Below, piece by piece: positions 1 through 64,000 of a DNA stretch of 64,000 nucleotides. Numbering within the stretch: position 1 is the stretch's first letter; every line of letters starts with the position of its first letter. The notes below the pieces were generated by a model that did not search any database, had not been told where the DNA came from, and was given only the letters and a program-made list of their open reading frames with translations. The position numbers and the translations under genes are program-made. Origin of the DNA: an uncultured Sphingomonadaceae bacterium (lineage in GTDB: Bacteria > Pseudomonadota > Alphaproteobacteria > Sphingomonadales > Sphingomonadaceae); assembly GCA_947493215.1 (NCBI GenBank), contig CANLQE010000003.1, positions 186,001 through 250,000 of the forward strand, in the 5' to 3' direction.

Positions 1-1
1 G

Positions 2-562
2 CGCTATCCGGACCGGGTGGCCAGTGTGACGGGCCTGAGCGCACCGCCGCAAAATGTACTGCTACAACTGATCCAGTCCAATAGCGCGCTGAGGAACACG
101 TCAACCTATATCGAGCGCCTGAAACAGGCCAACCCAGTGTTCATTATGGCGATGGGCGCTGACAAAAGGATTTGGACGGGAGCTTATGAGCCCTTGGTAA
201 AAAAGGGCCTTCTCACCCAAGAAGAGGGCAATTTTTTTCGTGAATCTACCGGTAATCCGAAACGGATAGATGCCAATATCAACTGGTATCGCGCCAATAT
301 TCCGCCATTCAATGCCATCAAGAACGTCGATTTCTGGCCAAATCGAAAAGCGCGCTTGATCATGCCAGCGCAAATTATCTGGGGTCAGGATGACCGTGTA
401 TTCAGCAAGGAACATGCTGAGGCGACAAAGGCATATTCCGATGATATACGATTTTTGATGCTTAAGGGCATCGGGCATTGGCCGCATGTGGAAAGGCCTG
501 AAACGGTTACGCAGGCAATCGAGAATCTGATTTCTGAACAAGCAACAGCTGAGCGACCGTAG
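2..562 (+). CDS. Alpha/beta hydrolase, C-terminal part (cut by window start)
   Basis: The reading frame is already open at base 2 and runs to a TAG at 560-562, so this is the 3' part of a gene that begins outside the window. The first visible residues (RYPDRVASVTGLSAP) match the strand and turn that follow the nucleophile elbow in alpha/beta hydrolases, so the nucleophile itself is upstream of the window. Near the C-terminus IIWGQDDRVF supplies the charge-relay Asp and GIGHWPHVERPE the catalytic His, in the order and spacing of epoxide hydrolases, haloalkane dehalogenases and related esterases. A lid-like helical insert separates them. The substrate cannot be read from the sequence. The gene converges on the TetR gene that ends 3 bp downstream. 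Confidence 0.8.
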   Translation, partial: RYPDRVASVTGLSAPPQNVLLQLIQSNSALRNTSTYIERLKQANPVFIMAMGADKRIWTGAYEPLVKKGLLTQEEGNFFRESTGNPKRIDANINWYRANIPPFNAIKNVDFWPNRKARLIMPAQIIWGQDDRVFSKEHAEATKAYSDDIRFLMLKGIGHWPHVERPETVTQAIENLISEQATAERP

Positions 563-565
563 AGC

Positions 566-1195
566 CTATCTCTTGAGTTTTTTCTTCCGCGTGAAATAGT
601 CGAGGCGGGCCATGGTGTAGGTGCCGATCATCATGGAAACCGTTATGTCTTCCAATTCCTGTAAGTCCATTTCACCTCGCAGCAGAAATTCTCCGGCTGA
701 TGCAGGTATGCCGAGCGATATGTCTGTCACCGCTCGAGCAATTTCCGGCGGCATATCGAAATTTTTGACTACAATGTTAGTAAAATATTTTACAGCCACT
801 TCACGATTATAGCGCGCCGGGTGATATAGTTTCGCAATCGAAGGGTCAGCGAGCAGAGGTTCAATGATTAGGCCGCGTTCGGCGATAAAGCTGAGATAAA
901 CATGCGTTGTGCCGCGAACCAGTTCTTCAAAAGTGGTTGCTTTTTCAGCAATGGCAACCTGTCGCTTCCATCTTATGGTCAGCTCGCGTTCCAGCAACTC
1001 TTTCAGTAGTTCTGAAAGGCTATCAAAATATTTATACATCAGAGACTTACTGACATCCGCCTTATGCCCAATGGCTTCCATCGATAGCTTGGACATGCCA
1101 TCTGTCGCGATCAGCTGTGCTGCGCTGTCGAGGATCATAGACCGACGAATTTCCGGACTGAATCTTTTTTTGGCTTTTGATACAGCTTGATCCAT
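566..1195 (-). CDS. TetR/AcrR family transcriptional regulator
   Basis: This is a 209-residue protein, the usual TetR length. Residues about 15-62 form the helix-turn-helix domain: an ILDSAAQLIATDG helix, then MEAIGHKADVSKSLMYKYF with the characteristic YKYF end of the recognition helix and the SLSELLKELL helix after it. The C-terminal two thirds is an all-helical ligand-binding and dimerisation domain without a recognisable ligand signature. It ends 3 bp from the convergent alpha/beta hydrolase gene and is divergent from the serine hydrolase at 1580, with a 384-bp spacer holding two inverted repeats. It may control one of these hydrolases or itself (inference). The C-terminus is strongly basic (RKKKLKR). 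Confidence 0.9.
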   Translation of the reverse strand: MDQAVSKAKKRFSPEIRRSMILDSAAQLIATDGMSKLSMEAIGHKADVSKSLMYKYFDSLSELLKELLERELTIRWKRQVAIAEKATTFEELVRGTTHVYLSFIAERGLIIEPLLADPSIAKLYHPARYNREVAVKYFTNIVVKNFDMPPEIARAVTDISLGIPASAGEFLLRGEMDLQELEDITVSMMIGTYTMARLDYFTRKKKLKR

Positions 1196-1303
1196 CTCGA
1201 TGATAATTCCCTATAAACTCTGGTCACAGCGATATCACATCAGCACACCCTGCACAGCATTGTTTCTAATAGCACCTTCAAATTTCTGTTAGACGGCTTG
1301 AAC

Positions 1304-1344
1304 ATGCTAGCGTCCGCTTTTGCGCCCATAGCGGACACTAGCAT
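1304..1344. repeat. Imperfect 15-bp inverted repeat (palindromic intergenic element)
   Basis: The arms ATGCTAGCGTCCGCT (1304-1318) and AGCGGACACTAGCAT (1330-1344) are reverse complements at 14 of 15 positions, separated by 11 bases. It lies in the spacer between the TetR gene and the serine hydrolase. The 15-bp arms and the core TCCGCT/AGCGGA look like a REP/palindromic-unit type element. No T-run follows, so it is not a typical terminator. A regulator operator is an alternative but the arms are long for that. Confidence 0.6.
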
Positions 1345-1478
1345 TATGTCCGTTTTACCTCGGATGGGGTGTTCTCTTCGTTTTTCCGGAGGTGAGACCA
1401 GCGCCTCTTTTGCAAAAGAGCTAGCTCGGGACAATCTACCAGCTTAATTAATCGCATCACAATCAATCTTGTCTTATC

Positions 1479-1519
1479 CATCTGGACTGTTCTACGCTAA
1501 CCTTCGGCCAGTCCAGATG
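1479..1519. promoter_or_regulatory. Perfect 11-bp inverted repeat upstream of the serine hydrolase
   Basis: CATCTGGACTG (1479-1489) and CAGTCCAGATG (1509-1519) are exact reverse complements around a 19-base spacer, ending 60 bases before the start codon at 1580. It could be an operator, possibly for the nearby TetR protein, or an mRNA hairpin in the leader. The sequence alone does not separate these. The remainder of the 1196-1579 spacer shows no gene. Confidence 0.45.
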
Positions 1520-1579
1520 TACGGCTTTGTCCGCCGGGCTCTGCTTTATTGATGGGACCACCAATTTTGGGGCAGTGTA

Positions 1580-2866
1580 ATGACGAAATATCTGACGCCC
1601 TTTTTTGGACTTGCGGCCCTACTGCTCGTTAGCTGGTATGGTTATCGCGCCTTCGTTCAGGAACAGGCTGGACTGCCGCTCACTGAAATAGCCGAAGCTG
1701 CGACGGAAGATCGATTGCCCACGGAACCCGATGACTGGCTGGGCAAGATTGATTATCTGAGCCTTGATCGCCGTATTGCGGAACTCGCGGCACGTCCTGA
1801 AATGGCTGGGTTAGCTGTCGCAATTTTAGAGGATGGTGAAATTCGGTTTGTGCGCACCTATGGCGTGACCGATAAACGCAGCGGGGAGCAGGTAACGCCG
1901 CAGACGGTTTTTCGCTGGGCCTCAGTATCGAAGGGAGTGGCGGGTTCACTCGCGGCAAAACTGTCGGAGGAAGGTGAGATTGATCTCGACGCCACATTGA
2001 ACCGCTGGCAGACGTCACTCAAGCTCCCCGGAAATGCGATGTCAAAGATAACATTAGCGCAGCTTATGTCACATCAGACCGGTCTCACCAAAAACGCATA
2101 TGACCGGAAATTGGAGGATGGAGAAAGCCCGGGGCTGCTCCGTGCGCGTCTGAGGACTGCTCCCCTGCAATGTCGGCCCGGGACGTGCCATAGCTATCAG
2201 AATATAGCCTTTGATGCCGCCAGCGAGATTTTGGGACAAGCAACGGGTACGTTATATGACGACGCGGTCCAGAAGCAATTATTTGAACCCCTTGGTATGG
2301 AAAGTGCGCAATTTGGCATGGCGGGTCTGACTGAAGCTGACAGTTGGGCGCGACCTCATCGCGGCGATAAAGTGCGGATTCTTTCGGAATCCTACTGGCG
2401 CTTGCCCGCAGCCGCTGGTGTCAGCAGTAATATTGTGGATATGGCGCGCTGGCTCGGCGCACAGGTGAACGAAAATGAAGATATTTTTTCTGCCGAGATG
2501 CTAGCAGTTGCCCATGCTCCCATAGTGAGAACCGGCCGTGTCTATCGCGGCGATCTGGCCCGCGCACTGGTTGAACCGTCTTATGGGCTGGGCTGGCGCA
2601 GCTTTACCTACAGAGGCCGGAAATTGGTGGGGCATAGCGGTGCAGTCGATGGCTACCGCGCAACGATTATATTTGATCCTGCGGCTCGCACAGGAGTGGT
2701 TGCAATGTGGAACAGCGGTTGGGGAATGCCCTTTGGTATCCCCTTTGCTGCGCTTGATAGCTATTATGGCCAGCCAGCAAGTAGCCAATCCGCAAAAGAC
2801 TGGCTCGACTTGTCCGATCGGCCGCTTCCCAAGCCGTTACAGCCCTCTGCGCGTGACGCTCCGTAA
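1580..2866 (+). CDS. Serine hydrolase, class C beta-lactamase / esterase family
   Basis: This is a 428-residue protein with an N-terminal hydrophobic segment (residues about 7-25) that reads as a signal anchor, so the catalytic domain is probably periplasmic. The beta-lactamase-fold motifs are all present: S115-V-S-K118 (SxxK, nucleophile and general base), Y206-Q-N208 (YxN) and H352-S-G354 (replacing KTG, as in EstB-like esterases and D-aminopeptidase relatives). Length and motif spacing fit Pfam Beta-lactamase (class C). HSG rather than KTG points away from a true beta-lactamase and toward an esterase, peptidase or amidase. It stands alone, divergent from the TetR gene. Confidence 0.9.
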   Translation: MTKYLTPFFGLAALLLVSWYGYRAFVQEQAGLPLTEIAEAATEDRLPTEPDDWLGKIDYLSLDRRIAELAARPEMAGLAVAILEDGEIRFVRTYGVTDKRSGEQVTPQTVFRWASVSKGVAGSLAAKLSEEGEIDLDATLNRWQTSLKLPGNAMSKITLAQLMSHQTGLTKNAYDRKLEDGESPGLLRARLRTAPLQCRPGTCHSYQNIAFDAASEILGQATGTLYDDAVQKQLFEPLGMESAQFGMAGLTEADSWARPHRGDKVRILSESYWRLPAAAGVSSNIVDMARWLGAQVNENEDIFSAEMLAVAHAPIVRTGRVYRGDLARALVEPSYGLGWRSFTYRGRKLVGHSGAVDGYRATIIFDPAARTGVVAMWNSGWGMPFGIPFAALDSYYGQPASSQSAKDWLDLSDRPLPKPLQPSARDAP

Positions 2867-3124
2867 GTCACTCGTATAAGGTAACTAATTACGCGTAACT
2901 CTGCGCACTTAAAGCTGGAACAGATTTAAAATCTTGTCGAGACTGGCGCAGTTTTGGCGCTTGGAACGGGATATTATAAAACGATTGTCGCGGTTGTGGT
3001 TGTTCGCTGTGCAAGCTTGCTAGGTTTCGGCATCGGTTGAACTCTTCATCCGAACATTCATTGTCGTTGGCTTTCAATAAAAGTTAGGCTTCACTGGCCA
3101 ACGACAATCAAGTGTTTGCTGAAA

Positions 3125-3493
3125 TTAATATCCTCGGCGTCCGATGTGGCGTCGTCCAAATCCGCTATGCTTGGACCTTCCATGGCGAAAGCTTTGATAT
3201 TTGTAAGCTTTGTGACGTTTGAAGCTTCTATGATGACCAAAATGACGTCCTTGGAAACCACGGCCCCGGAAGCCCCGATTGCGTAGACCGCGTCCGCTAC
3301 GAAAAGAGCGATTACTTCGCTTCAGTTCTGAAATGCCTTCCAGTTCCCCGACATCAACAATATTGATGCCGATGGCACTTCCTTCGATTGACGAAAGTTG
3401 AGCAGGCGCGGTGTCGATTATCGCCGCTTGCGCAGGAGTTACTGCGAACGCAGCTGCAAGGCCAAGAATTGTAAAAATGCTAGTTTTCTTCAT
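3125..3493 (-). CDS. Small secreted Arg/Gly/His-rich cationic protein, unknown function
   Basis: The product has 122 residues. A clean Sec signal peptide (MKKTS, then a hydrophobic core ending TPAQA) is followed by a short neutral stretch (residues about 24-56). The last 65 residues are built from Arg, Gly, His, Phe, Lys and Ser with no acidic residue, including RGF/RGRGF/GRHFGHH repeats. A strong ribosome binding site (AAGGAGA) lies 6-7 bases before the ATG, which supports a real gene. I do not recognise a family. Possible roles are binding of an anionic surface polymer, metal binding through the His residues, or an RNA- or phosphate-binding surface; all are guesses. The 258-bp spacer downstream (2867-3124) shows no convincing gene. 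Confidence 0.65.
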   Translation of the reverse strand: MKKTSIFTILGLAAAFAVTPAQAAIIDTAPAQLSSIEGSAIGINIVDVGELEGISELKRSNRSFRSGRGLRNRGFRGRGFQGRHFGHHRSFKRHKAYKYQSFRHGRSKHSGFGRRHIGRRGY

Positions 3494-3651
3494 TTTGCGT
3501 CTCCTTGTTTTGATACAGGGAGCTTCGCGAAAAATGCGTCTTGGGTTACAGGTTAGAGCGAAATATTAGTTTAAAGATGGGTTTTTAATCTAAATTTTCG
3601 ATATTGGAATAGCACTAAACCAGCCATTATTCGCCAAGAACGCGAACATTT

Positions 3652-4266
3652 TTAGATGGCATCCACCAAGTTCAGAATTTGTTCGTTACCGGGACGGCTA
3701 GTATGATTACCCGAAACGGTCTTGTTCAATATTCTGCCGCTTTTTCCAATCACCATTATCGTTGCATAGGGAACCCCCGCCGCGCGTCCTTCAGTGAATT
3801 GTGGATCGCGAAGTTGAAATGCATCTATGAGCGATGAAGATTCGTCTGACAGTGTTTTGATACTCAAGTTCTGATCTGCTAAAAATTTCGCTTGAATGGA
3901 AGGTTTGTCGTAGCTGATGGCAAATGTTCGATAACCCCGAGTTTCCAATTCAGGAATTATCCGCTCAACAGTTTTGAGTTGGGCCTGACAAAAGCCGCAC
4001 CATTCGACCGAACGGATGAAAAACAGAACGATCGGTCCTGCTTCAAGCACTTCTCCTAAATTAGTCGTTTCGTTGTCAGATTTGACGGCAACGCCCAATG
4101 GCACGCGCGCGCCAATCGATATTCCAGAGTCATACTGAAAAACGGCAGCATTTTGTTCCAGTGTATCTGGATTTGGTTTGGATTTGGCATCGTCTGGATC
4201 AGATTCCGAGCAACTTGCTAAAGCCATCAAACCAGCCAAAGCGCCGAAATATGTGAAAAGCTTCAT
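3652..4266 (-). CDS. Thioredoxin-fold redoxin (AhpC/TSA-like) lipoprotein
   Basis: The product is a 204-residue lipoprotein precursor with a lipobox LASC (Cys19) after a hydrophobic leader. Mature residues 50-200 form a redoxin domain: IGARVPLG leads into a strand (IVLFFIRS), then the redox motif W-C90-G-F-C93 at the start of a helix, and GYRTFAISYDKP as the next strand, as in AhpC/TSA and TlpA relatives. CxxC rather than a lone peroxidatic Cys suggests a thiol-disulfide reductant or an atypical peroxiredoxin in the periplasm, probably anchored in a membrane. It is followed upstream by glsA on the same strand (85-bp gap), but no functional link is evident. Confidence 0.82.
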   Translation of the reverse strand: MKLFTYFGALAGLMALASCSESDPDDAKSKPNPDTLEQNAAVFQYDSGISIGARVPLGVAVKSDNETTNLGEVLEAGPIVLFFIRSVEWCGFCQAQLKTVERIIPELETRGYRTFAISYDKPSIQAKFLADQNLSIKTLSDESSSLIDAFQLRDPQFTEGRAAGVPYATIMVIGKSGRILNKTVSGNHTSRPGNEQILNLVDAI

Positions 4267-4351
4267 GAATATTCCCCCAAATTTACTCCGCCGTCACAAA
4301 TTAATCCGCCTATTCTGCGCAAACGTAAAGCATATAGTTTCTGCATAGCTA

Positions 4352-5281
4352 TCATTCGAACACTGACCAACCTGCGGCCGCTGCGAAATGTTCCAGCGCT
4401 AATGAGCCCACCAGTGATGTACCGGCTTGATTCAGGCCGGGGGACCAAACGGCAATCGCGCCTTGCCCGGGCGCAATCGCAAGAATACCGCCGCCAACGC
4501 CGCTTTTACCGGGCAATCCGACGCGGAACGCAAATTCGCCGGAGTTATCGTAGTGTCCGCAAGCCAACATAATGGCATTGATCCGCCGGCAATGCTCAGA
4601 GGAAATCAATTGATTAGAAGAGCTTGGGTCTTTGCCACTCAAGGCAAGGAACAGACCGGCGCGCGCAAGTTGACTACAAGACATTGCAACAGCACATTGC
4701 TGAAAGTAAACGGCCAAGATTGTTTCGACGGGATGACGAAGGTTGTCGAACGCAGACATGAAGTGCGCCAGACTTCTATTTCTAGCCCCCATTCCCGCCT
4801 CGGACGTCGCTACTATACCATCAATGAAAACAGAGTCATCTGCGGCACTTTCTCTCATGAAATCCAGAATTTCAGAAATCGTGGTATCCACGGATCTATT
4901 GTCTATCAATCGATCCGTCGTGGCGATGGCGCCAGCGTTGATTAGTGGGTTTCGTGGCTTTCCACCCTCGGTTTCCAGTTGGATAATCGAATTGAAGGAT
5001 GATCCAGAAGGTTCTCGGCCGACAGATTCCCACAAAGTGTTTCCTAAACGCTCAAGAGCAAGCGTTAGAGTGAAAACTTTGGAGATTGACTGGATCGAAA
5101 AAGGTTCTTCTGCGTCGCCAGCGCAATGATATTCGCCGTTTGACAGTGCCACGGCAATGCCGAATTTTTTGGGATCTACTTGGGCTAGCGCTGGAATGTA
5201 ACTCGCTACACGTCCTTCGCCGCATGAGGATCGCGCATATTCAAAAGCATTTTGAACATATCCTTGCATCTCATTTGACAT
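4352..5281 (-). CDS. glsA: Glutaminase A
   Basis: This 309-residue protein is the family length for serine-dependent beta-lactamase-fold glutaminases, which hydrolyse L-glutamine to glutamate and ammonia in the cytoplasm. The catalytic pair is visible in FSIQSISKVF (SxxK at residues 65-68), followed by SGSSFNSIIQLE, GKPRNPLINAGAIA and, near the C-terminus, GLPGKSGVGGGI, all family signatures. I place the start at the ATG at 5281, because an AGGGTG sequence sits 5-6 bases upstream; an in-frame GTG at 5287 overlaps that site. It is a stand-alone gene on the minus strand. Confidence 0.95.
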   Translation of the reverse strand: MSNEMQGYVQNAFEYARSSCGEGRVASYIPALAQVDPKKFGIAVALSNGEYHCAGDAEEPFSIQSISKVFTLTLALERLGNTLWESVGREPSGSSFNSIIQLETEGGKPRNPLINAGAIATTDRLIDNRSVDTTISEILDFMRESAADDSVFIDGIVATSEAGMGARNRSLAHFMSAFDNLRHPVETILAVYFQQCAVAMSCSQLARAGLFLALSGKDPSSSNQLISSEHCRRINAIMLACGHYDNSGEFAFRVGLPGKSGVGGGILAIAPGQGAIAVWSPGLNQAGTSLVGSLALEHFAAAAGWSVFE

Positions 5282-5354
5282 ATTCACACCCTGAACCGGC
5301 TCTTTGAAAAGCCAAAACCGTTATTTGTCCCAGCCACAAAAGACGCTCGCGTTT

Positions 5355-6305
5355 TTATGGCTTTCCGGTCTCGCCTTCAATTTCGGTAATTTCATTTTCA
5401 AACCGATGGAGCATAGCTGAACTTTGCTGGGCAGCAGATATATCGGCCGGGGAATTATAAAGAGAACTTAACAAGACGAGATCCCACTCGCTCACGGACT
5501 TAGGCTTGGCTAGGCGAGATTTTACAGATTCAAACAACGATAGAATAGAAAACTCAGGTGCCGGATTAGCAGCACTCGCTTTGGTATCTATTAGCGATCG
5601 CATAGCCGCATAGTCACCGATCTGCAGGGTTGTTAAGCCAACCAACGCATCTTTTTCCAGCAATAAAAAAGAATGACTCATGTCCTTCCTAATCGTTCGT
5701 TTTACATTGGAAGTGACGGTTGAATACATAATGGGCACAACGATTTCTGATCCCGGCACTGTTTCTGCGTCATCCGAGTTTTGCACTGCGCCGCTTTCGG
5801 CATTGGCCGTTACGATACGTTTCCAGCTATATGTCGGACCCTCGCTATTTGCGATCCGGTCTCTCTCATACTGAGGCATGTCGCCAAACAAGCGTGATCG
5901 CTTCTTACGCAATATTGAAACAGCTTCGTTGCCATCGGAAACAATGATGACGAAAATATTAGGCTTGCACCCTTTATCGGCGACCTTGATATCCGAAGCC
6001 TTTGCGACGCCGCGGATGCGTTGTTCTATCTGGAGCTTGTTTTGGGCAGACAAACCAACGACCTTGGGGCAAATGGCTTGTGAAAAGCGGGCAATCTGCC
6101 CGACATATTTCCCACCTTTCGGTGTTGCTAATGTCGTGTCGATAAATTCGGCAATAACATCTCTGGTAGATTTATTTCCGGTGACAACAATTTCATTCTC
6201 ACCAATTCGTTGATCAAGCAAAGTTGCGAATGAAGGAGATGATGAAAATAAATAGCCTGATATTGCCAAGCCAAGCGCTGCTGTTACTTTGTAGCCCGTG
6301 TTCAT
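5355..6305 (-). CDS. Exported protein of unknown function
   Basis: This is a 316-residue protein with a plausible signal peptide (hydrophobic residues about 8-27 ending SFA). The mature part starts with an EIVVTG segment and continues as a mixed alpha/beta protein with two Cys (in AICPKVVG and KGCKPNIF), which could form a disulfide. No catalytic motif is evident. The ATG at 6305 has a GGAG site 8 bases upstream. The family looks like the uncharacterised exported proteins seen in sphingomonads, but I cannot name a function. It is divergent from the exopolysaccharide export gene at 6510. Confidence 0.7.
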   Translation of the reverse strand: MNTGYKVTAALGLAISGYLFSSSPSFATLLDQRIGENEIVVTGNKSTRDVIAEFIDTTLATPKGGKYVGQIARFSQAICPKVVGLSAQNKLQIEQRIRGVAKASDIKVADKGCKPNIFVIIVSDGNEAVSILRKKRSRLFGDMPQYERDRIANSEGPTYSWKRIVTANAESGAVQNSDDAETVPGSEIVVPIMYSTVTSNVKRTIRKDMSHSFLLLEKDALVGLTTLQIGDYAAMRSLIDTKASAANPAPEFSILSLFESVKSRLAKPKSVSEWDLVLLSSLYNSPADISAAQQSSAMLHRFENEITEIEGETGKP

Positions 6306-6509
6306 TGATCATTCTCCGGTTACCGTGCCAAAGATTACACGAAACTCCAATTGCGTAAAGAATTCTCTGTTTTTGAGCACCGTCCCGCTTTTGCGGGGTT
6401 ATCAGTTGATCCAATTTGTCGTTCAGATTGTCGTGTCGCGCTTGAGGTAATGAGATCTATGGTTAAGTGCATGAGGAGACGGGGGAAATGAGCTGCTAGG
6501 AAAAGTTTG

Positions 6510-7097
6510 ATGAAGCCCCGTTTTCTGGAAATGATTTACAAAAAAATCGGATTTGTGATCATGGCATCCTTCGTCATTGCGGGATGTGCATCTTCTGCGG
6601 CCTTTCCTGTAGAGACGGCCGATCAACCAGATATAAACCAATCCTATCCCTTGCGTGCAGGCGAAACGATTCAAGTCATCACTTATGGCGAGGAAACACT
6701 GACGGGAGAATTTAGTATAGGCGCGAATGGAGTTTTGTCTTTTCCGCTAGTCGGAGACATCAAGGCAGTTGGGCTGACGCCGTCCGCTCTCGGCAAGAGT
6801 ATCTCGGCTGCGCTTGCCGACGGCTATGTGCTCAATCCGCAAGTAAATGTTGAAGTCAAAAACTATCGGCCCATTTATATATTGGGCGAAGTTAATAAGC
6901 CGGGGGAATATCCATATATTCCTGACATGACGATATTGGCAGCGATCGCGAAAGCCGATGGTTTTACCTATCGAGCGCAGCAAAAGCAGATATTTATCAA
7001 ACGATCGGATCAGCCGAGAGAAGTGAAAATCAGACTGGGTAGTAACACTCGTATTTATCCCGGCGACACGATTCGGATTACGGAACGTTTCTTTTAG
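6510..7097 (+). CDS. Polysaccharide export outer-membrane lipoprotein (Wza/GumB-like, short)
   Basis: The product is a 195-residue lipoprotein precursor (lipobox VIAGC). The mature part has a polysaccharide-export domain (from YPLRAGETIQVITYGEETLTGEFSIG to about residue 115), followed by one SLBB-type beta-grasp segment (YILGEVNKPGEYPY). This is the short GumB-like form rather than the about 380-residue Wza, and should form the periplasmic/outer-membrane exit for the polymer made by the genes up to 22701. An ATG at 6510 is chosen over an adjacent TTG at 6507; AGGA lies about 8 bases upstream. Its stop codon overlaps the stop of the convergent acetyltransferase gene (7094-7097). Confidence 0.88.
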   Translation: MKPRFLEMIYKKIGFVIMASFVIAGCASSAAFPVETADQPDINQSYPLRAGETIQVITYGEETLTGEFSIGANGVLSFPLVGDIKAVGLTPSALGKSISAALADGYVLNPQVNVEVKNYRPIYILGEVNKPGEYPYIPDMTILAAIAKADGFTYRAQQKQIFIKRSDQPREVKIRLGSNTRIYPGDTIRITERFF

Positions 7098-7771
7098 AAA
7101 GCGCGCGTTTCTATGGGCCGAAATCCGGTGCCATAATTGGCATCGACGCGGCGATTAATATAGCCTTCTGATCCTTTCATCGACAATGTTTTTGCTGGAA
7201 TTCCACCGACAGCGGCATCGTCGGCAACGTCTTTGGTAACTACGGCATTGGCTCCGACCGCTGCGCGGTTGCCAATATGTATCTTGCCAATAACTTTGCA
7301 CCCTGCTGCCAGAAATACCTCATCGCCCAATATCGGAGAGCCTTGTTTGGCCCCCCGGTTCATTTGCCCGAGCATGGCGCCGTGCGTGATGTTGCAATTG
7401 GCGCCTATGATTGCGTCGCCGTTGACCATGATATTGCCAAAGCGATTAATAAAAAATCCGGGGCCGATTTTGGTATATTCCGGAATGGCAATTCCATATT
7501 TGTAACGAAAACGCAGCAACAATAGTTTAAAGAAAGGATATAGAGTGTACCGCATTATCGGTCGCTGTTTCATGCAACCGGAAAGACGCATGACCACCGA
7601 ATATTTGAAGCCCGGTGTAAAAAAATAGTGTCGCAAGAAAGAGCGAGTGTGCTTATTTCCGGCATAGCGATAAAGGTCTGACAATATGAGCGCCCAAGTA
7701 TAACGGAGGCTCCGGCTATTGGTCGTTGGGCTGCCCGTCATTTCAATATTTTTTGTCAGTGCATTACTCAA
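7094..7771 (-). CDS. Left-handed beta-helix acetyltransferase (CysE/serine acetyltransferase-like), polysaccharide-associated
   Basis: This is a 225-residue protein. Residues about 95-205 are hexapeptide-repeat LbH sequence (for example NIMVNGDAIIGANCNITHG, GDEVFLAAGCKVIGKIHIG, AVVTKDVADDAAVGGIPAK). The N-terminal 90 residues (LSDLYRYAG, FFTPGFKYSVVMRLSGC) match the serine acetyltransferase-like proteins found in capsule and exopolysaccharide loci, where the CysE fold O-acetylates a sugar. The location between the export lipoprotein and the initiating glycosyltransferase supports sugar acetylation rather than cysteine synthesis (inference). It is transcribed opposite to both neighbours. Confidence 0.85.
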   Translation of the reverse strand: MSNALTKNIEMTGSPTTNSRSLRYTWALILSDLYRYAGNKHTRSFLRHYFFTPGFKYSVVMRLSGCMKQRPIMRYTLYPFFKLLLLRFRYKYGIAIPEYTKIGPGFFINRFGNIMVNGDAIIGANCNITHGAMLGQMNRGAKQGSPILGDEVFLAAGCKVIGKIHIGNRAAVGANAVVTKDVADDAAVGGIPAKTLSMKGSEGYINRRVDANYGTGFRPIETRAF

Positions 7772-8149
7772 AACTTACGGTCCCTCACGGAATTATATTG
7801 CGTTGCAGCATCGTGGTTGGTGGAATCCAAGTCGGCGCAAATGCGAGTCGGAGCAACTGTCATTAGACCATATGGTATCTAATCGTGTTGAATACACACC
7901 CCGTCTCTCGCTCAATTAACATAGCGTGACAAGCCGGTTTCGGGGTGGCACATATTACTCAGGAGAAATTCTCAGGGGAATATTTTCAACCCGTTTCAGT
8001 ATAGCAGATCATACCAAACATATTCCGAGTGGCATAATAGTAATATGATGGTGATGCTTTGTTGTTGCGGTGCAGCATGATTGAAGCTTTATAGTTTCAA
8101 ATATAATGGCGGCACTGCATTATTGAAATGATCGCGAAAGGGTTCTCGG
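7772..8149. other. Divergent intergenic region, no gene seen
   Basis: This 378-bp AT-rich spacer separates the minus-strand acetyltransferase from the plus-strand initiating transferase, so it must hold promoters for both. I see no convincing open reading frame, tRNA, or strong hairpin. A regulatory site for the exopolysaccharide locus is likely here but I cannot define one. Confidence 0.5.
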
Positions 8150-9556
8150 ATGACGACCAATCTACGCGCTCTTCAAAATGCGTCTTTTACAACCACAAAA
8201 ATTGCCTCGCAGCCAAGCGCTCGAAAAAGCAAACGCCTGACCAAACGATCATGGCGGATAGGGATTTATTCGGTCATGCTTTTGACCGATGCATTGGCCG
8301 TATTTATCGGCTTTCTGATCGCCAATGCGATTTTACTCGATCAGCCTTTGGCGTCGCCGGGACTCAAGCTTGGCCTTTTGTCGATACCTATTTTCTCAGC
8401 TATTGCGCTGAACAATAAATCCTATGGCAGGAGGGCGCTTTATCAAAGCATGAGCGCAACCATCCGCAGTATGGCATCGCTTTTTGCTACATTGACTTTA
8501 ATCCTTTTCGTCCTCTTTGGGTTATCGATATTAAAGTCGCATCATCCTTCATTTGTTGCGTTCGGTTTCCTGCTTTCATCGGTCTTGATCGCTGGTGGCC
8601 GCTATGTCTGTCATGTGCTCGCAAAGCGGATGCTTGGCGCAAACCCGGTTAGTGAAATGGTTATCATAGACGGCGTTCCACATGGCCCAATCAGGGATCA
8701 ACAGGTAATTCACGCCAAAGATATCGGCCTTAACCCGGATGTTTCTGATCCCGTCATGCTCAACCGGCTGGGAAATTTGTTTCAGTCTATCGACCGTGTG
8801 ATCGTGGCCTGTCCCGGCGAAAGGCATCATGATTGGGCTCTGGTGCTCAAAAGCACAGGTGTGGCCGGCGAAGTCCATCGCCATTACCGTTCTGCTCTTG
8901 ATGCTGAATATAGCGAGGCGCCGCTTCATCCGTCACAAGTGAAACCACTAACACGCGCGCAGCTATGGCTGAAACGGGCGATAGATCTGGCTTTGGTCTC
9001 ACTGGCAATTCTGTTTCTGGCGCCTCTCATGATCCTGACGGCCATAGCGATTAAATGGGAAAGCCCGGGACCAGTGCTGTTCAAACAAAAGCGGCTTGGT
9101 CACGGTAACCGGCTATTTCATATCTATAAATTCCGGAGCATGCGTGAGGAACTATGTGACCAGAATGGCGACAGATCGACTGATCGCGATGATGATCGTG
9201 TTACGCGCGTCGGTCGGTTCATTCGGGCAACCAGCATTGATGAGCTACCGCAGCTTTTCAATGTTCTCGTCGGGACAATGAGTCTCGTCGGGCCCCGGCC
9301 GCATGCGCTCGGTTCCAAAGCGGACAGCAAGCTTTTCTGGGAGATCGACCGGAATTATTGGCTACGCCATGCGACTGTACCGGGTCTGACCGGATTGGCA
9401 CAGGTGCGTGGCTTTCGCGGCGCTACCATGACGCAGGCCGATCTTGAAAACAGGCTGGATTCCGATCTGGAATACATCCAGCGCTGGTCGCTCGGCTTTG
9501 ACCTCTTGATCCTCGCGCGGACCTTTGGCGTGCTCGTTCACCGCAATGGGTTTTGA
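8150..9556 (+). CDS. Exopolysaccharide initiating transferase (polyprenyl-phosphate sugar-1-phosphate transferase)
   Basis: This is a 468-residue polytopic membrane protein. Residues about 35-165 hold four to five predicted membrane helices, then a soluble segment, then one more helix (about 276-298) leading into the bacterial sugar transferase domain: [24 protein letters not shown], a basic/acidic [16 protein letters not shown] segment, [21 protein letters not shown] and [12 protein letters not shown]. This is the WbaP/GumD/ExoY-type architecture, which places the first sugar phosphate on undecaprenyl phosphate at the inner face of the cytoplasmic membrane. It starts repeat-unit assembly for this locus. 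The first sugar cannot be read from the sequence. Confidence 0.92.
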
Positions 9557-9565
9557 ACCAGCTCT

Positions 9566-10654
9566 TTATATCATGATTTTGTGATAGATAGATGAGGTCT
9601 GTATCGCGATTTGATCCCAGTCAAATTTCCGGTGAAATTCTGAGGCATCAACCCGGTATAAATGAGTCGGGCGAACCAACGCCTCTGCCAGTGCGCCCTG
9701 ATCACCGACGGGAAAATAATGGCTTTCGGGCAGGCCGATATCAAGGTTAGGCTGAATATCGCTGAGCAGCATCGGTGTTGAGCAGGAGCCGGCTTCGAGT
9801 GCCGCGATTGGTAAGCCTTCATGATAAGATGGCATCACAAACAGGCCAGCATTTTCATAAAGTTCGCGGAGCGTTCCGCGATCCTGCAATCCAGTAAAAA
9901 CGATATTCTCACCTTCATATTTCAGCAGTGATTTGGAATAGTCGCTGGCATGATCAGCATCGCCGACAATCACAAGCTTGCGACCATCATGAATTTGCGC
10001 GTGTGCCTTGATAAGATCATGTAGCCCTTTTTCCGGCACCAACCGCGCGACCGCCATAACATATTTGCGCGGCTCCAACGAGAAACGAGACAGGGCATCG
10101 CCCGGCGCGAGGGGGAGTTCCGGAGCCCCATTGGGGATGTAGGAAATCCGGCTGCTCGCTTTGGGAAACGATTGCCGCAGCCGCTTCGTAAGGGACGGTG
10201 ATACGGCAATCACATGATTGGCAAATCTGATCCCGAACCTCTCTCCCATTCTCAGCACGAAACGCGGAAAAGGGCCCCATTTGGCGCGGTTATAATCTTC
10301 GCCATGATGGGTGACGACCACTTTCAGGCCTATTAGGCGTGCCAACGGCGTCAGCAAAGCGGGGCCTATCGCATGGATGTGGATGACGTCCATGCTGTCT
10401 CTCCGGGCTGCCAATATTGCGTTGAAGGTTGCGGTTATCGCTTCCCGCCAAACCGAGGCAGGGGACGGCACGCTTACTACCGAAACGCCGCGAAACTCAT
10501 ATTCGGGCTTTTTGACATAAGGCGCGCGAGCGAAAACGGTTATGTTCAGCTTGGGATCAATGCCTTTGACGCGTGGCAACATTTCTTCGCAATGTGTCTC
10601 GACGCCGCCCATGACATCGGGAATGCCGCGCAGACCCGTGATGGCCACTTTCAT
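9566..10654 (-). CDS. Glycosyltransferase family 4 (GT-B fold)
   Basis: This 362-residue protein starts MKVAITGLRGIPDVMGGVE, the glycine-rich N-terminal loop of GT-B enzymes, and carries the donor-binding half with VARLVPEKGLHDLIKAH and PSYHEGLPIAALEAGSCSTP (the E-x7-E type motif). It probably adds a sugar to the lipid-linked repeat unit in the cytoplasm. I set the start at the ATG at 10654, which overlaps the stop of the upstream pyruvyl transferase (ATGA); a longer in-frame ATG at 10732 would add 26 non-conserved residues inside that gene. It is the last gene of a four-gene minus-strand operon. Confidence 0.9.
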   Translation of the reverse strand: MKVAITGLRGIPDVMGGVETHCEEMLPRVKGIDPKLNITVFARAPYVKKPEYEFRGVSVVSVPSPASVWREAITATFNAILAARRDSMDVIHIHAIGPALLTPLARLIGLKVVVTHHGEDYNRAKWGPFPRFVLRMGERFGIRFANHVIAVSPSLTKRLRQSFPKASSRISYIPNGAPELPLAPGDALSRFSLEPRKYVMAVARLVPEKGLHDLIKAHAQIHDGRKLVIVGDADHASDYSKSLLKYEGENIVFTGLQDRGTLRELYENAGLFVMPSYHEGLPIAALEAGSCSTPMLLSDIQPNLDIGLPESHYFPVGDQGALAEALVRPTHLYRVDASEFHRKFDWDQIAIQTSSIYHKIMI

Positions 10655-11664
10655 GAGAGCAATCCTTCGGCCAGAGACTGCGCTTCTTCCAGCGTATCTG
10701 CGGCCCGCATGAACGGGATATCTGACGTCCACGCCTGAATGAAATTTTGCAGTTTTCCGTAGCTGTTATCGAGGGTCACGTGCGGTATCGCGAGTAAAGT
10801 CGAAAGGATGTGTCCGTGCAGACGGTCGGTCACAACTACGCGGCCAGAGGACAAAAGACCGATGCCGCGTTTCAGGCGTGTTTGGGCTAGGCGATCATAT
10901 TTCATGGCCCGGGCGGTGTCTGGGCTCTGGCCAAAATCCATGAGCTTCGAAGCCGCCAAAGCCATTTTCATCTGTAATCTGTCTTCGGTCAGCCAATCGC
11001 CAATTTCGACCGAGTGGTCTGGGTGACTGGCTTTGCCCATGATCGACCGTTCAAAGTCAGTACGCATGAGATAGTAGAAATCCTGAACTGGCATCTGCCT
11101 CTCCAGCGGTTTCATATAGAAAGCCATATCCGGGCATAAAAATACTTCACATTGAAAATGGCAGCGCGCAAATTCTAATGATCGTTGGTCCCTTACAAAG
11201 AGAGTGAAATTGCCATGTTTCTCGATAGCGCGTGCGGTTTCATCGACGGCGTCATAATTATCAAAATAGATGGATTGCGGCAGCTGTATGATCCGCTGAT
11301 CCGGAAAGCGCGACAATAGTTCTATTCGAAAATCCTGGTGCGATTTCCAAATGGTGCCGAAATTCCCACCGCCATGGAGAAAGATGGTTCCCTGACCGAT
11401 GGCCTGCTCCATCTGATTAGAAACATGAGATGTCAATTTGCTAACATAAGCGGGCCTCTGCGCATAATCATCAAAAAACTGGGTTTCGCCAAGCCAGATA
11501 GCAGAGTCCCCGACATTCGAATGGTCGGGAAAATCAAGCAATGCAAAAGGCAGTTCATCGATAAGCGGCTTGATCTGGTCCGCTATTTCCTGACGCAGAT
11601 GTTTGAAACTAGCAACTGCATCATTGGGTTCGAGATTGTTCGAGAGCGCAAGAAGGTCAGGCAT
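10651..11664 (-). CDS. Polysaccharide pyruvyl transferase family protein
   Basis: This 337-residue protein shows the family landmarks: FPDHSNVGDSAIWLGE near the N-terminus, FLHGGGNFG at about residue 95, and VVVTDRLHGHILSTLLAIPH at about residue 275. Members such as ExoV and GumL transfer a pyruvyl group from phosphoenolpyruvate to sugars as a ketal, adding negative charge to the polymer. This predicts a pyruvylated exopolysaccharide (inference from family). It overlaps the flippase gene by 8 bp and the family 4 glycosyltransferase by 4 bp, so the four minus-strand genes are translationally coupled. Confidence 0.9.
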   Translation of the reverse strand: MPDLLALSNNLEPNDAVASFKHLRQEIADQIKPLIDELPFALLDFPDHSNVGDSAIWLGETQFFDDYAQRPAYVSKLTSHVSNQMEQAIGQGTIFLHGGGNFGTIWKSHQDFRIELLSRFPDQRIIQLPQSIYFDNYDAVDETARAIEKHGNFTLFVRDQRSLEFARCHFQCEVFLCPDMAFYMKPLERQMPVQDFYYLMRTDFERSIMGKASHPDHSVEIGDWLTEDRLQMKMALAASKLMDFGQSPDTARAMKYDRLAQTRLKRGIGLLSSGRVVVTDRLHGHILSTLLAIPHVTLDNSYGKLQNFIQAWTSDIPFMRAADTLEEAQSLAEGLLS

Positions 11665-13180
11665 GGGGAGAAAGCTCCTTTGGTGGCAAGAAATTTGTGA
11701 TTAAACGACGATAGATTGGAGAAATCGTGAGAAGCACAGCGGCGTAAAATAGCGCGGCGCCGCCTATGGCTGCCAGCAGCTCTTTCCATGAAAGTGGTTG
11801 CTCGTCGGCGAATATTTGCAAGGCCGCCCAGAGGAGCAAGCCCATCGCTGTCGATACGAAAAACGGGGCCTTGATAGCGTCGAAAGTGGCTAGGCTTCCG
11901 ATACCGGATGCTTCTTTCAGGAAATATATTTGCAGCGGCAGTGTCAGATAGGATCGAACGACATAAGCGATGGCCACGGCCGTCAATCCGTAGGGCAGGG
12001 CCATGATGGTCAGGATCAAGGTCGAGACCAGTTGGACGAGGGCCAAAGTCCGCTGCCGGTGCGTATTGCCCACGGCAGAGAGGATGGGGGAGGCAAAAAA
12101 GTTGAGCGTGTAGGGTATCGCCATGAATGCGAAAACCTGCGCCAGATCGCCGGCCGCTTGCCACTTGCTTCCAAACACGAGCGGGACCAGATCCGGCGCG
12201 ATAATGCCGAAACCGACCAAAGCTGGGAAAGACAATGCGGAGCAGATGCCCAGCATCGCTTTGTACGCTTGCTTCATCGCTGAGGGATTGTCCTGCAGCC
12301 GGGAATAAATTTGCAGGCCGACGGCTGAAAAGGGCTGTATGGCAGCGTTGGCAAACATTTCAGTAGAGCGCCATGCTACACGGTAGATGCCAACGGCGGC
12401 GGCGCCCAAACTGGCTCCAATCAGCAAATCCTGTATCCGCACGAGCATCAGAAAAATCAGTTGGGCAACCGTCAAATTGCTCGAGAAGGCGAAATTCTGT
12501 TTGGCCTGCGACCAGTCAAATTGAAGGCCCGGTATCCAGCGATAGGAAGCCCAAGCGAGAAGGGTACTCACGGTTTCGGCGACGCAGCGCTGGACCACAA
12601 GCGCCCAAATGCCCCAGCCCGACAATGCGGCTGCAACCGCTGCGCTGCCGCCAATGATGCCAGCCAGGATCGAGCGTAAGGCGACCGTCTTATGCCCAAA
12701 TTCACGGAGGCGCAGTGCGAAATGGGATGCGCCGAGTGCGTTGATGGGAAGCGCCAGTGACAATATTCGGAGCGGCGAAGTCAGACCTGGTTGGTTCAAC
12801 AGGTCGGCGAGAAGCGGCGCGCAAATCCAGATGAGACCGACATAGACGAAGGCTATCCCCATGTTGGTCCAGAAAATCGTATTGATCTGCAGATTGTCGA
12901 TCTTCTTGCTTCGCGCGATTAGCTGCACCAGGCCGCCTGTTGCGATGATCCGGCCGACTTCAGAAAAGACATAGACCATTGCGAAGATACCGATCTCTTC
13001 CTTGGTCAGTAGCCGAGCCAATATGATGAATATGGCTAGGGAAAAAACCTGATCGCTAAGGGCTTTGGTGACTGTCCAGCCCAGTGAGCTTTTGGTTTTC
13101 TGGCGCAAGGAATCGTCGAACAGCGCCGAAGCCCCGTCGGAAAAATCAGCACTTTTTTCCGTCATATGCTGGTCACTCAT
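11657..13180 (-). CDS. Polysaccharide flippase (Wzx/MOP superfamily, WzxC-like)
   Basis: This 507-residue, very hydrophobic protein has about 12-14 predicted membrane helices. The N-terminal region SSLGWTVTKALSDQVFSLAIFIILARLLTKEEIGIFAM is the typical start of WzxC/AmsL/GumJ-type lipid-linked repeat-unit flippases. It should turn undecaprenyl-linked oligosaccharide from the cytoplasmic to the periplasmic face for polymerisation. A 26-residue soluble tail precedes the first helix. It overlaps genes at both ends (4 bp with the family 25 transferase, 8 bp with the pyruvyl transferase), the pattern of one transcript starting at 13929. Confidence 0.9.
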   Translation of the reverse strand: MSDQHMTEKSADFSDGASALFDDSLRQKTKSSLGWTVTKALSDQVFSLAIFIILARLLTKEEIGIFAMVYVFSEVGRIIATGGLVQLIARSKKIDNLQINTIFWTNMGIAFVYVGLIWICAPLLADLLNQPGLTSPLRILSLALPINALGASHFALRLREFGHKTVALRSILAGIIGGSAAVAAALSGWGIWALVVQRCVAETVSTLLAWASYRWIPGLQFDWSQAKQNFAFSSNLTVAQLIFLMLVRIQDLLIGASLGAAAVGIYRVAWRSTEMFANAAIQPFSAVGLQIYSRLQDNPSAMKQAYKAMLGICSALSFPALVGFGIIAPDLVPLVFGSKWQAAGDLAQVFAFMAIPYTLNFFASPILSAVGNTHRQRTLALVQLVSTLILTIMALPYGLTAVAIAYVVRSYLTLPLQIYFLKEASGIGSLATFDAIKAPFFVSTAMGLLLWAALQIFADEQPLSWKELLAAIGGAALFYAAVLLTISPIYRRLITNFLPPKELSPHA

Positions 13181-13929
13181 TTGCTAAAATTGAAACGGTG
13201 GCGACCCAATATCTGATAATTGGCTCGTTCGCGGTTGCGCGATATGAATCGCTTGAGCCTTAACCTCTGGGGAATTTGATATTGGTCAAAACGCGACGTT
13301 CCAATTGCGCTGGGCACTGAACGTTCCAGCACCGGAAACGGAAATACCGCAAGATTTGCAATTCCGTGTATCCATGACCGATCCATCTGATCATCAATTG
13401 GGCGGACCACCTCTCGGGTATGCGCCATAAAGCGCTGGGCACCATTTTTGGTGATCATATAGGCCTGCGTTCCGAAACAGAAACCGGAAATCTCAATCAG
13501 CCGTGTGGTCCGACAGATAAAGTCTGTTTCCAATACCCGCGCGGGGGCTGGTTTCTTGTAATAAAGCCTGATGTAATCGCGCCCTGCCTCCGCGTGATCT
13601 TGCGTGATGAGCGGTTTGATGAAACTCCAATCGACCATGATATCATCTTCGAGGATGAGATATTGGTCTGCATCATCTTCGGTCAGTTTTTTCCAAAGCG
13701 CATAGTGACTGGAATAACAGCCCAGCTCGCCAGCGGTAAGCGGACGGCCTTTGGCGATGATCGCCTTGTCTTCATCATAATGCAGATCGGGATGCAGTTT
13801 TTCATGCGCATCAAAAAAATCCCAGCCCATCGATTTTGGTATCGCGCCCTGGATGAATATGTGCCTCCGCTCAGCGGCATTACGCATGCTAATGACGAAA
13901 ATCTTGGTTCGGACTGAGCCACGCGCCAT
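13177..13929 (-). CDS. Glycosyltransferase family 25 (LPS/polysaccharide galactosyl- or glucosyltransferase-like)
   Basis: This 250-residue protein has family 25 features: FVISMRNAAERR at the N-terminus, WDFFDAHEKL, LTAGELGCYSSHYALWKKL and LILEDDIMVDW (the acidic motif likely used for metal and nucleotide-sugar binding), then an AYMITKNGAQRF segment. I choose the ATG at 13929 because AAGGA lies 7 bases upstream; an in-frame ATG at 13950 has no ribosome binding site. It is the first gene of the minus-strand operon flippase, pyruvyl transferase, family 4 transferase. The spacer to the divergent gene at 14141 (about 210 bp) must hold promoters. Confidence 0.85.
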   Translation of the reverse strand: MARGSVRTKIFVISMRNAAERRHIFIQGAIPKSMGWDFFDAHEKLHPDLHYDEDKAIIAKGRPLTAGELGCYSSHYALWKKLTEDDADQYLILEDDIMVDWSFIKPLITQDHAEAGRDYIRLYYKKPAPARVLETDFICRTTRLIEISGFCFGTQAYMITKNGAQRFMAHTREVVRPIDDQMDRSWIHGIANLAVFPFPVLERSVPSAIGTSRFDQYQIPQRLRLKRFISRNRERANYQILGRHRFNFSK

Positions 13930-14140
13930 TACAGTTTCCTTGTCCGGCATCGATTGGTGCGGATTGAAAAGTTGTTCGGGTTCGGTCGTTCAAATCCCCG
14001 GACCGACTGAATTTTACTGCATTGCACAACGAAGGAGCTGGGTTCTATAAATGCCTATAACGCCCGGTTGACAAGGCTAAATTTCCATTCGTCGATGTCA
14101 GGCAACAAGTTATCTTCGGCACTGCAAAAAACGAGATAGA

Positions 14141-15088
14141 ATGATTGATATAAGATTCTCTGTTGTCATTCCGGTCCATAACAAGGCCAGACATGTCGCT
14201 GCCAGCATTGCTAGCGCGCTACAACAGACCTGGCAGCCGAGTGAGATCATCGTCATTGATGACGCCTCTACTGATGAAAGTGCAGAGATCCTCTCAAAAA
14301 TGTCGGACCCGCGCATCCGGCTGTTGTTTCGCGACATACCCGGACCGGGCGGATATGCGGCGCGCAATCTTGGTATCGCTGAAGCCAATGGCAACTGGAT
14401 TGCGTTTCTGGATGCAGATGATATCTGGCACCCCTCCCATCTGGCAGACATGGCTGCAGCAATCGAGTCTGCGCCGGAATTGGGATGCGTCGCGACGCGT
14501 TATGACCATGTATTTGCAACCCATCGTAAGCCGTCGAAAATGATAGCGGAGCTTGCTGATATTGCCGGCCGCAGCGCGGGCTTTCGGGAAAGTCTTGATA
14601 TCTGGGTGCGTGCAGGTGAATGCCCGATCTGGACGAGTGCAGCTGCGTTTCGCCGTGACCTGCTCAACCGCGCGGGGCCATTTCCGGCCGGAAAGGCGGT
14701 GCGCGGGGGCGACAAGGATATGTGGCTGCGCGCGTTGTCGCATGCACCTTTTACCTATGTGCCAAAAATCAGCGCAGAATTTCACCGTGACACGGATAAC
14801 AAAGTCAGCAAAATCACTAACCCCGACAGCATTCCCATATTGGTTGATACCGCCAGAGCCATGATGGCGACAGCAACGGCGGAAGAGAGAGCATTGCTGC
14901 GCAAGCTCATCAACCAGCAAATTGGTCTTTATGCCCGGTTCTCGTTCAAGGGTGACGAAATTTCATCGCAATTTTCCCGGAACCTTTGCTTGCCGGAAGG
15001 GGCGGGTTTGTTCCTGATGATCGAAGCGGCGCGGTTGATACCGCCGGCACTCCGTCACAAAATCTATCGGGCGGTGAAGGGGGCATAA
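14141..15088 (+). CDS. Glycosyltransferase family 2 (GT-A fold)
   Basis: This 315-residue protein starts with the GT-A nucleotide-sugar binding region: FSVVIPVHNKARHVAASIAS, ALQQTWQPSEIIVIDDASTD, then GYAARNLGIAEANGNWIAFLDADDIW with the D-x-D metal motif (DADD). The remaining 200 residues contain the acceptor half. It should transfer one sugar of the repeat unit on the cytoplasmic side. It sits just upstream of the tyrosine autokinase (62-bp gap), on the same strand. Confidence 0.9.
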   Translation: MIDIRFSVVIPVHNKARHVAASIASALQQTWQPSEIIVIDDASTDESAEILSKMSDPRIRLLFRDIPGPGGYAARNLGIAEANGNWIAFLDADDIWHPSHLADMAAAIESAPELGCVATRYDHVFATHRKPSKMIAELADIAGRSAGFRESLDIWVRAGECPIWTSAAAFRRDLLNRAGPFPAGKAVRGGDKDMWLRALSHAPFTYVPKISAEFHRDTDNKVSKITNPDSIPILVDTARAMMATATAEERALLRKLINQQIGLYARFSFKGDEISSQFSRNLCLPEGAGLFLMIEAARLIPPALRHKIYRAVKGA

Positions 15089-15150
15089 CCGAAACAACGG
15101 GGATTCTATTACGTAAACGCAGGGGGCTGTTTGTTTAGGAGCTGACGGCC

Positions 15151-17340
15151 ATGAATAAAATGTCGGACACACCGCTTCCGCTCGACCGATTTGTTGTCGA
15201 AGAAGGTAACGAGCTCATTGACTTGCGAGCCATTGGCCGCGCTTTTCGCAAACATATAATTCCTGTCGTTCTTGTGTCAATATTGGCGATTATCGCGACG
15301 GCCATTGTCTATTTCATGACCACGCCCAGCTATCTGGCAACCGCGACGATGGTGGTCGAGCGACAGGCGCAGGAAGTTGTCCCGGTGGATAGCGATACGC
15401 CCGCCCTGACAACGGATTCCCCCACGGTAGATACCGCTGTCGAGATATTACAATCGCCGTTTATCGCGGGCCGTGTGGTGGACGCATTGAAACTGGTCGA
15501 GGAACCCGAATTTAATCCAGCGCTTTTGAAAACAGATGCCCAATTGCCCAAATCGCCCGATCAGGAGCAGGCCGCGCGTGATCGCGCCATTCGGATATTA
15601 GGTGGCTCGCTGACTGTTCAGCGAGAAGGCGTCTCTTACGCCATTGCCGTTCGATATGCTTCGGAAAATCCGAAAATGGCTGCAAATATAGCCAATGCAG
15701 CGATTGATGAATATTTGTTGACTCGCGTCGAGGGCGAGCAAGGGGCTACCCAACGCAATACTGATTTGCTGGAGACACGGCTGGAGGAATTGCGGGGGGA
15801 AGTATTGGCTGCCGAGGAGCAAGTTGCTGGCTATCGCTCTGATGAAGGATTGTTTGCCGCGACCGATGTCAGTTCTATCACGCAGCAGGAATTATCAGTG
15901 CTCAACACGCAGCTTGCCGAGGCACGTGCGGCGGAGGCGGCAGCCAATTCCCGGTTGTCCACGGCACGGTCCCAAATGTCACAAGGACTATCTGGTGAGA
16001 GTTTGGGGGCAGCACTTGAATCCGAAGTGGTTGGGGCCCTGCGAGCGCAGCGAGCGGTGGCCAGTGCGGAAGTTGCAAATCTGACAACACGCTATGGACC
16101 GCGTCATCCCAGCTTGATCAAAGCGCAAAGCCAGCTTGCTGATGTAGATGTTCAAATTAGTGCTGAGGTCGGGCGGATTGTTGCCAGTCTGAAAACCGAA
16201 GCCAGCGCCGCGCGTGGGCGAACATCATCTATCGCTTCGTCTATTGCTGGACTGCAAAATCGGCTTGCTGTGGATAGCGATGCCTCTGTCCGGCTTAGTG
16301 AGTTGGAACGCAATGCCGCCTCTGCGCGAGAATTATATCAGGGTTTTCTGGATCGCTATAAAGGATCCGTGGCGCGTCAAGGCACTGAAACCAGTGGGGC
16401 TAAAGAAGTGTCACGCGCTGCTATTCCAGTGGTGCCGATTTCGCCCAATCCGCTATTTTTTGTGGCCATTGCTCTGGTAGCAGCCGGTGCATCCTCAACT
16501 GCTGTTGTTGCTGGCCGGGAATTTCTGGAAAACGGTCTGAGAACCGCTGAAGCGGTTGAACAGCGGTTGAAGGTTAATGCCTTGGGCTCCATTCCGGAAA
16601 TCGGTTCGCTGCCCGAGGTCCGGAAGTCTGATGATCGGAGTCCATGGCCACCGCAATTTCTGATCGATCATCCCAAATCAGCCTTTGCCGAAGCTTTTCG
16701 TGCGCTCAAGACCACCATAGCCATGGCGCCAGGACGGCATCAGACGAAGATTATCTCGGTCACGTCGGCCCTTCCCGGGGAAGGCAAGACGAGCTCTGCG
16801 ATCTGCCTGGCTAACGCCGCTGCACGGTCGGGTATCCGCACGCTGTTGGTGGATTGCGATTCCCGACGACAGGCCTCATCCCGTTCCTTGGCCAAATCGA
16901 TAACTTGTGGCCTGACGGATGTTTTGAACGGGGAATCCACACTCAGTCAAGCTATCGTCCATGATGAGGATAGCGGAGTCTATTTTTTAGGTCAGAAGCC
17001 GGATGAAGACACCCCTTTTGACCTGATGGGTTCGGAGATAATGTCGGACTTGCTGAAGCAATTGCGCGGTCAGTTTCAATTTGTCGTGCTGGACACTGCG
17101 CCAGTTCTGCCTGTGGCAGAATCCCGCATGCTGGCAGCGCTCGCCGATATCGTGGTCTTTCTAGTGCAGTGGAAGAAAACTCCGGCCAAGGCTGCGGAAA
17201 TCGCTCTGCATCAACTGGACGATGTCGGAGCCAATGTCGCAGGAGTGGTTTTAAGCCGGGTCGATGTGATCGAACAGGCGCGCACGGGCTTTGGCGATGC
17301 TGGACTCTATTTCAAACGCTACAAGGAATATTACACCTAG
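15151..17340 (+). CDS. Polysaccharide co-polymerase / bacterial tyrosine autokinase (Wzc/ExoP-like)
   Basis: This is a 729-residue fusion. The N-terminus is a Wzz chain-length domain with a membrane helix at about residues 35-55 (IPVVLVSILAIIATAIVYFM), a long periplasmic coiled-coil region with repeated Glu/Ala heptads (about 190-400), and a second membrane helix near 430. The cytoplasmic C-terminus is a BY-kinase: Walker A in SALPGEGKTSSA, Walker A' in LLVDCDSRR, Walker B in FVVLDTAP, and a tyrosine cluster at the very end (four Tyr in the last 11 residues) for autophosphorylation. It controls chain length and export together with the outer-membrane export protein at 6510. The ATG at 15151 has an AGGAG site upstream. 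Confidence 0.93.
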   Translation: MNKMSDTPLPLDRFVVEEGNELIDLRAIGRAFRKHIIPVVLVSILAIIATAIVYFMTTPSYLATATMVVERQAQEVVPVDSDTPALTTDSPTVDTAVEILQSPFIAGRVVDALKLVEEPEFNPALLKTDAQLPKSPDQEQAARDRAIRILGGSLTVQREGVSYAIAVRYASENPKMAANIANAAIDEYLLTRVEGEQGATQRNTDLLETRLEELRGEVLAAEEQVAGYRSDEGLFAATDVSSITQQELSVLNTQLAEARAAEAAANSRLSTARSQMSQGLSGESLGAALESEVVGALRAQRAVASAEVANLTTRYGPRHPSLIKAQSQLADVDVQISAEVGRIVASLKTEASAARGRTSSIASSIAGLQNRLAVDSDASVRLSELERNAASARELYQGFLDRYKGSVARQGTETSGAKEVSRAAIPVVPISPNPLFFVAIALVAAGASSTAVVAGREFLENGLRTAEAVEQRLKVNALGSIPEIGSLPEVRKSDDRSPWPPQFLIDHPKSAFAEAFRALKTTIAMAPGRHQTKIISVTSALPGEGKTSSAICLANAAARSGIRTLLVDCDSRRQASSRSLAKSITCGLTDVLNGESTLSQAIVHDEDSGVYFLGQKPDEDTPFDLMGSEIMSDLLKQLRGQFQFVVLDTAPVLPVAESRMLAALADIVVFLVQWKKTPAKAAEIALHQLDDVGANVAGVVLSRVDVIEQARTGFGDAGLYFKRYKEYYT

Positions 17341-17400
17341 GGCCGGACCGGGATGTTTGATTTTGACAGTGTTTTTGTTGCAGATCCAGAGGAATAGATA

Positions 17401-18744
17401 ATGGACGGAACCGACTTGGGAGGGGCGCCATCCTTACCTGTTTCGATATTGGCACTGGCTGCCCTGTTACTCGCCATTCCAATGATCTTGGCGCTCAAAA
17501 AGGTACATGGTTATCCGGCGCGATTTGTAATTTTTGCGATTTGGTTGCGCTATATCATGAGCGTTTTTCATGAGATTACATTCTCGCCAGTCATTGCTGG
17601 GTTGAGTTGGAACGCCATTGGCTCTGTCGTGATTGCCGCCACTGGCCTGTTGCTCATGACGCCTCGCCATTTTCTCCTCAAACCATTGCTTCCTGTCTAT
17701 GCGCTGATCCTACTCTCGCTGGTTAGCGCAGCCGTCAATGACGGTATATTCACAGCGCTGAATGCGGCCGTCAAACATATATATTTCATGGTGCTGATGG
17801 TTGCTGTCTATCGGGCATTGCTGGAAAATTGCGGCGCTCGGTTTTTCACGCCGCTGCTCTTAGCCTTTGCGCCATTGGTTGTGTTTCAGTTGTTGTCAAT
17901 CGGTCTGGGCGCCGTGAAAGCATCCGAATTTGATGGATCCAGCAGCTATATTGGCGGCTATAATCACGAGGCCACTTTCTCGATTGCGATGGCGACTTTT
18001 TTCATCGTCCTGTGTTTTGCGATGACGCTGGGACGGTTGCTGAAAGGCCTTTTGGCGATCACGGTACTTGGTGGGATCGTGCTGGCCAACTATCGCACGA
18101 CCATGCTGGCGATTTTGCCGGTCGCAGCGATACAGTTCGTAAGTAGCGCGATGTTTTCCTTCGTGCGGGCACAGCGCGTCCTATTGGCGGTCATCATATC
18201 ATTGGTAACATTGGCGGGAGTTTTCGCGCTGGCCGGTTTTTCGGCCGAGCGATTTAATGATCTTGTGATATTTTTCGGTGACCCCGGGCAGTATATTAAA
18301 CCGCAAGCCGAGTTTTCTTTTGATGAACGCCGGTTATTGTCTGGCCGTCTCTATATCTGGTCGGGCTATATTTACGCTTGGCTCGACGGGTCCACGCTCA
18401 ATCATCTGATCGGCTTCGGCCCCGATAGCTGGGCAGAGATATTCAAAGTCTATCCCCATAATACGATTGTTGCCTATCTGTACGAATTGGGCTGGGCGGG
18501 CGTTTTCTTGCTGCTGGTTTTCTGGATCACGATGATGAAATTGGCGTTCCGCGCGCCGGCTGGTGATCGTGCAACGCTTGTATTCGCGCATTTGTCATTC
18601 CTTTTCATGAACTTGGCAACTATGGCTTTGTGGCAGATTGAGGGCGTAATTTTTTATGCCATTATCTGTGGTTTTTCGCTATTCAGGAAAGTCGAAACAG
18701 GGGCAAATAACAGCCAATGGAAAGCACCGCTGCACCCTGTCTGA
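17401..18744 (+). CDS. O-antigen ligase/polymerase-like membrane protein (probable Wzy)
   Basis: This 447-residue protein has about 11-12 predicted membrane helices and one larger periplasmic loop near residues 300-350, which includes RRLLSGRLYIWSGYIYAW and GFGPDSWAEIFKVYPHNTIVAYLYELGWAG. An H/N-T-x-x-AYLYELG segment of this kind is typical of Wzy/WaaL polytopic enzymes. Placed after the tyrosine autokinase and with a Wzx flippase in the locus, polymerisation of the repeat unit is the best reading. A GAGGAAT ribosome site precedes the ATG. The spacer to the autokinase is 60 bp. Confidence 0.82.
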   Translation: MDGTDLGGAPSLPVSILALAALLLAIPMILALKKVHGYPARFVIFAIWLRYIMSVFHEITFSPVIAGLSWNAIGSVVIAATGLLLMTPRHFLLKPLLPVYALILLSLVSAAVNDGIFTALNAAVKHIYFMVLMVAVYRALLENCGARFFTPLLLAFAPLVVFQLLSIGLGAVKASEFDGSSSYIGGYNHEATFSIAMATFFIVLCFAMTLGRLLKGLLAITVLGGIVLANYRTTMLAILPVAAIQFVSSAMFSFVRAQRVLLAVIISLVTLAGVFALAGFSAERFNDLVIFFGDPGQYIKPQAEFSFDERRLLSGRLYIWSGYIYAWLDGSTLNHLIGFGPDSWAEIFKVYPHNTIVAYLYELGWAGVFLLLVFWITMMKLAFRAPAGDRATLVFAHLSFLFMNLATMALWQIEGVIFYAIICGFSLFRKVETGANNSQWKAPLHPV

Positions 18745-18782
18745 CTTTTTCGTTCCATTTTTTTGGGACAGGGGAGGCTAGT

Positions 18783-19043
18783 TTGGACAAGAAGGGTAGG
18801 AATAACGCTGGGTCTGACCGATCCAATTTGACTGGTGATACGGTCAGCGCGCGCGTGTTTGCGGACCCGGAACCGGCACCCGATCATGTTGATACCGAAC
18901 AGCTAGACCGCCTTGATATATCCGACCCATCATCTGCGTCTGAAAAAGCCGAACAGCTGCCCCAAAAGATGCGGTTCATTGTCGTTGCCGGACTGTTCGT
19001 TTGGACGATTATCGCAATAATGGCACTGCTCTTTTTCTTCTGA
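18783..19043 (+). CDS. Small single-pass membrane protein in the exopolysaccharide locus, unknown function
   Basis: The product has 86 residues from a TTG start with a strong GGGGAGG ribosome site 5 bases upstream, which is why I prefer it over the in-frame ATG at 18717 inside the Wzy gene. The first 58 residues are polar and acidic, with no predicted fold. The C-terminus is one membrane helix (FIVVAGLFVWTIIAIMALLF) and the protein ends right after it, so it should be tail-anchored with the N-terminus in the cytoplasm. I recognise no family. It could be an accessory subunit of the polymerase or the autokinase (guess). Confidence 0.6.
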   Translation: MDKKGRNNAGSDRSNLTGDTVSARVFADPEPAPDHVDTEQLDRLDISDPSSASEKAEQLPQKMRFIVVAGLFVWTIIAIMALLFFF

Positions 19044-19157
19044 GCAGTGGTTCCTTCCCATCAACCCGGAATCTGTGCGTTATAACGCCGAAGCATTTTT
19101 CTGCTGTGCGTTGTTTGGTATCTACGCCTTTCACTGGTTCTCCGGGGTTGATGTTTT

Positions 19158-20288
19158 TTGCGGCCAAAAATTCTCTTCATCATAAACAGTTTGACCGGCG
19201 GCGGAGCAGAACGGGTGATGGCCGCCTTGCTCCGTCACTCTGGTCCTTATCGCGATCAATATGACATATCATTGGCGTTGCTTGACAATGAGCCGGCGGC
19301 CTATGATGTGCCCGATTGGATTTCCGTTTATCAGCTCGATTGCGGCGGCGGGCTGTTTCAGTCGATCCGGCAATTGCGAGCATTGGAACGGTCACTCCGT
19401 CCCGCGACGACGCTCAGTTTCCTGACCCGTGCCAATGTCGCAAATTGGGCCAGTCGAGCGAGCAAAGGCAAGCCGTGGATCGTCAGCGAACGGGTTAATA
19501 CCAGCGCGCATCTGGGCAGCGGACTGTCCGGACGGCTCAGTCGCATGCTCGTGAAGCTGTCCTATCGTCATGCGACGCATATCATCGCGGTGTCGCAAGG
19601 CGTAGCTGATGATTTGTCAGAAGCCTTTGCCGTGCCCGATGATACTATCAGCGTGATTGCCAATCCGGTTGATACGGCTAGCATCGCCGGGCAAGCATTG
19701 GAAAAATATCCCGCTCATCCGGACGAACCCTATATTATTGGTATGGGCCGTCTGGTGGAGAACAAGAATTTCAGGTTGTTGATTGATGCTTTTGCCGCCG
19801 CATCGATCCCCGGAAAACTGATCATCATTGGCGATGGACCTCTTCGGCCGGTCCTCGAACAACAAATTGCGGATCATGGTTTGGAGCAACGGGTCATATT
19901 AACCGGCTTCGTTCGAAACCCTTTTCCCCTATTGGCGGGCGCACAGTTTTTTGTGCTGCCGTCTAATGCCGAAGGGTTCCCCAACGGTTTGGTCGAGGCG
20001 ATGAGTACCGGAACGGCGGTGATTTCTACCAATTGTAAATCTGGACCCGCCGAGATTTTAGCTGACAATAGCGCTCTTAGAATTAACGAAATGACGCTGT
20101 CTGACTTTGGTGTCCTGGTGCCCTGTAACAATGTCCAGGCAATGGCAGATAGTTTGCATCATTTTCAGGACGATGAGACCCGCAAACGCTTTGGCCGGCT
20201 CGCTTTGACCCGCACCAAAGACTATACACCGGAAAAGGCGGCACAGCGTTACTGGCATGTGATAGAGACTAGCTTAAGCGCCGCATAG
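19158..20288 (+). CDS. Glycosyltransferase family 4 (GT-B fold)
   Basis: This 376-residue protein begins RPKILFIINSLTGGGAERVM, the N-terminal GT-B loop, and has the donor-binding half: GMGRLVENKNFRLLIDAF, IIGDGPLRPVLEQQI, LTGFVRNPFPLLAGAQFFVLPS and AEGFPNGLVEAMSTGTAV. The start must be the TTG at 19158 or later because an in-frame TGA lies just upstream, and the conserved N-terminus begins two residues after it. It is similar to capsule and LPS transferases that use UDP-sugars. It probably adds a late sugar of the repeat unit. Confidence 0.9.
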   Translation: MRPKILFIINSLTGGGAERVMAALLRHSGPYRDQYDISLALLDNEPAAYDVPDWISVYQLDCGGGLFQSIRQLRALERSLRPATTLSFLTRANVANWASRASKGKPWIVSERVNTSAHLGSGLSGRLSRMLVKLSYRHATHIIAVSQGVADDLSEAFAVPDDTISVIANPVDTASIAGQALEKYPAHPDEPYIIGMGRLVENKNFRLLIDAFAAASIPGKLIIIGDGPLRPVLEQQIADHGLEQRVILTGFVRNPFPLLAGAQFFVLPSNAEGFPNGLVEAMSTGTAVISTNCKSGPAEILADNSALRINEMTLSDFGVLVPCNNVQAMADSLHHFQDDETRKRFGRLALTRTKDYTPEKAAQRYWHVIETSLSAA

Positions 20289-20345
20289 CTTAGGGCTATC
20301 AGGCAGTTGTTCAACCTTGGGGCTATGCAAGGAATTGAAGCGAAT

Positions 20346-21698
20346 ATGCGTCAATCTGGCCTCGTGACCGTCGTTCAAAAGCGACCTGTCAGCTCTCTAT
20401 ATTTCAAGCCCAGTCAGGCGTTTATTTTGCCGCTACTCATCGCCGCGATGTTCCCGAGTTCCGTCAATGCGCAACAGTCCGATGTGCTCGAGGATTTTCG
20501 TGGGGAAAGCCTACAGTTCAAACGCGACGACAATCTTGCTGTGCGGGATCGCCCACAGCCGGAATATGATCCGGTGCCCTATCGTATTGATGGCGTGGAG
20601 ATAATGCCCAGCATCAGTATTGACGCACTTTATGACAGCAATATCTTCGCGGTTCGTGATGCGAGCGACGATCTGATCGTTCGGGTCAGGCCCAAGATCA
20701 CGGCCGCAACCCAGCTGGGCAGCTTCAACATCGCCACTGCTGCGGAGGTTGATCGCCGCCAATATCTGAGCACTGGCAGCCAGAGTACTACGGATTATAC
20801 CCTAGGGCTCCGCGGACGATGGGATGCCGGTCAGGACGGTCAGATTTATGCGGGAACCCGCAATGGCCAAACCACTGAAGACCGAACCGATCCCGCCTCT
20901 CCGCTCAACCTGCAAAAGCCTGTGCAATATCGCTATGCTTCCGGTTTCCTAGGGACTGCACAGAGTTTTAATCGTTTGCGTATTGCGGGGCGTGTCGGGG
21001 TTGAAACGCGCAATTATGAGGATGGTCGCGACGGTTTGGATAATCTCGTGGATCAGGATTTTCGCAACCGGACTATATTTACGTCAGATCTCGCTGCAGA
21101 ATTTGCGATCAGCCCGGATACCTCCGTTTTTATCAACGGAAAAGTTAATAGACGAGACTATAGTAAGCAGCCCTTGCTGGAGCCATCGCGCGATTCAAAA
21201 GGCTATGAGATTACCGCCGGGATGAGTTTTCAGTTAAGCAAGTTCATCCGCTCTGAAATTGGCATCGGTTATTTTCGGCAAAATTTTGAAGATGCTGGTT
21301 TTGAGGATGTCGACGGCTTTGCAGCTCGGGCAAAGCTCGAATATTTCATTACGCCGCTGGTAACGCTTACGGCGCGTGGCAATCGCGGGGTGGAGGAATC
21401 TTCAACGCTGGGTTCGGGCGCTTATGTCGCGACATCTTTCTCGCTGACGGCGGATTATGAATTGTTACGCAATCTGATCGTAAGTGCGAGCGCCGGATAT
21501 GAACGCGATCGGTTTCAGGATATCGACCGGCGCTATAATATCACCAGCGCGACAATGCGGGCGGAATGGCGCCTCGCGCCGCGTTATGCGCTCCACGCCC
21601 AATATGATTTTCGTGAGCAGGATGCTTCGGGCACGTTTCCGGGGCGTGAATTTTCCAGGCACCGTTTCCTAGCGGGCATCACTATAGCAGGAATGTGA
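20346..21698 (+). CDS. Outer-membrane beta-barrel protein of the exopolysaccharide locus
   Basis: The product is a 450-residue precursor with a hydrophobic signal segment (FILPLLIAAMF, ending SVNAQ). The rest is alternating-hydrophobic beta-strand sequence with many aromatic girdle residues. It ends HRFLAGITIAGM, close to but not exactly a terminal aromatic outer-membrane insertion signal. Proteins of this kind accompany exopolysaccharide clusters in sphingomonads and are annotated as outer-membrane beta-barrel proteins; a role in polymer export or surface attachment is inference. I set the start at the ATG at 20346 (AAGGAA 12 bases upstream); ATG 20325 and TTG 20307 are in frame alternatives. 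Confidence 0.78.
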   Translation: MRQSGLVTVVQKRPVSSLYFKPSQAFILPLLIAAMFPSSVNAQQSDVLEDFRGESLQFKRDDNLAVRDRPQPEYDPVPYRIDGVEIMPSISIDALYDSNIFAVRDASDDLIVRVRPKITAATQLGSFNIATAAEVDRRQYLSTGSQSTTDYTLGLRGRWDAGQDGQIYAGTRNGQTTEDRTDPASPLNLQKPVQYRYASGFLGTAQSFNRLRIAGRVGVETRNYEDGRDGLDNLVDQDFRNRTIFTSDLAAEFAISPDTSVFINGKVNRRDYSKQPLLEPSRDSKGYEITAGMSFQLSKFIRSEIGIGYFRQNFEDAGFEDVDGFAARAKLEYFITPLVTLTARGNRGVEESSTLGSGAYVATSFSLTADYELLRNLIVSASAGYERDRFQDIDRRYNITSATMRAEWRLAPRYALHAQYDFREQDASGTFPGREFSRHRFLAGITIAGM

Positions 21699-21702
21699 AA
21701 CC

Positions 21703-22701
21703 ATGGATCATTTAGACCGCCGCGCTCTGATCTCTACCATTGCCTTGGCGTGTTTGACCGGATGCACCCGTTCCGCCAAGGCGGCTACCATAGATGGTAG
21801 AACCTTTGCGGGAGACGGTTCAGGGGAAGGCCTAAGAGCACAGTCCGGTTTGACCATCAAAAACTCTCGTTTTCTGAATCTAGGTAACGGCGCTATCCGG
21901 GTGAATGTTGCGACGGATGGATTGATTGTCGAGCAGGTAGAAGGACGCGACCTTTATCGCTTTCTTGAAAATACCGCGTCTGACCGGTCCAAGCCCGCTT
22001 CGTTAACAAATTTCAGGCTGCGTCAAATTACCGGAGAAGATATACACAGAGCGATGACTCGTATCCGCTATGGGTCACGGGACGGAGTCATTGAAGACGT
22101 CATCGCGCGCGCGAGCGCCGAAACGGAACGCTACTGTACGGGCTTTGTGCTTGATGATGAAGCGCAATCCATCATCTATCGGAGGTGTGAAGCACACGGC
22201 TTTGCCGAGCGTGACAGGTCCAGCGGCGATTATTGGAACGGGGATGGTTTTTCCGACGAACGCGGCAACAAGGCAATTCAATATTTGAGTTGCACGGCCA
22301 CCGGCAGCACCGATGGAGGCTTTGATCTGAAATCAACCGATGTCTTGCTGTCTGATTGCACGGCAAAGGACAACAAGCGCAATTTCCGTCTGTGGGGCAG
22401 CGGAAAGGCCGAAAATTGCAGGAGTGAAGAACCGCGATCACGTGGTGGTTCTGGTCGGTCCGCGCATTTCTCATTTCATGGCGGATCTGCAAAATATGTG
22501 ATCGAGCGACCCGTGGTTCGCGCGGCAGGTGATAACGACTCCCCAGTCTTCCTTTTCGACAATGATGAGCCAGCCAATGTGGAAATCCGCAACGCTGATA
22601 TTGATGCCCCAGGTGCGCCACTTATTTTGGCAGAAAACAGCATGCCCAACATAAAATGGGTGCCTCCGAGAGAGGATCAATTTATCCGAACCATGGATTG
22701 A
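21703..22701 (+). CDS. Right-handed parallel beta-helix lipoprotein (possible polysaccharide-active enzyme)
   Basis: This is a 332-residue protein starting 4 bp after the beta-barrel gene, so the two are probably cotranscribed. A leader (LISTIALACLTGC) has a lipobox-like LTGC at Cys21, preceded by a DRR motif that could also direct Tat export. The remainder shows a repeating pattern of short beta-strands every 20-25 residues (LTIKNSRFLNLGNGAIRV, GLIVEQVEGRD, YLSCTATGSTDGGFDLK, VLLSDCTAKDN), the signature of a right-handed parallel beta-helix as in pectate and alginate lyases and epimerases. No family-specific catalytic set can be assigned by eye. In an exopolysaccharide locus a lyase or epimerase is the natural suggestion. 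Confidence 0.72.
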   Translation: MDHLDRRALISTIALACLTGCTRSAKAATIDGRTFAGDGSGEGLRAQSGLTIKNSRFLNLGNGAIRVNVATDGLIVEQVEGRDLYRFLENTASDRSKPASLTNFRLRQITGEDIHRAMTRIRYGSRDGVIEDVIARASAETERYCTGFVLDDEAQSIIYRRCEAHGFAERDRSSGDYWNGDGFSDERGNKAIQYLSCTATGSTDGGFDLKSTDVLLSDCTAKDNKRNFRLWGSGKAENCRSEEPRSRGGSGRSAHFSFHGGSAKYVIERPVVRAAGDNDSPVFLFDNDEPANVEIRNADIDAPGAPLILAENSMPNIKWVPPREDQFIRTMD

Positions 22702-22720
22702 GGTTGAAGGAGGAAGAGCC

Positions 22721-23404
22721 TTATAGAGGGTGAGCTTCTCCATTCCAGCGTTTGAAGTCACCGCTTTCTTCGATGGTCCAGGCTTGTGCGACCGCCCGCA
22801 CGCCCTTAGCGCTTTCTTCCGGTGTTATTTCTGCTCCTGGACCGCCCATATCGGTTTGGACATATCCAGGATGGACGAGGCCTATTACGATGCCCTGATC
22901 TTTCAAATCTATGGCTACTGATCGCATCATGCGATTGAGACCTGCTTTGGCGGCGCCATATGCGTAGAACCCGCCATATGGCCACCATGATGCCGCAAGC
23001 TGGCTTGAGAAGTTCATGACTTTTGAACCGGCTTCCATTTTGGGAAGCAACGCTTGCATGACCCGGAGCGGTGCCATCAAAAGAATATTCAAGACATCAT
23101 TCCAAGCGGTCCAATCGGATTGTTCCAGTTCAGGGGCAATAGGGCCAACAATCCCAGCAACATTATATAAAATATCGACACGGTCTTTGACATGTGAGGC
23201 CGCTTCCGTGACGGACGCATCTAGCCCCACGTCCATTGCAACGGGTATTACCAAGTCTTGATATTGTGCGACGATGGCATTGAGGGATTCAGACCCTTGG
23301 GGATCGCGCAGGAACGCATAGACTTTGTCACCTTGTTCAGCATGTTGCCGAGCTAATTCCAACCCAATACCCCGACCCGCGCCGGTAATTGCAACTACAG
23401 CCAT
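22721..23404 (-). CDS. Short-chain dehydrogenase/reductase
   Basis: This 227-residue classical SDR has the TGAGRGIG dinucleotide-binding loop (residues 7-14), NVAG (81-84), Ser133/Ser134 and the catalytic Y149-x-x-x-K153. The Rossmann fold starts at residue 1. An AGGAG site 9 bases before the ATG supports the start. It oxidises or reduces an alcohol/ketone with NAD(P); the substrate is unknown. It is divergent from the NTF2-like gene at 23586 and may belong to the oxygenase island that follows, for example by dehydrogenating a hydroxylated product (inference). Confidence 0.93.
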   Translation of the reverse strand: MAVVAITGAGRGIGLELARQHAEQGDKVYAFLRDPQGSESLNAIVAQYQDLVIPVAMDVGLDASVTEAASHVKDRVDILYNVAGIVGPIAPELEQSDWTAWNDVLNILLMAPLRVMQALLPKMEAGSKVMNFSSQLAASWWPYGGFYAYGAAKAGLNRMMRSVAIDLKDQGIVIGLVHPGYVQTDMGGPGAEITPEESAKGVRAVAQAWTIEESGDFKRWNGEAHPL

Positions 23405-23585
23405 ATCGTTCTGCTCCTATGTTTTTCAAAGCTTTGACTAACCTGTGGATGCCGGTGAAAATACTGATGAATATGTCAGTGCGGACCCTAAGCTCTCAAA
23501 TATCCGCCATCGCCCAAAATGCTAGTGGATTTGCGGGGCAGAAATGGGGAGGGTGCAAGTCAAATAATTAGGGATATGGACTATT

Positions 23586-24113
23586 ATGGATCGTCTAGCC
23601 ATCGCCGCCGACAAGCTGGAATGCACAGAACTGGTAGCGCGTCTGGCGCGGGCAATCGACCGTTGCGACCCGCTGCTGCTAGCAAATGTGTTTCATCCCG
23701 ATGCCACGGATGATCACGGTATTTTCGTCGGTTCTGCCAGTGATTTTATCGCGTGGGTGATCCCGCTTCTCAAAACGATGAAACGAACGCAGCATGTCAT
23801 CGGTCAAACTTTGATCGAAGTTGATGGTGACCATGCGGCAGGCGAAAGCTATTTTGTCGCGCACCACGCCTTAGAGGGACCGGATGGTGATGTTTTCTTG
23901 ATCGCAGCCGGGCGTTATCTGGATCGCTTTGAGCGGCGCAACAGCGAATGGAAGATTTCGCATCGCCACGCGGTGTACGATTGGAACAGCACTACACCCT
24001 TAACCGATAATTTTGATCGTGACGGAACGGGGCCGCAGGTTTTTGGCCAGCGTAGCGAAAGCGATCCATCTTACGCTCATTTAATCGGCCGAGGCAAACC
24101 AGCGCAGTCATGA
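23586..24113 (+). CDS. NTF2/SnoaL-fold small protein (first of three), upstream of a Rieske gene
   Basis: This is a 175-residue protein of the SnoaL_4/nuclear transport factor 2-like group. It has an N-terminal helix (ELVARLARAIDRCDPLLLANVFHPDATDD) and a cone-shaped beta-sheet region that ends with GRYLDRFERRNSEWKISHRHAVYDW. The same fold forms the beta subunit of aromatic ring-hydroxylating dioxygenases, as well as dehydratases and isomerases. It lies 87 bp upstream of a Rieske alpha-subunit gene on the same strand, which suggests a partner or pathway enzyme. Two paralogues with the same closing motif follow in this island. Confidence 0.85.
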   Translation: MDRLAIAADKLECTELVARLARAIDRCDPLLLANVFHPDATDDHGIFVGSASDFIAWVIPLLKTMKRTQHVIGQTLIEVDGDHAAGESYFVAHHALEGPDGDVFLIAAGRYLDRFERRNSEWKISHRHAVYDWNSTTPLTDNFDRDGTGPQVFGQRSESDPSYAHLIGRGKPAQS

Positions 24114-24200
24114 CGGCCCTGATCTTTACGTCAGTCAACATTTGATCGATCATCCTGTATAAGGTTTACAAGGCAATTTCATTGGAAGGGAATACACGAA

Positions 24201-25538
24201 ATGGCAGATCATGATCCCCGCGAAATCAATCGGCAACTGGCCGATGTATCCAAACAACCCGAACCCGAACTGCGCGGCAACCCGATCACGCCTGATCGAT
24301 ATTACTCCAAAGAGTTTATGGATAAGGAATGGGACAAGATATGGACGCGGACTTGGCAAATAGCCGGCTTGTCACGGGAGCTGACCAATAAAGGAGACTA
24401 TATTACCACAACGCTGGGCCCGGAACGGATCCTCTGTACCAAAGGCGAAGATGACAAAGTTCGCGCCTTTTACAACGTCTGCCAACACCGCGGTATGCAG
24501 CTTATGGAAGAACCGTCCGGCAATACGCGCCGGTTGACTTGTCCCTATCATGGATGGGCCTATGACTTGGCAGGCACATTGAAATTCGTGCCGGATGAAG
24601 CCGATTTTCCGCAAGGAAGCCCCTGTGGAAAGTTAAATCTGGTAGAGATACCTTGCGAGGAATGGGCGGGTTTTGTCTGGTATAATCTGGACGAAAACTG
24701 CGAGTCCTTAAGATCATTCATGGGGCCTATCGCGGACCAAATCGATTCCTATCCGATGGAGGAAATGACCCGCACCCATTGGGTAACGATCGAAGGCGAT
24801 TTTAACTGGAAGCTGGTGCAGGATAATTTTAGCGAATCCTATCATGTTCCCTTCGTCCATCCCGGTTCGAAATTCGTGATCGAATATAGCCACCAATATT
24901 GCCAGTTCGACCACTATCCTGAAGGCCATTGCAGAATGTTCATGCCGGGCGCTGGGCCTGCGCGAGCCGTGAAGGGCGGAGAGCAACAAACGCTGGAGAT
25001 GATGAGCGAAGAAATCAAGCGATGGGAGCTTAATCCCGACGATTATCGAGGCGGGAAAATACGCAATCTACGGGAGGATCTCCAACGCCAAAAACGCAAA
25101 ATTGGCGCAGAGAAAGGATATGATTTCTCAACCTATCATGATGACCAGCTGACCGACAATTGGCATTATACCATTTTCCCCAATCTGTCTTTCAGCCTCA
25201 AGCCGGATGGTAATATCTGGTTGCGGGCTCGGCCGCATGAAACCGACCCGGAAAAATGTTATTTTGATATGTGGTTCATGACGCTCTTTCCAAAAGGTGC
25301 GAAGGAATATTATTCCTTGATCATGCAGGAATTTGTCTCGGTCGATACGCCAGCGAAACATGTACAAGGAAAGGCTGGAGAAGTTTCGGCGGGTCCCGCA
25401 ATTGACGAAGACTTGGCTATTTGGCCATTGCAGCAACGCGGATTGCATTCGCGAGGCTACAAGCGGGATTATCTTTCCGGGCAAGAAAGCCGGATGCGTT
25501 ATTTTCATGAAACATTGGAAGATTGGCTCGAGCGTTAA
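24201..25538 (+). CDS. Rieske non-haem iron oxygenase, alpha subunit (first of two)
   Basis: This is a 445-residue ring-hydroxylating oxygenase alpha subunit. The Rieske [2Fe-2S] site is C94-Q-H96 with C114-P-Y-H117. The mononuclear iron site is in VQDNFSESYHVPFVH: D208 is the bridging Asp, H215 and H220 are ligands, and a third acidic ligand probably sits in DEDLAIWPLQQRG near the C-terminus. It activates O2 to hydroxylate or demethylate an aromatic or other hydrophobic substrate, taking electrons from a separate ferredoxin or reductase. No such gene is nearby, so the electron donor must be encoded elsewhere. The strong ribosome site GGAAGGG precedes the ATG. Confidence 0.95.
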   Translation: MADHDPREINRQLADVSKQPEPELRGNPITPDRYYSKEFMDKEWDKIWTRTWQIAGLSRELTNKGDYITTTLGPERILCTKGEDDKVRAFYNVCQHRGMQLMEEPSGNTRRLTCPYHGWAYDLAGTLKFVPDEADFPQGSPCGKLNLVEIPCEEWAGFVWYNLDENCESLRSFMGPIADQIDSYPMEEMTRTHWVTIEGDFNWKLVQDNFSESYHVPFVHPGSKFVIEYSHQYCQFDHYPEGHCRMFMPGAGPARAVKGGEQQTLEMMSEEIKRWELNPDDYRGGKIRNLREDLQRQKRKIGAEKGYDFSTYHDDQLTDNWHYTIFPNLSFSLKPDGNIWLRARPHETDPEKCYFDMWFMTLFPKGAKEYYSLIMQEFVSVDTPAKHVQGKAGEVSAGPAIDEDLAIWPLQQRGLHSRGYKRDYLSGQESRMRYFHETLEDWLER

Positions 25539-25572
25539 AACGCGACATTTACCGCAGCAAATTGCGAACCCG

Positions 25573-26115
25573 CTAACCGCTGTCCTGATCATATCCATAA
25601 ACAGGATCGTCAGGATAGCGGGCGGCTTTTGTTAGGGCGGAGAGGGCCGGATGCTTTTCATCATGACTGGCCGCAGCATTTTGGCTCCAGCTCATGATCG
25701 GCTGCCGGTGCATGATTTTCCATTGATTATCGCGTTTTTCAAAACGGTCAAGATAACGCCCCAGATAGGTCATCTCTTGGTCGTCTGCATTCCGAACTGC
25801 CGAATAATGAAAGGCGACCAAATATGTTTCAACATCCGCTTTGCGGCCATCGGGCGTGAAATCCATCAGCACGTTGCTCACGAGATGATGAGTTCCGGAA
25901 AAGCCCTGAATGGCTTCCGCGAGCGTTTCGCAAAACGGCTGTGCAGGCACGGCTTCTTTTCCATAGGCCGCAGTGGCTTCGGGCCAATAGCAATGTTTTA
26001 GCGATGCTGTGTCGGCGCGATCCACGCCGCGGCAATGAAGGTGAATGATATCTTCAATCGCGGCTCTGTCTGCCAATCTGTTTGGGCTTGGCACTTGCCC
26101 GATTTGATGGGACAT
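25573..26115 (-). CDS. NTF2/SnoaL-fold small protein (second of three)
   Basis: This 180-residue protein is a paralogue of the proteins at 23586 and 26230, with AAIEDIIHLHCRGVDRADTASLKHCYWPEATAAYG near the N-terminus and YLGRYLDRFEKRDNQWKIMHRQPIMSW near the C-terminus. It runs opposite to its neighbours, between the first Rieske gene and the second pair. The start is the ATG at 26115, with an AGGAGAAGG ribosome site upstream; an in-frame GTG directly before it lies inside that site. It may act as an isomerase, dehydratase or hydrolase in the same pathway, or be a small subunit; this is undecided. Confidence 0.82.
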   Translation of the reverse strand: MSHQIGQVPSPNRLADRAAIEDIIHLHCRGVDRADTASLKHCYWPEATAAYGKEAVPAQPFCETLAEAIQGFSGTHHLVSNVLMDFTPDGRKADVETYLVAFHYSAVRNADDQEMTYLGRYLDRFEKRDNQWKIMHRQPIMSWSQNAAASHDEKHPALSALTKAARYPDDPVYGYDQDSG

Positions 26116-26229
26116 CACCCTTCTCCTGTTCGTTCCACAAAAAGCTAATCAAAGCGCCAATTTACAAGACAGATTGCCGACTTACCATAGGCGTTAGTAG
26201 CAGTTTTTGGGCTAGGATGATTGGCAGTT

Positions 26230-26763
26230 ATGGAACCACAAAATGCAATAGATATTGCTCTCGACAAACTGGCTATCATGGAATTACCGGGTCTTTACAT
26301 GCGCGGGCTCGACCGTTTGGACCGAGACCTGCTGCGGGCGCAGTTCTGGGATGATGCGTATCTCGACTATGGCATTTATACAGGCGGGGCGGACGGGTTC
26401 GCAGATTTTTGTATGGATGCGCTTTCCGGGCATCTTGCGAACCATCATATGATCGGACAGAATAATCTCGATATCCAGGGTGACGAGGCTTTTGGCGAAG
26501 TTTATTTTTACGCCTTCCACCGGATCGTCACAGACAATGGTGAGCCGCGAGACGTTTTGATCAACGGGCGCTATATTGACCGCTATGAAAAACGGGGTGG
26601 TATCTGGAAATTTTCTTACCGCAGCGAGGTGGTTGACTGGTCCCGTGATGACCCCGCCGCCGACCAGTTTCTGGAAGGGTCTGGCAATATTCTGGGGAAG
26701 CGCAAACCTGATGATCCGCTCTACAATCGCGAGGTTATGCGCCGCCCAAAGGATCGTTCATGA
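26230..26763 (+). CDS. NTF2/SnoaL-fold small protein (third of three), translationally coupled to a Rieske gene
   Basis: This is a 177-residue member of the same group (IMELPGLYMRGLDRLDRDLLRAQFWDDAYLDYG, then INGRYIDRYEKRGGIWKFSYRSEVVDW). Its stop codon overlaps the ATG of the second Rieske gene (ATGA at 26760-26763), which implies coupled translation and a close functional link. The gene order small-protein then Rieske is the same as at 23586-24201, suggesting duplication of a two-gene module with later divergence. A beta-subunit role is plausible because dioxygenase beta subunits share this fold, though in known dioxygenases the alpha gene usually comes first. Confidence 0.85.
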   Translation: MEPQNAIDIALDKLAIMELPGLYMRGLDRLDRDLLRAQFWDDAYLDYGIYTGGADGFADFCMDALSGHLANHHMIGQNNLDIQGDEAFGEVYFYAFHRIVTDNGEPRDVLINGRYIDRYEKRGGIWKFSYRSEVVDWSRDDPAADQFLEGSGNILGKRKPDDPLYNREVMRRPKDRS

Positions 26764-28130
26764 CAAACAAGCTGACACAAGCGTCCGATCCATCTCTGGC
26801 TCCCGGCGAAGCGCGTTGCCCGGGGCCGTCTCTGCAGGATATTTATGATGCGGACGGGGACGCTGTCCCCGCTGCAATGCGGGCTGAACAATATAAATTT
26901 CTGGGTGATGAGGACCTCTCATTTGACCGTTATTTCAACCCGGATTTTGAACAAGCAGAGCAGGTCAAATTATGGAATCGCACATGGCAATGGGCGTGCC
27001 GAGAGGAACATATTCCGGCCAAAGGCGATCGCTATGTTTATGATGTCGGACCCTATTCGATATTGGTCGTCCGCGGAGAGGATGATGCCATCCACGCGTT
27101 CGCCAATTCCTGTCCTCACCGCGGGATGCAATTTGCCACCACTGGCAGTACTGGGGTGAAACGTTCGACCATTCGCTGCCCATTTCACGGGATGACGTTC
27201 AATCTTGACGGGTCTTTGAATGAAATTCCCTGCCGTTGGGATTTTCCCCATCTTAACGAAGATAATTTCCGGTTGAGCGCAGTACAGTGCGACACTTGGG
27301 GCGGTTTTGTGTTTATCAATATGAACCCGGATGCGCCGCCGTTAGACGATTATCTCGAAATTATTCCCGACCATTTTAAACTCTGGCCAATGGATGATCG
27401 CTACGTCGCGCTGCATACAGAAAAGATATTGCCGGCCAATTGGAAGATGGCAATGGAAGCCTTTCTCGAGGCTTTTCATGTTCTGGAGACCCACAGCCAA
27501 GCCGTTGCAACAGCGGCGGACGCCAACGCCCAATATGATATTTTCGGCAAAAATGTGAGCCGCTTCATGCATGCCATTGGAGTGCAAAGCCCCCATATTC
27601 AAAAGCCGTTTTCGCAAAAGCAAATCTTCGCCAAGCTAGGCAGAGAAGCAGAGGCCTTGCCGGAGGGCGAAACGGCGCGGGCCGCTCACGCGCAATTACT
27701 CCGCGAGGAATATAGCGCGGAATTCGGGGTCGATCTGTCTGGAAAATCTACTGGCGAAATGCTTGATAGCATTGAATATTTTCTATTCCCCAATGCCTTT
27801 TTCTTTCCCGGTATCAACATCCGGCTTTGCTACCGCTTCCGCCCGATTGATGTGGATCACTGTCTCCATGAAATTTTGGTGCTGCAACCGGTTCCGGAGG
27901 AGGGTAAACGTCCCGCTCCGGCCAAACCCATCCGGCTTGGTGTGGATGATAGCTATACCAGCGTGGAAGGTTTTGCGCTGGCGGAAATATTGGATCAGGA
28001 TACCGAAAACGTGAAAATGCAGCGCGATGGTGCCAAGGCATCGCTCAAGGGTGCCCAATCGCTCGGCAATTATCAGGAGGCGCGTATCCGGCAAATGCAT
28101 CTGACGCTGGATGAATATATATCCCGGTGA
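26760..28130 (+). CDS. Rieske non-haem iron oxygenase, alpha subunit (second of two; Glu at the bridging position)
   Basis: This is a 456-residue alpha subunit only distantly related to the one at 24201. The Rieske site is C118-P-H120 with C140-P-F-H143. The iron site reads KMAMEAFLEAFHVLETH: H240 and H245 are the ligands, and the position of the usual bridging Asp is Glu233. A Glu bridge is known in the carnitine monooxygenase CntA group, which attacks quaternary ammonium substrates, but an otherwise different substrate is possible. It overlaps the third NTF2-like gene by 4 bp and ends 4 bp before the convergent cobU. Confidence 0.95.
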   Translation: MTNKLTQASDPSLAPGEARCPGPSLQDIYDADGDAVPAAMRAEQYKFLGDEDLSFDRYFNPDFEQAEQVKLWNRTWQWACREEHIPAKGDRYVYDVGPYSILVVRGEDDAIHAFANSCPHRGMQFATTGSTGVKRSTIRCPFHGMTFNLDGSLNEIPCRWDFPHLNEDNFRLSAVQCDTWGGFVFINMNPDAPPLDDYLEIIPDHFKLWPMDDRYVALHTEKILPANWKMAMEAFLEAFHVLETHSQAVATAADANAQYDIFGKNVSRFMHAIGVQSPHIQKPFSQKQIFAKLGREAEALPEGETARAAHAQLLREEYSAEFGVDLSGKSTGEMLDSIEYFLFPNAFFFPGINIRLCYRFRPIDVDHCLHEILVLQPVPEEGKRPAPAKPIRLGVDDSYTSVEGFALAEILDQDTENVKMQRDGAKASLKGAQSLGNYQEARIRQMHLTLDEYISR

Positions 28131-28134
28131 GGGG

Positions 28135-28689
28135 TTAAATTTTGTCTCCCGTCTGACAAGACTTAAGCCATAGCGGTAGGCCAGCGACGATCAATGCGAC
28201 ATTGTCGGAGATGGCGGCTAGCCGCTGATTCATACGGCCGGATTCATCCCGGAATTTCCGGCCTAATGGACTTTCCGGAACGATGCCCGACCCGACTTCA
28301 TTGGACACCAAAATGACCGAACCCGGCGCCGCTTTAAGCGTATCGATAAGCTTCTCCAACGCCGCTTCAAGATCGCTATCGGCCAGCATCAGGTTGCTGA
28401 GCCATATCGTTAGACAATCGATCAATAGGGTAGCCTGTGAAGACGAATGGGCAGCAATTACTGCTGCGATATCGTGACTTTCCTCAACTGTTTGCCACGC
28501 TGGCCCACGGTCTTGCTGGTGCCGTTCGATGCGATCGGTCATTTCTTGATCAAACGCCTCAGCGGTAGCGATATACACGAGGCTTTTTTCATTTTTCTCC
28601 GCCAGTGCTTGAGCAAAGCTGCTTTTGCCTGAGCGTGTGCCGCCTAATATCAACGTGATTTGACCGTTTATGTCTGTATCGGCAGGCAT
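28135..28689 (-). CDS. cobU: Adenosylcobinamide kinase / adenosylcobinamide-phosphate guanylyltransferase
   Basis: This 184-residue bifunctional enzyme of the nucleotide-loop pathway phosphorylates adenosylcobinamide and then attaches GMP. The P-loop GGTRSGKSS is near residue 15, followed by FAQALAEKNEKSLVYIATAEAFDQEM, VLLIDCLTIWLSNL-type Walker B (LLIDCLTIWLSNLML) and LVSNEVGSGIVPESPLGRKFRDESGRMNQ, all CobU landmarks. I use the ATG at 28689 because AAGGA lies just upstream; an in-frame ATG at 28707 has no ribosome site. It is the only cobalamin gene in the window on the minus strand, so it is not under the riboswitch at 28733. Confidence 0.94.
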   Translation of the reverse strand: MPADTDINGQITLILGGTRSGKSSFAQALAEKNEKSLVYIATAEAFDQEMTDRIERHQQDRGPAWQTVEESHDIAAVIAAHSSSQATLLIDCLTIWLSNLMLADSDLEAALEKLIDTLKAAPGSVILVSNEVGSGIVPESPLGRKFRDESGRMNQRLAAISDNVALIVAGLPLWLKSCQTGDKI

Positions 28690-28732
28690 ATTTTCCTTGC
28701 TCCGCATATAGGGGATGACTAGAGCAACCTCT

Positions 28733-28910
28733 GCTACAGGTTCCCGGAGACGGGATCAAAAGGGAATTCGGAAGGGAAAGCAATTTTCTAAACCGAAGCT
28801 GCCCCCGCAACTGTGATTGGTGAGCTGATCTGTCAAATCCCACTGGGCGTTAAGTCTGGGAAGGGGATAGATCGAGCGATGACCCGAGAGCCAGGAGACC
28901 TGCCCGTAGC
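28733..28910 (+). promoter_or_regulatory. Cobalamin (B12) riboswitch aptamer
   Basis: The conserved blocks of the B12 riboswitch are present in order: closing stem GCTAC (28733-28737) with GTAGC (28906-28910), GGTTCCC, AAAAGGGAA, GCTGCCCCCGCAACTGT (28798-28814), a CCCACTGG block matching the B12-box loop, TGGGAAGG, and GAGCCAGGAGACCTGCC (28888-28904). It is oriented on the plus strand in front of btuB. Binding of adenosyl- or methylcobalamin is expected to reduce expression of the downstream transport and salvage operon through the terminator at 28982-29029. Confidence 0.93.
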
Positions 28911-28981
28911 TGTCGACCTATCATGTGGACGGGGTGTGCCAAATGATCGAGGATTTCCTCGCGTGGCGACGATTAACTTCG

Positions 28982-29029
28982 GGCTGCGCATGTGGGAACT
29001 CCATAGGCGCCGATATGCGTGGCCTTTTT
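28982..29029 (+). terminator. Rho-independent terminator hairpin (riboswitch expression platform)
   Basis: GGCTGCGCATGT (28982-28993) can pair over its full 12 bases with ATATGCGTGGCC (29013-29024), with three G-U pairs, and the hairpin is followed directly by TTTTT (29025-29029). It lies between the B12 riboswitch and btuB, 25 bases before the start codon. This is the arrangement of a transcriptional OFF switch, in which ligand-bound aptamer favours termination. The competing antiterminator has not been defined here. Confidence 0.75.
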
Positions 29030-29054
29030 GAATGATTGTCAAAAAGGAATATTC

Positions 29055-30959
29055 ATGCGTTTTCAAACTATCCTCTTATCCACTACTGTGCTGTTAATCG
29101 CGCAGCCCGCTCTTGCTCAAACAGAAGACGTCAGTGTGGGCAGCCCCGCAGATGCTTCTAACATCATCATCGTGACAGCCTCTCGTTCTGCGCAATCCTT
29201 GTCCCAAACCGGTCAGTCGGTTTCGATCATTGATCTGGATCAGATTGAGCGCGCCCAAAGCGTTACCGTTGCTGATCTTTTGCGTAACGTTCCCGGTGTC
29301 ACCTTTAACCGTAACGGCGGCGTTGGAACTTCGACCTCGATTAATATCCGCGGCGCTGGTTCGGATCAGACTGTAGCGCTGATCGATGGCGTAAAACTTA
29401 ACGATCCGTCTTCACCGGGTAGCGGTTTTAACTTTGGTAATTTGCTGACCGGCAACATATCACGCATCGAAGTGCTGCGCGGATCGCAATCGGTGATCTG
29501 GGGCAGTCAGGCCATTGGCGGCGTGGTCAATACCATCACCCGGGCTCCTACCGAGGATCTAGCCATAAATGCGCGAGCGGAATATGGATACCGGGATACG
29601 GGCCAAGTGGTCGGTAATGTTTCCGGGCGCTTTGGTCCAGTGGCGGCGAGCGTTGGTGCCGGTTATTTTCGCACGGACGGCTTTTCGACCTTTAACGAGG
29701 AGCGCGGCGGAGCAGAGCGCGACGGCTATCGCAATTTTGGCGCAAATGGTAAATTTGAAATCACGTTAAGCGAAGCCATATCGATTGATCTGCGTGGGTA
29801 TTATTCTGACGGTGAGACCGATATTGATGGCTTCACAGCCATAGGTTTTACGGACACGCCAGAAACAGCAGAGACCAAAGAATTTGTTGGCTATGCAGGC
29901 GTCAATATTGATCTGCTGGATGGCCGGTTTCGCAACCGTTTTGCATTTGCCTATACCAATACAAAGCGAGATAATTTTAATCTGGCGACACAGACCTTTG
30001 ACGCGCTGGGCCGGAATGAACGGTTTGAATATCAAGGTATTTTTGACGCTTCTGAATGGTTGCAGGCCACAATCGGGGCAGAAACAGAGGACTCGCGTTT
30101 CCGCAGCTCCAGCTTCGGTGGTCCGGTTGGCCGGGCCAGTGCCAGCATTGACAGTTTTTATGGTCAGTTGCGGATCATGCCTCTGGACGGGTTAACGGCT
30201 ACTGCCGGTATTCGTTATGATGATCATTCGACCTTTGGCGGCGAAACAAATTTCGCAGGGGATATAGTTTACAGCCCCAATGATGGTTCGACGACTTTCA
30301 GGGCCAGCTATGGCGAAGGCTTTAAAGTACCGTCCTTATTCCAGCTGTTCAGCGATTTTGGCAATGACACGCTGCAACCGGAAACGTCTAAAAGCTGGGA
30401 TGCCGGGATCACGCAGCAGCTTATTGATGGCCGGTTGGAGCTCAGCGCTACACTATATCAGCGCGATAGCGATAACCTGATCGATTTTATCGGTTGCCCC
30501 ATACAGACCGGTATTTGCACGAACCGGCCGTTTGGCACTTACGATAATGTCGCTCGCGCGCGTGCGCAGGGCGTTGAACTGGGTTTGGTGATGCGACCGG
30601 TAGACAGCCTGACATTTGCGGCCAATTATACTCTGGTTGATGCGGAAAACCGGGATAATGATCTGGTGCTGGCACGGCGCCCGAGAAACAGCGTGAACGC
30701 GTCAGTAGATTATGATTGGACCTTTGGTTTGAAAACCGGCGCAACCATTAGCCATGTGAGTTCCAGCTTTGACAATGCATCCAATAGCCGAAGCATCGAA
30801 GGCTATGTTGTGGTCGATCTGCGCGCCGCGATGCCGATTACGGACAATATAGAGCTATATGGCCGGGTCGAAAATCTTTTCGATGAGGAATATGAAACGA
30901 TATTTCGCTTCGGTACACCGGGTCGCTCCGCCTTTGCTGGCGTCCGGTTGAGCTACTGA
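29055..30959 (+). CDS. btuB: TonB-dependent outer-membrane cobalamin receptor
   Basis: The product is a 634-residue precursor. A signal peptide (MRFQTILLSTTVLLIAQPALAQ) is followed by a TonB-box-like NIIIVTAS segment, a plug domain (GVTFNRNGGVGTSTSINIRGAGSDQTVALIDGVKL... ISRIEVLRGSQSVIWGSQAIGGVVN) and a 22-strand-type barrel ending in a Tyr after LSY, the outer-membrane insertion signal. The B12 riboswitch upstream and the cobalamin genes downstream identify the ligand as a corrinoid. I set the start at the ATG at 29055 with AAGGAA upstream, so that translation begins after the terminator hairpin. Confidence 0.95.
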   Translation: MRFQTILLSTTVLLIAQPALAQTEDVSVGSPADASNIIIVTASRSAQSLSQTGQSVSIIDLDQIERAQSVTVADLLRNVPGVTFNRNGGVGTSTSINIRGAGSDQTVALIDGVKLNDPSSPGSGFNFGNLLTGNISRIEVLRGSQSVIWGSQAIGGVVNTITRAPTEDLAINARAEYGYRDTGQVVGNVSGRFGPVAASVGAGYFRTDGFSTFNEERGGAERDGYRNFGANGKFEITLSEAISIDLRGYYSDGETDIDGFTAIGFTDTPETAETKEFVGYAGVNIDLLDGRFRNRFAFAYTNTKRDNFNLATQTFDALGRNERFEYQGIFDASEWLQATIGAETEDSRFRSSSFGGPVGRASASIDSFYGQLRIMPLDGLTATAGIRYDDHSTFGGETNFAGDIVYSPNDGSTTFRASYGEGFKVPSLFQLFSDFGNDTLQPETSKSWDAGITQQLIDGRLELSATLYQRDSDNLIDFIGCPIQTGICTNRPFGTYDNVARARAQGVELGLVMRPVDSLTFAANYTLVDAENRDNDLVLARRPRNSVNASVDYDWTFGLKTGATISHVSSSFDNASNSRSIEGYVVVDLRAAMPITDNIELYGRVENLFDEEYETIFRFGTPGRSAFAGVRLSY

Positions 30960-30960
30960 T

Positions 30961-31944
30961 ATGAATGCTGTCGCAACTGCCAACCCCTTCCGCTTTCATG
31001 GCGGGCGGTTGGCGGCCGCGGCTGCACATTTTGCTGATGCGCCAACACCGTGGATCGACTTATCGACGGGGATTAGCCCTTGGGCCTATCCCGTGCCTGA
31101 TATGGCTCCATCGGTTTTGAGCCGCCTACCAGAACCAGAAGAACTTGGCCGATTGGAAGCGGTTGCGGCTAGTGCTTTTGGTGTGAAAAATCCGGGAGAA
31201 GTTGTCGCCGTACCGGGCAGTGATATTGCAATTCGGCTGTTGGGCTCGCTCGTTCCCGGCAAGCGCAGCGCCATGTTAAAGCCGATTTACTCAGGGCACA
31301 TAGCGGCATGGCCGGATGCCGTCGAAATCTCGATGGCCGAGGCGGACAAACATGACCTGCTTATCCTCGCCAATCCCAATAATCCTGATGGTCGCGTAAT
31401 CAAACCTGATCGGTTGCGGCAGTTTCGTGGGCAACTTATTGTCGATGAGGCTTTTGCCGATACCGATCCGGTGGTCAGCCTGTTGCCCGAGCGAGGGAAC
31501 GCGATTGTGCTGCGTTCTTTCGGGAAGTTTTTTGGATTAGCGGGCATCCGGCTTGGTTTCGTTGTTACCGATCTGCCCGTGGCGCAGCGCCTGCGAGCAC
31601 TTCTTGGCGATTGGCCAATTTCGGGCATTGCGATGACGACGGGTTTAGCCGCCTATCAGGATGAGCATTGGCAGGACAAGCAACGCACGCGGCTGCGGGG
31701 CGCAGTGGTTCGTTTGGATGGGTTATTGAACGGCGTTGGCTTGAAGCTTGTTGGCGGGACTTCACTCTTTAGGTTGATGACCCATGATAAGGCACCGGAA
31801 ATATTTGAATATCTGGGGCAGTCGGGCATATTGGTCCGACCCTTCGAAGGGGATGATCGTCAGCTGCGTTTTGGATTGCCAGCGAATGAAGAAGCATGGA
31901 CCCGGCTGACGGATGCCCTCAACTATTGGAGAGAAAACCAGTGA
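30961..31944 (+). CDS. cobD: Threonine-phosphate decarboxylase (CobC/CobD type, PLP-dependent)
   Basis: This 327-residue fold-type I PLP enzyme makes (R)-1-aminopropan-2-ol O-phosphate, the linker that joins cobyric acid to the lower loop. It starts with the family region FHGGRLAAAAAHFADAPTPWIDLSTGISPW and has ANPNNPDGR, a DEAF pair in LIVDEAFADTDP, and the PLP lysine region RSFGKFFGLAGIRLG. It follows btuB after one base. The name is cobC in Pseudomonas denitrificans nomenclature and cobD in Salmonella; I use the latter. The next gene overlaps its stop codon. Confidence 0.93.
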   Translation: MNAVATANPFRFHGGRLAAAAAHFADAPTPWIDLSTGISPWAYPVPDMAPSVLSRLPEPEELGRLEAVAASAFGVKNPGEVVAVPGSDIAIRLLGSLVPGKRSAMLKPIYSGHIAAWPDAVEISMAEADKHDLLILANPNNPDGRVIKPDRLRQFRGQLIVDEAFADTDPVVSLLPERGNAIVLRSFGKFFGLAGIRLGFVVTDLPVAQRLRALLGDWPISGIAMTTGLAAYQDEHWQDKQRTRLRGAVVRLDGLLNGVGLKLVGGTSLFRLMTHDKAPEIFEYLGQSGILVRPFEGDDRQLRFGLPANEEAWTRLTDALNYWRENQ

Positions 31945-32552
31945 CGGAAACTGAAGACCAGCACGCAAAGCATAATGCGCGCATGAAAAAGGTGCAGGCG
32001 GCACGGGCCAAGATACAGGCGCGCCGAACGATCGAACGCGGTCTGCTGATTATTCATACCGGCAATGGCAAAGGCAAATCCTCTTCCGCTTTCGGCATGG
32101 CTATTCGTTCTCTTGGCTGGGGCATGAAGGTTGGAATCGTTCAATATGTAAAAGGAAGCTGGGAGACTGGCGAGAAGAATTTCTTCGAGGCCAATCCCGA
32201 TCTGTTGACTTGGGATGTCATGGGCGATGGCTTTACCTGGGATACCCAGGATCGCGCGCAAGATATAGCGGCGGCAAAAGCAGCATGGGAGCGTTCCAAG
32301 GAACTGATCATGGACCCGGATTATGATTTCGTGATCCTCGATGAGCTGAATATTGTGCTGCGCGATGACACACTGGATATCACCGAAGTTACCGCATTTT
32401 TGAAACAGCGCCCGATGGAAAAGCATATCTGCATCACCGGACGTAACGCAAAAGCGGAACTGATCGAGATGGCTGATCTGGTGACTGAGTTTGAAGAAGT
32501 GAAACACCCCTTCAAGGCCGGTTTCAACGCACAAAAAGGTGTTGAATATTGA
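31941..32552 (+). CDS. cobO: Corrinoid adenosyltransferase (cob(I)yrinic acid a,c-diamide adenosyltransferase)
   Basis: This 203-residue protein of the CobA/CobO/BtuR family uses ATP to attach the upper adenosyl ligand to cob(I)alamin or its precursors. The N-terminal Lys/Arg-rich segment precedes a P-loop GNGKGKSS (41-48), then GWGMKVGIVQYVKG, WDVMGDGFTWDTQD and VILDELNIVL, all diagnostic. The GTG start at 31941 overlaps the stop of cobD (GTGA) and has GGAGAG 7 bases upstream, so a longer reading to the ATG at 31896 inside cobD is rejected. Confidence 0.95.
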   Translation: MTETEDQHAKHNARMKKVQAARAKIQARRTIERGLLIIHTGNGKGKSSSAFGMAIRSLGWGMKVGIVQYVKGSWETGEKNFFEANPDLLTWDVMGDGFTWDTQDRAQDIAAAKAAWERSKELIMDPDYDFVILDELNIVLRDDTLDITEVTAFLKQRPMEKHICITGRNAKAELIEMADLVTEFEEVKHPFKAGFNAQKGVEY

Positions 32553-33430
32553 AGCGTATCGCTGCCTTATTCGCTGCAACCGTAACTTTGGTTTGGCCAG
32601 CAACATTGGTTGAAGCCGAAGTTTTGACGCGCAGCCTCAAGGCAAATATCCCTGCCTATCCCAAGCGCATTGTATCGATCAATCCCTGCGCCGATGCGCT
32701 GCTTGTGCAACTGGCCGACAAACGCCAAATCGCTTCGGTCAGCCGTTATTCTCATGACAAGCGCGCTAGTTCCATACCCTTGGCGCTGGCGTTGCAATTT
32801 CCTGCGACGTCCGGGACGGCAGAAGAAATATTGGCGATGCGGCCTGATCTTGTGGTGGCCGGTTCCCATGTCGCCATTCCAACGGCTCGAGCATTGAAGC
32901 GGCTGGGTATTCCTTTGATCAAACTATCAATTCCGCAAAGCGTGGCCGAGAGTCAGCAACAAATTTCTGAACTCGCAGAGATAGTGGATCGCCCGCAACG
33001 CGGCGTGCGCCTCAACAAGAAAATTAGCGCCGCCTTGGTTAGAGCGAAACCGGCGGATGACGAAAATATTCCGGCGTTGATCTGGCGCAGCGGCGGATTG
33101 GTTCCGGGTGATGGGACGTTGCCAGATGAATTGTTGCGACGGACCGGCTTTGAAAATGTCAGTAAAAGCTATGGCTTGAAGCGATGGGATATCCTGCCGC
33201 TGGAGCATCTCGTCGCGCGGCCACCGCGCCTGTTATTCTCCAACGGGGGTGAAGTGAAGGATGAGGGCCAAGGGGACCGCATGCTGTCTCACCCGATTCT
33301 CAAGCGTCTTTCGCACCGGATCACCATCTCTGATTATCCCGCACGGCTGATGCATTGCGCAGGCCCGACGCTGATTGATGCTGTGACAACCTTATCGGCC
33401 GCCCGGCGTAAATTGAGAGCATCATCATGA
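32549..33430 (+). CDS. btuF: Cobalamin ABC transporter, periplasmic binding protein (BtuF-like)
   Basis: This is a 293-residue precursor with a signal peptide (LFAATVTLVWPATLVEAE). The mature protein has the two-domain iron-siderophore/B12 binding-protein fold: PKRIVSINPCADALLVQLADKRQIASVSRYS, then TAEEILAMRPDLVVAGSHV. It should deliver corrinoids to BtuCD in the periplasm. The start is a TTG that overlaps the cobO stop (TTGA). The substrate is assigned from the operon; by sequence alone iron-siderophore binding would also be possible. Confidence 0.88.
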   Translation: MKRIAALFAATVTLVWPATLVEAEVLTRSLKANIPAYPKRIVSINPCADALLVQLADKRQIASVSRYSHDKRASSIPLALALQFPATSGTAEEILAMRPDLVVAGSHVAIPTARALKRLGIPLIKLSIPQSVAESQQQISELAEIVDRPQRGVRLNKKISAALVRAKPADDENIPALIWRSGGLVPGDGTLPDELLRRTGFENVSKSYGLKRWDILPLEHLVARPPRLLFSNGGEVKDEGQGDRMLSHPILKRLSHRITISDYPARLMHCAGPTLIDAVTTLSAARRKLRASS

Positions 33431-34395
33431 AAAATGTGCGGCTCAATGCTCTGCTGGCGATGGGTTTGATCATCGTGATGATCTTGTCGCTGGCTGCTGG
33501 CAAAGTCTGGGTTTCCCCTGCGGCTTGGCTGGGTGACGATCTGAGCGCTCTTATCATTATGGAATTGCGATTGCCGCGGACGGTTTTAGGAGCAGCCATT
33601 GGCGCAGCGCTGGGAATGGCCGGCGCCACCATGCAAGGCTATTTGCGCAATCCTTTAGCCGATCCCGGAGTCTTTGGTGTGTCGGCTAGCGCGGCGCTTG
33701 GCGCCGTAACATCTCTCTATTTCGGTTATGCGGTCACGGCATGGTTGCTTCCGGCCTTTGCCCTTGCTGGCGCGGGTATAGGTATGGGTTTGCTCGCGTT
33801 GCTGGCTGGACGGTCGGGCAGCTTGATCTTGTTCACACTGGCTGGTGTCATATTGTCGAGCCTTGCGGGGTCGCTAACCTCTTTGATGATCAGCCTGGCA
33901 CCGACACCCTTTGCCACGACTGAGATTGTCACTTGGTTGATGGGCGCGTTGACCGATCGCAGTTGGGATGACGTGCAACTGGCTGTTCCGATCATTGCGG
34001 CAGGCATGGTCTTTCTTTTTGCAACCGGGCGCTCTCTGGATGCCCTAACATTAGGCGAGGACGCCGCGCGTTCCATGGGTGTCAATATCTCGCGTTTGCA
34101 ATGGTTTGCCGTGCTGGGCGTAGGCTTGACGGTCGGTGCGTCTGTTGCAGCGGCAGGGATTATCGGCTTTGTCGGCCTGATCGTCCCGCATCTGGTACGC
34201 CCCTTTGCCGGCCACCAGCCTTCGGCAGTTTTATTACCGTCCGCGCTCGCCGGGGCGCTTTTGGTCGTTGGGGCTGACAGCATTGTTCGGATATTGCCGA
34301 GCGTGAGCGAATTGCGACTGGGTATCGCTATGTCGTTACTCGGCGCGCCGTTTTTCATGGCCTTATTGTTTAAAATGCATCGAGAGCTTTCCTGA
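33427..34395 (+). CDS. btuC: Cobalamin ABC transporter, permease (FecCD/BtuC family)
   Basis: This 322-residue membrane protein has about nine to ten predicted helices and the FecCD signatures LRLPRTVLGAAIGAALGMAGATMQGYLRNPLADPGVFGVSASAALGA and GIIGFVGLIVPHLVRPFAG. It forms the inner-membrane channel with BtuD and accepts corrinoid from the BtuF-like protein. The gene overlaps btuF by 4 bp (ATGA) and btuD by one base, which points to coupled translation of all three subunits. Confidence 0.92.
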   Translation: MKNVRLNALLAMGLIIVMILSLAAGKVWVSPAAWLGDDLSALIIMELRLPRTVLGAAIGAALGMAGATMQGYLRNPLADPGVFGVSASAALGAVTSLYFGYAVTAWLLPAFALAGAGIGMGLLALLAGRSGSLILFTLAGVILSSLAGSLTSLMISLAPTPFATTEIVTWLMGALTDRSWDDVQLAVPIIAAGMVFLFATGRSLDALTLGEDAARSMGVNISRLQWFAVLGVGLTVGASVAAAGIIGFVGLIVPHLVRPFAGHQPSAVLLPSALAGALLVVGADSIVRILPSVSELRLGIAMSLLGAPFFMALLFKMHRELS

Positions 34396-35165
34396 TGCTG
34401 CTGTCCTTTGAAAATCTTTCGCTGACCCTCAGGGGTCGTAAAATATTGGATACTATCAGCGGCCAGTTTCAGCCCGGGCGGGTGACCGTCATATTGGGTG
34501 CCAATGGTGCCGGAAAAAGCAGTCTTTTGTCTTGCCTATCTGGCCTGCGGGAACCAAAAAGCGGATCAGTAACACTGGATGATCGCGCACTCCTGTCGCT
34601 AAATGGTAAAAAGCGCGGTCGGATGATTGGTTTGCTGCCGCAGCGGCCCGATATTCACTGGAATGTCGACGTCAGAACCATAGTCGGTTTGGGACGGCTA
34701 CCGCATTCCGGTCGATGGGGAATGAGTGCCGCAGACCATGACGCCGTGGCCAGAGCAATGGAAGCAACAGATTGCGCGGACTTGGCAGAGCGCAAGGCGA
34801 TGCGTTTGTCAGGCGGCGAACAGGGCCGTGTCTTACTGGCTAGGGTCTTGGCGGGGGAACCGCAGTGGTTGCTTGCCGACGAACCGCTTGCCAGTTTGGA
34901 CCCAGCCCACCAGTTCGATGTTCTGGAGCGGTTGAAAAACTATGCTGCGGCCGGCAAGGGCGTGATTGTTGTATTGCATGATCTGACTCAGGCGGCGCGG
35001 TTTGCCGACGATATCATGGTCATGAAAGAGGGGGCGATATTGGCGGCAGGCCCGCGTAATGAAGTGATGACCGCCGACATCATGGCACAAGCTTATGGTG
35101 TAGAGGTTCAAATTGGCACTAGCGATACCGGCGAGCCTCTGGTGGTGCCGGTCCGGCGGTTGTAA
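34395..35165 (+). CDS. btuD: Cobalamin ABC transporter, ATP-binding protein
   Basis: This 256-residue ABC ATPase has Walker A GANGAGKSS (35-43), the Q-loop LLPQRPD (about 81), the signature LSGGEQGR (138-145), Walker B WLLADEP (158-164) and the H-loop in VIVVLHDLTQAARFADD. The whole matches the FepC/HmuV/BtuD group. It powers uptake of corrinoid through BtuC. The start overlaps the btuC stop (TGATG), and its own stop overlaps the cbiB start (TAATG). Confidence 0.94.
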   Translation: MLLSFENLSLTLRGRKILDTISGQFQPGRVTVILGANGAGKSSLLSCLSGLREPKSGSVTLDDRALLSLNGKKRGRMIGLLPQRPDIHWNVDVRTIVGLGRLPHSGRWGMSAADHDAVARAMEATDCADLAERKAMRLSGGEQGRVLLARVLAGEPQWLLADEPLASLDPAHQFDVLERLKNYAAAGKGVIVVLHDLTQAARFADDIMVMKEGAILAAGPRNEVMTADIMAQAYGVEVQIGTSDTGEPLVVPVRRL

Positions 35166-36118
35166 TGATGTCAGCGGAGATATTGAGCGCAATCGGGCAG
35201 CATCCCGCGCCATTGTTGTTGGCGCTGATGGTTGAAGCAATGGTTGGATATCCCGATGCGCTCCACCGCCGAATTCCTCATCCGGTTGTGTGGGTCGGCA
35301 GTTTGATCTCTCGCTTGGACCTGGCGTGGAATACAGGAAGCGCCAGCGCAAAGCGATGGGCGGGTATAGCGACTGCTTTCGTTCTGATCAGCGGATCAGT
35401 TACCATTGGCTTGGCTTTGGAGATTGCGTTGACCGGCTGGCTGGGATTGGTTCTATTGATGCTCATTGCAACCACCGGTTTGGCCCAGCGCAGCCTTTAT
35501 CAACATGTGCAGAAAGTGTCGGTGCCTCTGGAACAAGGCAACTTAGCTGGCGCACGGCAAGCTTTGTCGATGATTGTCGGGCGTGATACCGAAAATCTTG
35601 ATGAGGGCGGTGTGGCATCAGCGGCCACCGAAAGTCTGGCCGAGAGTTTCTGCGATGGTATTGTTGCACCCGCCTTCTGGTTTTTGATCGCCGGATTGCC
35701 CGGGCTCTTGGCTTTTAAGGCTGTCAGTACCGCTGACAGCCAGATTGGTCATATGGATGACCAATATCGCCATTTCGGTTGGGCGGCAGCGCGCGCGGAT
35801 GATGTGATGAATTTCGTTCCTGCGCGGGTTTCCGGCTTGTTGATTTGTATCGCCGGAATGGGCGGTTGGCGGATCATGGCTCGCGATGCCCGCAAACATC
35901 TTTCCCCTAATGCAGGATGGTCAGAGGCTGCCATGGCCGGCGCGCTGAACGTGCGAATGGGCGGCGGCGCGAGCTATGATGGAGAATGGATCGGGCGCGA
36001 GACATTGGGAGAGGGAAGGCGGCCCGGTCCTACCGAGTTGAAAAGAGGTCTGACCGTATATGTTCGTGCCTGCCTTTTGTTATGGCTGATTGTCGGAGCG
36101 CTTATATGGGTGCTGTAA
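35165..36118 (+). CDS. cbiB: Adenosylcobinamide-phosphate synthase
   Basis: This 317-residue membrane protein (CbiB, called CobD in the P. denitrificans scheme) attaches aminopropanol or its phosphate to adenosylcobyric acid. Signatures include YPDALHRRIPHPVVWVGSLI, SMIVGRDTENLDEGGVASAATESLAESFCDGIVAPAFW and ADSQIGHMDDQYRHFGWAAARADDVMNFVPAR. Several hydrophobic helices flank the conserved loops. The product goes to CobU (28135) and CobS (39220). It overlaps cobQ by 13 bp. Confidence 0.95.
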   Translation: MMSAEILSAIGQHPAPLLLALMVEAMVGYPDALHRRIPHPVVWVGSLISRLDLAWNTGSASAKRWAGIATAFVLISGSVTIGLALEIALTGWLGLVLLMLIATTGLAQRSLYQHVQKVSVPLEQGNLAGARQALSMIVGRDTENLDEGGVASAATESLAESFCDGIVAPAFWFLIAGLPGLLAFKAVSTADSQIGHMDDQYRHFGWAAARADDVMNFVPARVSGLLICIAGMGGWRIMARDARKHLSPNAGWSEAAMAGALNVRMGGGASYDGEWIGRETLGEGRRPGPTELKRGLTVYVRACLLLWLIVGALIWVL

Positions 36119-37566
36119 TGTTACAGGGAACGGGCTCCGATGTTGGCAAGTCTGTGCTGGTCGCAGGCTTATGTCGGTTGCTGACCAACCGGGGTATGAT
36201 TGTTCGCCCCTTTAAGCCGCAGAACATGTCCAACAATGCTGCTGTAACGCCTGATGGTGGCGAGATTGGCCGGGCGCAGGCATTGCAGGCGCTTGCTTGC
36301 CGGGTGCCGCCGCATGTTGATATGAACCCGGTTTTGCTGAAGCCACAATCCGATAAAAGCGCGCAAGTGATCGTCCATGGTAAGGTCTACGATACCGGAG
36401 ATGCCAGCTATTTTAGGAATCAAAAACAGCAATTTCTGGAGGCTGTGCTTGCCTCTTATCAACGCCTTTCGAACGATGCGGATATCGTGATTGTCGAGGG
36501 CGCGGGCAGTCCTGCTGAAATCAACCTACGTGCCGGTGATATCGCCAATATGGGCTTTGCGCGGGCGGCCAATGTCCCGGTGGTCCTCATCGGAGATATC
36601 GATCGCGGCGGAGTGATCGCCTCGCTTGTCGGCACGCAGGCGGTGATAGACAGCGCAGATCGGGCGATGATCGGCGGTTTCCTGATCAACAAATTTCGCG
36701 GTGATGTCAGCCTGTTCGATGATGGCTATGATGCGATAGCCGAACGCACAGGCTGGGGGGGATTGGGCATCGTTCCGTGGTTGCCAATGATCCATAAATT
36801 GCCCGCCGAAGACGCGGTTTCGTTGCAGCAACCAGAATCAGCGACACAGGCTATTATCGAGATTGCCGTGCCGATGCTTTCGCGGATCGCCAATTTCGAT
36901 GATTTCGATCCGCTGCGTCTCGAACCGCAAGTGCATCTGCATATGGTGCCGCCCGGCGAAGTCATACCGGCCAGCGCATCGCTGATCATCATTCCGGGCA
37001 CCAAGGCGACCATCGCTGATCTGAAATTTCTCCGCGCGCAAGGGTGGGATATTGATATTGCCGCTCACGTCCGGCGCGGCGGACATGTTCTGGGTATTTG
37101 CGGCGGCTATCAGATGCTCGGAGAAACCATATCTGATCCCGATGCTATTGAGGGTCGAGCGGAATCTGTCACAGGCTTAGGGCTACTGCCGGTTGCAACG
37201 ACACTGACAACTGCCAAAACACTGACGAATAGTTCGGGAAAAACAATGGCTGATGATCAGAAACTTAGCGGCTATGAGATTCATGTCGGGGAAACAACAA
37301 GAGCGAATGCGGAACCCATGATCCAGTTCGATAATGGACGTTTTGACGGAGCCGTTAGCACCAATGGGCGGATATCGGGTTGTTATGTCCACGGACTTTT
37401 CAACGCCGCGTCGCAGCGGCAATCATGGTTGGCAAAAATGGGGGTAGAGTCCAACGATGAAGAACAGGATGCAGTCGTTGATCAGGCTTTGGATGATCTT
37501 GCCGAGGCCTTGGAGAAATATGTGGATATCGACCGGTTGCTTACCATTGCCGATGGTGCTTCATGA
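36106..37566 (+). CDS. cobQ: Cobyric acid synthase (glutamine-hydrolysing)
   Basis: This 486-residue enzyme amidates four carboxylates (b, d, e and g) of adenosylcobyrinic acid a,c-diamide. An N-terminal P-loop-like GTGSDVGKS (8-16) opens the synthetase domain (RPFKPQNMSNNAAVT, GAGSPAEINLR), and a C-terminal glutamine amidotransferase domain has HVLGICGGYQMLG with the nucleophilic Cys. The ATG at 36106 has GGAG 7 bases upstream; the ATG at 36118, overlapping the cbiB stop, is an alternative that removes four residues. Confidence 0.95.
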   Translation: MGAVMLQGTGSDVGKSVLVAGLCRLLTNRGMIVRPFKPQNMSNNAAVTPDGGEIGRAQALQALACRVPPHVDMNPVLLKPQSDKSAQVIVHGKVYDTGDASYFRNQKQQFLEAVLASYQRLSNDADIVIVEGAGSPAEINLRAGDIANMGFARAANVPVVLIGDIDRGGVIASLVGTQAVIDSADRAMIGGFLINKFRGDVSLFDDGYDAIAERTGWGGLGIVPWLPMIHKLPAEDAVSLQQPESATQAIIEIAVPMLSRIANFDDFDPLRLEPQVHLHMVPPGEVIPASASLIIIPGTKATIADLKFLRAQGWDIDIAAHVRRGGHVLGICGGYQMLGETISDPDAIEGRAESVTGLGLLPVATTLTTAKTLTNSSGKTMADDQKLSGYEIHVGETTRANAEPMIQFDNGRFDGAVSTNGRISGCYVHGLFNAASQRQSWLAKMGVESNDEEQDAVVDQALDDLAEALEKYVDIDRLLTIADGAS

Positions 37567-38213
37567 CATATTCGAAGGGCCCTGTTTTCGGCGATGACTT
37601 TTGCAAGCAGCTTGATACGCTTTTGACTTGGCGCCGCGCCGTCCGGCGGTTTGACAGCCGCCCGGTCGATGCAAGAACCATTCAGGAGTTGCTGGACCGC
37701 GCCTGTCTCGCCCCGTCGGTTGGCAATGCCCAGCCATGGCGGTTTGTGTCCCTGCAAAGCGAGACTATGCGCTTGTCGATTACCGCCCATGTGGACGCAG
37801 AAAATCGCAAGGCGGCAGATGCTTATGAGGATCAACAGATTCAATCCGAGTATCAGAAGTTAAAGCTCCATGGGTTGCGCGAAGCACCTGTGCATTTGGC
37901 TGTTTTCTGTGACGATGATGCGGCTGAGGGCAGGGGGCTGGGTCGTCAGACGATGCCGGAAACCATGGCCTATTCTGTTGTCATGGCGATACATAATTTG
38001 TGGCTCGCGGCCCGTGCGCGCAACATTGGTCTGGGCTGGGTTTCGATCATGGAACCAGACAAGATCAGCGCTATGCTTGATGTTCCTGCTGATTGGCGGT
38101 TTATTGCATATCTGTGCATCGGCTATCCGGCCCAAGAAAGTGATGAACCGGAATTGGTGAAACTGGGTTGGCAAGATAGAATTGACCGTTCAAAAACGCA
38201 GTTTGTGCGATGA
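37563..38213 (+). CDS. bluB: 5,6-dimethylbenzimidazole synthase
   Basis: This 216-residue nitroreductase-fold flavoenzyme breaks down reduced FMN with oxygen to make 5,6-dimethylbenzimidazole, the lower ligand of B12. Landmarks are TWRRAVRRFDSRPVDARTIQELLDRACLAPSVGNAQPWRFV near the N-terminus and RQTMPETMAYSVVMAIHNLWLAARARNIGLGWVSIME in the middle. Its place between cobQ and cobT fits BluB rather than a general nitroreductase. It shows that the organism makes its own lower ligand under aerobic conditions. Confidence 0.95.
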   Translation: MTYSKGPVFGDDFCKQLDTLLTWRRAVRRFDSRPVDARTIQELLDRACLAPSVGNAQPWRFVSLQSETMRLSITAHVDAENRKAADAYEDQQIQSEYQKLKLHGLREAPVHLAVFCDDDAAEGRGLGRQTMPETMAYSVVMAIHNLWLAARARNIGLGWVSIMEPDKISAMLDVPADWRFIAYLCIGYPAQESDEPELVKLGWQDRIDRSKTQFVR

Positions 38214-39223
38214 CAATCACCGCTGAACATGTAGCCGAATATCTTGATGCGTTGGCCAAGCCACAAGGCAGTATGGGACGTTTAGAAGACTTTGCGATCA
38301 AACTCGCGGTCGCGCAGAAAAGTCTGCACCCGCAAACCAAGCCGCGCCGGATTGTTTTATTTGCAGGGGATCATGGCGTTGTCGAAAACGGTGTGTCGGC
38401 TTGGCCATCCGGGGTGACTACGGTCATGATGGAAACAATCCTTGCGGAGAAAGCCACCAGCACTGCCTTGGCCACCGCGCACTCAGCTGATCTGCGATTG
38501 GTTGATGTCGGGAGCATGCAGCCGCCGGACAAGAACAAGCAGACGGCGGCCTTTAGCGACGTCCGCGTAGCTGCTGGAACAGCCAGTCTGGCGACCGGAG
38601 CTGCCATGACAAAAGCCCAGTTCCAACAGGCCTGGGCTGCAGGTGAGGCCGAAGCCAAGCAAGCATATAAAGACGGTTTTGTATTACTAATGGCCGGTGA
38701 AATGGGGATCGGAAACACAACGTCAGCCGCCTGCCTGACTATGCTATTGGCCGAGGCTGAAGCTCCAATAGCAACTGGCCGCGGCGCGGGCGCGGACGAA
38801 GAAATATTATCGAACAAGCTCGATATTGTAGCGCGAGCTCACAAGCGGGCCGACAAGCTATTTGCCGATGACCTGATCGCGGCGATTGCGGAGGTTGCCG
38901 GCTTTGAGATCGCGGCAATGGCGGGTTTTTATGCTCAGGCAGCGCGGCAGGGCTCGGCTGTTTTGCTAGACGGCTATGTGACCACAGCCGCCGCCTTGAT
39001 AGCTGAGCGCCTTGTCCCGGGAGCCACCCGAAATATGATCGCAGCCCATCTGTCCGCGGAGCCCGGGCATCACGTGGCGCTCGATTATCTTGGGCTTGAA
39101 CCGCTTCTCGAATGGCAGATGCGGCTGGGCGAAGGAACAGGCGCGCTGACGGCTCTGCCATTGCTCGATAGTGCCGCGGCCTTGCTTAATGATGTCGCAA
39201 AACTTTCGGACATCATGCCATGA
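38210..39223 (+). CDS. cobT: Nicotinate-nucleotide--dimethylbenzimidazole phosphoribosyltransferase
   Basis: This 337-residue enzyme makes alpha-ribazole phosphate from dimethylbenzimidazole and nicotinate mononucleotide. Family features are LAKPQGSMGRLEDFAIKLA, VLFAGDHGVVENGVSAWPSGVT, LLMAGEMGIGNTTSAACL, and LDGYVTTAAALIAERLVPG with HLSAEPGHHVALDYLGLEPLL. It takes the product of the upstream bluB. The genes overlap by 4 bp at both ends (ATGA). Confidence 0.96.
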   Translation: MTITAEHVAEYLDALAKPQGSMGRLEDFAIKLAVAQKSLHPQTKPRRIVLFAGDHGVVENGVSAWPSGVTTVMMETILAEKATSTALATAHSADLRLVDVGSMQPPDKNKQTAAFSDVRVAAGTASLATGAAMTKAQFQQAWAAGEAEAKQAYKDGFVLLMAGEMGIGNTTSAACLTMLLAEAEAPIATGRGAGADEEILSNKLDIVARAHKRADKLFADDLIAAIAEVAGFEIAAMAGFYAQAARQGSAVLLDGYVTTAAALIAERLVPGATRNMIAAHLSAEPGHHVALDYLGLEPLLEWQMRLGEGTGALTALPLLDSAAALLNDVAKLSDIMP

Positions 39224-40014
39224 CGGATCGTATCGTGATCAGCTGGTGGATGCCGCCGTTACTTGCGGTTCAATTTCTGACCCGGATACCGGTGCCCGGA
39301 ATGAACCAGCTAACGGCGGAGCAAGCGCGATATGGCCTGTCCCGTGCGGTGATTTGGTTCCCGCTGGTTGGCGCTCTGGTCGGTGTGATCACCGCAGCGG
39401 TATTGGTCGCGAGCGCGCACATCTGGCCGCGCGCAATAGCGGTTATCATTGCTCTGGCGTTTGAGGCACGCCTGACGGGCGCTTTCCATGAAGATGCCGT
39501 GGCTGATTTCTGCGACGCTTTTGGTGGTGGCCATGATGCGGAATCGACACAGCGCATTATGAAAGACAGCCGGATAGGCAGTTATGGGGCGCTAGGCTTG
39601 ATGCTGGCAGTTGGTCTGCGCGGTGCTTTGCTCATCGCTCTGCCGCAGGATATGATTATAATCACGTTGATCGCGTCGGCTTGTTTTGGCCGTTTGCTGG
39701 CCGTTTCGGTGATGGCGTTTGTCTCACCGGTGGTGACAGCGGAAAACGGTCTCGCCAAAGTTATTGGCGGACGGACGGGCTTGGAAGATCTGTGTTTTGC
39801 AGCTTTAATTGTTGCGCCGATTATCGGTCTGTTTGCTTATTTCTATTCGACTGCAGCACTTTGGGCGCTAGGGGGCGCGGGTCTGTTCCTGTTGTGGTTC
39901 CGATCACTATTGCTACGCAGAATAAACGGCAGCACCGGCGATTGCTTGGGCTTTGCCGCTTATGCGGGGCAACTCATAGTCCTGTTGGCTGCGCTTGCCA
40001 TCGCCGGTTCATGA
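39220..40014 (+). CDS. cobS: Adenosylcobinamide-GDP ribazoletransferase
   Basis: This 264-residue integral membrane protein joins adenosylcobinamide-GDP to alpha-ribazole (phosphate), the last step of B12 assembly. Conserved parts are LLAVQFLTRIPVPG near the N-terminus, RLTGAFHEDAVADFCDAFGGGHDAESTQRIMKDSRIGSYGALGL with the acidic metal-binding residues, and RRINGSTGDCLGFA near the C-terminus. It is called CobV in the P. denitrificans scheme. It overlaps cobT and cobC by 4 bp each. Confidence 0.95.
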   Translation: MTDRIVISWWMPPLLAVQFLTRIPVPGMNQLTAEQARYGLSRAVIWFPLVGALVGVITAAVLVASAHIWPRAIAVIIALAFEARLTGAFHEDAVADFCDAFGGGHDAESTQRIMKDSRIGSYGALGLMLAVGLRGALLIALPQDMIIITLIASACFGRLLAVSVMAFVSPVVTAENGLAKVIGGRTGLEDLCFAALIVAPIIGLFAYFYSTAALWALGGAGLFLLWFRSLLLRRINGSTGDCLGFAAYAGQLIVLLAALAIAGS

Positions 40015-40571
40015 TCTGGTTGGTTCGGCATCCACCAGTGGCGCTGCATTGGCAAAAGCGCTGCTATGGCATCAGCGATATGGGATTCAGCCGTGAGGGT
40101 GCTGCCTTAGCAAAGACGCTTGTGTCCCGGCTGGTTCAAATAGCGCCTGATATGATTGTGCATTCCGATATGCGCAGAACCCGCTTGGTTGCAGAACAGG
40201 TGGCCGATATTTTGTCGATTGAGGCGCGTGTGGATGACCGCTGGCGAGAGCGGAATTTTGGCAGTTGGGAAGGGCGCAGCTGGAATGCGATTTATCGCGA
40301 AACCGGCAATGCGATGGATGGTATGGTTGATGATCCTGAAAAATTTCGACCAGGAGGCGGGGAAACAACCGCCGAACTGATGGCGCGTTCGCTGGCAGTA
40401 TGGAACGACCTGCCGGGCGACCAAAATATTGCCGTGATTACGCATGGGGGCCCCATTGCTTCAATACTGGCAAAGCGTGAAAATGCACCATTGGGCGCCT
40501 TGGCTAACTATATTCCGAAACCCAACTCCATCTGCGAAATCCGGAGCGTGAAACTGGAACAGAATTGTTGA
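40011..40571 (+). CDS. cobC: Histidine phosphatase, probable alpha-ribazole phosphatase
   Basis: This 186-residue protein of the phosphoglycerate-mutase-like family has the catalytic RH-x motif at the start (LVRHPP, His7), then CYGISDMGFSREGAALA, HSDMRRTRLVAEQVADIL, RERNFGSWEGR and the second catalytic His in AVITHGG. CobC removes the phosphate from alpha-ribazole phosphate or adenosylcobalamin phosphate. The ATG at 40011 overlaps the cobS stop, so it is the last gene of the riboswitch-controlled operon. RHP in place of the usual RHG is a variation that many CobC-like proteins show. Confidence 0.88.
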   Translation: MIWLVRHPPVALHWQKRCYGISDMGFSREGAALAKTLVSRLVQIAPDMIVHSDMRRTRLVAEQVADILSIEARVDDRWRERNFGSWEGRSWNAIYRETGNAMDGMVDDPEKFRPGGGETTAELMARSLAVWNDLPGDQNIAVITHGGPIASILAKRENAPLGALANYIPKPNSICEIRSVKLEQNC

Positions 40572-40610
40572 GGACGATGTCGGAACGTTAGACTGCCGTC
40601 CGTCAAAACT

Positions 40611-41525
40611 TTATCGCGCGTCTGTCGTCCGTGCCCGAGCTTGCCGATAGGTTCCGAGCAAGCGGACACTGTTGCAATGAAAGCGCAATTCTTCGAGGGC
40701 GCGGTCAACCGCCGGATCACCCGGTGCGCCCTCTATATCTGCGTAGAATTTGGAGGCGGAAAAGCTGCTACCTTCCTGATAACTCTCCAGTTTGGTCATG
40801 TTGACGCCATTTGTCGCAAAGCCGCCCATTGCTTTATACAAAGCAGCGGGGATGTTTTTGACTTCGAAAATGAAGGTCGTCATGGCCCGAAAATCAATGA
40901 CTCCATCGGTCTTAGGCGTTGCTGCTTTGGGTGCAAGCAGGACGAAGCGGGTCATGTTATGATCTTCGTCCTCAATCGCGTTGGCAATCGGCTGCAGGCC
41001 GTAAATCTCGGCCGCGAGAGGGGGAGCGATGGCAGCGGCATGCGGGTCTTCATGTTGCGCGACATAGGCCGCAGCGGCAGCGGTATCAGCATATGCAACT
41101 GGAATAATGTCGTGGCTACGCAGGTAATGGCGGCACTGGCCTAATGCTTGCGGATGGCTCATCGCCGTTTTGATTTTGCTATCAGCGGATTTTGCCATCA
41201 GGCAGTGGCGGATCCGCATGAAATGCTCCGCTACAATATGCAGACCCGATTCGGGCAACAGAAAATGAATATCAGCAACCCTGCCATGCAGGCTGTTCTC
41301 AATCGGAATAATCGCAGACCCGGCTGTGCCTTGCTTCACGGCATCAAGTGCATCTTCGAACGAAAAACAAGGCAGAGGCAAGCAATCCGGCGCATATTCC
41401 ATGGCTGCAATATGGGAATTTGCGCCCGGCGCACCTTGAAACGCGATGGCTTTAGCTGGCCCTTCGGCTGCGGTTTCGGCCATTTTATTGACCATGCCTA
41501 AGGCGTTTTGCGGGAAGCTATTCAT
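40611..41525 (-). CDS. pheA: Prephenate dehydratase
   Basis: This 304-residue monofunctional enzyme turns prephenate into phenylpyruvate in phenylalanine synthesis. The dehydratase domain runs from IAFQGAPGANSHIAA through GTAGSAIIPIENSLHGRVADIHFLLPESG to NMTRFVLL; the C-terminal ACT domain has TFIFEVKNIPAALYKAMGGFATNGVNMTKLES, which binds phenylalanine for feedback control. The chorismate mutase domain is absent, as usual in alphaproteobacteria. About 25 extra N-terminal residues precede the conserved region, so a later start is possible. It is convergent with the cobalamin operon (39-bp spacer). Confidence 0.95.
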   Translation of the reverse strand: MNSFPQNALGMVNKMAETAAEGPAKAIAFQGAPGANSHIAAMEYAPDCLPLPCFSFEDALDAVKQGTAGSAIIPIENSLHGRVADIHFLLPESGLHIVAEHFMRIRHCLMAKSADSKIKTAMSHPQALGQCRHYLRSHDIIPVAYADTAAAAAYVAQHEDPHAAAIAPPLAAEIYGLQPIANAIEDEDHNMTRFVLLAPKAATPKTDGVIDFRAMTTFIFEVKNIPAALYKAMGGFATNGVNMTKLESYQEGSSFSASKFYADIEGAPGDPAVDRALEELRFHCNSVRLLGTYRQARARTTDAR

Positions 41526-41744
41526 GATATTGTCGGTTCCTGTAGTGCGCGCCCTTTATCGAGGGCTGCGATTGCCGCACAAAACGGCTCTGCGCAAGAC
41601 CTGATCGCATAGGAGGCAACTTGCGCAACAATATTAGTAACACTACGGTCAATTGAGGTCTTGCTTTGAACGGGCGCTCTTATTAGAGAATGCTCCAAAG
41701 TTTTGGCAGGCGCTCCTGCCCGTAATTCAGGGATTTGAGACAAG

Positions 41745-42383
41745 ATGGACAAGAATAACACCATTGCTGGCTGGGTTCTGGCAGGCGGAATCGCAGCGCT
41801 CGGCTTCTCGATCCTCAGCGGAAAATTTTTTCATGCTGACAAGAATGAGCGCCCTGAAACTATGGGTTTTGTGATCGAAGGTGTCGTATCATCTGATGAG
41901 GGCGGTAAAGAAGAAGTGCCGATGAGCATGATGCTTGCTAAAGCCGATATAGCTGCTGGCGAAGCGGTTTTTAAAAAATGCGTGGCTTGTCATACGGTTA
42001 ACGAAGGCGGTGCTAATGGAATTGGTCCTAATCTCTATGACTCGCTGGGCAAACCTCATGGCCATGTCGCCGGCTTTGCCTATAGTGATGCTTTGGCGTC
42101 GGTCGAGGGCGACTGGAATTTTGATAATATGAACGCGTGGTTGATCTCTCCGCGTAAATATGCGCCGGGTACGAAAATGACATTTGCCGGCCTCGGCAAG
42201 CCTGAAGATCGTGCAAATGTCATCGCTTATATGAATGCACAGGGTTCCAATCTGCCTTATCCTGAGCCACCAGCAGTCGAAGAAGTTGTTGAAGGCGAAG
42301 AGGCCGCAGCCGAGGCAGATGTGGCGGCAACAGAAGTTGCAGAAGAAACTGTTGCGGCAGACACGGCTGCTGCTTCAGAATAA
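41745..42383 (+). CDS. cycM: Membrane-anchored cytochrome c (CycM-like)
   Basis: This is a 212-residue protein with an N-terminal uncleaved signal anchor (residues 8-26), a linker, and a class I cytochrome c domain with the haem site C79-V-A-C82-H83 and a downstream axial Met in the SPRKYAPGTKMTFAG region. This is the architecture of cytochrome c552/CycM, which carries electrons from complex III to aa3-type oxidase in alphaproteobacteria. The last 40 residues are an acidic, Ala/Glu/Val-rich tail with no fold, longer than usual. Confidence 0.92.
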   Translation: MDKNNTIAGWVLAGGIAALGFSILSGKFFHADKNERPETMGFVIEGVVSSDEGGKEEVPMSMMLAKADIAAGEAVFKKCVACHTVNEGGANGIGPNLYDSLGKPHGHVAGFAYSDALASVEGDWNFDNMNAWLISPRKYAPGTKMTFAGLGKPEDRANVIAYMNAQGSNLPYPEPPAVEEVVEGEEAAAEADVAATEVAEETVAADTAAASE

Positions 42384-42395
42384 TCTGTTTTACGA

Positions 42396-43265
42396 CTAAG
42401 CGCAGTCTAAGCCATAGAAATTGCGGATAATTTGCCAGGCTTCATCAGCCGTTTCAACAAATTGAAACAGGTCGAGGTCTTTGGCGCTAATTGTGCCTTC
42501 TTCAGCCAGCGCATCAAAATTAATAACTCGGTTCCAGAAATCCTTGCCGAATAATATGATCGGTAGCGGCTCCATTTTGCCGGTCTGAACGAGTGTCAGC
42601 AGCTCGAAAAACTCATCGAATGTACCAAATCCGCCCGGGAATACTGCTACAGCCCGAGCACGCAAGAGGAAGTGCATCTTACGCAACGCAAAATAATGGA
42701 ACTGGAAGCTCAGGGAAGGCGTCACATATTCATTGGGCGCCTGTTCATGCGGCAGCACAATGTTGAGGCCGATGGATTCTTTGCCTGCATCTTGGGCACC
42801 GCGATTGGCCGCTTCCATAATCGAAGGGCCGCCACCGGAGCATACGACAAAATCGCGTTTGCCATTTTCCGATATACCGCAGGCGCTGGCGAGCTGTCCC
42901 AACTTGCGGGCTTCGTCATAATATTTGGACTTTTCTTTCAGGCGCTGGGCGGTCTTCAAAGAGGCTTCATCATCTGCCGCCTCAATGAGAGCGTCGGCCT
43001 TGCCCGGCTCAGGGATGCGCGCTGACCCATACATAACGAGTGTGGACCCAATGCCTGCTTCATCAAGTAGCATTTCCGGTTTGAGAAGTTCCAGTTGAAA
43101 CCGCACCGGCCGCAATTCTTCGCGGAGTAGGAATTCATTATCCTGAAAGGCCAGCGTATAGGCGGGATCTTCGGTTTGGGGAGTGCTTAGCGCTTGTTTC
43201 TTTGCGAAATCGGCTTCCTGTTTTGCGTGATAGAAGCGGCGGTCGTGTAAATCTTTGTTTGTCAT
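42396..43265 (-). CDS. LOG family protein (TIGR00730-like Rossmann protein)
   Basis: This 289-residue protein contains FVVCSGGGPSIMEAANRGA and the LOG motif AVFPGGFGTFDEFFELLTLVQTG, with an N-terminal extension of about 90 residues. LOG proteins release cytokinin-type bases from nucleotide monophosphates; bacterial members are mostly AMP or other nucleotide 5'-phosphate ribohydrolases. The extended N-terminus is typical of the large bacterial subgroup, for which the real substrate is not settled. It is convergent with cycM (12-bp spacer). Confidence 0.9.
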   Translation of the reverse strand: MTNKDLHDRRFYHAKQEADFAKKQALSTPQTEDPAYTLAFQDNEFLLREELRPVRFQLELLKPEMLLDEAGIGSTLVMYGSARIPEPGKADALIEAADDEASLKTAQRLKEKSKYYDEARKLGQLASACGISENGKRDFVVCSGGGPSIMEAANRGAQDAGKESIGLNIVLPHEQAPNEYVTPSLSFQFHYFALRKMHFLLRARAVAVFPGGFGTFDEFFELLTLVQTGKMEPLPIILFGKDFWNRVINFDALAEEGTISAKDLDLFQFVETADEAWQIIRNFYGLDCA

Positions 43266-43333
43266 GGTGTTATCCTAGAGCATAGCGATGTGACTTGCCA
43301 ATGGACTTCGTCATTTTGCCGGAAAAATATCGC

Positions 43334-44020
43334 TTAACGACAATAGCCGTTGCCGCCCATGTCAAAATGAAAATGATCATGATGATCAGCATTAAAATCG
43401 GGGCTCAGCACCGTGCCAAAACGCCGGCAAGCGCTTTTGTGAATGGCCCGCAGGAATTGTTTCTCATCACGACCATTGCGCCAGTTTTTGGTTAAAGTGA
43501 TCCGGCGTCCATCGGCCAATATGAAACCGGAGACATCGATGGCATTGGCGCGACCATGTTCAGACAAGCGGCCTGATCCGGCGATCCGACGGCAGCTGTA
43601 ACTGCCCATAGTTTCAATCCGTACCAATTCGCTGCCCAAATATTGGCGAGCGGCCCGTTTGACGGCATATTCGGTCCAGGCGGCAAATTTGTTGGCCAAC
43701 TGACATTTGACTGGACCCAGATTGGAAACTTCCGTGCGGCGGCCGACATCAAGCATGGTGATCGCATCTATCTGGCTGCACCCGCCGCTGAAATTTTTAT
43801 TGGGTAGGGGGGAGAAGCTAACGCCGGCCTTGCGCAATTCGCCGAAGCATTGCTTGGCGCTGGCACTAGGGTCGATTTTGCCGCCGCCGGTGGATGGTCG
43901 CTTGCTATCGGGTATTCCGCATGCACTGAGTACCAGTGATAGCAACCCCAGAATAAAAAAATTCTGCGTAACCGGCTTTTTCTCAAATGTTTTGTCCATA
44001 TAAAGCACTTGACCAAGCAT
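43334..44020 (-). CDS. Extensin-like lipoprotein
   Basis: This 228-residue precursor has a hydrophobic leader and a lipobox LSAC. The mature part is an extensin-like C-terminal domain: CFGELRKAGVSFSPLPNKNFSGGCSQIDAITML, then TCxL-like segment KCQLANKFAAWTEYAVKRAARQYLG, SYSCRRIAGSGRLSEHGRANAIDVSGFILADGRR and a C-terminal SPDFNADHHDHFHFDMG. The conserved His and Asp pattern resembles the LAS metallopeptidases (D-Ala-D-Ala carboxypeptidase VanY type), suggesting a cell-wall role. The start at 44020 has AGGA too close to the ATG; a later ATG at 43999 is possible. Confidence 0.87.
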   Translation of the reverse strand: MLGQVLYMDKTFEKKPVTQNFFILGLLSLVLSACGIPDSKRPSTGGGKIDPSASAKQCFGELRKAGVSFSPLPNKNFSGGCSQIDAITMLDVGRRTEVSNLGPVKCQLANKFAAWTEYAVKRAARQYLGSELVRIETMGSYSCRRIAGSGRLSEHGRANAIDVSGFILADGRRITLTKNWRNGRDEKQFLRAIHKSACRRFGTVLSPDFNADHHDHFHFDMGGNGYCR

Positions 44021-44133
44021 TCCTAAATCTCAGCTGAAGATTATGACTTATAATCATTTTTAGGTCAGATGGGACGGAATTTGCGACAAGCTGTTACAAA
44101 TAAATTCTGGACCTATTGAGCCGGACTATCCAA

Positions 44134-44763
44134 ATGGAATTGATGACAGCTGCCCTCCGAACATTGAACAGCTTGCCGGTTTTCTGGCTAGTGCTCAGCT
44201 TGCCAGCCCTCGCACTGATGCGTGGTTTTTGGGCTGGCGATATTATCGCAATGGATATGCTGCATCCCACCGGAGAGTTTTCTGCGCGGTTCATGATTAT
44301 CGCAATGATAATATCGCCGCTGATTACGATTTTCGGTAATCGGGGTTGGACTGGTTGGTTGCTTCGGCGGAGGCGGTCATTTGGTGTGGCGGCTTTCGTC
44401 TATGCTATGTTGCATATGGTTTTCTACATTGTTGATATGGAAGAACTAGAACCGATACTGGCGGAGTTTTGGGCGCCCGGTATCTGGACAGGCTGGGCTG
44501 CAATGCTGTTTTTTGTGCCACTTGCGATCACCAGTAACGATGCATCGATGCGTTGGCTCAAACGCCGTTGGAAGATTTTACAACGCCTGGTCTATGGTGC
44601 AGCACTGCTGACATTGGCCCATTGGCTGCTGATTCATGATGGCATGACCGGTGCGCTGGTGCATTTTATTCCGTTGTTCATGCTACAGTTATTGCGAATG
44701 ATTATCACCTATGGCAGAAAGAAAAAGAACGTCATCAAAGCTGATTCGCCTCGGCCTCTTTGA
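44134..44763 (+). CDS. Ferric-reductase-like haem-binding membrane protein (MsrQ-like)
   Basis: This 209-residue protein has about six predicted membrane helices and belongs to the ferric reductase-like transmembrane group that includes MsrQ/YedZ. Recognisable parts are LHPTGEFSARFMIIAMIISPL, RRRSFGVAAFVYAMLHMVFYIVD with a His ligand in helix, and RRWKILQRLVYGAALLTLAHWLLIHDG with a second His pair. MsrQ normally supplies electrons to the periplasmic methionine sulfoxide reductase MsrP, but no msrP gene is nearby. An ATG at 44134 is preferred over TTG 44116; neither has a strong ribosome site. Confidence 0.8.
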   Translation: MELMTAALRTLNSLPVFWLVLSLPALALMRGFWAGDIIAMDMLHPTGEFSARFMIIAMIISPLITIFGNRGWTGWLLRRRRSFGVAAFVYAMLHMVFYIVDMEELEPILAEFWAPGIWTGWAAMLFFVPLAITSNDASMRWLKRRWKILQRLVYGAALLTLAHWLLIHDGMTGALVHFIPLFMLQLLRMIITYGRKKKNVIKADSPRPL

Positions 44764-44818
44764 CAACCGAATGATTGAAATCCAAACCCATCCTGATTTT
44801 TAGTTGGAGTTTTTAAAA

Positions 44819-45130
44819 ATGAAATACCCTACAGTTACCGCCACGCTCGCTGCCGCTACAATGGCTTTCGGTTTCTCCGCTCCAGTGCACGCCACAGGAA
44901 AAATGACATGTGAAGCCGGGCCGCAATCTGGTTGGGTTAGTCGCGCTGATCTGGAGGCGGATCTGGTCGAAAAAGGCTGGAAAATCAAAAAGTCCAAGGT
45001 CGATGGCGGTTGCTATGAAGTATATGGCACAACCCCAGAAGGCGACCGGGTCGAAGCTTATTTTCACCCGGTCTCGATGGAAAAATTGCTAGTTCTGCGC
45101 CGTGGCAAAGAGCTTTTCCGCAAGAAATAA
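44819..45130 (+). CDS. PepSY-like small exported protein
   Basis: The 103-residue precursor has a signal peptide ending in VHATG or thereabouts. The mature 75 residues (WVSRADLEADLVEKGWKIKKSKVDGGCYEVYGTTPEGDRVEAYFHPVSMEKLL) fit the PepSY/small secreted domain: helix, then strands with a conserved CYEVY. PepSY proteins often act with ferric-reductase-like membrane proteins, and the preceding gene at 44134 is of that kind, so a pair is likely. The ATG at 44819 has GGAG 9 bases upstream; the longer in-frame reading from 44804 is rejected. Confidence 0.82.
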   Translation: MKYPTVTATLAAATMAFGFSAPVHATGKMTCEAGPQSGWVSRADLEADLVEKGWKIKKSKVDGGCYEVYGTTPEGDRVEAYFHPVSMEKLLVLRRGKELFRKK

Positions 45131-45197
45131 TCTGCTCTGATCAATTTATCGAGGCCGGCATAATTGTCGCTTGACTTGCTGCGCTGCAACATACATT

Positions 45198-45250
45198 GCG
45201 GCGACGGGCCACGCGGTCCCAACGCCGCGCGAGCTCTCTGTAAGGAGAAG
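45198..45250 (+). promoter_or_regulatory. Candidate serC leader RNA (hairpins overlapping the serC ribosome site)
   Basis: The serC leader contains a hairpin with stem GCGGCG (45198-45203) and CGCCGC (45223-45228), an inner GGG/CCC pair, and then TCTC (45235-45238) able to pair with GAGA (45245-45248) across TGTAAG. That last stem would hide the AAGGAG ribosome site. A conserved RNA of this kind upstream of serC-serA, with its final stem over the ribosome site, is known from alphaproteobacteria. I matched the arrangement but not the exact consensus. It would regulate serine synthesis at translation initiation. Confidence 0.45.
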
Positions 45251-45255
45251 CGTAC

Positions 45256-46428
45256 ATGACTGATACTACCGTTCCGCAACCTGCGTTGCGTCCAAATTGC
45301 CCGAATTTTTCTTCGGGCCCTACCGCCAAATTTCCTGGTTGGTCTCTCGATAAATTGAATACTGTGGCCATGGGCCGCTCTCACCGTTCTGCTACCGGTA
45401 AGGGGCGGTTGAAATATGCCATCGACCTCAGCCGTGAGTTGCTCGGCATACCCGATGATTATCTCATCGGTATTGTTCCTGCGTCCGATACGGGTGCGGT
45501 TGAACTGGCGATGTGGAATATGCTCGGCGCGCGTCCGGTAACGGTTGCTGCTTGGGAAAGCTTCGGCAATGTCTGGATTCAGGATGCCGTGAAGCAGCTT
45601 AAGCCTGATAACCTCTCGGTTCTCGAAGCTGACTATGGCGAAATTCCCGACCTGACCGAAATTGATAAGGGCGATGATATTGTCTTTACTTGGAACGGCA
45701 CGACATCGGGCGCGAAAATTCCGAATACGGACTGGATCGCTGATGACCGCGACGGTGTCACCATCAACGACGCGACCAGCGCTGTGTTCGCTCAGCCGAT
45801 GGATTGGGCAAAGCTAGATGCAACGACCTTTAGTTGGCAGAAAGTCATGGGATCGGAGGCCGGTCACGGCATGTTGATCCTCAGCCCTCGTGCTGTCGAA
45901 CGTATTGAAAGCTATAGCCCAAGCTGGCCGCTCCCGAAGATCTTCCGCGTGAAAAAGGGCGATAAATTAAACCGCGCGATCTTTGAAGGCGCGACAATCA
46001 ACACGCCTTCCTTGCTGGCGACAGAAGATTATATCGCGTCGCTCGAATGGGCTAAATCCATTGGTGGCTTGCAAGAACTGCACGCCCGCGCCGACCGCAA
46101 CGCCAAAATCGTCCATGACTGGATTGAAGCCACACCATGGCTGCGTAACATGGTCAGCGATCCCGCGAAATGGACCAACACCGGCGTCTGCATGATGTTC
46201 CAAGGCGATTGGTATGATGGTCTGAATGATGATCAAAAAGCCGCTGTGCCGAAAAACATCGCAGCTATGCTGGACAAGATGGGCATTGGCTATGATTTTA
46301 ACGGTTATCGCGATGCGCCACCTTCTTTGCGTATCTGGTGCGGTTCAACCGTAGAGGAAGAAGATGTCCGCCGCCTGCTGCCCTGGATTGAATGGGCCTT
46401 TGCGCAGGTTAAAGCCGAGCTATCCTGA
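45256..46428 (+). CDS. serC: Phosphoserine aminotransferase
   Basis: This 390-residue PLP enzyme turns 3-phosphohydroxypyruvate into phosphoserine, the second step of serine synthesis. It belongs to the alphaproteobacterial/archaeal type: PNFSSGPTAKFPGW at the start, GRSHRSATGKGRLKYAIDLSRELLGIP, ASDTGAVELAMWNMLGARPV, and the PLP lysine in TTFSWQKVMGSEAGHGML. AAGGAGA lies 7 bases before the ATG. It sits upstream of serA with a 103-bp spacer that holds two inverted repeats. Confidence 0.96.
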   Translation: MTDTTVPQPALRPNCPNFSSGPTAKFPGWSLDKLNTVAMGRSHRSATGKGRLKYAIDLSRELLGIPDDYLIGIVPASDTGAVELAMWNMLGARPVTVAAWESFGNVWIQDAVKQLKPDNLSVLEADYGEIPDLTEIDKGDDIVFTWNGTTSGAKIPNTDWIADDRDGVTINDATSAVFAQPMDWAKLDATTFSWQKVMGSEAGHGMLILSPRAVERIESYSPSWPLPKIFRVKKGDKLNRAIFEGATINTPSLLATEDYIASLEWAKSIGGLQELHARADRNAKIVHDWIEATPWLRNMVSDPAKWTNTGVCMMFQGDWYDGLNDDQKAAVPKNIAAMLDKMGIGYDFNGYRDAPPSLRIWCGSTVEEEDVRRLLPWIEWAFAQVKAELS

Positions 46429-46437
46429 AAATAAACG

Positions 46438-46509
46438 GGCTCCGCGCTTGATGCGGAGCCTCCTAAATTTTTGCGCTTAACTGCGCTAGCTCCGCATCAG
46501 GTGCGGAGC
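46438..46509. repeat. Two related hairpins in inverted orientation (REP/BIME-like)
   Basis: GGCTCCGC-GCTTGAT-GCGGAGCC (46438-46460) is a perfect 8-bp hairpin. GCTCCGC-ATCAGGT-GCGGAGC (46489-46509) is a perfect 7-bp hairpin. The second copy is nearly the reverse complement of the first, including most of its loop (ATCAAGC and ATCAGGT). Between them is 28 bp. No T-run directly follows either, so ordinary termination between serC and serA is unlikely. The pattern is that of a bacterial interspersed palindromic unit in the mRNA spacer, possibly protecting the serC transcript 3' end. Confidence 0.75.
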
Positions 46510-46531
46510 ACGAAACACAGGAATCATCAAA

Positions 46532-48115
46532 ATGCCAAAAGTACTTATTTCCGACAAAATGGACCCCAAAGCCGCCGAAATTTTCCGTGAACGCGGTGTT
46601 GAAGTGGACGAAATTACCGGTCAGACACCGGAAGAGCTGTTGAAAATTATCGGTGAATATGATGGCCTCGCTATCCGTTCATCGACCACCGTCACACCCG
46701 AAATATTGGATGCTGCAACCAATCTCAAAGTCGTTGGCCGAGCCGGTATCGGTGTGGATAATGTTGATATTCCTGCCGCTTCCGCCAAAGGCGTGGTGGT
46801 GATGAATACACCTTTCGGCAACAGTATCACGACGGCCGAACATGCCATCGCGATGATGTTTGCGCTGGCTCGTCAGCTTCCTTCTGCCGATGCCTCAACA
46901 CAGGCCGGTAAATGGGAAAAATCAAAATTTATGGGTGTCGAGTTGACCAGCAAGACGCTCGGTTTAATTGGTGCTGGTAATATTGGTTCGATTGTTGCCG
47001 AACGTGCCATTGGTTTGCGCATGAAGGTCGTGGCTTATGATCCGTTTCTGACAGCCGAACGTGCCGTTGAAATTGGCATTGAAAAAGTGACGCTGGACGA
47101 GCTTCTCGCACGCGCCGACTTTATCACCATGCACACGCCGCTGACCGACCAGACGCGCAATATCTTGTCCGCTGAAGCGATTGCCAAGGCAAAACCCGGC
47201 GTGCGGATCATCAATTGTGCCCGCGGCGGTTTGATTGACGAAGCGGCTTTGAAAGAGGCGCTGGAATCCGGCCAAGTGGCTGGTGCGGCGCTTGATGTTT
47301 ATGCGCAGGAGCCTGCTAAGGAAAATGATCTGTTTGGGACGCCGAACCTTATCTGTACGCCGCATCTCGGCGCTTCAACCAGTGAGGCACAGGTCAATGT
47401 CGCGATCCAGGTCGCAGAACAAATGGCGGACTATCTGGTCAACGGTGGCGTAGAAAATGCGCTTAACATGCCCAGCCTTTCGGCGGAGCAGGCACCGAAG
47501 CTGAAACCCTATATGACGCTTGCAAATCAACTGGGTTCATTGATTGGCCAATTATCAAGCAGTTCGCTGAAAGGCATTTCGGTCGAAGTTGAAGGCGCGG
47601 CAGCCGAGCTCGACCCCAAACCTATCACTGCTGCTGTTCTTGCTGGATTGATGGCCGCCTATAGCGATTCTGTGAATATGGTGAACGCGCCTTATTTGGC
47701 TAAAGAACGCGGTCTTGATGTCCGTGAAGTGCGCCATGACCGCGAAGGCGACTACCACACTTTGGTTCGCGTATCAGTGACCACAGATGAGGGTGAAAAG
47801 TCCGTAGCGGGTACGTTATTCGGTTCCTCTGGCCCGCGTTTGGTCGAGATGTTCGGTATCAAGGTTGAGGCCGATCTTGAAGGCGACATGCTTTACGTCG
47901 TCAATGAGGATCAACCTGGTTTCATCGGTAGCGTCGGCTCCACATTGGGCGAAGCTGGCGTCAATATCGGTACCTTCCATCTGGGCCGTCGCGCTGATGC
48001 ACCCGGTGGAGAAGCCGTATTGTTGCTGTCCATCGATTCGCCTGTTGAGGAGCCTGTCTTGTGGGCCGTTTGCAAACTCGAAGGGGTTAAAACGGTCAAA
48101 GCCCTGCGCTTCTAA
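46532..48115 (+). CDS. serA: D-3-phosphoglycerate dehydrogenase
   Basis: This 527-residue enzyme performs the first step of serine synthesis. It has an N-terminal substrate domain, the NAD domain (GLIGAGNIGSIVAERAIGL), the catalytic region INCARGGLIDEAALKEALESG with Arg, and PHLGASTSEAQ with the catalytic His. A middle ASB domain (ISVEVEGAAAELDPKPITAAVLAGL) and a C-terminal ACT domain (YVVNEDQPGFIGSVGSTLGEAGVNIGTFHLGR) follow, the long alphaproteobacterial form with potential serine feedback. The ATG is 23 bases after the second hairpin. Confidence 0.97.
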   Translation: MPKVLISDKMDPKAAEIFRERGVEVDEITGQTPEELLKIIGEYDGLAIRSSTTVTPEILDAATNLKVVGRAGIGVDNVDIPAASAKGVVVMNTPFGNSITTAEHAIAMMFALARQLPSADASTQAGKWEKSKFMGVELTSKTLGLIGAGNIGSIVAERAIGLRMKVVAYDPFLTAERAVEIGIEKVTLDELLARADFITMHTPLTDQTRNILSAEAIAKAKPGVRIINCARGGLIDEAALKEALESGQVAGAALDVYAQEPAKENDLFGTPNLICTPHLGASTSEAQVNVAIQVAEQMADYLVNGGVENALNMPSLSAEQAPKLKPYMTLANQLGSLIGQLSSSSLKGISVEVEGAAAELDPKPITAAVLAGLMAAYSDSVNMVNAPYLAKERGLDVREVRHDREGDYHTLVRVSVTTDEGEKSVAGTLFGSSGPRLVEMFGIKVEADLEGDMLYVVNEDQPGFIGSVGSTLGEAGVNIGTFHLGRRADAPGGEAVLLLSIDSPVEEPVLWAVCKLEGVKTVKALRF

Positions 48116-48174
48116 AAATTAGGCTAAAAAACCGGTGGCCTGAGCGCGCGCTTAGGCTATGGAGACGAAAGTCT

Positions 48175-49290
48175 ATGCAAAAGCTGTCTAACTTGCTGCC
48201 TGAAGGCTTTCACGATTCCTTACCTCCATATGCCGAGGCTGGGTCGCGACTCGAACGCGACGTCCTCGATACGCTTGCCAGCCATGGCTATGCGCGCGTG
48301 GCGACGCCTTTGGTTGAATATGAAGATGTGCTCACGGGCCGAATGGCCGGAGCAGCCAAAAGCGACTTGATGCGTTTTGTCGATCCGATTTCACAACGGA
48401 CATTGGCGCTGCGGCCCGATGTGACCATGCAAATTGGCCGGATTGCTGCCACTAGTCTGGCGGGCGCAGCGCGTCCGTTGCGGCTGAGCTATTCCGGTCA
48501 GGTTTTGAAATTGCGGTCCGGCCAGTTGCATCCAGAACGCAGTCGTTTGCAAATTGGCGCCGAACTGATTGGAACTGACAGCGTCGCGGCGGCGAGCGAG
48601 ATTGTAACGGTGGCCATAGAAGCACTGGGTCGTGCGGGACTGACCGGAATCACAGTAGATTTCACCATGCCGGATCTGGTCGATATCCTGTCCGCTGGAC
48701 CCTTGCCGCTCAGCGCTGCGCAGGCTGGCGAAGTCCGTAGCGAACTGGATATGAAAGATGCTGGCGGGCTGACCGAACTGGGCGCCACCGGCTATCTGCC
48801 GCTGATCGAAGCAACCGGGCCGTTTGATGATGCCATGGCCAAGATGCGGGCCTTTGATTGCGATGACCTACTGACATCACGGCTGGATGGAATCGCCGCC
48901 ATTGCTGCGAATATCAAAGATAAGGCAAAGCTGACGCTGGACCCCACAGAACGCCACGGTTTTGAATATCAAAACTGGTTTGGTTTCACGCTATTTGCCG
49001 ATGGCTTTGTTGGCGCGATGGGGCGGGGCGGCAGTTATGAGATTCCAACCGCTGATGGCGGAACAGAAAATGCCGTGGGATTCTCGCTTTATCCCAGCCC
49101 GCTGATCGATGCCGGTTTCAGTGCAAAGGCGAAGGACATATTATTCCTGCCGTTGGGGCATGACAGTGAAACTGCCGCCTCTTTGCGGGCAAAGGGATGG
49201 CGCACGGTCGCGGCGCTATCTGACAGTGATGATGCAGAGGCTTTGGGCTGTACGCACCATCTAGATGGCAAGAAACCGATAGCAATTTAA
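48175..49290 (+). CDS. hisZ: ATP phosphoribosyltransferase regulatory subunit
   Basis: This 371-residue histidyl-tRNA synthetase paralogue starts LLPEGFHDSLPPYAEAGSRLERDVLDTLASHGYARVATPLVEYEDVL and keeps the motif 2 region RPLRLSYSGQVLKL, but has lost the full synthetase active site and anticodon domain. HisZ joins the short form of HisG to make an allosteric ATP phosphoribosyltransferase for histidine synthesis. No hisG is in the window. It ends 18 bp before purA on the same strand. Confidence 0.94.
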   Translation: MQKLSNLLPEGFHDSLPPYAEAGSRLERDVLDTLASHGYARVATPLVEYEDVLTGRMAGAAKSDLMRFVDPISQRTLALRPDVTMQIGRIAATSLAGAARPLRLSYSGQVLKLRSGQLHPERSRLQIGAELIGTDSVAAASEIVTVAIEALGRAGLTGITVDFTMPDLVDILSAGPLPLSAAQAGEVRSELDMKDAGGLTELGATGYLPLIEATGPFDDAMAKMRAFDCDDLLTSRLDGIAAIAANIKDKAKLTLDPTERHGFEYQNWFGFTLFADGFVGAMGRGGSYEIPTADGGTENAVGFSLYPSPLIDAGFSAKAKDILFLPLGHDSETAASLRAKGWRTVAALSDSDDAEALGCTHHLDGKKPIAI

Positions 49291-49308
49291 CAGGAAGACT
49301 TTTTAAAT

Positions 49309-50598
49309 ATGGCCAATGTAACCGTAATCGGTGCCCAATGGGGTGATGAAGGCAAAGGCAAGATTGTCGATTGGTTATCGGAACGCGCTGATGTCGTAGT
49401 CCGGTTTCAGGGTGGCCATAATGCCGGCCATACATTGGTTGTCGATGGTGAAGTCTATAAGCTCTCGCTGCTGCCTTCCGGTATTGTCCGCGGCGCGCTC
49501 TCGATCATTGGCAATGGCGTTGTGCTGGATCCTTGGCATTTGCGCGATGAGATAGAAAAGCTGAGCAAGCAGGGCGTGGCCATCAACGCCGATAATTTTG
49601 GCATTGCGGAAACTTGCCCCTTGATCCTGCCCATTCACCGTGACCTTGATGCGCTGCGTGAAGATGCCAGCGGCAAAGGCAAAATTGGTACGACACGGCG
49701 GGGCATTGGCCCAGCTTATGAAGACAAGGTTGGCCGCCGTGCCATAAGGGTCTGTGATCTGGCTTATCTCGATGATTTAGGACCACAGCTTGATCGGCTA
49801 TGCGCTCATCATGATGCGCTTCGGGCTGGTTTTGGTGAGCAGCCGGTTGATCGCGATCGCTTGCTCGCGGATCTGCGAGAGATTGCCGATAGCGTGCTGC
49901 AATATGCGCAGCCCGTCTGGAAACGCCTGAATGAAGCCCGCAAACGCGGCGACCGAATATTATTTGAAGGCGCGCAAGGCGTATTGCTCGACGTCGATCA
50001 CGGCACCTATCCCTTTGTGACCAGCTCTAACACGATTTCCGGAACCGCAGCGGGCGGATCGGGTGTTGGACCATCGGGCACCGGCTATGTGCTCGGCATT
50101 GTTAAAGCCTATACAACACGTGTTGGCTCCGGCCCGTTTCCGACGGAACTGGACGACGATGTTGGCCAACGTCTCGGCGAACGCGGCCATGAATTTGGCA
50201 CCAATACCGGGCGTCAGCGGCGCTGCGGCTGGTTTGATGCTGTGCTGGTCCGGCAGGCTCTGGCGGTGTCCGGTGTTGCCGGTATAGCGCTAACCAAGCT
50301 CGATGTACTCGACGGTTTTGAAGAGCTGAAAATCTGTGTCGGTTATGATCTAAATGGCGTAACCTATGACTATCTGCCACCTCATCATCAAGACCAGGAA
50401 GCGGTGAAACCGATTTATGAAACCGTACCGGGTTGGAGCGAGTCGACCGCCGGCGCACGTAGTTGGGCCGACTTACCTGCAGCTGCGATTAAATATATAA
50501 AACGCGTTGAAGAACTGATCCAGTGCCCGGTGGCTTTGGTGTCTACTTCTCCTGAGCGCGAAGACACGATTTTGGTGACAGATCCTTTTGCGGACTAA
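49309..50598 (+). CDS. purA: Adenylosuccinate synthetase
   Basis: This 429-residue GTP-dependent enzyme makes adenylosuccinate from IMP and aspartate in AMP synthesis. The N-terminal GTP-binding loop [41 protein letters not shown] with the IMP-binding Arg, [22 protein letters not shown] and [13 protein letters not shown] are all standard. Full length. Its final codons overlap the start of the following L,D-transpeptidase gene by 11 bp. Confidence 0.98.
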
Positions 50599-51133
50599 AA
50601 TTCTTCCACTCCTTATGTTGGTGGCGGTCACCGGTTGCAGTGCCGGTGCGGGAACTGCTCAATCAGACGAGATTGTTGAGCCTCCCGTTCCGCTACCGAT
50701 AATAGCTGCGGGTGTTAAGGCAGACAGCATAGTGGTTGACAAGAGTGACCGGACGCTGGTGCTCTATAAGACAAGCCAAGAAGTTGCCCGCTACAATAAC
50801 ATCCGCTTTGGCGCTGCGCCAGAAGGCCATAAGCGTTTTGAAGGGGATGAACGGACACCGGAAGGACGCTATACGATTGATGGCCGCAACCCCGGCAGCA
50901 GCTATCATCTGAGCTTGCGGATATCTTACCCCAATGCATCCGACCGCGCTTATGCCGCAGCGCGAGGCAAATCGCCGGGAGGTGATATCTTCATTCACGG
51001 CCAACCCAATGGCCGTAATGGCGACCTCATAAAATCGGACTGGACCGACGGTTGCATCGCTCTAAGCAATGCTGAAGTCGAGCAGATCTGGCGCGTGGTA
51101 CCTGATGGGACCGTTATTACGATACAACCCTAG
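50588..51133 (+). CDS. L,D-transpeptidase-family lipoprotein (YkuD domain)
   Basis: This 181-residue precursor has a lipobox VTGC (Cys17). Mature residues 45-180 form a YkuD domain: [43 protein letters not shown] with His137, and [12 protein letters not shown] with the nucleophile Cys156. The family cross-links or anchors peptidoglycan through 3-3 bonds or hydrolyses muropeptides; it acts in the periplasm. The TTG start at 50588 inside purA gives the best signal peptide (RTK then hydrophobic); the alternative ATG at 50615 loses the basic region. Confidence 0.88.
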
Positions 51134-51160
51134 ATTGCGTGGAAGTCCTCTGCGGATTCC

Positions 51161-52582
51161 TCAGCTATGCGAAAATCCAAAGGGCGTATTGGCCTGACGA
51201 TAATCATCGGACAAAATCTGCCGACCAATCGGCGGCGCTGAACGCGCGGGGCATTTTGTCCGGTGGCACAGGCGGCAAGTCACTCCAATCGGTGTAGCAT
51301 TTTCGGGACTGATGTCTGGGCGATCATGGGCGTAGATTAGGCGGTCGGCATGTTCCGCCGCACATCCAAGGGCAATAGCGCGTTCGACGCGCGGTGTGCC
51401 AAATGCGCCGCCGCCAGCCGTTACAGTTCTTGCAATCGAGAAGAAGCGTTCTCCATCCGGCAGTTCAAGCCATTGGGTGATGACTTGGCGCGGGGACCGA
51501 AAAGCTTGATGCACCGACCATAAGGGGCAGGCGCCGCCATGCCGTGCAAAAGGAAAGCCTGCACCGTCCAAACGTTTCGAAACATTGCCTGCCGGATCCA
51601 CGCGTATGAAGAAAAAGGGTACACGCTCTTGTCCGGGTTTTTGGAGTGTCGTGAGCCTGTGGGCTGTTTGTTCGAAACTGGTGCCAAACTGACGGGCCAG
51701 TGCCTCGACATCATAGCGGCGCGTTTCGACCGCCTTAGCGAAGGCAGAATAGGGCATGAGCAAAGCGGCGGCGGCATAACTGGTGAGGGCGCGTTTGGTC
51801 AGGCGCTCACCGCTTTCGGTCGTGAAGCTGCCCTCTTTCAGAACGGCTTCAATCTCGTTGTTCAGTTCCAGATAGGAGAGTTGCAGCGCGAGCTGGAACA
51901 TCTGGCTCGCATTGTCCAATTGGTCATCAATCAATATTTGACGCCGATGCCGATCGAGCCGCCGGGTCGCGCCCATCATGACATCCGACGGGAGCCGGCG
52001 CACCTGCAGACCATGTTTGTCCTTCAAATGCGCGACCATGCTCTCCTGACCATTCACCGTTTCGGCTAAGCGTTCGGCGGCGTCATCAATATTGGAAAAG
52101 CTGTTGCGGCGCGCGGCCAGATATCGGCGCGCTTGCGCGACGGGGTCGGCGGCATCAGGATCGACGCTGCTGCCGTCGGCACGCGGACTCGTGTCTTTGT
52201 CGGCGAGCGCCAATTGTTCTTCGCGATAGGCGGTGTAGAGACGCAGCATGGCTTCGGTAAAACCGGGATAGCTGGTCGCGACATCTGCCGTATCGAGTTG
52301 TGGAAAATCAATATCGGCAAACATCGGATCTTTGAACACGGCCTCTAACCGCGCGGTATATTCTTCGCCGCCATCGCCAGCGAGTTCCGCCATGTCGATT
52401 TTATAAGTACGCGCCAGGCGCAGCAGCATGTCGGCGGTAAAGGGGCGTTGATTGCGCTCCAACAACGCGACATAGGAGGCGGAAATCTCCAGATCGGCAG
52501 CCATATCCGCCTGCGTGAGACCGAGATCGCGGCGGAGCCTTTTCAGGCGCGGGCCCATATATACGGGGCGTTCACTGGACAT
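51161..52582 (-). CDS. Short-chain fatty acyl/acetate-responsive regulator (ScfR/RamB-like, XRE family)
   Basis: This 473-residue protein has an N-terminal helix-turn-helix (RLKRLRRDLGLTQADMAADLEISASYVALLERNQRPFTADMLLRLARTY), a middle IrrE/ImmA-like domain without the usual HExxH metal site (LALQLSYLELNNEIEAV), and a C-terminal ScfR/DUF2083 domain with a CRLCHRTKCPAR cysteine cluster. Relatives such as RamB in Corynebacterium and PrpC-type ScfR proteins control acetate, propionate and glyoxylate-shunt genes. It is divergent from aceA, with a half-site array in the spacer. The ATG at 52582 begins the conserved region; a longer ATG at 52678 lies inside the operator array. Confidence 0.9.
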   Translation of the reverse strand: MSSERPVYMGPRLKRLRRDLGLTQADMAADLEISASYVALLERNQRPFTADMLLRLARTYKIDMAELAGDGGEEYTARLEAVFKDPMFADIDFPQLDTADVATSYPGFTEAMLRLYTAYREEQLALADKDTSPRADGSSVDPDAADPVAQARRYLAARRNSFSNIDDAAERLAETVNGQESMVAHLKDKHGLQVRRLPSDVMMGATRRLDRHRRQILIDDQLDNASQMFQLALQLSYLELNNEIEAVLKEGSFTTESGERLTKRALTSYAAAALLMPYSAFAKAVETRRYDVEALARQFGTSFEQTAHRLTTLQKPGQERVPFFFIRVDPAGNVSKRLDGAGFPFARHGGACPLWSVHQAFRSPRQVITQWLELPDGERFFSIARTVTAGGGAFGTPRVERAIALGCAAEHADRLIYAHDRPDISPENATPIGVTCRLCHRTKCPARSAPPIGRQILSDDYRQANTPFGFSHS

Positions 52583-52618
52583 TTTTGATCTTCTGCATTT
52601 TTGACGACTCACATTGTT

Positions 52619-52665
52619 TGTAATATCTTTACAGCTGTACAACAATTTTTTGTAAAGCGTTACAG
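52619..52665. promoter_or_regulatory. Array of TGTAA/TTACA half-sites between scfR and aceA (probable operator)
   Basis: Within 47 bp the region has TGTAA-N5-TTACA (52619-52633), an overlapping perfect palindrome TACAGCTGTA (52630-52639), and TGTAA-N4-TTACA (52651-52664). All share the TGTAA half-site. The position, centred between the divergent regulator and aceA, and the repetition make this the likely ScfR binding region controlling both promoters. Spacing between the half-sites is 9-12 bp, near one helical turn. Confidence 0.55.
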
Positions 52666-52778
52666 TTAAACTGCACAACGCTTCGATCCAGCAGTTCTAG
52701 GGCGTAAGACAGGTCATAAGTTTCGAAAATGATTCGCAAATACACGCCGATGTAAAGCTATTTTAAAGGAGCATGACA

Positions 52779-54371
52779 ATGTCATATCAAGATCATATCA
52801 ATCAGACGGATGCGCTGATCAAAAGTCAGAACGGAACATGGGACGGCATTGATTCCGAAGCAGTCGCACGAATGCGTTTGCAGAACCGTTTCCACACCGG
52901 TCTGGAAATTGCCAAATATACCGCTGCTATCATGCGCGAAGATATGGCTGCTTATGATGCTGATACAGCTAATTACACCCAGTCGCTGGGTTGTTGGCAC
53001 GGTTTTATCGGTCAACAGAAGATGATCTCGATCAAGAAGCATTTCGGCAGCACCAAGCGCCGTTATCTGTATCTGTCCGGTTGGATGGTTGCTGCTTTGC
53101 GGTCCGAATTTGGCCCGCTGCCAGATCAGTCCATGCACGAGAAGACTTCGGTGCCTGCGCTTATCGAAGAACTATACACCTTCTTGCGTCAGGCCGATTC
53201 CCGCGAACTGGGCGGCATGTTCCGCGACATTGATGCGGCCCGTGCAAGCGGTGACATGGTCACCGAAAAGCGGCTTTTGAATGAAGTCGAAAATCACCAG
53301 ACTCATGTTGTGCCGATCATCGCTGATATCGACGCTGGCTTTGGCAATGCCGAAGCGACTTACCTGCTCGCCAAGAAGATGATTGAAGCCGGTGCCTGTG
53401 CTTTGCAAATCGAAAATCAGGTGTCTGACGAAAAGCAATGTGGCCACCAAGACGGTAAAGTTACTGTGCCACATGAAGATTTCCTCGCGAAGGTTCGCGC
53501 TTGTCGTTACGCATTCCTGGAACTGGGCGTTGAAGATGGCATCATCGTCACCCGTACCGACTCTTTGGGTGCTGGCCTGACCAAGCAGATTGCCGTGAGC
53601 AATGAGCCTGGCGATCTTGGCGACCAATATAACAGCTTCCTCGATTGCGAAGAAATCGATCCGGCAACCGCGCAAAACGGCGATGTTATCCTGAACCGGG
53701 ATGGCAAGATGATGCGTCCGAAGCGTCTGCCAAGCAATCTCTTCCAGTTCCGTGAAGGAACCGGTGAAGATCGCTGCGTGCTTGATTGCATTACATCCTT
53801 GCAACATGGCGCTGATCTTCTTTGGATCGAAACCGAGAAGCCTCATGTTGAGCAGATTGCTGGCATGGTTGACCGGATTCGCGAAGTCATGCCCAACGCC
53901 AAGTTGGTCTATAACAACTCGCCATCATTTAACTGGACCCTGAACTTCCGTCAGCAAGTATATGATGCGTGGTCAGCAGAAGGCAAAGACGTCTCCGCCT
54001 ATGACCGTGCGAACCTTATGAGCGTCGAATATGATGTGACCGAATTGGCCGCTGATGCCGATGAGCGTATTCGGACCTTCCAGGCTGATGGCGCGAAGCG
54101 GGCTGGTATCTTCCATCACTTGATCACATTGCCGACCTATCACACCGCGGCGCTGTCGACAGATAATCTCGCCAAGGAATATTTCGGTGAGCAAGGTATG
54201 TTGGGTTATGTTCTCAACGTTCAGCGCGAAGAAATTCGCCAAGGCATTGCTTGCGTGAGGCATCAAAACATGGCGGGTTCCGACATTGGTGATGATCACA
54301 AAGAATATTTTGCTGGCGACGCGGCTCTGAAAGCCGGCGGTGAAGACAATACGATGAACCAATTCGGCTAA
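52779..54371 (+). CDS. aceA: Isocitrate lyase
   Basis: This 530-residue enzyme of the longer proteobacterial isocitrate lyase subfamily splits isocitrate into succinate and glyoxylate for growth on acetate or fatty acids. Catalytic Cys and neighbours are in SDEKQCGHQDGKVTVPHEDF; IIADIDAGFGNAEATYLLAKKMIEAGACALQIENQ and LVYNNSPSFNWTLNF are also diagnostic. Active site KQCGH replaces KKCGH of shorter forms. The ATG at 52779 has AAGGAG 8 bases upstream; an ATG at 52773 sits one base from it. Malate synthase is not in the window. A strong terminator follows. Confidence 0.96.
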   Translation: MSYQDHINQTDALIKSQNGTWDGIDSEAVARMRLQNRFHTGLEIAKYTAAIMREDMAAYDADTANYTQSLGCWHGFIGQQKMISIKKHFGSTKRRYLYLSGWMVAALRSEFGPLPDQSMHEKTSVPALIEELYTFLRQADSRELGGMFRDIDAARASGDMVTEKRLLNEVENHQTHVVPIIADIDAGFGNAEATYLLAKKMIEAGACALQIENQVSDEKQCGHQDGKVTVPHEDFLAKVRACRYAFLELGVEDGIIVTRTDSLGAGLTKQIAVSNEPGDLGDQYNSFLDCEEIDPATAQNGDVILNRDGKMMRPKRLPSNLFQFREGTGEDRCVLDCITSLQHGADLLWIETEKPHVEQIAGMVDRIREVMPNAKLVYNNSPSFNWTLNFRQQVYDAWSAEGKDVSAYDRANLMSVEYDVTELAADADERIRTFQADGAKRAGIFHHLITLPTYHTAALSTDNLAKEYFGEQGMLGYVLNVQREEIRQGIACVRHQNMAGSDIGDDHKEYFAGDAALKAGGEDNTMNQFG

Positions 54372-54391
54372 TCGTCATATTTTAGACTGCA

Positions 54392-54433
54392 TTAAAAGCG
54401 GCCCGGGGATAAGATCTCCGGGCCGCTTTCTTT
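54392..54433. terminator. Bidirectional rho-independent terminator
   Basis: AAAGCGGCCCGG (54395-54406) pairs perfectly with CCGGGCCGCTTT (54418-54429), giving a 12-bp GC-rich stem, extendable inward, with TTTC TTT following on the plus strand and a run of A's preceding it (T-run on the minus strand). It lies between the convergent aceA and the cytochrome gene, so it serves both. Confidence 0.85.
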
Positions 54434-54439
54434 GGTTTG

Positions 54440-55372
54440 TCAGTCTGCAGTTTCGGCGAGGGCTGTCTTTAACAATTTGGCATCATAGAGCGACAGATGC
54501 TGCTTTTCGCTAACCAGCGTTCGGGTTTTCCGAAAGTCGTTTTCCCATTGTTCCAACGCTTCGACAAAGCCAGCACCATTGTCCATGTCCTGCAGCTCTC
54601 CTAACTTTCGGCTAGCAGCAATAATTGCACTGCGCTGCCGGGTTAGGCGCTTGCCCGCATAGCGTTCGTGGATCAAACCAAGCCGATGACGTGCGGACGC
54701 GAGCAGCAAATGGGACAGTTTCAGATCATTGCTTTGCCGCGCTTCTTTTGCCGCAAGCACGGCTTTATCAACTGCCGCCAACTGACTTTCTACCGTTACG
54801 GCTAACCGATCATTGCCGGAGCCAGCTGACAGAGACCGTACATAATAGGCGAGAGCCGCCAGAACAGATGCTGTGGGTTCCTGTCCGTTGAACTCTTCAA
54901 CAATCAAATCGCGGATGAACTTTTCCAGCTCTTGACTATTGGCAGCGCGAGAGATTTTACCCGGCGCGGTGAGGTCCGGAATCTTTACCGGATCGAATAT
55001 CGCATTGCCGCGATGGGAACTGAAAAAGCTGCTCGTGACGTCCGCTGTTCCCGGTTTTCCTGAGACATTGGGGAACAGGAATGCAGGATTGTCGCGGCCA
55101 TTTTCATGGCAACTGGCGCAGGACAGCCCTGCTTTAGCGGCCTGACCACCTAGCAAAGTTGGTGTATGGAACAAGGCTTCACCCGCAATCGCCTGCTGAT
55201 CCTGAACCGCGCCGATACCGCGCGGCTCAGTGGTCAGCGCAGCGAGATGCTGTGCCGGATCAAGCCATGCCATAGCCTGAATAAGCGGGCGATCAGCAGC
55301 CTGCGCAACTGCTGCACAGGTTAAACCGATCGCCGCACTATATTTTAGGAGACGGACGCTTCGCCAATCCAC
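54440..55372 (-). CDS. Exported cytochrome c protein with one haem site, unknown partner
   Basis: This 310-residue precursor has a signal peptide ending AQAAD and one haem motif, CASCH (about residues 85-89), in a segment ALFHTPTLLGGQAAKAGLSCASCHENGRDNPAFLFPNVSGKPGTADVTSSFF that resembles the MauG/cytochrome c peroxidase family. That family has two CxxCH sites; the C-terminal half here is helical, with no second haem motif and many Lys/Arg. It is likely a truncated or specialised relative acting in the periplasm. A GTG start at 55372 overlaps the upstream TPR gene by 28 bp; the two are cotranscribed. Confidence 0.75.
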   Translation of the reverse strand: MDWRSVRLLKYSAAIGLTCAAVAQAADRPLIQAMAWLDPAQHLAALTTEPRGIGAVQDQQAIAGEALFHTPTLLGGQAAKAGLSCASCHENGRDNPAFLFPNVSGKPGTADVTSSFFSSHRGNAIFDPVKIPDLTAPGKISRAANSQELEKFIRDLIVEEFNGQEPTASVLAALAYYVRSLSAGSGNDRLAVTVESQLAAVDKAVLAAKEARQSNDLKLSHLLLASARHRLGLIHERYAGKRLTRQRSAIIAASRKLGELQDMDNGAGFVEALEQWENDFRKTRTLVSEKQHLSLYDAKLLKTALAETAD

Positions 55373-56268
55373 CGGCGCAACTCCTCGGCTTCATAGCAAC
55401 CAAAGCTGCACAGGCTTTCGAGACGCGCTAGCTTTTTCTTAGCGCCAGCAAGATCGCCGCGTTCAACCATCAACTCGCCATAATATTCCGTGGCACCGCG
55501 ATGTTCCGGCGCAACCGCCAAAGCGGCTTGATAATATTGCTCAGCGCTTTCGAAATTTTTGAGTTTCCGATTGGCAAAGCCCAGATAGGTAAGAATATCA
55601 GGGTGCGGACCAAATGTCATTGATGCCAACTGCAGATCAGCAATGGCCGCCTCATATTTCTTTTCATTGATCAATGCGACAGCGCCCATATAGGCGAGAT
55701 CGCCATTGCCGATGCTGGCAAATTCGATGCTATCGGCAGGGTGATAGCTAGCCGAACCGCCGCCATTCATCGCCGCCTTAACTTTGGCAATTGCTTTGGT
55801 CAGCTCAGCCTTGTCCGCACAGCCAGTGCCGCACGCGCTATCTTTTGCTGTCAACTTATTGAGAGAAGCCGTTGCTTTATCAGCCATTTTCAGCTTGTGG
55901 TAGGTGATCGCCAGATCGCGATGCGCGCCGATTAACTTGCCGTTATATTTAACCGCTTTCTCCAGGGGTTTGCGGGCCTTCTTATAGTCGTTCATCCCGA
56001 TATAGCTGACGCCGAGCAGATATTGGGCGTTGGCATTGCGCGATGTGACGCTGAGCGAGCGTTTAAATGCTTTGACCGCCGCCTTATGATTTTTGGCTTT
56101 AAGGGCCGTAACACCTTTTTGATATTCGGCCGATGCGTCATATCGCGGGGCGCTGTTGCTGGGCGCTGAGCCACTGCCACCACCGCCGCCTGCGGCAATA
56201 GCCGAACCGGGATTGAAAGCGAGCGTCGTCGCTGCTCCTAAGATTACCACTGATTTGAAAATGTGCAT
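55345..56268 (-). CDS. Exported tetratricopeptide-repeat protein
   Basis: This 307-residue precursor has a signal peptide (residues 1-25, ending AIAAGG) and a Gly/Ser linker. At least five TPR units follow, such as YQKGVTALKAKNHKAAVKAFKRSLSV, AQYLLGVSYIGMNDYKKARKPLEKAVKY and GFANRKLKNFESAEQYYQAALAVAPEHRGATEYYGELMVERGDLAGAKKKL. A four-Cys insertion (ACGTGCAD and CSFGCYEAEEL) may form disulfides. TPRs mediate protein contacts, so this could scaffold the overlapping cytochrome or another exported partner (inference). Confidence 0.87.
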   Translation of the reverse strand: MHIFKSVVILGAATTLAFNPGSAIAAGGGGGSGSAPSNSAPRYDASAEYQKGVTALKAKNHKAAVKAFKRSLSVTSRNANAQYLLGVSYIGMNDYKKARKPLEKAVKYNGKLIGAHRDLAITYHKLKMADKATASLNKLTAKDSACGTGCADKAELTKAIAKVKAAMNGGGSASYHPADSIEFASIGNGDLAYMGAVALINEKKYEAAIADLQLASMTFGPHPDILTYLGFANRKLKNFESAEQYYQAALAVAPEHRGATEYYGELMVERGDLAGAKKKLARLESLCSFGCYEAEELRRWIGEASVS

Positions 56269-56411
56269 TCTGTGTCCTTTTGCTTAGATGAGCCAGATAG
56301 CATAGTTAGCCCAAAAATGGAAAATGTGTCCGATGTTCCAAAGTTCGGAAAATCGAGGCAAAAGGTTACAGAATCAAGGCAAAGGGTTGCAGGTTGATGC
56401 GCGCGCGCAGA

Positions 56412-57236
56412 TTATGGAAGGCAATTGTCAGTGTCCGACACGCTTGGCGGACCATAGAGCGACTGACACCCGGCAATATCATCTTGCACCAAAAACCGTT
56501 GCGGCCCTGAATAACTGGGGAACATCAGGGCCCCGCGCTGACGGCTGTGACCAAGACCGATGGCATGGCCAAATTCATGGGCAGCGACGGTCAGGAAATC
56601 GATTCCCTGGCTATCACCGACATTGCAGGTCCAGTTTTCATCATCGTCAAAATGCGTGTCGCCGGCGAGCGGTCCGCCATTGGGCGGAGGGAAATAAGCA
56701 TGGGCCAGCACGCCAGATGGTCCATCGAACGGGCTTTCATCACCATGCGCGCCTTGGGCAAACTCGATTTCAATATCGACGGTGCCATCTACGCTTACGG
56801 CGAAGCGAAGGTCACATTGTTGCGACCAAAGGTCAAAAGCAGCGGCAACATCGCGCTTGATATCGGCCTGTGCCATTTTCGTTGAAAAGCTGTTGAACCT
56901 GTAAGTGATGTCTGACTGTTCCCACCGGCTGACTGTGGTGAATGCGCCACCTATCGGTGGGATGTCGACGAAGCCGCAACGGGGCTTTGCCATTTCGCAC
57001 AAGGTTGCCTGATCGAGAGCGCCAGACACAGGCAAGCCGAAACAGCATTGATATAGCCGTACCGCTTTTTCCGTTGCATCATCATATTCGCCATCATGCA
57101 GGGCACCAAATCGGTCCTGAATATATCCGTAGTGCCGAAGATAAGACTGAATAGCATGGATTTCATCGCCCGACATATCGCGGGCGTAGAGCATATCGTT
57201 AGTCTGCATTTGAGAGATATTTGGGGGTGTCGTCAT
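56412..57236 (-). CDS. Matrix-metalloprotease-like matrixin with peptidoglycan-binding/pro-domain and cysteine switch
   Basis: This 274-residue protein matches the animal MMP layout. Residues about 24-84 are a PGBD-like pro-domain (IQSYLRHYGYIQ, FGLPVSGALDQATLCEM), ending in a cysteine switch P-R-C-G-F-V-D (85-91) like PRCGVPD. The catalytic domain has the structural zinc/calcium features HGDESPFDGPSGVLAHAYFP and GDTHFDDDENW, the zinc site H220-E-F-G-H-A-I-G-L-G-H230 and a Met-turn ALMFP. No signal peptide is visible at the N-terminus, so export, if any, is by a non-Sec route or the start is not complete. The ATG at 57236 has GAGG 8 bases upstream. Confidence 0.9.
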   Translation of the reverse strand: MTTPPNISQMQTNDMLYARDMSGDEIHAIQSYLRHYGYIQDRFGALHDGEYDDATEKAVRLYQCCFGLPVSGALDQATLCEMAKPRCGFVDIPPIGGAFTTVSRWEQSDITYRFNSFSTKMAQADIKRDVAAAFDLWSQQCDLRFAVSVDGTVDIEIEFAQGAHGDESPFDGPSGVLAHAYFPPPNGGPLAGDTHFDDDENWTCNVGDSQGIDFLTVAAHEFGHAIGLGHSRQRGALMFPSYSGPQRFLVQDDIAGCQSLYGPPSVSDTDNCLP

Positions 57237-57331
57237 TGGTCTCACCTCTATGAAAGAGTGTTAGCCCTGTTCGCCCACCCCCGAAATATCCCTGAGCATT
57301 TGTTGCGACCCAATGCTCGGTTATCTGGAGA

Positions 57332-57661
57332 TTATTCAGTAGTCTCTGTTTCACCTTCAGACGTTGATGGCTCTTCAGTATTTTCTTCGATCATGCTTTC
57401 TTCGCCTGCTGGAGGAGTGGCTTCACTTGCTTCCGGCAACATTTCGTCTGCGGAGGCGCCGCCGCCTTCAAGCCCGCCTTCTGCTGGCATGGCCTCATCC
57501 ATTGGTGTGGTTTCAACCGGCTCTTCCATGGGCGCGGCTTCCATTCCAGTACCGTCTTCCAAGCCATCAGCGGCCGGATCATCCGCTGGCGGAGCATCGC
57601 AAGCGGCAAGTGCAAATATCGCGGGTGTCAAAATCAAGGCTGGTTTCAATAGATTTTTCAT
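57332..57661 (-). CDS. Small acidic lipoprotein, unknown function
   Basis: This 109-residue precursor has a lipobox LAAC (Cys21). After it comes a low-complexity region rich in Glu, Asp, Ala, Pro, Met and Thr, with no predicted fold; the mature protein is strongly acidic. It could be a surface or periplasmic spacer, or bind divalent cations. It lies between the matrixin and the DGDG-repeat protein on the same strand. I recognise no family. Confidence 0.65.
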   Translation of the reverse strand: MKNLLKPALILTPAIFALAACDAPPADDPAADGLEDGTGMEAAPMEEPVETTPMDEAMPAEGGLEGGGASADEMLPEASEATPPAGEESMIEENTEEPSTSEGETETTE

Positions 57662-57778
57662 GACTTTTCATCCTTTGTCAGAGATTGTGGCGGCCAACCG
57701 AGCAGGGAGGGAGGATTGCTCGAATTGGCCGCACACTTTAGGCACAGCTTAAGGCTGGTTGGGCCTTACATGCTTTGA

Positions 57779-58063
57779 CTATTTTGGATCGGGCGCGCCG
57801 TCACCATCCTGGTCAAAAGCATCCGGGGCGCCATCGCCATCAGTATCCCAGCTATCGGGTTTACCATCACCACGTTGGTCCCAGGCATCCATTGTGCCAT
57901 CGCCATCGGTGTCAATGGTCGCAGGTGCTGCTTCAGGGGCAGGAGCGGTTTCCGCTGCTGCGCCTTCGTCTGGTGCTTCAGCACCGGCATCCTGCGCAAA
58001 ACTAGGGGCGGCCATTAATGTAGCAGCGCCAAAAGCAGCTGCAATCATTGGTAGTTTCTTCAT
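57779..58063 (-). CDS. Small exported protein with four DxDGDG calcium-site-like repeats
   Basis: The 94-residue precursor has a signal peptide (MKKLPMIAAAFGAATLMAAP, ending SFAQ), an Ala/Glu/Pro-rich linker and, from residue 51 to the end, four repeats of 11 residues. Units begin DTDGDG, DQRGDG, DTDGDG and DQDGDG and each ends Pro/Met-Asp plus two residues. These are thrombospondin type 3-like calcium-binding loops. The protein ends within the fourth repeat. The start is the ATG at 58063, with GGAG 9 bases upstream. Function is unknown; binding calcium at the cell surface is the inference. Confidence 0.72.
   Translation of the reverse strand: MKKLPMIAAAFGAATLMAAPSFAQDAGAEAPDEGAAAETAPAPEAAPATIDTDGDGTMDAWDQRGDGKPDSWDTDGDGAPDAFDQDGDGAPDPK
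57782..57913 (-). repeat. Four tandem 33-bp coding repeats (DxDGDG units)
   Basis: The 3' end of the preceding small gene consists of four in-frame 33-bp units. Positions 1, 3, 4, 5, 6 and 9 of the 11-residue unit are Asp, Asp (Arg in unit 2), Gly, Asp, Gly and Asp. Units 1 and 3 (DT) and units 2 and 4 (DQ) match each other better, which suggests growth by duplication of a 66-bp pair. Confidence 0.8.
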
Positions 58064-58176
58064 CTCACTCAACTCCATTGTTTAACCCCTGCCTATTGAA
58101 AAATGGTGGTTATTGGGCGACATTCCACAAGTAAGCGGCAGTCGGAACTGCGTGCGCGGCCAAGTGAAAAATGGCT

Positions 58177-58194
58177 GAATTTCGTCGGAAATTC
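58177..58194 (-). terminator. Possible weak terminator after dnaE2
   Basis: GAATTTC (58177-58183) and GAAATTC (58188-58194) form a perfect 7-bp AT-rich hairpin with a 4-base loop. On the minus strand, read from dnaE2, a TTTTT run follows several bases later. It lies in the 219-bp spacer after the dnaE2 stop. The AT-rich stem makes it a weak candidate. Confidence 0.3.
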
Positions 58195-58282
58195 GAGGCG
58201 GCTTACCCGAGTCGAGGAAACTGGGGCACTAATATTTTTTAGTTTGGCGAGTCCATTTTCTCGTGAGCAGGCTTATGTCAGT

Positions 58283-61200
58283 TCAATGAAAATCTCGTGA
58301 TTTTGGTAATATTCTGACATTGCGTGGATGCCCGCTGCGGGGATATTTGGGCTTTGGGACAAGCGGTTTTGTTTTTTGCTGTTCTGCCTGTCTGTCTTCG
58401 TTGCGATAGACGGGACGGTTCACTTCATCGGCTCTCACCATGGATATAGGTGTCTGCTCATGTTCTGCGATCGTGTCGAGCATAGGGGTACAATCTTCCA
58501 CCCGGCTGACCATCAAATGGGTCACGCCTTCTTTGCTATGTTGGATCTCTCCAGATGCCAGCATTAGCCGCGCCGCCATGACGGGACGGCGCATCGCTTC
58601 AAACCGGCTGGCCCAAAGCAGCAGGTTGGATATGCCGGTTTCATCTTCCAGCGTAATGAAGATCGCATTGCCTTTACCGGGCCGTTGTCGAATTAGGACG
58701 ACACCAGCGACTTGGGCGAAGGTGCCGTTTTTGGCCTTGGCTATTTCGGCGCAGCTCATCACATTCATTGCACGAAATTTATCGCGCAGAAATTCCATCG
58801 GATGGCCTTTGAGCGACAGGCGAATACTCTGATAATCGGTGACGACATGCTCGTTCTTGGTCATGGTGGGCAGGTGGGCATCTTCTTCATCGGCTTGCTC
58901 GCGGGCCTGAGCTACCTCGAACAAGGGAAGAGTATTCGATGGCGTGCGCCGGACTTCCCAAAGCGCCTGACGCCGGTCGAGACCGATGGAGCGACAGGCA
59001 TCGGCATCCGCGAGCAGGCGTAGCGCGCGGGCAGGTAGTTTCGTCTGATGTGCCAGTTGCTCGATAGACCGGAAGGGGCGGGCGGCGGCCATATGTTGTG
59101 CCCATTCTTCACGGAATCCGTCAATTTGGCGCAGGCCAATGCGCAGGGCATGCGGATGGTCGCCGCTTGCCATATCTTCCAGGCTATTATCCCAATGGCT
59201 GTGGTTGATATCGACGCCGCGCACCTCAACCCCATGTTCGCGGGCATCGCGGACAATCTGGGCGGGGGCATAAAAGCCCATCGGTTGTGAGTTGAGCAAG
59301 GCGGCAGCGAAGACCGCCGGGTGATGACATTTAATCCATGAACTGATGTACACTAATATGGCGAAAGACTGGGCATGGCTTTCGGGAAAGCCATAGCTGC
59401 CAAAGCCCTGTATCTGCTTATAGCAGCGCTCGGCAAAGTCGCGTTCATAGCCGCGCGCGACCATGCCTTCGACCATCTTCTCCTGAAAATGGTGGATGGT
59501 CCCGACATTGCGAAAGGTCGCCATCGCGCGGCGCAGCTTGTTCGCATCAACGGGTGAAAAGTCCGCTGCAACAATCGCCAGCTTCATCGCCTGTTCCTGA
59601 AATAATGGCACGCCGCAGGTCTTGCCGAGTACCGCGTGCAGTTCATCTGGATCATGCGGCGGTTTGGGCGAGGGGAGCGTGATCGCCTCGACACCGGATC
59701 GCCGCCGTAAATAGGGATGGACCATATCGCCCTCAATCGGGCCGGGCCGGACAATCGCGACCTGAATGACCAGATCATAAAATTCCCGTGGGCGCAGACG
59801 CGGCAGCATGTTGATCTGCGCGCGGCTTTCGACTTGAAACACGCCGATGCTGTCGCCCTTGCAGAGCATGTCATAGGTTGCCTCATCTTCTGGCGGTACG
59901 GTAGCGAGCGCATAATCGCCAAGATCATGATCGCGCATCATATCAAACGCCTTGCGGATACAGGTGAGCATACCGAGTGCCAACACATCAACCTTCATCA
60001 AGCCGAGCGCATCAATATCATCCTTGTCCCACTCAATGAATGTGCGATCTTCCATCGCGGCATTATGGATCGGTACAGTTTCATCAAGCCGGTCCTGCGT
60101 GAGGACAAAGCCGCCAACATGCTGTGACAGATGCCGGGGGAATTGCAGGATGTCACGAACCAGATCACCCAACCGCACGATGTCCGGACTATCGGGATCA
60201 AGGCCAGTTTCCTTGAACCGGCTATCGGGGGCCTTGCTTGAATAGCTGCCCCATACGGTGCTCGACAGCCGCGCGGTTATATCTTCGGATAGGTCGAGCG
60301 CCTTGCCAACTTCGCGGATCGCGCTGCGGGAGCGATAATGGACGACCGTGGCGGCAATGCCGGCGCGGTGGCGGCCATAGCGTTTGTAGATATACTGGAT
60401 GACCTCTTCGCGGCGCTCATGTTCAAAATCGACGTCAATATCAGGTGGCTCCTTACGTTCTTCCGATATGAAGCGGGAAAACAGCAAGTCATGTTTCATC
60501 GGATCAACCGAGGTGACACCGAGCAGGAAACAGACGGCGCTATTGGCTGCGGACCCACGCCCTTGGCACAATATACCTTCGCTGCGCGCATATTTGACAA
60601 TGTCATGAACGGTCAGGAAATAAGGCGCATATTCCAGTTTTTGGATCAGGCGCAGTTCGTCTTCTACCTTTGACCGGAGCATGTCCGGAATGCCGTCAGG
60701 GTGTTTTTCATGCGCTGCAGACCAGCTGAGATGTTCCAGCCAGTCTTGCGGCGTCCAACCCTTCGGCACGGGTTCATCGGGATAATGATAGCTGAGCTCG
60801 TCCAGTGTGAAATTGATGCACTGCAACAGCTTTTGGGTTTCAGCTATCGCTTCCGGATAGTCGGCAAAGAGCCGCGCCATTTCCTGAGGGCTTTTTAAAT
60901 GCCGCTCGGCATTGACGGCGAGCAGGCGACCAGCTTTCGCGATGGTTGTCTTCTCCGCTATGCAAGTGAGAATATCATGGAGGGGGCGTTGTTGCGGTGT
61001 CGCATAAAGCGGGTCGTTGGTTGCTAGAAGCGGAATATCAGTGGCATGAGAGAGATTGCGCAGTTCCGTTAGCTGGCGCTTGTCGCATCCGGTACGCGGC
61101 ATGGTGGCGCTAAGCCATAGATGAGGGGTGAGGGCACGGAGGCGGTGCCAGAAACGCTCTGCAGCAAGAGCACTCTGCTTACCGTGCTTGGGGAAGACAA

Positions 61201-61618
61201 TCAGCGCCATATCCTCCACCCACTCAAACAGGTCGGCTTCATATAAAAAGCAATCACCTTTTTCGGCGCGCAAGTTTCCGGTGGAGAGTAAACGCGTCAG
61301 CCGCCCCCAACCATAACGGGTCATCGGATAGGCAATGATATCCGGCGTCTCATCTGCAAAGACCAGCCGAGCGCCAACAATCAATTTGAAATCGGGTAGA
61401 GCAACGCCTTCTTCTGCGGCATCTTCATAGGCGGTGCGTAAAGAGGCATGGGCGCGGACAACCCCGGCGACGCTGTTCTTGTCGGCGATGCCGATGCCGG
61501 TCATGCCGAGCAGCATGGCCTGCGCAACCATATCAGCAGGCGAAGAAGCACCGCGCAAAAAGCTGTAATGGCTAGCCGCACATAATTCAGCAAAGACCGG
61601 TTCGGGTGGACCTGTCAC
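58283..61618 (-). CDS. dnaE2: Error-prone DNA polymerase (ImuC/DnaE2)
   Basis: This 1111-residue C-family polymerase of the DnaE2/ImuC type performs SOS translesion synthesis with ImuA and ImuB. It has an N-terminal PHP domain ([36 protein letters not shown]), the polymerase core with [19 protein letters not shown] and [20 protein letters not shown] (catalytic Asp pair), the [14 protein letters not shown] region, and a C-terminal OB fold ([26 protein letters not shown]). The GTG start at 61618 overlaps the imuB stop (GTGA); the longer in-frame ATG at 61690 lies within imuB. Confidence 0.96.
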   Translation of the reverse strand: [1111 protein letters not shown]

Positions 61619-63168
61619 GCGAACAGGCCATGGATATACCAGTCCGGATTGGCCTTCTCTGATCCATAAAGCCCGTGTCGGAACAACCAATAGCGCCGCC
61701 CGCGCATATCCTCGACCCGGTAATAGTCACGGGTCAGGCCGCCTTTTCCAGCCTGCTGCCCATCGCGCCTTTGCCACCATTCCGAAGAGATGCGTTCCGG
61801 CCCTTCATAGCGGCTGACTCGGTGGACCTTGCGCCGCCAAGTGAAACGATAGGGCGGGCCATCGGGCACCTCGGCGAGCACCTTTATGTGTTGCGGCGGA
61901 TCAAACATATGTAGAGGCCGTAAAGGCGGCTCTCCCGCCTTGGGCTTGTCCCACGCCTTGGGCGGGCCGCTATCCAGAGCGGGCAGGGCGAGCAGGCCCT
62001 GTTCGGGAATATGACTGTCCGCAGGCATGAAATGCTGAACCTGGGTCCGCCCCAGCCGGACACTGAGCTGACTGACCAATGCGGCCTGATCCCCTTGTTT
62101 GTCTTGGCCGCCTTCCAGTCGATATTGCTCCATTTCCAAACTGTCGGTGGCGACAATAGACAGCCGGATCAGGTCATAACCAAAGCCGGGATTCAGCGGA
62201 TCGTTCAGCGCGTCTATCCGTTCCCTTAGCAGGCGTTTGAACAAAGCGGCATCGCGGGTTGCGGGTGCAGTCTCAATGGCGAGGCGCGCTACGTCACCGT
62301 CACAGCGGAATAATATCATGCGGATCATCCGTGCGCCTTGGCCGCGTTCTTCAAGCTGCCGGGCCGCTTCGATAAAGAGTTCCTCCAGACAGCTTATGGC
62401 AAAATCAATATGGGTGAGTGGTTCGGCAAAACGGCGTTCAGTGGTGACATTGGCGAGCTTGCGGATCGGATCTATTGGGCGGTCTTCAATCCCCATGATC
62501 CGGTCGAGCCGAACCGCCAGTAAAGACCCAAAACGCGCGACCAAGGCGGCGCGCGGCCGCTCTGCCAGATCACCAATATGATAAAGCCCGGCGCGTTCGA
62601 GCGCGCGGTGGGTATTGTCATTCATGGCAAGGGCAGAGACAGGCAATTGCGCCTCAGCGCCTTCCCGCAAGCCATGATGGGCGAGCGCTAGCGCTGCATC
62701 GGGTGTTCCGGCCAAAGCCCATGACAGGCTGTACCCAGCTTGATCGAACCGGTCTTCGGCATCTTCGACCAGTGCGTTTTCCGAAGCGAAGAAATGGGTA
62801 CAGCCGCTAATGTTGAGTAACAACGTGCGCGGCGGGCTGACCGATACCATCGGAGTATAGCGCAAACAGGCATCGGCAAGCTGCTCAAGCAAAGCGGCAT
62901 CCGCCAGCACGTCATGATCAAAAGCTTTCAGGTCAGGCACGCGTGCCCGCGCATCGGCGAGCTTCATGCCGGGAGCAAGGCCCAGATATGCAGCCTCCCG
63001 ATCCACAGCCATCAACACCATCGCGCCCTTCACTTTTTCGATCAGGGCAAAGGGGGTGGTCAGGGCAGCGTTAAGCGCGCGCGCGTATTTTTTCGTGATC
63101 CGTTCTGATTCCAGATACGGCAGGAACAGCGCTAATATCCGGCGCTTCCTGAAAACTTCTTGTTTCAC
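61615..63168 (-). CDS. imuB: ImuB, inactive Y-family polymerase-like protein
   Basis: This 517-residue protein of the Y-family polymerase fold starts KRRILALFLPYLESERITKKYA. The catalytic acidic residues of real Y-family polymerases are not at the expected positions, as in other ImuB proteins. It acts as a hub that links ImuA, DnaE2 and the beta clamp in SOS mutagenesis. Regions ALAGTPDAALALAHHG and RALERAGLYHIGDLAERPRAALVARFG are typical. The GTG start at 63168 has GGAG 7 bases upstream and lies 98 bp inside imuA. Confidence 0.94.
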   Translation of the reverse strand: MKQEVFRKRRILALFLPYLESERITKKYARALNAALTTPFALIEKVKGAMVLMAVDREAAYLGLAPGMKLADARARVPDLKAFDHDVLADAALLEQLADACLRYTPMVSVSPPRTLLLNISGCTHFFASENALVEDAEDRFDQAGYSLSWALAGTPDAALALAHHGLREGAEAQLPVSALAMNDNTHRALERAGLYHIGDLAERPRAALVARFGSLLAVRLDRIMGIEDRPIDPIRKLANVTTERRFAEPLTHIDFAISCLEELFIEAARQLEERGQGARMIRMILFRCDGDVARLAIETAPATRDAALFKRLLRERIDALNDPLNPGFGYDLIRLSIVATDSLEMEQYRLEGGQDKQGDQAALVSQLSVRLGRTQVQHFMPADSHIPEQGLLALPALDSGPPKAWDKPKAGEPPLRPLHMFDPPQHIKVLAEVPDGPPYRFTWRRKVHRVSRYEGPERISSEWWQRRDGQQAGKGGLTRDYYRVEDMRGRRYWLFRHGLYGSEKANPDWYIHGLFA

Positions 63169-63877
63169 GGTTCCACTCCAAACGGACGTTTAAGCCATCC
63201 AACCCGCCGCGATGGCGCAGTAATGTAAGTTCAAAAACAGGATGGCCGACCGCATTGGCCGCCAGCGCTTTTGACGGCGCGGCTGCGACTTGCCAGCGGC
63301 TAAAGGCGGCGCTGGGCATCGGTGCGGCTTTGCTGCGCAGCATGAAGGTCGTTACGCCGGATTTCTTGGCAGACAGCGCCAAGCGCCGGGTCGCGGTCAG
63401 ATCCAGGCCTTTGGGGTTTTTACCCGCCAGTTCCACAATCACGGCCCCGATGGGTGCGCAACGCACCGCGTCTGCGGCGGCGCGCAGCACCGCGATGCTA
63501 TCGGCGGCATCAATATATAATATGTGATCGGGATTAATCCCTAATTCGACCAGACCGGGCGGGTAAAGCCGCCCCTGCCGCCGGGCTTCCCCACGGTCTC
63601 GTACCCATGTAATCGGTTGATCTGATGTCTCCGCCGCCATCCGCGCACGCGCTGCCAGAAGGAGGGTCAGGGCGGCGGCGTTGCTGCTATCATCCGGTTC
63701 GGCAGTATGAATTTCGTGAAGCTGCGCCAGTGGCAAGCCATGATTAGGCGTTTCTTTTGATAGGGCGATATCAAGGGACGCTGCCCCAAAAGTGAAATTG
63801 GGAACCGTGATATTGTCCAGCATCTGTGACTTATGCGCGCTAAACTTCTCTAATATATGCGAATCGACTATGTTCAT
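63071..63877 (-). CDS. imuA: ImuA (RecA-like SOS mutagenesis accessory protein)
   Basis: This 268-residue RecA-fold protein, first gene of the imuA-imuB-dnaE2 cassette, has LDIALSKETPNHGLPLAQLHEIH, ALTLLLAARARMA, GLVELGINPDHILYIDAADSIAVLRAAADAVRC and AVIVELAGKNP segments as in other ImuA proteins. It is thought to modulate RecA in translesion synthesis. I choose the ATG at 63877; it lies inside the LexA box and very near the expected transcription start, so the mRNA may be leaderless. An ATG at 63901 is in frame but upstream of the predicted -10. Confidence 0.9.
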   Translation of the reverse strand: MNIVDSHILEKFSAHKSQMLDNITVPNFTFGAASLDIALSKETPNHGLPLAQLHEIHTAEPDDSSNAAALTLLLAARARMAAETSDQPITWVRDRGEARRQGRLYPPGLVELGINPDHILYIDAADSIAVLRAAADAVRCAPIGAVIVELAGKNPKGLDLTATRRLALSAKKSGVTTFMLRSKAAPMPSAAFSRWQVAAAPSKALAANAVGHPVFELTLLRHRGGLDGLNVRLEWNRETRSFQEAPDISAVPAVSGIRTDHEKIRARA

Positions 63878-63886
63878 GGTTTGTTC
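63872..63886 (-). promoter_or_regulatory. LexA (SOS) box overlapping the imuA start
   Basis: GTTCATGGTTTGTTC on the plus strand (GAACAAACCATGAAC on the coding strand) is an exact match to the alphaproteobacterial LexA consensus GTTC-N7-GTTC. It covers the imuA start codon and would block transcription when LexA is bound, releasing the cassette after DNA damage. A further GAAC (63896-63899) makes GTTCT-N7-AGAAC with part of the box. Confidence 0.85.
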
Positions 63887-63887
63887 T

Positions 63888-63915
63888 AATTTATAGAACA
63901 TTCAAAACGGGTCAA
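63888..63915 (-). promoter_or_regulatory. Predicted imuA promoter
   Basis: On the minus strand TTGACC (63910-63915, -35) is followed after 16 bases by TAAATT (63888-63893, -10). The expected transcription start lies about 6-8 bases further, next to the LexA box and the ATG at 63877. From 63916 to the window end I see no gene. Confidence 0.55.
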
Positions 63916-64000
63916 GGGGAACGGCGTTTCGGGGTCGTGATTTTACATTGCTGTATCCCGCCGCAATAGACTATGAAGCTCCTCAGGATAAAGGGATAAG

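Follow-up and report, generated by a model that had tools for sequence, protein, structure and literature searches.

In vertebrates the matrix metalloproteinases (MMPs) of family M10A, such as proMMP-1, -3, -7 and -9, share a zymogen plan in which a prodomain is followed by a PRCG cysteine switch, a linker, a structural-zinc and calcium region, the catalytic motif HExxHxxGxxH and a Met-turn. The Arg and Asp of the switch hold its loop, and most human MMPs, MMP-7 being an exception, carry a hemopexin domain as well. In the part of the literature available to us the PRCGXPD form of the switch is ascribed to mammals, probably other animals, plants and fungi (PMC6949598), and karilysin, a bacterial MMP of Tannerella forsythia, is described with a prosegment of 14 residues and an aspartate switch (PMC6949598). 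According to the available excerpts a prosegment Cys blocks the zinc in mirolysin and myroilysin (PMC8259862, PMC6949598); these are cysteine-switch metzincins like the protein presented here, but they belong to the pappalysin and astacin families, have short prosegments and, in the case of mirolysin, carry a signal peptide (PMC8259862). A recent MMP phylogeny left the position of the root between bacteria and animals unsettled (PMC12587646), and in a word search of the main text as available the terms ‘cysteine’, ‘prodomain’ and ‘propeptide’ were all missing (PMC12587646). Our literature search, judged by titles and the first parts of abstracts and with subscription papers mostly outside its reach, returned no bacterial M10 protein with a PRCG switch.

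Here we analyzed a window of DNA, meaning the whole stretch of 64,000 nucleotides from contig CANLQE010000003.1 of an uncultured Sphingomonadaceae bacterium, that encodes a protein of this kind (Table 1). The original prediction had described an animal-MMP-like metalloprotease with a prodomain and a cysteine switch, and all motifs it quoted are present, on the minus strand: the prodomain segment GLPVSGALDQATLCEM (residues 67-82), PRCGFVD with the switch Cys at residue 87, HGD...FDGPSGVLAHAYFP (164-183) and GDTHFDDDENW (192-202) of the zinc and calcium region, HEFGHAIGLGH and the Met-turn. The zymogen architecture it proposed is borne out by Pfam, which finds a PG_binding_1 and a Peptidase_M10 domain, and by an alignment with the human proMMPs that extends from the prodomain to the end of the protein. 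With a catalytic domain above the curated cut-off, HExxHxxGxxH and a Met-turn the protein classifies as a matrixin (M10A), and its matrixin domain is complete, with the full set of predicted metal ligand residues. Alignment with human MMPs also points to the HDHH structural-zinc quartet and the calcium-binding region of MMPs; we take His164, Asp166, His179 and His195 to be the structural zinc ligands. A serralysin-type M10 was rejected for this gene, and a chance motif is ruled out by the E-values and the 12 conserved orthologs described below.

Table 1. Features of the MMP locus (positions in the window)
Feature	Position	Strand	Evidence and remarks
MMP zymogen gene	57236..56412	minus	274 aa; ATG at 57236, stop 56412-56414; translation, Pfam, 12 genus genomes
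Shine-Dalgarno-like GAGGTGAG	57241..57248	minus	window sequence and upstream regions of 12 orthologs
PG_binding_1-type prodomain, residues 22-79	57000..57173	minus	Pfam 47.7 bits (cut-off 23); aligned with human proMMP prodomains
PRCGFVD cysteine switch, residues 85-91 (Cys87)	56964..56984	minus	aligned with PRCGVPD of human MMPs
Linker, residues 93-103, expected activation point before Phe99	56928..56960	minus	alignment
Peptidase_M10 catalytic domain, residues 104-262	56451..56927	minus	Pfam 177.4 bits (cut-off 24), profile positions 1-159 of 159
Putative structural Zn/Ca region	56652..56747	minus	HDHH columns aligned with human MMPs; invariant in ortholog alignment
Catalytic zinc motif HEFGHAIGLGH, residues 220-230	56547..56579	minus	translation; ortholog and human MMP alignments
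Met-turn ALMFPSY, residues 236-242	56511..56531	minus	translation; ortholog alignment
TPR protein, Sec-like N-terminus, co-inherited with MMP gene	55345..56268	minus	Pfam TPR, synteny, hydropathy; not found in G014
c-type cytochrome-like protein, Sec-like N-terminus, overlaps TPR gene	54440..55372	minus	CASCH by eye; synteny; absent from G014 syntenic site
Acidic lipoprotein-like gene, upstream border of MMP-TPR-cytochrome block	57332..57661	minus	synteny; adjoins isocitrate lyase-like gene in G014

The likeness to the human enzymes extends beyond the catalytic domain. In a phmmer search against PDB sequences the window protein matched human matrilysin with an E-value of 4.5e-51 over residues 45-265, the switch lying within the match. 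A profile built from seven switch-bearing bacterial proteins matched human stromelysin-1 at profile positions 24-262 and human interstitial collagenase at 21-261, both matches spanning prodomain, switch, linker and catalytic domain. Phe99 of the linker shares a column with the Phe in the RTFPG sequence of MMP-3, number 83, which becomes the new N-terminus on activation; the column holds Phe in MMP-3, -7 and -9 and Thr in MMP-1, in an alignment where the matrilysin chain has an altered active-site Glu and MMP-9 is represented by a construct. Unlike the vertebrate zymogens, the window protein is bacterial, has no signal peptide and no hemopexin domain, carries extra cysteines and has Val in place of the Pro of PRCGxPD. 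Karilysin (locus L011) is 44% identical in the catalytic domain and has like residues in the ligand columns; it differs in its leader-like N-terminus and in matching none of the prodomain columns.

A search with PF00413 among 32 genomes of the genus gave a match in 13; the match in G022 proved to be an RTX protein of serralysin-like type and was not counted, which leaves 12 carriers (12 of the 24 good-quality genomes), and a second, weak match in G001 was likewise left out of the carrier count. The PRCGxPD-type motif between prodomain and catalytic domain keeps its Cys, Arg, Gly and Asp in all 12 orthologs, whereas the Pro is replaced by Val in the window protein and by Ala or Glu in some of the others. 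Cys87 and with it Arg86, Gly88, Asp91 and Phe99 are invariant in the 12 while the codons vary, Cys87 being encoded by TGC or TGT; in the alignment the window protein and nine orthologs have the switch Cys, the HDHH quartet, HEHH plus the Met, Phe99 and Asp253 without exception. Eight cysteines are present in the window protein, and five of them, Cys87 included, are invariant in the 12 orthologs. In the 66 pairwise comparisons among the 12 genes dN averages 0.085 and dS 1.58, the latter close to saturation, with a dN/dS of 0.054; by segment, dN/dS is 0.065 in the PG-binding prodomain, 0.035 in the switch segment and highest, 0.19, in the linker. As all carriers share one site, dN/dS is about 0.05 and Cys87 is invariant, the MMP gene is under purifying selection, although conservation within one genus is not independent evidence.

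We found no signal peptide in any of the 12 orthologs by simple hydropathy, in line with the original prediction, which had seen none. Peak N-terminal hydropathy over 12 residues lies between -0.14 and 0.82 in the orthologs, compared with 1.84-2.34 in the TPR, cytochrome-like and lipoprotein-like neighbours and 0.07-0.76 in three presumed cytosolic proteins. The start codon is preceded by GAGGT(G/A)AG in eight of the orthologs and by related purine-rich stretches in the other four, and because of this ribosome-site-like stretch and the low hydropathy an error in the start codon is unlikely to be the cause of the missing leader. The lack of a leader extends beyond the orthologs: at a hydropathy cut-off of 1.7, set by us, a hydrophobic N-terminal segment was seen in none of 16 prodomain-bearing bacterial proteins (10 from the genus and six from elsewhere) versus 15 of 20 rows of switchless bacterial matrixins, or 14 of 18 distinct proteins, as two are counted twice (L012/L205 and L014/L214), with L015 and L016 incomplete. 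Some starts in this count are doubtful: those of L045 and L213 were poorly chosen, the annotated Streptomyces start of L045 giving a hydropathy of 0.75, and L203 has an in-frame hydrophobic stretch upstream.

The order of the genes is constant in the 12 carriers: lipoprotein-like, MMP, TPR and cytochrome-like genes are followed by an isocitrate lyase-like gene on the opposite strand (the neighbour names isocitrate lyase, DnaE2 and typA were assigned by eye, and Pfam gives no family for the cytochrome-like protein). In a tree of the lyase-like gene DNA from 30 of the 32 genomes the carriers form one clade (99/99) with G014 as sister. That genome is 97% complete and gave neither an MMP nor a TPR match; a distance of 209 bases separates the lyase gene from the end of its lipoprotein-like match (56% over residues 1-84), a gap too short for three genes, so the MMP, TPR and cytochrome-like genes are missing at the syntenic site, and past the next gene its order differs from that of the window. 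Since this site is empty, the three genes were gained or lost as one block, and the direction could be either. The TPR and cytochrome-like genes (54440-56268) overlap and also occur as a pair: diverged pairs without an MMP gene lie at other sites in G003, G005 and G026, and in G026 and G005 (L089, L091) the pair adjoins a gene resembling the typA GTPase. Next to the lipoprotein-like gene, at 57779-58078, we noted a small protein with a leader-like N-terminus and DxDGDG repeats that is unmatched in Pfam. Where the lyase-like and cytochrome-like genes converge, a hairpin of 16 pairs with a T-containing tail (54395-54429) lies between them and is perhaps a terminator; in scans for promoters and terminators the sites were no more numerous than in shuffled sequences. 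The GC content of the MMP gene is 0.536 compared with 0.529 for the window, and its GC3 of 0.542 falls within the 0.427-0.629 of its neighbours. Contamination with eukaryote DNA is ruled out, as 12 genomes share the locus and its GC is typical. An origin as phage cargo was likewise rejected: by eye no phage genes were recognised among the frames of window 50000-64000, and a search of 50,697 phage records at E 1e-5 left the window protein unmatched.

What could a zymogen of this type do in a cell that makes it without a leader? We consider it probable that the protein is kept latent in the cytosol by ligation of Cys87 to the zinc and is activated after release, either through cleavage of the prodomain before Phe99 or through modification of the thiol. 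The PG_binding-type prodomain would lay the PRCG segment across the active site, where Cys87, whose position over the zinc is read from the alignment, would ligate the catalytic zinc, and Arg86 and Asp91 would hold the switch loop. A leaderless protease needs to be silent in the cytosol, and a reduced thiol on the zinc would provide this silence in the reducing compartment in which the enzyme is made. Release might occur by lysis, in vesicles or by some leaderless route; a cut close to Ala98-Phe99, or a change of Cys87 by oxidation or alkylation, would then free the zinc, and the opened, calcium-stabilised protease might cut extracellular proteins. The replacement of the PRCGxPD Pro by Val, Ala or Glu counts against such a switch, and so do the eight cysteines, five of them invariant, which make disulfides or another thiol role possible. 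As both the TPR and the cytochrome-like protein begin with a leader-like segment and are inherited together with the MMP gene, it is possible that they take part in its release or activation.

The same absence of a leader in all 12 orthologs would also suit an intracellular protease under redox or metal control that is never exported and becomes active in the cytosol when stress modifies Cys87. The additional conserved cysteines, as well as the fact that by eye no secretion machine was recognised among the close neighbours of the MMP gene, agree with an intracellular role. However, MMPs require millimolar calcium, and the conserved calcium and structural-zinc region would fit the exterior of the cell better, as would the leader-like N-termini of the co-inherited neighbours; we regard a purely intracellular protease as unlikely. 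It might also be argued that the PG_binding domain primarily anchors the enzyme in the cell wall and inhibits it only secondarily, the substrates being envelope proteins of the own or of neighbouring cells. The prodomain does score as PG_binding_1 and has weak matches to PHROG endolysin profiles; yet in the available part of the source this Pfam signature is reported from a plant MMP and many matrixins, so that it says little about binding (PMC2715019), and a leader to the periplasm is absent. Such an anchor seems to us quite improbable.

Proteins resembling the leaderless zymogen are sparse outside the genus. Four of 347 genomes of the family matched, three of them from the genus itself and one (G269) from another genus, whose minus-strand protein L042 is a diverged M10 in which NFCGVPD precedes the catalytic domain and is itself preceded by some 70 residues without a visible leader. 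It matches one of 60 prodomain columns and has a very long branch in the tree; we left it out of the 16 prodomain-bearing proteins, and it is likely a distant switch-bearing relative. Among 385 genomes of the class and 299 of the phylum, 13 with a match in each case, the prodomain was matched only in the window's own gene; these samples overlap, and the genome searches scored only some candidates (six or eight) per genome. In the phylum of a Chitinophagaceae MAG (296 genomes) ten had a match at E 1e-10, two of which reach the prodomain, and in that of an Acidobacteria MAG (297 genomes) one of 31 does so; 38 of the 40 loci taken for alignment gave a readable row, and the three that reach the prodomain all have the switch Cys. 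This agrees with the earlier statement that most bacterial matrixins lack the switch. Among 72,556 plasmid records, the form in which Bacillota and Actinomycetota were covered, nine matched. In three of these (Paenibacillus sonchi, P. amylolyticus and Streptomyces globosus) the match spans 80% or more of the query; they have RCG and the Asp at the switch; H4 and H7, two plasmid matches beginning near the switch, were rejected, as on reading both prodomain and switch proved absent.

The six prodomain-bearing relatives from outside the genus (L203, L204, L213 and the three plasmid proteins) show the same order of parts as the window protein with 32.5-47% identity and keep the switch Cys in every case; several differ from it in having long C-terminal repeat regions, and by blastp their loci share no neighbour with the genus locus. 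A bacterial group in which this Cys is not conserved, named in the original prediction as evidence that would speak against it, was not encountered: all 16 prodomain-bearing bacterial proteins retain it. Near the switch-bearing MMP gene of two genomes we noted proteins of 143 and 183 aa (L243, 2583-3014, minus, and L244, 6126-6677, plus) without Pfam family that are 27% identical to each other (E 1.6e-18) and might be an inhibitor or partner. On the S. globosus plasmid the gene directly before the MMP gene (L045, 1560-2825) bears the annotation serpin, the name of a family of protease inhibitors.

Similar proteins are found on contigs whose viral identity rests on IMG/VR. Among the best 80 of 98 viral loci, which were the ones kept, so that these numbers are not frequencies, 19 rows (16 distinct proteins) match at least 20 of the 60 prodomain columns and have a Cys at the switch column; in four of the rows (L154, L164, L166 and L186) this Cys is not followed by Gly. 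None of the 19 has a hydrophobic N-terminal segment or the HDHH quartet. PG_binding, RCG and M10 occur together in L126 (4956-5723), L130 (4956-5765) and L152 (4974-5774), and also in L127, L144, L146, L151, L163 and L194. Proteins of the L126, L130 and L152 type have prodomain, switch Cys and HExxHxxGxxH in common with the window protein and, like it, no leader; they lack its HDHH quartet, and the two compared are 28-32% identical. Of ten neighbouring genes scanned on these contigs three had PHROG matches, one including a weak match to a portal protein. Prodomain and switch Cys without a leader are shared by a sparse set of bacterial proteins and by some proteins on viral contigs.

Has the gene been acquired from an animal? 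In blastp the closest protein outside the genus is L203 of the Bacteroidota (47% over residues 22-262, 228 bits), followed among the bacterial relatives by P. sonchi (190 bits, 39%), L204 and L213 (166 each), P. amylolyticus (120) and S. globosus (105); the human pieces, which are trimmed alignments, gave 176 bits for MMP-7 (43%), 168 for MMP-1, 167 for MMP-3 and 146 for MMP-9. The MMP-1, -3 and -7 pieces thus outscore four of the six relatives, whereas L203 and P. sonchi, which both look leaderless, score above the best of them. The animal likeness in the original prediction is right for the architecture, but a special animal character is not supported: the single best match outside the genus is bacterial, though an animal source is conceivable. 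In a catalytic-domain tree of 77 rows, with four human sequences standing for all eukaryotes, the genus is recovered with 100/100 and forms a weakly supported set with the human MMPs and the P. sonchi protein (83/76). AU tests rejected none of three groupings of the genus, whether with other alphaproteobacterial M10s (p-AU 0.165), with Bacteroidota (0.201) or with human sequences (0.262), a fourth grouping being already present in the tree. After addition of three new bacterial proteins the backbone was without resolution, and of all rows from outside the genus L203 lay at the shortest path. Uptake of the gene from an animal, an alga or another eukaryote, with the MMP zymogen plan retained and the signal peptide lost, would account for the high similarity to human MMPs and is compatible with the weak set in the tree and with the AU test. 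Apart from the two bacterial proteins that score higher, native-like GC and GC3 stand against it; as GC is near that of the window and GC3 within the neighbours' range, any transfer would be old. Taken as a whole, we judge a eukaryote donor to be very unlikely.

It is also conceivable, if doubtful, that the bacterial and viral matrixins with PG_binding domain and cysteine switch but no leader form an ancient prokaryotic class from which the zymogen plan of animal and plant MMPs originated. On this view the switch might at first have been a safety device: a protease kept in store in the cytosol would stay reduced and inactive there and become armed once released. The genus would be a close present-day example of the class, linked to a TPR-cytochrome pair that is exported and might aid release or thiol oxidation. 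What seems new in the alignments is an M10A-type zymogen of the animal plan that is nevertheless leaderless and bacterial. Whether a cysteine switch works when the protein is synthesised with no signal peptide has thereby become testable. Bacterial proteins with the whole animal-type plan add a further character that can be traced on the MMP tree, and it can now be asked whether this zymogen plan may be older in bacteria than in animals.
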